Made by a program: the position numbers and the translations under genes
Notes under the pieces: model-generated
What the model was told of the DNA's origin: nothing
What the model saw: the letters and a program-made list of their open reading frames with translations, nothing else
The model's database searches: none
Virus record (IMG/VR): IMGVR_UViG_3300045919_000722
Location: 1 to 22,227 of that record
Direction: 5' to 3' (one strand)
DNA: 22,227 nt
Source: a virus
Shown: positions 1-22,227 of the stretch, piece after piece
How the letters are laid out: each line of letters begins with the position of its first letter
How positions within the stretch are numbered: the first letter of the stretch is position 1

Positions 1-6126: not shown

Positions 6127-6308
6127 ACACCCCCACTCTGACCCCTGAGGCCGTGCTACGTCTGGCCGATGACATGGCCGGCTATGTCGCCTGCTGCGCC
6201 ACCAACTTCAACTCGCACAACTACGACAGCTACCTGCAGGCTCGAACCAACCTGGAAGATGCGATCGCCTCCTTCTTTGAGAAGATGACGCCTCTGGTGG
6301 GGTCCTAA
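6123..6308 (+). CDS. Small hypothetical protein, 61 aa
   Basis: ATG at 6123 overlaps the stop of the collagen-like gene (ATGA) and has GAGGAAC just upstream. The product is helical and acidic with a central [17 protein letters not shown] stretch, including adjacent cysteines. No signal peptide or TM segment is visible. I recognise no family. Its coupling to the collagen-like gene may mean a related function. Confidence 0.65.
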
Positions 6309-6345
6309 AGAGTTACACTCTTGTTGTGTACAACTGGACCCGGTG

Positions 6346-6354
6346 TGATACAAT
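6346..6354 (+). promoter_or_regulatory. Extended -10 promoter
   Basis: TGA TACAAT at 6346-6354 is identical to the element before the Nudix and HD-hydrolase genes. The small dyad GTTGT/ACAAC lies just upstream (6324-6335). Here about 30 nt separate the box from the ATG at 6385, so this transcript has a short normal leader. Confidence 0.55.
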
Positions 6355-6384
6355 ACTTCTATCGCATCTTACCAAGGGTCCAAA

Positions 6385-6636
6385 ATGATCACCAGCACCA
6401 TCTTCGTCCGCACCGTCAATGCTGACAAGGGCCGCGGCTTCGTTCTCTTGGTCGGTTACGATGCCAAGATCGTCCAGAGCAACGCCATCCAGCAGATCAG
6501 CCTGACGACCGGTACCGAAGCCGAATATGCCGCCGCCATCGCTCGGGTCAAGGCCAACTACAACGCCTCCGAGATCCGGGATGTCACCAACGACGGCATC
6601 AAGCGCAAGATGGAAAAGCAGCGGCTCGGCGCCTAA
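6385..6636 (+). CDS. Small hypothetical protein, 83 aa
   Basis: ATG at 6385 is preceded by AAGGG. The protein starts with beta-rich MITSTIFVRTVN and has a helical, basic C-terminal half (EYAAAIARVKANYNASEIRD, KRKMEKQRLGA), giving a compact alpha/beta pattern. I recognise no family. It is the first gene after a promoter and probably heads a run of tightly packed small genes up to 8190. Confidence 0.7.
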   Translation: MITSTIFVRTVNADKGRGFVLLVGYDAKIVQSNAIQQISLTTGTEAEYAAAIARVKANYNASEIRDVTNDGIKRKMEKQRLGA

Positions 6637-6646
6637 GGAGCACACC

Positions 6647-6847
6647 ATGTCCTGCCAGTGCTACCACATCGGTGGTCCCTTCATCGCTGAGGACCCCGAC
6701 TGCCCTGTTCATGGCCGTGAAGCCCAGCAGGAAGCCGTGAAGCGTGATAGGGTCATCAAGGACCTGGATGCCGCCCTCGACAGCGAGGAGCCTGAGCGCA
6801 TCGAGGCCGAGGCCCGTAACGCCCTCTACTACCTTCGCAGTCTCTAG
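6647..6847 (+). CDS. Small Cys/His protein, possible zinc-binding, 66 aa
   Basis: ATG at 6647 has AAGGAG at the right distance; the frame is open further upstream but has no better start. The N-terminus carries C3-x-C5-Y-H7 and later D-C-P-V-H-G (CPVHG), a Cys/His set that may bind one zinc ion. The rest is a charged helix (REAQQEAVKRDRVIKDLDAALDSEEPERIEAEARNA, in parts). Short C-x-C...CP-x-HG proteins are frequent in phages, but their function is unknown to me. Confidence 0.7.
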   Translation: MSCQCYHIGGPFIAEDPDCPVHGREAQQEAVKRDRVIKDLDAALDSEEPERIEAEARNALYYLRSL

Positions 6848-6856
6848 GAGCCCCGC

Positions 6857-7072
6857 ATGAAGACCCGTGGATTTACCCTCATCGAACTCTTGGTTGTCCT
6901 GGTGGCCATCGCCATCGCCACCACGATCTTCTATCAGCTGGGCTACGGTCACAGCACCGAACATGCCCGAGCCGGCCACTTCGAGTGCAAGGGCGGCTTC
7001 ACCTTCAAGGTGGAGGAGAACGGCGACGCCCGGCCTGCCACCAACACCGAGGTCGCTCAAGCGAAGTGCTGA
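6857..7072 (+). CDS. Type IV prepilin-like protein, 71 aa
   Basis: ATG at 6857 has AGGAG nine bases ahead. Residues 1-5 (MKTRG) form a short basic leader ending in Gly, followed by FTLIELLVVLVAIAIA. This is an exact class III (prepilin) signal: cleavage after G5 by a PilD-type peptidase, Phe at +1 and Glu at +5 (E10), then the hydrophobic assembly helix. The remaining 45 or so residues form a small periplasmic domain with C44 and C71, a possible disulfide, ending in RPATNTEVAQAKC. It is far shorter than a normal major pilin or pseudopilin. The next gene repeats its C-terminal domain. A phage pilin mimic could enter the host type IV pilus or type II secretion machinery; that is inference. Confidence 0.85.
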   Translation: MKTRGFTLIELLVVLVAIAIATTIFYQLGYGHSTEHARAGHFECKGGFTFKVEENGDARPATNTEVAQAKC

Positions 7073-7079
7073 GGTCTAC

Positions 7080-7292
7080 ATGAACAAGTACATCCCTACA
7101 TCCGCTGAAGTGCTGATCATTGTCGCGCTTGCAGCCGGTGCTGCCGTTGCCATCATACGGGCAGCGATACCTACCATGACCGTCCCCAAGGCAAAACTCG
7201 AGTTTCAGTGCAAGAACGGGGTGGCCTTCGTGCTGGATGAGGATGGCGTACGCCCTGCCACCGACCGCGAGGTGGCTTCGGCCAAGTGCTGA
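7080..7292 (+). CDS. TM-anchored paralogue of the prepilin-like protein's C-terminal domain
   Basis: ATG at 7080 (GAGG seven bases ahead) is the sensible start of a frame open further upstream. The 70-residue product has one TM segment (about residues 10-31, AEVLIIVALAAGAAVAII) without a prepilin motif. Its C-terminal domain aligns with that of the preceding gene: F-x-CK-x-G then RPAT-x2-EVA-x-AKC, about 17 identities in 30 positions, with both cysteines kept (C44, C70). The two genes thus arose by duplication, with different membrane anchors. The domain would face the periplasm in both. Function unknown. The stop overlaps the next start (TGATG). Confidence 0.8.
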   Translation: MNKYIPTSAEVLIIVALAAGAAVAIIRAAIPTMTVPKAKLEFQCKNGVAFVLDEDGVRPATDREVASAKC

Positions 7293-7537
7293 TGGTTTCC
7301 AACCCCTCTGAGTTCCGCACCCTCCTGCAGGAGATCTTTGAGGCCTCGCCCCTTCGGGTAGGTGGCACCACCTTCGACGCCGCCGTCACCGACGAGGCCA
7401 TCGAGGAGTTCATCGCCTCCATGGTCAGGTCCTACATGAACGAAGGAGGACCGACCGCCTGCGAGAAGATCGTCGGCGCCTTCTTCGTCGGTCTCATCGA
7501 GAAGCAAGCCAAGGAGAACGCAAATGAAGCCGCTTGA
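7292..7537 (+). CDS. Small hypothetical helical protein, 81 aa
   Basis: ATG at 7292 overlaps the preceding stop, so translation is probably coupled; no separate ribosome-binding site is evident. The protein is mostly helix (EFRTLLQEIFEA, DEAIEEFIASMVRSYM, KIVGAFFVGLIEKQAKENANEAA) with a short central LRVGGTTFDAA strand. The AFFVGLI stretch is too short for a confident TM. I recognise no family. Confidence 0.65.
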   Translation: MVSNPSEFRTLLQEIFEASPLRVGGTTFDAAVTDEAIEEFIASMVRSYMNEGGPTACEKIVGAFFVGLIEKQAKENANEAA

Positions 7538-7916
7538 GTACTACATCACCGTCAATGTCAAGATGCCGACCCGTGACGAGTTCACCGACGTCTTCGTTTA
7601 CAGCCGGGGCAAGGTCGTCTTCCAAGGTCCCTTCCTCGAGTACAAGCCGCAGGCCGAAGGCAACTTCAAGGGCATGCTTGTTGAGAAGTTCCTCAACGAG
7701 GAAGGCTTTAAGAACCAGCGGATTGCCTACGGCGCCGAGGAAGCACGTCTCCGTGCCGAGTTCAAGGCTGACCTCTTTGAGGAGTACGGTGTCACTCGGA
7801 ACCCAAAGTCAGAGCTTGCCTACTCCATGGCAATGGACCATTACAACGGATACGGCTGCAAGCTTCAAGACGCCGTCGACCACTTCGAGCAACTTGTTCC
7901 CCTCTTCAAGGACTGA
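7524..7916 (+). CDS. Hypothetical protein, 130 aa
   Basis: ATG at 7524 follows AAGGAG and overlaps the previous gene by 14 nt. The N-terminal half is beta-rich (YYITVNVKMPTRDEFTDVFVY, in parts; GKVVFQGPF), and the C-terminal half is helical and charged (EEARLRAEFKADLFEEYGV, AVDHFEQLVPLF). No signal peptide or TM. The pattern suggests a small soluble cytoplasmic protein. No family recognised. Confidence 0.7.
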   Translation: MKPLEYYITVNVKMPTRDEFTDVFVYSRGKVVFQGPFLEYKPQAEGNFKGMLVEKFLNEEGFKNQRIAYGAEEARLRAEFKADLFEEYGVTRNPKSELAYSMAMDHYNGYGCKLQDAVDHFEQLVPLFKD

Positions 7917-7920
7917 CACC

Positions 7921-8190
7921 ATGGCTCTCTTCAACATTTTCATCAAGATCCAACGCCCTGACATCTCGGTGGCCGGCCACCTTCTGAAGGAGCCGATGGA
8001 AGGTACGATGGAGGACATCCAGGGCGCCTTCGACGAGATGCAGGAACTGCTCGCCAAGGCCGCCGTCAACCACTTCGTCCTCCACAACGCCGATGACCGC
8101 AGCGCCACCGGCAGCAACGAGGTCCTCATCTGCAAGGCCTTCTACTCCGCCGAGAGCGCCCTCGTTACGATGCGCATCGAGAAGTTCTGA
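7921..8190 (+). CDS. Hypothetical protein, 89 aa
   Basis: ATG at 7921 has AAGGA eight bases ahead and starts four bases after the previous stop; the long frame upstream of it is a shadow. The 89-residue product starts MALFNIFIKIQRPDISVAGH and has a helix (DIQGAFDEMQELLAKAAVNHF) between strands (FVLHNADD, NEVLICKAFY, ALVTMRIEKF), a ferredoxin-like order of elements. No family recognised. It ends the small-gene run that begins at 6385. Confidence 0.68.
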   Translation: MALFNIFIKIQRPDISVAGHLLKEPMEGTMEDIQGAFDEMQELLAKAAVNHFVLHNADDRSATGSNEVLICKAFYSAESALVTMRIEKF

Positions 8191-8206
8191 GCAGGTTACA
8201 ACTTCG

Positions 8207-8236
8207 TTGACACGCCATCCACCAGCGTGATACAAT
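8207..8236 (+). promoter_or_regulatory. Sigma70-type promoter of the HD-hydrolase gene
   Basis: TTGACA (8207-8212), an 18-nt spacer and extended -10 TGA TACAAT (8228-8236) make the best promoter in the window. Six bases after the -10 box comes the ATG at 8243, without a ribosome-binding site, so the transcript probably starts at the start codon, as for the Nudix gene. Confidence 0.75.
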
Positions 8237-8242
8237 GAAGTC

Positions 8243-8902
8243 ATGAACACCCCACACCGCTTCGACAAGCTGCTCATCTCGGCACGGTACTGGCTGCTCG
8301 GTATGGCCGAACATGATCCAGAATACTTCAAGGTCATCGAGGCACTGGAGCTGGGATTGGTCCACCATGATGGCCACCGCAACGGTGGTGATCCCGAGTT
8401 CATCCACCAGCTCGGCATCTTCCACTACCTGCGGACGCTACACAAGCACATCAAGAACCCGAAGACGGTGTACAAGCTCGTGTTTCTGCACGATGCCCTG
8501 GAAGATCCGAACCAGAAGACGAAGGCCTTCATCACGCCGGCAGAGATCGAGGAAGCTTTCGGTACCGCCTTCCTCGTCAAGCTGAAGAAGATGTCGAAGG
8601 AGATCCTCGGTCAGAAGAACCCCGACTTTTCGCTCGATGCAGTCTTCGATGACGAGGACACCAGCGTCGCCAAGGGCGGTGACCGTGTCGACAATGTCAC
8701 CAGCATGGTCGGCGTCTTCAAGCGGTCTCGGTTGGAACGCTACGTCAAGGAGACGATGGAGGAGTTCCTACCCAGGCTGAAGAAGGCCCGTCGGAAGTTT
8801 GCCTCGCAGGAAGCCATCTACGAGAACATCAAGATGGAGCTCATCGGCACCATCACCCTGATCGGCCACATCCTGGAAGGATACGAACCACATGAAGCTT
8901 GA
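8243..8902 (+). CDS. HD-domain (p)ppGpp hydrolase-like protein (SpoT/MESH1 type)
   Basis: The 219-residue protein carries the full set of RelA/SpoT hydrolase-domain signatures: HDGHRNGG (H42 region, equivalent to H-x-G-Q-x-R-x2-G), FIHQLGI (H55), HDALED (H83-D84 and E87-D88) and KGGDRVDN (D147, N151). In SpoT and MESH1 these residues bind Mn2+ and remove the 3'-pyrophosphate of ppGpp. There is no synthetase domain, so it resembles a small alarmone hydrolase. Its likely effect is to lower ppGpp and blunt the host stringent response during infection; hydrolysis of another nucleotide is possible. It heads an operon with overlapping starts reaching the bactofilin gene, and the mRNA is probably leaderless. 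Confidence 0.88.
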   Translation: MNTPHRFDKLLISARYWLLGMAEHDPEYFKVIEALELGLVHHDGHRNGGDPEFIHQLGIFHYLRTLHKHIKNPKTVYKLVFLHDALEDPNQKTKAFITPAEIEEAFGTAFLVKLKKMSKEILGQKNPDFSLDAVFDDEDTSVAKGGDRVDNVTSMVGVFKRSRLERYVKETMEEFLPRLKKARRKFASQEAIYENIKMELIGTITLIGHILEGYEPHEA

Positions 8903-9104
8903 TCCCATCTGTACGGCACCTTGCGTGCCGCCTTGCCAGAACCTGGCGACCTTCAAGCTCCTGAACTTCCGGTCACGGTCGTTCCTCGGTGAGAACTGCG
9001 ACCTGCACCTCTCGACCCTGCTGAGCAAGGCCTACAACGGCGATTATGACAAGGCACCCCTCGATGTGCCGGTGGAGGAGACCCCTGATGCCACAAACCC
9101 CTGA
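8892..9104 (+). CDS. Small Cys-rich N-terminus protein, 70 aa
   Basis: ATG at 8892 lies inside the end of the HD gene (11-nt overlap), with AAGGA upstream. The N-terminus PICTAPCVPPCQNLATF has three closely spaced cysteines, followed by FRSRSFLGENCDLHLSTLLSKAYNGDYDKA. Three or four Cys may bind a metal. The C-terminus is acidic. I recognise no family. Confidence 0.6.
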   Translation: MKLDPICTAPCVPPCQNLATFKLLNFRSRSFLGENCDLHLSTLLSKAYNGDYDKAPLDVPVEETPDATNP

Positions 9105-9276
9105 GCAGACCGCCGTCGAGTTCGAGAAGCTCTTCTCTCGGCCCCGCTTCTACTTCCACACCTCTGACGAGCGGCAGTGGGAGATCGACAAGGAGCTTGG
9201 TATTCTCGATGTCGAGGTGGATTCCAACAACTTGACGCAGGCCATGATTCGTCGCTACTCGGAGTACTTCAAGTGA
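9088..9276 (+). CDS. Small hypothetical protein, 62 aa
   Basis: ATG at 9088 has GGAGGAG nine bases ahead, a near-perfect site, and overlaps the previous gene by 17 nt. The product starts MPQTPEQTAVEFEKLFSRPR and ends AMIRRYSEYFK; it is helical and charged, with no TM or cysteine. No family recognised. Its stop overlaps the GTG of the next gene (GTGA). Confidence 0.68.
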   Translation: MPQTPEQTAVEFEKLFSRPRFYFHTSDERQWEIDKELGILDVEVDSNNLTQAMIRRYSEYFK

Positions 9277-9584
9277 GCTCAGATGCTCAATGGGCCCAGC
9301 GCCCCTTCTCAGTGGTGGTGTTGATCGACAGCCAAAAGTACTGGACCACCGAGGAGCCGACGATGCTGACGCCCGAGGCCGCTCAGGGGCTACTGGATAG
9401 GACGCGCGGCATGATCGATGAGAAGGTCATGCTGTACCAGATCGGTGGCTACAAGGTGCCGGGGCTCTCGCTCTACCGCCGGTGGCCGCAGGCCCAATAC
9501 ATCGATGCGCAGGCCATTATCTCGGCACATGCTCTTTCACGTAACGTCGTCACCGTTGCCTTGGTACCGGAGCAGGTCAAGTGA
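9273..9584 (+). CDS. Hypothetical protein, 103 aa
   Basis: GTG at 9273 is preferred because GGAG (9261-9264) sits nine bases ahead and the GTGA overlap matches neighbouring junctions; ATG at 9363 (MLTPEAA) would give a 73-residue form. The sequence has a beta-rich start (FSVVVLIDSQ), a helix (EAAQGLLDRTRGMIDEKV), then VPGLSLYRRWPQAQYIDAQ and a C-terminal strand (NVVTVALVPEQV). No family recognised. It immediately precedes DHFR with a GTGA overlap. Confidence 0.65.
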   Translation: MSSDAQWAQRPFSVVVLIDSQKYWTTEEPTMLTPEAAQGLLDRTRGMIDEKVMLYQIGGYKVPGLSLYRRWPQAQYIDAQAIISAHALSRNVVTVALVPEQVK

Positions 9585-10162
9585 TCAACCTCATCATAGC
9601 CGTCGATCAAGGCAACGCCATCGGTTGGTCTGACGGCCGTCTTGCCTACCCAGGTCTCAAGCAGGACATGGCCCGCTTCAAGGAGCTAACTACCAACTCA
9701 ACGGTGGTTATGGGTCGCAGCACCTACCTCTCGCTTGGTCGTCCTGCCGGCCTGCCCAACCGCCGCAACATCGTCCTTACCCGCAAGCCCTACAGTGAGG
9801 TGCGTGGCACCATTTCCAGCGAGGTCGAGATTATTTCCAGCCTGGACTGGGTGGCCCAACATGCCGCCGCCTCCAAGCTCACCACCTCCATCATTGGCCG
9901 CCAGACAGGTGACATCTGGATCATCGGTGGCGCCAGCGTCTACGACGAGGCCCTGAAGAAGGGTATCGTTGACGAGATCTACCTGACGCTGGTTCACGCC
10001 GTCAGCGAGGCCGATGTGCGGATGGAGACGGACCTGGCCTCCTGGCGCCACTTCATCATCACCGAGAAGAAGCAAGGTCGCATCTGGGCCGGCATCCCCA
10101 CCTCTCGCCAGTGGGACGGTGAGGTCGAGACTTCCTACGTCAACCTCATCAAGCACCCGTGA
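9581..10162 (+). CDS. folA: Dihydrofolate reductase
   Basis: GTG at 9581 overlaps the preceding stop; GGAG upstream supports it. The 193-residue protein has the DHFR fold order: MINLIIAVDQGNAIGW, then LKQDMARFK with D29 equivalent to the catalytic Asp27 of E. coli, VVMGRSTYLSLGRP for NADPH binding, LPNRRNIVLTR, and IWIIGGASVYDEAL, the second conserved cofactor and substrate segment. It reduces dihydrofolate to tetrahydrofolate with NADPH, supporting thymidylate synthesis during phage replication. A somewhat long insert (about residues 85-110, WVAQHAAASKLTTSIIGRQT) precedes the GGA motif compared with E. coli (159 aa). No thymidylate synthase is in the window. Confidence 0.93.
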   Translation: MINLIIAVDQGNAIGWSDGRLAYPGLKQDMARFKELTTNSTVVMGRSTYLSLGRPAGLPNRRNIVLTRKPYSEVRGTISSEVEIISSLDWVAQHAAASKLTTSIIGRQTGDIWIIGGASVYDEALKKGIVDEIYLTLVHAVSEADVRMETDLASWRHFIITEKKQGRIWAGIPTSRQWDGEVETSYVNLIKHP

Positions 10163-10302
10163 AGATACTTCCACTGCTGCTGTCGGTCTCCTTCGGCACC
10201 TACCTTTCCATGCAGTTCGAGGACCCCGTCCTTTCGATGGTCTTCTGTGCCGTCGTCGGCCTGCTGACCGGCTTCCTCTTCTACACATCACCACGCAAAT
10301 GA
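10159..10302 (+). CDS. Small two-TM membrane protein, 47 aa
   Basis: GTG at 10159 overlaps the DHFR stop (GTGA), and the stop overlaps the bactofilin ATG (ATGA), so the frame fills the gap exactly. The product MKILPLLLSVSFGTYLSMQF continues to a second hydrophobic stretch (SMVFCAVVGLLTGFLFY) and a basic SPRK end. Two TM segments joined by an acidic turn (EDP). No ribosome-binding site is visible, so translation is probably coupled. It could be a membrane anchor for the adjacent bactofilin, or a small holin-like protein; neither is shown. Confidence 0.6.
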   Translation: MKILPLLLSVSFGTYLSMQFEDPVLSMVFCAVVGLLTGFLFYTSPRK

Positions 10303-10703
10303 AGCTCTTCAAGTCCAAAGGCTTTGACACCATCATCGGTGCCAACCTCGTTGTCAACGGCGATGTCATCCTGCACGGCACGACCGTCGTTGACGGCTTC
10401 ATCGACGGCTGCATGGTCCACAAGGACCCCAACGCCGCAGCCGAGAGCACGACGATCCTCATCGTCAACAAGAAGGCTACCGTCAGGGTTACCCATGATG
10501 TCACCACGGATGTCCTGGAGGTCGCTGGTGACCTCATTGCCGGCACGGTGGATGCCCATACCCTCGTCGTCAAGGACGGTGGCAGCATCACCGCTGCAGA
10601 GATCGCATACGGTACCCTTCGGGTAGAAGGTGCGGGCAAGGTGGAAGGCAGCCTCAGGCAGCGTGACACGCCTCAGACCAAGGCCGCCGGAGGCCCATTG
10701 TAA
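10299..10703 (+). CDS. Bactofilin (polymer-forming cytoskeletal protein)
   Basis: ATG at 10299 gives a 134-residue protein, a usual bactofilin length. After a short MKLFKSKGF start, residues 10-118 show the right-handed beta-helix pattern of short repeats with hydrophobic and Gly positions: TIIGANLVVNGDVILHGTTV, VDGFIDGCMV, LEVAGDLIAGTVDAHTLVV, GSITAAEIAYGTLRVEGAGK. Bactofilins polymerise without nucleotide into filaments that organise cell-wall enzymes, stalks and chromosome-segregation proteins in bacteria. The C-terminus (RQRDTPQTKAAGGPL) is a short disordered tail. It lies in an operon with a two-TM protein directly upstream. A phage copy may interfere with host cell shape or scaffold a phage structure. 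Confidence 0.82.
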   Translation: MKLFKSKGFDTIIGANLVVNGDVILHGTTVVDGFIDGCMVHKDPNAAAESTTILIVNKKATVRVTHDVTTDVLEVAGDLIAGTVDAHTLVVKDGGSITAAEIAYGTLRVEGAGKVEGSLRQRDTPQTKAAGGPL

Positions 10704-10800
10704 CCTACAACATCTCACAACTTCTCTCACCGGGTAGTAGAATGACTATCTGGCAGCGTAAATACACCGTAACATCCAGCACCCATAAGGAAGCAACCAG
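10704..10800 (+). promoter_or_regulatory. Promoter region of the PrkA-YeaH-SpoVR cassette
   Basis: The gap holds TAGAAT at 10738-10743 as a possible -10 box with a weak -35. CGTAAATAC at 10757-10765 resembles the TAGTAAATA sites at 1351 and 4609 and, loosely, the T4 late box TATAAATA. AAGGA at 10788-10792 is the ribosome-binding site for the ATG at 10801. I see no strong terminator for the bactofilin operon. Confidence 0.4.
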
Positions 10801-12759
10801 ATGAACGCCCTCTCCGCACTTTCGGCCACTTTCGCCAGTCGCTTTGCACAACCGGAGATCATGTCTCTGGAAGACTACCTGCAGCGCTGCAAGGCCGACC
10901 CGCTGGCCTACGCTACTGCCGCCGAGCGCATGGTCGCCGCCATTGGTCAGCCCATCGTCATCGACACCAGCGAAGATGCCCGACTGTCACGCATCCACTC
11001 CAACAAGAAGATCCGGGTCTACCCGTCCTTCAGCGACTTCTTTGGTGCTGAAGATGCCGTCGAGCGCATCGCCGCCTACTTCCGCAACAGCGCCGCGGGT
11101 CTCGAAGAGAGCAAGCAGATCCTGTACCTCAAGGGCCCCGTCGGTGGTGGCAAGTCCTCCCTGGCAGAGCGCCTGAAGGCGCTGATGCAGAATGCCGCCA
11201 TCTATGTCCTCTACGACGACAGCGAGAAGGACCCCGAGCGCAAGATGTCGCCGGTGTTGGACAGTCCGCTGGGCCTCTTCAACGCCTTTGAGCACGCCGA
11301 CCTGCTCGAGACGACCTACGGCATCCCCCGCCGCTACCTCAGCACCGTCATGTCTGGCTGGGCCCAGCAGAAGCTGCAGGAGTTCGGCGGCGACATCACC
11401 AAGTTCAAGGTCATCAAGGTCTTCCCGAACAAGGACAGCCAGCTCGGCATCATGAAGGTTGAGCCGGGCGACGAGAACAACCAGGACGTCTCGGTGCTCA
11501 TCGGCAAGACCGACATCCGCAAGCTCGAGAAGTTCCCGCAGAACCACCCGTACTCGTACAGCTACAGCGGCGGCCTGAACCGCACCAACCAGGGCCTGAT
11601 GGACTTTGCCGAGATGTTCAAGGCCAACATCAAGACGCTGAACCCGCTGCTGATGGCCACCCAGGAACACAACTACCAGGGCACCGAAGCCATCCCCGCC
11701 ATGCCGTACACCGGCATCATCATGGCCCACTCCAACGAGAGCGAGTGGTTCAACTTCCGCAACAACAAGACCAACGAGGCCTTCCTGGACCGGGTCTACA
11801 TCGTCGATGTGCCGTATTGCCTGCGCACCGATGAAGAGATCCGCATCTACGAGAAGATGCTGGGCGGCTCCAGCCTGTCGACGGCGCCGTGCGCCCCTGG
11901 CACCCTGAAGATGCTGGCGCAGTGGTCGATCCTGACCCGCCTGAAGAAGCCCGACAACAGCACGATCTATGCCAAGCTGCGGGTCTACAACGGCGACAAT
12001 GTCAAGGACACGATGCCCAACGCCAAGCCGTTCGAGGAGTACAAGGCCCTGGCCGGCAACGACGAAGGCATGAAGGGCATGTCCACCCGCTTCGCCTTCA
12101 AGGTCCTCTCGGCCACCTTCGACCTTCGCCCTGAAGAGCGTCAGGCCAACCCGATCGACCTGATGTATGTCATCGAGGAGGCCGTCCGCAAGGAGAACCT
12201 GCCGAAGGAGATGACGGACGAGTACCTGGCCTTCATCAAGGACCACCTGCAGCCGAAGTACTTCGAGTTCCTGGAGAAGGAGCTGCGCACGGCGTACCTC
12301 GAGAGCTACAGCTCGTTCGGCCAGAACATGTTCGACCGCTACGTCCTCTTCGCTGCCAGCTGGATCGACGACGAGCAGTGTCGTGACCCTGAGACCCACA
12401 CCCTGCTGGACCGTGACAACCTCAATCGCAAGCTCGAGGAGATCGAGAAGGCGGCCGGCATCACCAATGCCAAGGACTTCCGGAACGAGATCGTCCACTA
12501 TGTCCTGCGCCACAAGGCCAAGCACGAGGGCAAGTCGCCCCGTTGGGACCAGTACGAGAAGATGAAGACGGTCATCGAGAAGCGCATGTTCTCGGCCACC
12601 GAGCAGATCATGCCGGTCATCGCCTTCGGCCCGAAGCAGGACAAGGACACGGAAGAGAAGCACCGTGGCTTCGTCGAGCGCATGGTCGCCAAGGGCTACA
12701 CGGAAGCCCAGATCAAGATCCTCGTCAGCTGGTTCACCTCGAACCGTAAGAGCAGCTGA
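10801..12759 (+). CDS. prkA: PrkA/YeaG-type AAA+ serine protein kinase
   Basis: The 652-residue protein matches the length (about 640) and order of PrkA/YeaG. It has an N-terminal helical part, a Walker A motif GPVGGGKSS (residues 112-120) in LYLKGPVGGGKSSLAERL, the central ATPase segment with MPYTGIIMAHSNESEW, FRNNKTNEAFLDRVYIVDVP, and the C-terminal PrkA domain (ATFDLRPEERQANPIDLMYV, LHDHLQ-like helices). PrkA proteins are AAA+-fused kinases tied to sporulation in Bacillus and, as YeaG, to stationary-phase and nitrogen-starvation responses in E. coli. The downstream genes include YeaH and SpoVR, the conserved partners. All signature blocks are intact, so the protein is probably active. Its phage role is unknown. 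Confidence 0.95.
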   Translation: MNALSALSATFASRFAQPEIMSLEDYLQRCKADPLAYATAAERMVAAIGQPIVIDTSEDARLSRIHSNKKIRVYPSFSDFFGAEDAVERIAAYFRNSAAGLEESKQILYLKGPVGGGKSSLAERLKALMQNAAIYVLYDDSEKDPERKMSPVLDSPLGLFNAFEHADLLETTYGIPRRYLSTVMSGWAQQKLQEFGGDITKFKVIKVFPNKDSQLGIMKVEPGDENNQDVSVLIGKTDIRKLEKFPQNHPYSYSYSGGLNRTNQGLMDFAEMFKANIKTLNPLLMATQEHNYQGTEAIPAMPYTGIIMAHSNESEWFNFRNNKTNEAFLDRVYIVDVPYCLRTDEEIRIYEKMLGGSSLSTAPCAPGTLKMLAQWSILTRLKKPDNSTIYAKLRVYNGDNVKDTMPNAKPFEEYKALAGNDEGMKGMSTRFAFKVLSATFDLRPEERQANPIDLMYVIEEAVRKENLPKEMTDEYLAFIKDHLQPKYFEFLEKELRTAYLESYSSFGQNMFDRYVLFAASWIDDEQCRDPETHTLLDRDNLNRKLEEIEKAAGITNAKDFRNEIVHYVLRHKAKHEGKSPRWDQYEKMKTVIEKRMFSATEQIMPVIAFGPKQDKDTEEKHRGFVERMVAKGYTEAQIKILVSWFTSNRKSS

Positions 12760-12761
12760 TC

Positions 12762-12926
12762 ATGACGGCAGGCCTTCTAGCAGCGGCGGCCTTCCTCCTG
12801 GTTATCGTGTCGGTGCTGTTTCAAACCGGCCCGTTCCACTCAACCGGGAAGATGACTGCGACGCTCATCTGTGCTGTATTTGCAGTCTTCTTCCTGCTCT
12901 ACTCGGTCAAGGTCTACACTCCGTGA
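12762..12926 (+). CDS. Small two-TM membrane protein, 54 aa
   Basis: ATG at 12762 starts two bases after the prkA stop, and the frame ends overlapping the GTG of the nucleotidyltransferase gene. The product begins MTAGLLAAAAFLLVIVSVLF (TM1), has a short polar HSTGKM turn and a second TM (TATLICAVFAVFFLLYSV). The ribosome-binding site is weak. Two further small membrane ORFs sit at 10159 and 14856 in similar junctions, so these may form a set of membrane tethers for the cassette proteins. No family recognised. Confidence 0.62.
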   Translation: MTAGLLAAAAFLLVIVSVLFQTGPFHSTGKMTATLICAVFAVFFLLYSVKVYTP

Positions 12927-13477
12927 AGCTTCGCGATCTCATACTTTGTAATAGCCACAACGATGGGACCAGATCTCTCTTTGAGAGTATCCTTGTTCCT
13001 GAAGTTGAGGCAGCTTTCAAAGATTGGAATCGCGCAGCCCCAAACGCAAGATGCGTCCTGATAGGCGGTATCGCGCTGTCGTTCTATGTCAAGCCGCGAA
13101 TGACCACCGACGCTGACCAGCTCTTTCTGTCGGCAGCCGACATTCCCACCGCTGCAGATGGTTTCAAGCGCACGAGACCGGGTGCGTTTATCCACAAAAA
13201 GACGCATGTTGAGATTGAGGTCCTGGTTCCATCAGCAATCAACATGACCGTAGAGCTTGCTCAAGTCATATTTGATCGTGCGCAGATTCATGATGAAATC
13301 CGTGTGGCAGAGCCCAGCGGCATCGTGGCCGCAAAACTTGGACGCTTCAAGCTTCGTGACCAGGCTGACATAGAAGAACTGTTAGAGCATTTCAAGATTG
13401 ACCTTGACCCTTATCCTCTGTCAGCAACCGAGCTTGCACGCTACGAGCAGCTTCGTCTACAACTGAGTAACCCATGA
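12923..13477 (+). CDS. Nucleotidyltransferase-fold protein (MNT/AbiEii-like)
   Basis: GTG at 12923 overlaps the preceding stop; AAGGT nine bases ahead supports it. The 184-residue protein has the minimal nucleotidyltransferase signature: a Gly-Gly turn (LIGGIALSFY, G48-G49), then R59-M-T-T-D63-A-D65, and a third acid in HVEIEVLVP (E97/E99). These bind Mg2+ and NTP in the fold. The C-terminus is helical (RDQADIEELLEHFKID). Related proteins include AbiEii toxins and MNT antitoxins, which modify tRNA or proteins. Codon use is visibly more A/T-ending (ATA, AGT, GAA, TTT) than in the flanking prkA and yeaH, suggesting recent insertion into the cassette. A defence or toxin-antitoxin type role is possible; no partner HEPN gene is adjacent. 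Confidence 0.75.
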   Translation: MKLRDLILCNSHNDGTRSLFESILVPEVEAAFKDWNRAAPNARCVLIGGIALSFYVKPRMTTDADQLFLSAADIPTAADGFKRTRPGAFIHKKTHVEIEVLVPSAINMTVELAQVIFDRAQIHDEIRVAEPSGIVAAKLGRFKLRDQADIEELLEHFKIDLDPYPLSATELARYEQLRLQLSNP

Positions 13478-14859
13478 CGACAAAGCCACCAGTCTCAGCG
13501 ACCTTCATCTTCGTCGATCGGCGCAAGACCGCCCGAGGCAAGTCCCTCGGCAACCGCAGCAAGCTCCTTGACCGCATCAAGGAGAGCATCCGCCAATCCA
13601 AGCCTGAGGACATAGATGCCGGCGGTGTAAAGGCGGCAACCGGCGGGGCAGCCGGCGCCAAGACCTTCACCAATCCTGTGAAGATCGCCCGCAATGCCCT
13701 ACACGAGCCGACCTACCACTACGACCCCAACAGCGGCGAGCGCGATATCGTGTTGGTGGGTAACGACACCTGGGAGCGCGGTGACGAGTTCCCGGTCAGC
13801 AGTGAGGGTGGCGGTAAGGGCGGTAAGGGTAAAGGCAAGGGTGAAGGCAACGGCCCCGGTGAGGATGGTGAGGATGACTTCATCATCAACATCTCCCGTG
13901 ATGAGTTCTACAACGTCTTCTTCGAGGACTGCGAGCTGCCCGATCTGCAGGAGACCTCCGAGAAGGAGCTGCCCGAAGCCGTCATGAAGCCGGCCGGCTA
14001 CCAGCGTGAAGGTAGCGCCGCTCAGCTCTCAGTCGTTCGCTCGTACCGCAACTCCATCGGCCGCCGCCACGCCTTGACCGCGGATTCAAGGTCTGAGCTG
14101 GAAGAGCTGGAAGAGGAGCTGGCGCTGCTCGATGAGCGGCTGGCAGGCAATCCCCTTGATAGTGCTGCCAACACCCGTTGGGTGGTAGTTGCTGCCCGTA
14201 TCGAGGAGCTGAAGGCCAAGATTGCTGCCACGCCCTTCTTTGAGCGGTTGGACCTACGCTACCGCAAGAGTGAGCGAGTGCAGGTAAAGTCGGCCGACGC
14301 TGTCCTCTTCATGCTGATGGACATCAGCGGCTCGATGGACGAGGACAAGAAGCGGGCCGCCCGCAAGTTCTTCTCGCTGCAGTACGCCTTCATCGCCAAG
14401 AAGTACCCGAACACCGACCTCGTCTTCATCCCCCATACCGACAGCGCCGAAGAGGTCGACGAGGAGGAGTTCTTTACGACTCGCAAGAGTGGTGGCACCG
14501 TCGTCTCTCCCGCCTTTGCTCTGGCCCACCAGATCATCAAGGCCCGCTACGACACCAACCAGACCAATATCTACCTCTCCTATGCCGGTGACGGTGACAA
14601 CTGGGACTCCGACAATCCCGAGGTCATCTCCGAGCTGGAGGAGAAGGGACTGCTGGGCAAGCTGAGGCATGCCGTCTATGTCCAGGTCGGTCACACCGCC
14701 GGTGGTGGCTTCTCCTACGGTACCAGCGTCTCGCTGTGGAACATAATGCAGTCGATCGCCAAGGGCAACCCGAAGCTGCACACCGTCAAGATCGCCGACG
14801 ACAGCGCTGTCTTCAGTGCCTTCCGGTCAATCTACTCAAAGGCCAAGGTCAAGGCATGA
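13474..14859 (+). CDS. yeaH: YeaH/YhbH (UPF0229) family protein with VWA domain
   Basis: ATG at 13474 overlaps the previous stop. The 461-residue product follows the YeaH layout. A basic N-terminus (FVDRRKTARGKSLGNRSKLL) is followed by a Gly/Lys-rich linker (about 109-130) and the conserved segment DEFYNVFFEDCELPDL. The C-terminal von Willebrand A domain has the MIDAS D283-ISGS, then FIPHTDSAEEVDEEEFF, SGGTVVSPA and DGDNWDSD (373-380). In E. coli, yeaG-yeaH form an operon and, with ycgB, are stress- and RpoS-linked. The pairing of an AAA+ protein with a VWA protein recalls MoxR-VWA chaperone systems. The MIDAS is complete, so metal-dependent partner binding is likely preserved. Confidence 0.94.
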   Translation: MTTKPPVSATFIFVDRRKTARGKSLGNRSKLLDRIKESIRQSKPEDIDAGGVKAATGGAAGAKTFTNPVKIARNALHEPTYHYDPNSGERDIVLVGNDTWERGDEFPVSSEGGGKGGKGKGKGEGNGPGEDGEDDFIINISRDEFYNVFFEDCELPDLQETSEKELPEAVMKPAGYQREGSAAQLSVVRSYRNSIGRRHALTADSRSELEELEEELALLDERLAGNPLDSAANTRWVVVAARIEELKAKIAATPFFERLDLRYRKSERVQVKSADAVLFMLMDISGSMDEDKKRAARKFFSLQYAFIAKKYPNTDLVFIPHTDSAEEVDEEEFFTTRKSGGTVVSPAFALAHQIIKARYDTNQTNIYLSYAGDGDNWDSDNPEVISELEEKGLLGKLRHAVYVQVGHTAGGGFSYGTSVSLWNIMQSIAKGNPKLHTVKIADDSAVFSAFRSIYSKAKVKA

Positions 14860-14975
14860 ACATCACCAAAGAAACAGGTGCCGTTATCGGTGTATCAGTC
14901 ATGCTCTTGGCGGGCATGGCGTGTCTTGGCGCGGTAATCGCCTTCCTCTGCTACATCCCGGAGTTCTTCAAATGA
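14856..14975 (+). CDS. Single-TM small membrane protein, 39 aa
   Basis: ATG at 14856 overlaps the yeaH stop and its TGA overlaps the SpoVR ATG (ATGA at both ends), a strong sign that the frame is real. The product has an N-terminal MNITKETGA and one TM helix (VIGVSVMLLAGMACLGAVIA, continuing FLCYIP). No family recognised. Its place between two cassette partners suggests a membrane-anchoring or regulatory small protein. Confidence 0.65.
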   Translation: MNITKETGAVIGVSVMLLAGMACLGAVIAFLCYIPEFFK

Positions 14976-16438
14976 GCGACCTGTACATCACCTCTCGCAC
15001 CGACTGGACCCCTGCCCTCATCGAGCAGGCCTACCGTGAAATCGAGAAGATCGCCCACGAGGAGCTGGAGCTGGAAGGGCTGCTCTATCCGAACCAGATC
15101 GAGATCATCGGTTCCGAGCAGATGCTGGATGCCTACGCCTCCATCGGCATGCCGGTGCACTACAGTCACTGGTCCTACGGCAAGGAGTTCCTGAAGAACG
15201 AGAAGGCCTATAACGGCGGCCGCATGGGCCTGGCCTACGAGATCGTCATCAACAGCGACCCATGCATCTCCTACCTCATGGAGGAGAACAGCATGCTGGC
15301 GCAGACGATGGTCATCGCCCACGCAGCCATTGGCCACAACGCCGTCTTCAAGAACAACGAGACCTTCAAGCAGTGGACCAACGCTGGCTCGATCATCGAC
15401 TACATGATCTTTGCCCGCGACTACATTCGCACCTGCGAGCACCGCTACGGCCCGCAGGAGGTGGAAGCCGTCCTCGACGCGGCACACGCCCTGGCACCGC
15501 ATGGCGTCGACAAGTTCAAGCGAAAGCACAAGCCTCGCATGACCGAAGAGACCCGTCTGAAGAAGCTTCTTGAGCAGGAAGAGCGCCGGCAGCGCGAGCT
15601 CGACATCATCATGAAGAAGACGAGCATGATGCCAGCAGCCGACTTCATCGAAGAAGACGAGCACATGGAAGAAGAAGAGAACCTGCTCTACTTCATCATG
15701 AAGAAGTCGCCGGCGCTGGAACCGTGGAAGCGGGAGATTATCCGCATCGTCTACAAGATCAACCAGTACTTCTACCCGCAGTCGCAGACACAGTACCTCA
15801 ACGAGGGCTACGCCTCCTTCTGCCACTACTATATCATGACACGGCTGGAAGAGAAGGGCATCCTCTCTCCCGACGCCTACATGGCGTTCCTCGATCACCA
15901 TGCCGGCGTCATCTACCAACCGACCTATGGTTCGCGCCACTACAGCGGCTTCAACCCGTACGCCATCGGCTTCGCCATCCTGATGGATGTCAAGCGCATC
16001 TGCGAGGCACCGACCGATGAGGATCGCGAGTGGTTCCCCCAGCTCATCGGGCGCAAGTGGCAGGATGCCGTCAAGGAAGCTGCCTTCGAGCACCGCGATG
16101 ACAGCTTCATCCAGCAGTACCTCTCCCCGAAGGTCATGCGCGACCTGCGCCTCTTCAGTATCAAGATGGAAGTTGACGACGGTGATGCCTCAGCCATCGT
16201 CTCTGAGATCCATGATGAGATCGGCTACAAGAACATCCGCGTCGCCTTGGCTCGGAGCAGAGAGCGCATTAACTTCGTGCCGCAGATCCGCGTTGTTGGT
16301 GCCGACCTTGAAGGCGACCGCATCTTGAAACTGAAGTACGAATCCTTCATGGGTCGTGAGATCGAGGTCGAGGACGCCAACTCTGTCACTGATATGGTTG
16401 ACTTCCTTTGGGGACATCCAGTCGAACTTGATTGCTGA
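14972..16438 (+). CDS. spoVR: SpoVR/YcgB family protein
   Basis: The 488-residue protein starts MSDLYITSRTDWTPALIEQA and is close in length to YcgB (about 510). Family-typical blocks are LYPNQIEIIGSEQMLDAYAS, GMPVHYSHWSYGKEF, GLAYEIVINSDPCISYLMEE, the HAAIGHNAVFKNN block, QSQTQYLNEGYASFCHYYI and YNPYAIGF-like FNPYAIGFAI. The conserved His and Glu residues (in HAAIGHN and LNEGYASFCH) look like a metal site, though no enzyme activity is established for the family as far as I know. SpoVR takes part in spore-cortex formation in Bacillus; in Proteobacteria it accompanies YeaG and YeaH. ATG at 14972 is set by the ATGA overlap; the frame is open upstream, but that part is a shadow of yeaH. Confidence 0.95.
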   Translation: MSDLYITSRTDWTPALIEQAYREIEKIAHEELELEGLLYPNQIEIIGSEQMLDAYASIGMPVHYSHWSYGKEFLKNEKAYNGGRMGLAYEIVINSDPCISYLMEENSMLAQTMVIAHAAIGHNAVFKNNETFKQWTNAGSIIDYMIFARDYIRTCEHRYGPQEVEAVLDAAHALAPHGVDKFKRKHKPRMTEETRLKKLLEQEERRQRELDIIMKKTSMMPAADFIEEDEHMEEEENLLYFIMKKSPALEPWKREIIRIVYKINQYFYPQSQTQYLNEGYASFCHYYIMTRLEEKGILSPDAYMAFLDHHAGVIYQPTYGSRHYSGFNPYAIGFAILMDVKRICEAPTDEDREWFPQLIGRKWQDAVKEAAFEHRDDSFIQQYLSPKVMRDLRLFSIKMEVDDGDASAIVSEIHDEIGYKNIRVALARSRERINFVPQIRVVGADLEGDRILKLKYESFMGREIEVEDANSVTDMVDFLWGHPVELDC

Positions 16439-16444
16439 GCCGCT

Positions 16445-16750
16445 ATGACACTACCATCAGTTGAACACCTCTTCTGGCTCCGTCACGATCCAGAGCGCTT
16501 TGAGTGGGCGCGCAACGCACTCATCAGTGACTACATCAAGAGCCTGCCAGAAGATCGCAGACACGCCGCCTATGCCATGCAGTGCAAGATCGACGTAGCC
16601 CGGATGAAGCTGAGCCCAGAAGAGTTCCTGGTCTGGATGCAGCGAGAGGCTGTTGAGCTGGGCGACAACCTGGCTGACCAGTTCTCCTTCATCAAGCACA
16701 AGATCGAAGATCTCAATGCCAGCGTGAAAGAGCTTGGATCAGGCGGATGA
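16445..16750 (+). CDS. DUF3135-like small protein
   Basis: ATG at 16445 starts six bases after the SpoVR stop. The 101-residue product begins with LFWLRHDPERFEWARNALIS, then SLPEDRRHAAYAMQCKIDVA. This resembles DUF3135 proteins, which share a DPE-x-FE-x2-R-x2-LI, PE-R-x5-L-x2-Q-x-x-ID pattern; the match is from memory and moderate. The C-terminus is helical. It ends the plus-strand cassette and overlaps the 3' end of the convergent desaturase gene by 38 nt, leaving no room for a separate terminator. Confidence 0.65.
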   Translation: MTLPSVEHLFWLRHDPERFEWARNALISDYIKSLPEDRRHAAYAMQCKIDVARMKLSPEEFLVWMQREAVELGDNLADQFSFIKHKIEDLNASVKELGSGG

Positions 16751-17456
16751 AGAGGTAGCCGCCGTCGAAGGATCCAAAGCGTGGATCCTTGGGACGATCG
16801 TGATGATGTCCGTGAAACCACTCGCCGCCGGTGAACATCAGCAGCTCCATCAGCGGTAGATCTCGAGGTCCCTTCTTACCATGCGCAAAGACATGGTGAA
16901 AGGAGCTTGCCAGGTGCAGCCAACCGACCGGTATTAGGTACCCAAAGATCAGCGCCATTGGCGATATCAGCCAGAAGAGCAGCGCCGTTGCAAGCACGAC
17001 CAGCGTGTAGTATCGATGCATAAATCTATGCAGCGGGTCACGATAAAGACGTATCAGAACACGTCGATCAAAGATCGTTGGGTTGTTTCTCTTCCACAGC
17101 AGGTACCACAAACCTGAGTAGTGTGGGTCTTTCTCGGTGTCGTAGTAGCGATGGTGTGAGGCATGCATCGCCGCCCATTGCACCGTTGATCCATAGACAC
17201 CGATCGTGCCAAGATAGGCAAGAATAAGGTGCCAATATCTTGGCACCCTGAAGGCGCGATGGCAGAAGAGGCGATGCATGCCAACAGTGACACCCATCAA
17301 CACCAAGAACGAGTTTACGGCGGCTAGTACCAACCACCAAGCGCTGATGGCGCCGACGCTGATGGAGTAACCCGCATATGCCATTGCCACCAAGCCGACA
17401 TACGACATGATCGGTGTTAGCACCAGTTGGTGGGTGAAAATGCGCGAGAGCTTCAT
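16713..17456 (-). CDS. Membrane fatty-acid desaturase (acyl-CoA Delta9 type)
   Basis: The 247-residue membrane protein has all three His boxes of the di-iron desaturases: H61-RLFC-H66, H98-AS-HH102 and H215-GH-HH219, plus an extra H181 region (WLHLASSFHH). Hydrophobic segments lie at about 14-56, 77-94 and 152-180, giving four TM helices with the boxes in the cytoplasm. Such enzymes use O2 and reduced ferredoxin or cytochrome b5 to add a cis double bond to an acyl chain. It is shorter than typical bacterial DesA/DesC proteins (about 300) but complete in motifs. ATG overlaps the stop of the upstream gene (ATGA). A phage copy may adjust host membrane fluidity; product position is unknown. Confidence 0.9.
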   Translation of the reverse strand: MKLSRIFTHQLVLTPIMSYVGLVAMAYAGYSISVGAISAWWLVLAAVNSFLVLMGVTVGMHRLFCHRAFRVPRYWHLILAYLGTIGVYGSTVQWAAMHASHHRYYDTEKDPHYSGLWYLLWKRNNPTIFDRRVLIRLYRDPLHRFMHRYYTLVVLATALLFWLISPMALIFGYLIPVGWLHLASSFHHVFAHGKKGPRDLPLMELLMFTGGEWFHGHHHDRPKDPRFGSFDGGYLFIRLIQALSRWH

Positions 17457-17995
17457 TTCGGTCGGGTGCTTTGTGCAAAGTCCAATAGGAGAACTCGAAG
17501 CGACATGGCGGTAAGTACCACTCCTGGTCTATCGACGCTGAAACACTGCTCTTCGTCGAAGAGCTTCTCTCCCACCTTGACCTGACCAAGACATACCAGT
17601 CCTCTGAATACGGACGGTAGCTCCATGGTCTCACCTTCCTTGAGGTCAAACTGGGTGACCTTTGGAATGCGGTGTGAGTTCATGCCTTCAGTTCCAGGAA
17701 TGCAGAGCCTTGTTGTTGGCTCAAGGTATCTGATAGTAAAGGTACCTTTGAGCCCGATAGGATCGTGATCGCATGATAGGATGCCTGGCACTCGGTCTGG
17801 ATGACGATCACCGTCAAGATAAAACTCGGCTCTACCCTTGGTGAAGTAGGTGACCGCCTCCGTCATCATCGTATCGCCTTTGACAGTCTGCCACGAGCCA
17901 GCAGGAAAGTCTCGAAAGGTAATGACCCAGCCAAAGGCACGCTTGAGACGGGTTCTATCCCGCCCTTCAGCATCGTGAAGGGTCTCGTAGATCAT
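17453..17995 (-). CDS. Hypothetical protein, possibly cupin-like beta fold
   Basis: The 180-residue protein is coupled to its neighbours on both sides by ATGA overlaps. It is beta-rich (FGWVITFRDFPAGSWQTV, AVTYFTKGRAEFYLDG, KGTFTIRYLEPTTRLCI), and its C-terminal half (GETMELPSVFRGLVCLGQVK, EEQCFSVDRPGVVLTAMS, LRVLLLDF) has the strand-turn rhythm of a cupin, without a clear metal-binding His pair. There is no signal peptide. It could be a small-molecule-binding or virion-associated protein. Not recognised with confidence. Confidence 0.72.
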   Translation of the reverse strand: MIYETLHDAEGRDRTRLKRAFGWVITFRDFPAGSWQTVKGDTMMTEAVTYFTKGRAEFYLDGDRHPDRVPGILSCDHDPIGLKGTFTIRYLEPTTRLCIPGTEGMNSHRIPKVTQFDLKEGETMELPSVFRGLVCLGQVKVGEKLFDEEQCFSVDRPGVVLTAMSLRVLLLDFAQSTRPK

Positions 17996-18354
17996 ACGCT
18001 ACTTTCTTTGATCTCCTCGAGGACCTGATAGACGATTGCTCTGAGGTATTCCTCGTTCATGTCACCGGCAATGTTGGAGCCCTCAGTTGGAAACACGTGC
18101 TCTGGTTCTGCATCTACCATGGCAAACGTACCGCTACCCGTTTCACCGACGGTAATAGTTCTTGTGGCTGGTGTCTTAGCGCGAAGCCAGGTAGATGTCG
18201 GTGCATGAAGGTTGACCCACTCCGCAAGGTCCTTCCTAGCGGGCGGCTGATGCAGGTTGAGCGACAGCGCCTGTCCCTCATGAGTGTAAGCAACAACCAT
18301 TGTTGCCTGATCTTCGTCAATGCTCTCAATCTTCCATGTATAGTCGTATGCCAT
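17992..18354 (-). CDS. Hypothetical tail-region protein, 120 aa
   Basis: ATG at 18354 (reading leftwards) gives MAYDYTWKIESIDEDQATMV, then beta-rich VAYTHEGQALSLNLHQPP and WVNLHAPTSTWL, and a helical end (EEYLRAIVYQVLEEIKESS). Similar small proteins beginning with a beta sandwich are often found beside tail-fibre genes in large phages, so a fibre-assembly or adhesin-linked role is likely by position. The family is not recognised. Spacing to the glycine-rich gene upstream is 21 nt. Confidence 0.72.
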   Translation of the reverse strand: MAYDYTWKIESIDEDQATMVVAYTHEGQALSLNLHQPPARKDLAEWVNLHAPTSTWLRAKTPATRTITVGETGSGTFAMVDAEPEHVFPTEGSNIAGDMNEEYLRAIVYQVLEEIKESSV

Positions 18355-18375
18355 GATGTTTCTCAGGTATGTTGA

Positions 18376-19416
18376 TTAGCCAAGTGTGCCAAGACGGGTG
18401 CCAGTGACCACCCATGTGATGTTGGAGTTGCCAGAGGTTGCTGCTCCAGCAGCGCCGCCAGCAGCGCCGTTGACAAAGCCAAGGTTGTAGAAAGCAGCTG
18501 ATGAGGTAGCTGGTGCGCCACCCGTTGCACCACCGGAGCCAAGGGCTCCACCCGTGCCACCCGCACCGCCTGCACAGATGCCGGTTGCGTTACTGGCAAA
18601 GCCACCGGCACCCACAGCTGCCAGAGTTCCAGTCGTACCCGTACCGGCTGCGAGATTCTGGCCGGTCGTGCCGCCCGCACCTGTAGATCCAGCACCGCCC
18701 GTTGAGACGCCGATACCACCGCGACCACCGCCACCGCCACCGCCAGGTGCCGTGTAGTAATCGGTGCTGATCGTCTTGCCAGTGCCTGAGCTGTAGGTGT
18801 AAGACCGCTTCTCTGCGCCACCGCCACCGCCACCGCCACCGCCACCGGCTACGGTGCCATTGTTGGTGATGCTGATGGCAAACTGAGCTCGTAGGCCAGC
18901 GCCGCCTGCAGAGCCGGCAACAGCGGCAACGAAGGAGTTAGCGACGATGTTGGGTACCTGAGCTCCAGCACCGCCTGCACCGCCTGCACCAACGATGAGA
19001 CCGTTGTTGACCAGCGTCAGCGTTGAGCCAGTTGGAATGGAGCCGGTATCAAAGCCGTAGCCCGCGGTAGTTGTCCCATAGAGGTAGATGCCGCTGTTGA
19101 CGGTGACTGTAGCGTTGAGCGCCGAGGTGCCGTTCCAGCCCGCCGCTATCGCGGCGGTACGCAGGTTGTAGTTTGCCGTATTGCTGGAGATGGTTGCCGT
19201 AAAGGTGAAGGTCTTTGAGGTACCGCGAAACATGCCCATCCGAATGGTGCTGCTCGTTGAGATCGGCGTTCCATCGGTAGCAGAGGTTGCCGTGGTTGAT
19301 GGCACATAACCGGTGGCACCACCACGATAATACTCTGATAGCGAGATGGGATTTACACCACCCGTAAACTCGGTTTGAATATCTGATAGCTTGAGAGCTG
19401 TGATTGGGACGGTCAT
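18376..19416 (-). CDS. Glycine-rich tail protein / adhesin-like (short paralogue)
   Basis: GGAG ten bases before the ATG at 19416 supports the start. The 346-residue protein opens with ALKLSDIQTEFTGG, SLSEYYRGGATGYVP and TIRMGMFRGTSK, an N-terminal module common in glycine-rich phage tail proteins. A beta-sandwich part (NTANYNLRTAAIAAGW, VTVNSGIYLYG) follows, then a long region rich in GG and GGG runs (about residues 140-330) and the end SNITWVVTGTRLGTLG. Poly-Gly runs like these form packed polyglycine-II helices in T-even gp38-type adhesins. It ends where the upstream paralogue continues into a further domain. Host receptor binding is the probable function. Confidence 0.82.
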   Translation of the reverse strand: MTVPITALKLSDIQTEFTGGVNPISLSEYYRGGATGYVPSTTATSATDGTPISTSSTIRMGMFRGTSKTFTFTATISSNTANYNLRTAAIAAGWNGTSALNATVTVNSGIYLYGTTTAGYGFDTGSIPTGSTLTLVNNGLIVGAGGAGGAGAQVPNIVANSFVAAVAGSAGGAGLRAQFAISITNNGTVAGGGGGGGGGGAEKRSYTYSSGTGKTISTDYYTAPGGGGGGGRGGIGVSTGGAGSTGAGGTTGQNLAAGTGTTGTLAAVGAGGFASNATGICAGGAGGTGGALGSGGATGGAPATSSAAFYNLGFVNGAAGGAAGAATSGNSNITWVVTGTRLGTLG

Positions 19417-19440
19417 TGAACTTGCTCCATTGCTGGCAGG

Positions 19441-22227: not shown

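Follow-up and report, generated by a model that had tools for sequence, protein, structure and literature searches.

A phage-encoded mini-pilin with a prepilin signal and a two-cysteine head, a possible subunit mimic of host type IV filament machines

Type IV pilins and type II pseudopilins share a short basic leader ending in glycine, an FTLIE motif with glutamate at position +5, a hydrophobic helix and a two-cysteine C-terminal head. The short pilin of Geobacter (geopilin domain 1, PDB 2m7g, 61 aa), the product of a cellular pilus gene, to our knowledge has no such two-cysteine head. Prepilin processing depends critically on the glycine at position -1 and can proceed without Glu5; the latter is required for homopolymer assembly, although Glu5 mutants can enter mixed filaments (PMC4471445). 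Superinfection exclusion through type IV pilus shutdown is known from the phage proteins D3112 Gp05, Aqs1 of DMS3 (PilB) and pVII of Pf4 (PilC), whose targets are the assembly ATPase or the platform in the inner membrane (PMC11436027).

The window analysed here, meaning the whole stretch of 22,227 nucleotides of a 22-kb IMG/VR virus record, encodes a 71-residue protein, P0001 (MKTRGFTLIELLVVLVAIAIATTIFYQLGYGHSTEHARAGHFECKGGFTFKVEENGDARPATNTEVAQAKC), that has the four features common to type IV pilins and pseudopilins, but with a predicted mature length of only 66 residues, a small head without known relatives and no adjoining pilus genes. The next gene encodes a paralogue, P0002 (MNKYIPTSAEVLIIVALAAGAAVAIIRAAIPTMTVPKAKLEFQCKNGVAFVLDEDGVRPATDREVASAKC, ATG at 7080). 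The features are as follows.

6857-7072, + strand: P0001, a 71-residue prepilin-like protein (mini-pilin); open reading frame above the curated cut-offs of PF07963 and TIGR02532, with relatives
6857-6871, + strand: five-residue leader MKTRG with a predicted prepilin peptidase cut after Gly5 (6869-6871); from sequence, with Gly-1 in 44 of 44 aligned members
6872-6946, + strand: mature N-terminal hydrophobic helix of P0001, Glu+5 at 6884-6886; AlphaFold2 helix at residues 8-30, Glu+5 in 42 of 44 aligned members
6977-7069, + strand: C-terminal two-cysteine head of P0001 (residues 41-71, Cys44 and Cys71), with predicted beta strands; from alignments and a model of moderate confidence (block pLDDT 59-76)
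7080-7292, + strand: P0002, a 70-residue paralogue in which the head of P0001 recurs (Cys44, Cys70) behind a membrane helix that lacks a prepilin cleavage site; from the open reading frame, alignments and a protein search of the record
8243-8902, + strand: conserved neighbour (phrog_15275), 63% identical in sister contig L094; context, from comparison with the sister
10801-16438, + strand: PrkA - DUF444 (YeaH) - SpoVR cassette, syntenic in the sister; context and not part of the mini-pilin, from profile matches and comparison with the sister

The P0001 start is preceded by AGGAG (6846-6850), and the N-terminus reads MKTRG followed by FTLIELL, as the initial annotation had described it, with the short leader ending in glycine and the hydrophobic stretch broken by Glu+5 that characterize class III signals. 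P0001 exceeds the curated cut-offs of both PF07963 (N_methyl; E = 3.2e-7, 30.1 bits, cut-off 21.2) and TIGR02532 (E = 9.5e-8, 31.6 bits, cut-off 16.3). It falls under every curated cut-off of the pilin and pseudopilin equivalog models (GspG/H/I, ComGC/D/E/F and PilA), the best being GspH (26.6 bits versus 80 required), and all of these matches are N-terminal. PHROG matches are confined to the N-terminus as well: PHROG 3433 (pilin), 13280, 11263, 10597, 27437 and 11596 have the same N-terminal motif, three of them are equally short (59-72 positions), and all but 3433 carry no functional annotation. The heads alone gave no convincing match in PHROG. The N_methyl motif is already catalogued in phages in several PHROG families, though not explained. 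At the level of sequence, the evidence supports the proposal of a phage-encoded prepilin mimic that would depend on the prepilin peptidase of its host.

Structure models of moderate confidence (pLDDT 74 and 75, pTM 0.39) gave nothing at E ≤ 0.001 in fold searches and VIA-align Z scores of at most 3.2; with model confidence at this level, no novelty of fold is claimed. Searched by sequence, the PDB matched only the pilin helix, the head having no solved relative; the family profile ranked the Geobacter short pilin, of similarly minimal length, among its best PDB matches, again through the helix only. That the head lacks both a solved relative and a fold match speaks against the pilin-mimic reading. 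A link to DUF6440, hinted at by Foldseek (E 0.2-1), found no support from hhalign, which gave a probability of less than 1% for the three sequences retrieved for this comparison.

P0001 and P0002 lie within a run of small co-directional open reading frames, followed by the phrog_15275 protein, which has relatives in jumbo phages, and then by dihydrofolate reductase (DHFR) and the PrkA-DUF444-SpoVR cassette. PrkA of the window is 53-59% identical to those of Enterobacter phage LAU1 and of uncultured phages of 630-640 kb. Because of this resemblance and the jumbo-phage relatives of phrog_15275, the window is probably a fragment of the genome of a large tailed phage. A 27-kb contig (G001) covers most of the window at 99.98% identity and adds 8.3 kb, including a 2496-aa tail-fibre-like open reading frame. 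No named phage matched the window at the DNA level, tblastn with P0001 and P0002 was also empty, nothing in the window matched Rfam at gathering thresholds, and PADLOC gave no match. Elsewhere the window encodes a Ro60-like TROVE and vWA RNA-binding protein (2476-4083), an open reading frame with a collagen-like Gly-Pro-Pro repeat (5632-6126) and, on the - strand, three consecutive tail-fibre-like genes (18376-22162), two of which share phrog_10745 and look paralogous.

A syntenic sister phage is represented by a 12-kb contig (L024, L094), in which phrog_15275 (63% identity), DHFR (53%), PrkA (75%), DUF444 (58%) and SpoVR (66%) are all conserved, and a prepilin protein 32% identical to P0001 occupies the same place. 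The start of this protein may be misassigned, because its leader of 35 residues including the glycine exceeds the range of 6-26 in the literature (PMC4471445). The leader (L024 1523-1867; CHVIDNRCGYCNACKHRR) is cysteine-rich, and its position ahead of the prepilin motif could reflect either a fusion or a wrong start. A search with the sister protein found mostly ordinary long pilins on virus-classed contigs; thus, the short forms are a subset of the pilin-like genes there. Other short prepilin proteins on phage contigs (L038, L041, L042, L045, L017 and L168) have different cysteine-containing C-termini and are perhaps further mini-pilin types.

The C-terminal head of P0001 is repeated in P0002 on a different anchor, as originally noticed: their C-terminal halves align with a local score of 87 versus 18.4 +/- 3.9 for shuffled sequences (z = 17, none of 2000 shuffles scoring as high), whereas the N-terminal halves have no detectable relation (z = 0.17), and a search of the proteins of the record with P0001 recovered P0002 as a second copy at E = 8e-8. 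P0002 matched no Pfam, PHROG or NCBIfam model. In the family alignment, it has Thr and Glu in the Thr+2 and Glu+5 columns (IPTSAEVL versus GFTLIELL) and lacks Gly-1 and Phe+1; its anchor may therefore descend from a prepilin signal by decay instead of being unrelated, although two residues are too few as proof. P0002 could be a tethered form that retains the head without a cleavable signal. The initial annotation had further suggested that P0002 could be the non-assembling partner or immunity form of P0001, and had named presence as a pair in related phages as a check. This part is unsupported: the syntenic sister has the prepilin gene and no second head copy was found in its contig, and the other phage records searched also contain a single copy. 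The identical gene pair in G001 belongs to the same phage as the window. What stands of the earlier interpretation is the prepilin mimic and its true paralogue with a different anchor, and not the pair as a functional unit.

Searching with a relative added short prepilin proteins that have a common C-terminal motif, the core form of the head (RCxxGYxF...Q..D..G.GV.C; alignments A2 and A8). A head-only search, seeded on the head of the relatives (pattern RC[IV]xGY[KS]Fx[IVQ]) with the N-terminus left unspecified, returned 47 virus loci, some with identical proteins and hence fewer independent cases, and 43 of these have an intact prepilin motif. The four exceptions are L061 (Gln+5), L078 (Asn+5), L091 (a plain helix) and L089. 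The last of these (L089 3900-4126) has an intact head behind an anchor frame with an in-frame stop (MNISFLELVIVLFIL*ILGAV), which may be due to decay, sequencing error or a recoded stop. The existence of a wide phage family strengthens the initial reading of P0001 as a prepilin mimic. The 212 pattern matches to the core head in bacterial genomes yielded no confirmed case, and therefore provide no prophage or host link.

Among named phages, the core-head profile recovered hypothetical proteins of Synechococcus phage BUCT-ZZ01 (UTS52068.1, E 1e-21), with an intact prepilin signal; Acidovorax phage ACP17 (gp002, E 2e-18), with a plain helix; Xanthomonas phage XacN1 (ORF355, E 8e-9), with a lipobox anchor; and Stenotrophomonas phage ANB28 (XMQ95060.1, E 6e-8), with Glu+5 but Gln-1. 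ACP17 is itself a row of the profile; when it was left out, ACP17 scored 2e-7 and XacN1 2.5e-8. Stenotrophomonas phage BUCTxx99 has a related member with Glu+5. Relatives with a plain helix (ACP17 gp002, L091), a lipobox (XacN1 ORF355) or a defective signal (L061, L078, ANB28) count against reading the proteins as pilins, and the head can evidently serve without being part of one. In a different account, P0001 is a tethered periplasmic effector: the head does the work, facing a non-pilus target on the periplasmic side of the inner membrane, for example to block DNA entry of other phages, any of the three anchors (prepilin signal, plain helix or lipid) can serve as its tether, and cutting by PilD is incidental. 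This is the main rival, and a serious one, because the head also occurs on other anchors, three types in all when P0002 is counted with ACP17 and L091 among the plain helices; moreover, L103 (prepilin) and ACP17 (plain helix) have the common ending QIIGANGGG[IV]PC. A mere tether, however, needs neither Gly-1 nor Glu+5, and the full motif including Glu+5 was retained at 43 of the 47 loci found blind to the N-terminus; we judge this explanation rather unlikely.

The heads of the window type and the core type have the same architecture, place, size and cysteine spacing, and hhalign relates them with 88% probability. The P0001 head alone matched a profile made without window-type members at E = 0.047 and the strict core at E = 2.2, the A2 head profile did not find the window head in G001 or G002 at E ≤ 1, and the match of full-length P0001 to A8 (4e-13) is probably due mostly to the N-terminus. 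The window head is probably homologous to the core-family head, although sequence by itself does not settle the matter; if the heads are unrelated, a separate and smaller mini-pilin group, built to the same plan, consists of the window phage and its sister. No further window-type heads were found beyond these two phages. A possible second head in G004 (10806-10928, E = 0.007) did not reappear with the head profile and was taken as a chance match.

Conservation within the family is concentrated at the signal. Gly-1 is present in all 44 aligned members and is specified by four synonymous codons, Thr+2 and Leu+3 are each present in 43 and Glu+5 in 42, whereas helix positions are far more variable; this set was gathered partly by patterns that include the motif (with E, Q or N allowed at +5), and the unbiased figure for the motif is the 43 of 47 from the head-only search. 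In the core family, pN/pS is low in the signal (0.16, residues 1-11) and in the head (0.20) and higher in the helix (0.72) and the linker (0.55) (uncorrected values from 37 non-independent pairs of core members of moderate synonymous divergence). Two modules of the core family are under purifying selection, namely the signal for cleavage and assembly, and the head; selection on P0001 itself is not measurable because no sufficiently close pair exists. The constraint on the head, equal to that on the signal, also agrees with the tethered effector. An abundant mini-pilin might instead occupy PilD as a decoy and starve the host of mature pilins or pseudopilins without entering a filament, for which the strong constraint on the cleavage region and the frequent promiscuity of prepilin peptidases (PMC4471445) could be adduced; this would leave unexplained both the constrained head and the conserved Glu+5, dispensable for processing, and we consider it very improbable. 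The conservation of Gly-1 together with Glu+5 argues for a role as a subunit of the filament, or as a ligand of its machinery, and not for membrane insertion alone.

The phages apparently rely on host machinery. A single N_methyl protein was found in each of seven of eight phage records, and neither a prepilin peptidase nor a T2SSE (PilB-type) ATPase above the cut-off was found in 13 phage records, many of which may be fragments. With no peptidase encoded in these 13 records, processing must be by the host. An intact member is present in a phage of Synechococcus elongatus PCC 7942, and the S. elongatus control genome was positive for N_methyl, prepilin peptidase and T2SSE; thus, the sole named host of an intact member could process the mini-pilin. 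The initial annotation would have been contradicted by hosts without type IV pili or type II secretion, and S. elongatus, the one named host of an intact member, is not such a host.

P0001 would enter the inner membrane of the host, its head facing the periplasm, and the host prepilin peptidase would cut after Gly5 to release a 66-residue mimic of a minor pilin. The mature protein would then engage a host type IV filament machine, either the type IV pilus or the type II secretion pseudopilus; engagement of the machine seems the most likely course because Glu+5, which serves assembly and not cutting, is conserved along with Gly-1. With its small head, presumably closed by a disulfide, it may join or cap the growing fibre, so that pilus function is altered or stopped during infection, and a possible benefit to the phage would be the exclusion of pilus-using phages. 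P0002 would be a lineage-specific duplicate with an uncuttable anchor, its head staying in the membrane. Inhibition as the outcome is suggested by analogy with the known anti-pilus proteins of phages. The mini-pilin might conversely help the host machine, promoting pilus assembly or retraction or exposing its head at the cell surface. In known systems, minor subunits that resemble pilins do promote assembly (PMC4471445), and the present data do not indicate the sign of the effect, but each matched record has just one pilin-like gene, with neither a peptidase nor an assembly ATPase, and phage proteins with known effects on pili are inhibitors (PMC11436027); such help is improbable. Interference with pili by P0001 is plausible, and we give an even chance to the reading that it is a dummy minor pilin which, once processed by host PilD, becomes part of the host type IV filament machine or jams it.

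The proposed outcome resembles that of D3112 Gp05, Aqs1 and Pf4 pVII, type IV pilus shutdown and superinfection exclusion, but P0001 would be a false subunit, where those proteins act on the ATPase or platform. In the open-access literature, no paper was found on phage-encoded prepilin mimics of this kind, and no description of phage mini-pilins as a group. It is conceivable, if somewhat doubtful, that large phages of a widespread class use a dummy subunit, matured by host PilD, to sabotage or retune the type IV pili or type II secretion of their hosts, the same head being used elsewhere on lipid or plain membrane anchors. If this is true, subunit mimicry differs from the known route, in which the pilus ATPase or platform is bound, and several phage gene families labelled unknown would gain a testable function. 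Type IV pili are common phage receptors and drive motility, DNA uptake and surface sensing. If real, a viral false subunit would be a new means of pilus control and a compact genetic tool.

Follow-up and report, generated by a model that had tools for sequence, protein, structure and literature searches.

A divergent bactofilin gene beside the PrkA-YeaH-SpoVR module of T4-related jumbo phages

Introduction

Phages encode tubulin-like and actin-like filaments, and the locus described here raises the question of whether some of them also encode a bactofilin and, if so, what it does there. The window (the whole stretch of DNA that was analysed) is a 22,227-base IMG/VR virus record in which an earlier note had recognised a bactofilin gene within a phage operon, remarking that no characterised phage bactofilin was known. 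That remark is consistent with the open-access full texts searched, in which no report of a phage bactofilin was found, with PHROGs, and with a tblastn search of INPHARED (50,697 phage records) in which three near-clade phage members (defined below), one deep-branching phage member and one bacterial bactofilin were used as queries and gave no match, a type of search that short divergent proteins can escape. Viral contigs were also scanned with a bacterial bactofilin as the query, a method that detects close relatives only, and yielded nothing. The window and its relatives thus place a protein family that is already known in a viral setting that is new and conserved. If phages have a bactofilin clade of their own that is fixed in an operon, viral cytoskeletons would come to include a third type, a nucleotide-independent polymer, and the linkage to PrkA, YeaH and SpoVR would provide a testable tie between a polymer at the membrane and a stress module that is itself conserved.

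Identity of the protein

The genes concerned lie in the window as follows.

2476..4083, + strand: Ro60-like TROVE/vWA RNA-binding protein (PF25045, E 9.6e-52; PF05731, E 1.8e-24)
9581..10162, + strand: dihydrofolate reductase (DHFR), constant upstream neighbour in the near clade (PF00186, E 6e-29)
10159..10302, + strand: small hydrophobic hairpin protein, 47 aa, GTG start, hairpin conserved in homologues
10299..10703, + strand: phage bactofilin, 134 aa, ATG at 10299, stop at 10701-10703; N-terminal MKLFKSK peptide, predicted right-handed beta-helix core (about residues 10-122) and short disordered C-terminal tail
10801..12759, + strand: PrkA/YeaG AAA+ protein, constant downstream neighbour (PF08298, E 1.4e-154; PF06798, E 5.5e-59)
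13474..14859, + strand: DUF444/YeaH protein (PF04285, E 1.7e-113)
14972..16438, + strand: SpoVR/YcgB protein (PF04293, E 9.4e-141; PF24755)
18376-22162: tail-fibre genes, distant from the bactofilin operon

The ORF at 10299-10703, which belongs to a T4-related jumbo phage, almost certainly encodes a divergent bactofilin. It matches PF04519 (Bactofilin) with an E-value of 2.2e-8 and 34.7 bits, against a curated Pfam cut-off of 27.9, and the match is full-length, residues 11-119 covering model positions 1-97 of 98; several phage relatives score above or just under the same cut-off. Reciprocally, an HMM built from the phage bactofilins picks up bactofilins of beta/gammaproteobacteria. NCBIfam and PHROGs contain no family for the window protein (the best PHROG E-value was not under 0.18), phmmer against the PDB produced chance matches only, and a profile search of the PDB placed 6RIA at the top, yet with an E-value of only 0.047.

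The AlphaFold2 model of the window protein, for which the input was an alignment of eight syntenic phage homologues, has a beta-helix core (mean pLDDT 85, pTM 0.78) and flexible tails (pLDDT <50 at residues 1-7 and 126-134). When it was compared with the PDB using Foldseek the top three matches were the three bactofilin entries, and VIA-align superposed it on 6RIB, the subunit of the Thermus bactofilin filament, with a Z of 17.6 and an rmsd of 1.2 Å over 101 residues, and on 2N3D and 6RIA with Z values of 14.6-14.8, the rmsd for the three solved bactofilins ranging from 1.2 to 2.1 Å over 90-103 residues. For L018, a distant relative that is missed by PF04519, the model (pLDDT 87) again had 6RIB as its first match (Z 15.2). 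A BFVD structure search gave no confident match for the phage bactofilin. Coordinates, length, PF04519, fold and reciprocal HMM all agree with the 134-residue bactofilin gene that had been read from the DNA, and the structure prediction proposed as a check on it returned a beta-helix for which solved bactofilins rank first. A chance match is excluded by the E-value, the fold, the synteny across many lineages and the purifying selection described below.

In two pairs of sequences the dN/dS ratio was approximately 0.44 and 0.22 for the bactofilin and 0.12 and 0.10 for PrkA, values which indicate that the bactofilin is under purifying selection, albeit weaker than that on PrkA, and the bactofilin evolves much faster than its neighbour. 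Few residues are invariant in an alignment of 19 phage sequences, these being Phe4, Phe9, one Gly and one Tyr (L018 numbering). When a tree was built with 29 proteobacterial sequences, the 19 near-clade phage bactofilins were set apart by a branch with support of 94/88, but branch support and resolution fall when the distant phage bactofilins are added, so a single origin of all phage bactofilins is not established.

The phage and its relatives

The description of the operon as a phage operon is borne out by the IMG/VR virus record itself and by homologous operons on contigs of 257-350 kb that carry the T4-type gp23 major capsid gene. A contig of the same species (27,123 bases) is 99.98% identical to the window over a shared 15 kb, and among the contigs with a homologous operon and an adjacent bactofilin the longest has 349,660 bases. 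The gp23 gene was found in six of nine large operon-bearing contigs, one of the six being the 368 kb contig of L052, which has the PrkA module and no adjacent bactofilin. Among INPHARED records the nearest gp23 proteins are those of Stenotrophomonas phages CM1/RAS14 and Xanthomonas phage XacN1, and the window belongs to a group of T4-related jumbo phages of which the collection searched contains no close isolate. The nearest bacterial PrkAs, at approximately 57-61% identity, are from beta/gammaproteobacteria, a likeness that offers only a hint as to the host.

A number of other genes in the window have recognisable relatives. A 71-aa ORF (6857-7072, + strand) begins with a type IV prepilin N-terminus, MKTRGFTLIELLVVL... 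(PF07963, E 3.2e-7), followed by a short C-terminal domain with a conserved Cys at its end, and homologues occupy the same block in L012, L034, L036 and L040; the ORF at 7081-7292 (+ strand) has the same C-terminal domain behind a different N-terminal TM segment. The prepilin-like protein may act as a decoy and interfere with the type IV pili of the host. There is also a collagen-like protein with a GPPGPPGPP run (5632-6126, + strand; PF01391, E 4.2e-8) and a fatty acid desaturase-like membrane protein (16713-17456, - strand; PF00487, E 7.8e-7, just below the cut-off) that possibly alters the membrane lipids of the infected cell. An HNH endonuclease gene is present at 715-1308 (+ strand; PF14279, E 5.2e-16), and genes resembling it lie near the bactofilin/PrkA block of distant phages (L215, 1944-2519, - strand; L238, 1532-2116, - strand), a hint of an older shared gene block.

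Gene order around the bactofilin

In T4-related jumbo phages the gene order is DHFR, bactofilin, PrkA (YeaG), DUF444 (YeaH) and SpoVR (YcgB), and a Ro60/TROVE-like gene lies upstream of DHFR in L008, L013, L014, L018 and other relatives. A scan with a phage PrkA alignment provided a sample of 56 PrkA contigs, among which the near clade comprises those with a PrkA at least 67% identical; the bactofilin lies upstream of PrkA on 26 near-clade contigs and on five more distant ones. After dereplication of the lineages by PrkA this arrangement was found in 20 of 23 testable near-clade lineages and in 4 of 23 more distant lineages, the twenty-fourth near-clade lineage (L197) being untestable with its contig cut just upstream of PrkA. 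Three near-clade lineages (L205/L209, L206 and L208) keep PrkA without an adjacent bactofilin and thus the PrkA module is not strictly dependent on it. The bactofilins of two distant phages, G054 and G055, are more canonical (PF04519, 83-86 bits), and G055 also carries a terminase gene.

This fixed linkage to PrkA-YeaH-SpoVR, which was absent from the earlier note, is the most informative feature of the locus. None of the 80 bacterial PrkA loci examined together with their flanks (13.9 kb at the median) had a bactofilin near PrkA, as against many phage lineages, and the association is therefore characteristic of phages in this sample. Among the bacteria whose PrkAs are closest, 21 of 26 genomes have a bactofilin somewhere, but the idea that the gene was borrowed together with a host PrkA operon is not supported, since the 80 bacterial loci lack it. 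DHFR is also part of the fixed block, however, so that adjacency by itself is no proof of a functional complex.

Predicted polymerisation and membrane attachment

The phage bactofilin is probably a membrane-bound polymer, by analogy with its bacterial counterparts. A Phe is known to be needed for bactofilin polymerisation, F105 in Thermus and F130 in Caulobacter. The equivalent position in the alignment is Val115 in the window protein and Val, Ile or Leu in its phage relatives, hydrophobic but not Phe, although the proteobacterial bactofilins that were inspected likewise carry Ile or Val there. The phage N-termini are net positive over their first 12 residues in 21 of 24 cases and nearly all have a hydrophobic residue, examples being MKLFKSK (window), MSIFRPR, MKNPFKS, MFGRKGRKK and MFNKK. 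These peptides resemble the membrane-targeting sequence of bactofilins that has been defined by experiment, MFSKQAKS in BacA with a consensus of MFSKKKK (PMC12448750), although the likeness is one of resemblance only. At the other end of the protein a motif, HLDHxSxGEQ, is found in many phage bactofilins outside the hairpin subclade and is predicted to be helical in the L018 protein (10552-10974); it is a candidate partner-binding element, and the window protein lacks it.

A two-TM ORF overlapping genes on both sides had been proposed as a possible anchor for the bactofilin. The overlaps of the 47-aa ORF are present as described, 4 nt with the DHFR stop (GTGA) and 4 nt with the bactofilin start (ATGA), and the latter recurs in some hairpin-carrying homologues. 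As to the membrane segments, Kyte-Doolittle analysis gives two in L008, L036 and L037 but one in the window copy, for which a two-TM nature is plausible but marginal. Homologues, recognisable by an FE/FAD turn and a TGR-F-P end, were found besides the window in L008, L010, L036 and L037, and restriction to this one subclade rules out a universal anchor and leaves a general anchoring role less supported than had been suggested. In most other lineages the hairpin ORF is absent and the bactofilin directly follows DHFR, which argues for the hairpin protein as an accessory confined to a single subclade.

What the bactofilin may do

From its fixed place beside the module, we infer that the bactofilin may quite possibly scaffold the co-encoded PrkA (YeaG)-DUF444 (YeaH)-SpoVR (YcgB) proteins. 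If bacterial bactofilins are a guide, beta-helix subunits would join by their ends into polymers that are non-polar and need no nucleotide, and these would attach to the cytoplasmic side of the host membrane by way of the N-terminal peptide of the M-x-x-F-K type, with the adjacent hairpin membrane protein perhaps helping attachment in one subclade. Such a platform could concentrate or localise the AAA+/vWA/SpoVR machine during the long infection of a jumbo phage and might shield the infected host or its envelope from stress for as long as the phage needs to mature. In bacteria YeaG, YeaH and YcgB are conserved together, and resistance to antimicrobial peptides is affected when yeaH or ycgB is lost (PMC2375023), which would be in keeping with a role in envelope stress at the membrane; the protease and kinase activity of the PrkA homologue of Bacillus anthracis was reported to be negligible (PMC13001217). 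The full proposal, that T4-related jumbo phages have a bactofilin cytoskeleton of their own, in the form of a membrane-attached polymer whose task is to organise the phage PrkA-YeaH-SpoVR machine, is put forward tentatively, as something possible rather than probable. If true, it would make this the first bactofilin system of a phage and would offer a handle on the function and cellular location of the widespread and poorly understood PrkA/YeaH/SpoVR module.

Other roles have to be weighed against this proposal. A classical one, in which the protein recruits or misdirects host cell-wall enzymes and so alters host shape, growth or the timing of lysis, is the best-known function of bacterial bactofilins, for example Caulobacter BacA with PbpC (PMC12448750), and the phage fold is the same as theirs; it nevertheless appears somewhat unlikely, as the fixed neighbours are DHFR and PrkA and Pfam reveals no peptidoglycan enzyme or M23 peptidase among the nearby genes examined. 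It is distinctly unlikely that the protein is a dominant-negative or co-assembling mimic which enters or caps host bactofilin polymers, disabling or redirecting them. The protein has diverged whilst keeping its core fold, and the bactofilins in 21 of 26 genomes of the group with the closest PrkAs would offer targets, although those bacteria may not be the hosts; the stable linkage to the PrkA module and the complete beta-helix favour a function of its own. Jumbo phages use cytoskeletal positioning, with PhuZ as the precedent, and an intracellular scaffold peculiar to the phage, which would bring its DNA, its replication centre or the assembly of virions to the membrane, can be envisaged. Some bacterial bactofilins act in chromosome organisation (PMC12448750), but the operon is metabolic and stress-related and the window ORFs that were examined include no ParA/ParB-like gene or other gene for DNA segregation, making this scaffold quite improbable. 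Finally, phages have many beta-helix tail proteins and a few relatives gave weak sub-threshold PHROG tail matches, but a short tail-spike-type or other virion beta-helix, the earlier note's own counter-explanation, is very improbable indeed given that the three solved bactofilins outrank unrelated beta-helices (Z 14.6-17.6), the PF04519 cut-off is passed, PHROGs has no match to the window protein under E 0.18 and the gene lies in a stress operon apart from the tail-fibre genes at 18376-22162.

Comparison with known systems

The setting of the bactofilin, beside the PrkA module of a jumbo phage, can be compared with a number of known systems. A bactofilin gene has been mentioned in giant viruses of the Imitevirales (PMC12192438), where, as in the jumbo phages, it is virus-encoded, but these are eukaryotic NCLDVs of a different virus realm, gene presence only is reported and no PrkA operon is described. 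The Ralstonia jumbo phage RsoM2USA (PMC8504454) has SpoVR and PrkA genes near each other, as here, but by its description DHFR is far from PrkA and a bactofilin is unmentioned. The phage carries in one run homologues of all three of the E. coli and Salmonella stress genes, yeaG-yeaH and ycgB, and differs in that its PrkA adjoins a bactofilin whereas the 80 bacterial PrkA loci are without one. With the bacterial bactofilins that have been solved (Thermus BacTt, 6RIA/6RIB, and Caulobacter BacA, 2N3D) the phage proteins are approximately 19-24% identical and have in common a right-handed beta-helix of about 100-110 residues and short flexible tails, and their hydrophobic/basic N-terminal peptide resembles the bacterial one. 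Some phage members have longer loop inserts, and the phage copies are linked to PrkA-YeaH-SpoVR whereas the bacterial ones are linked to cell-wall genes.
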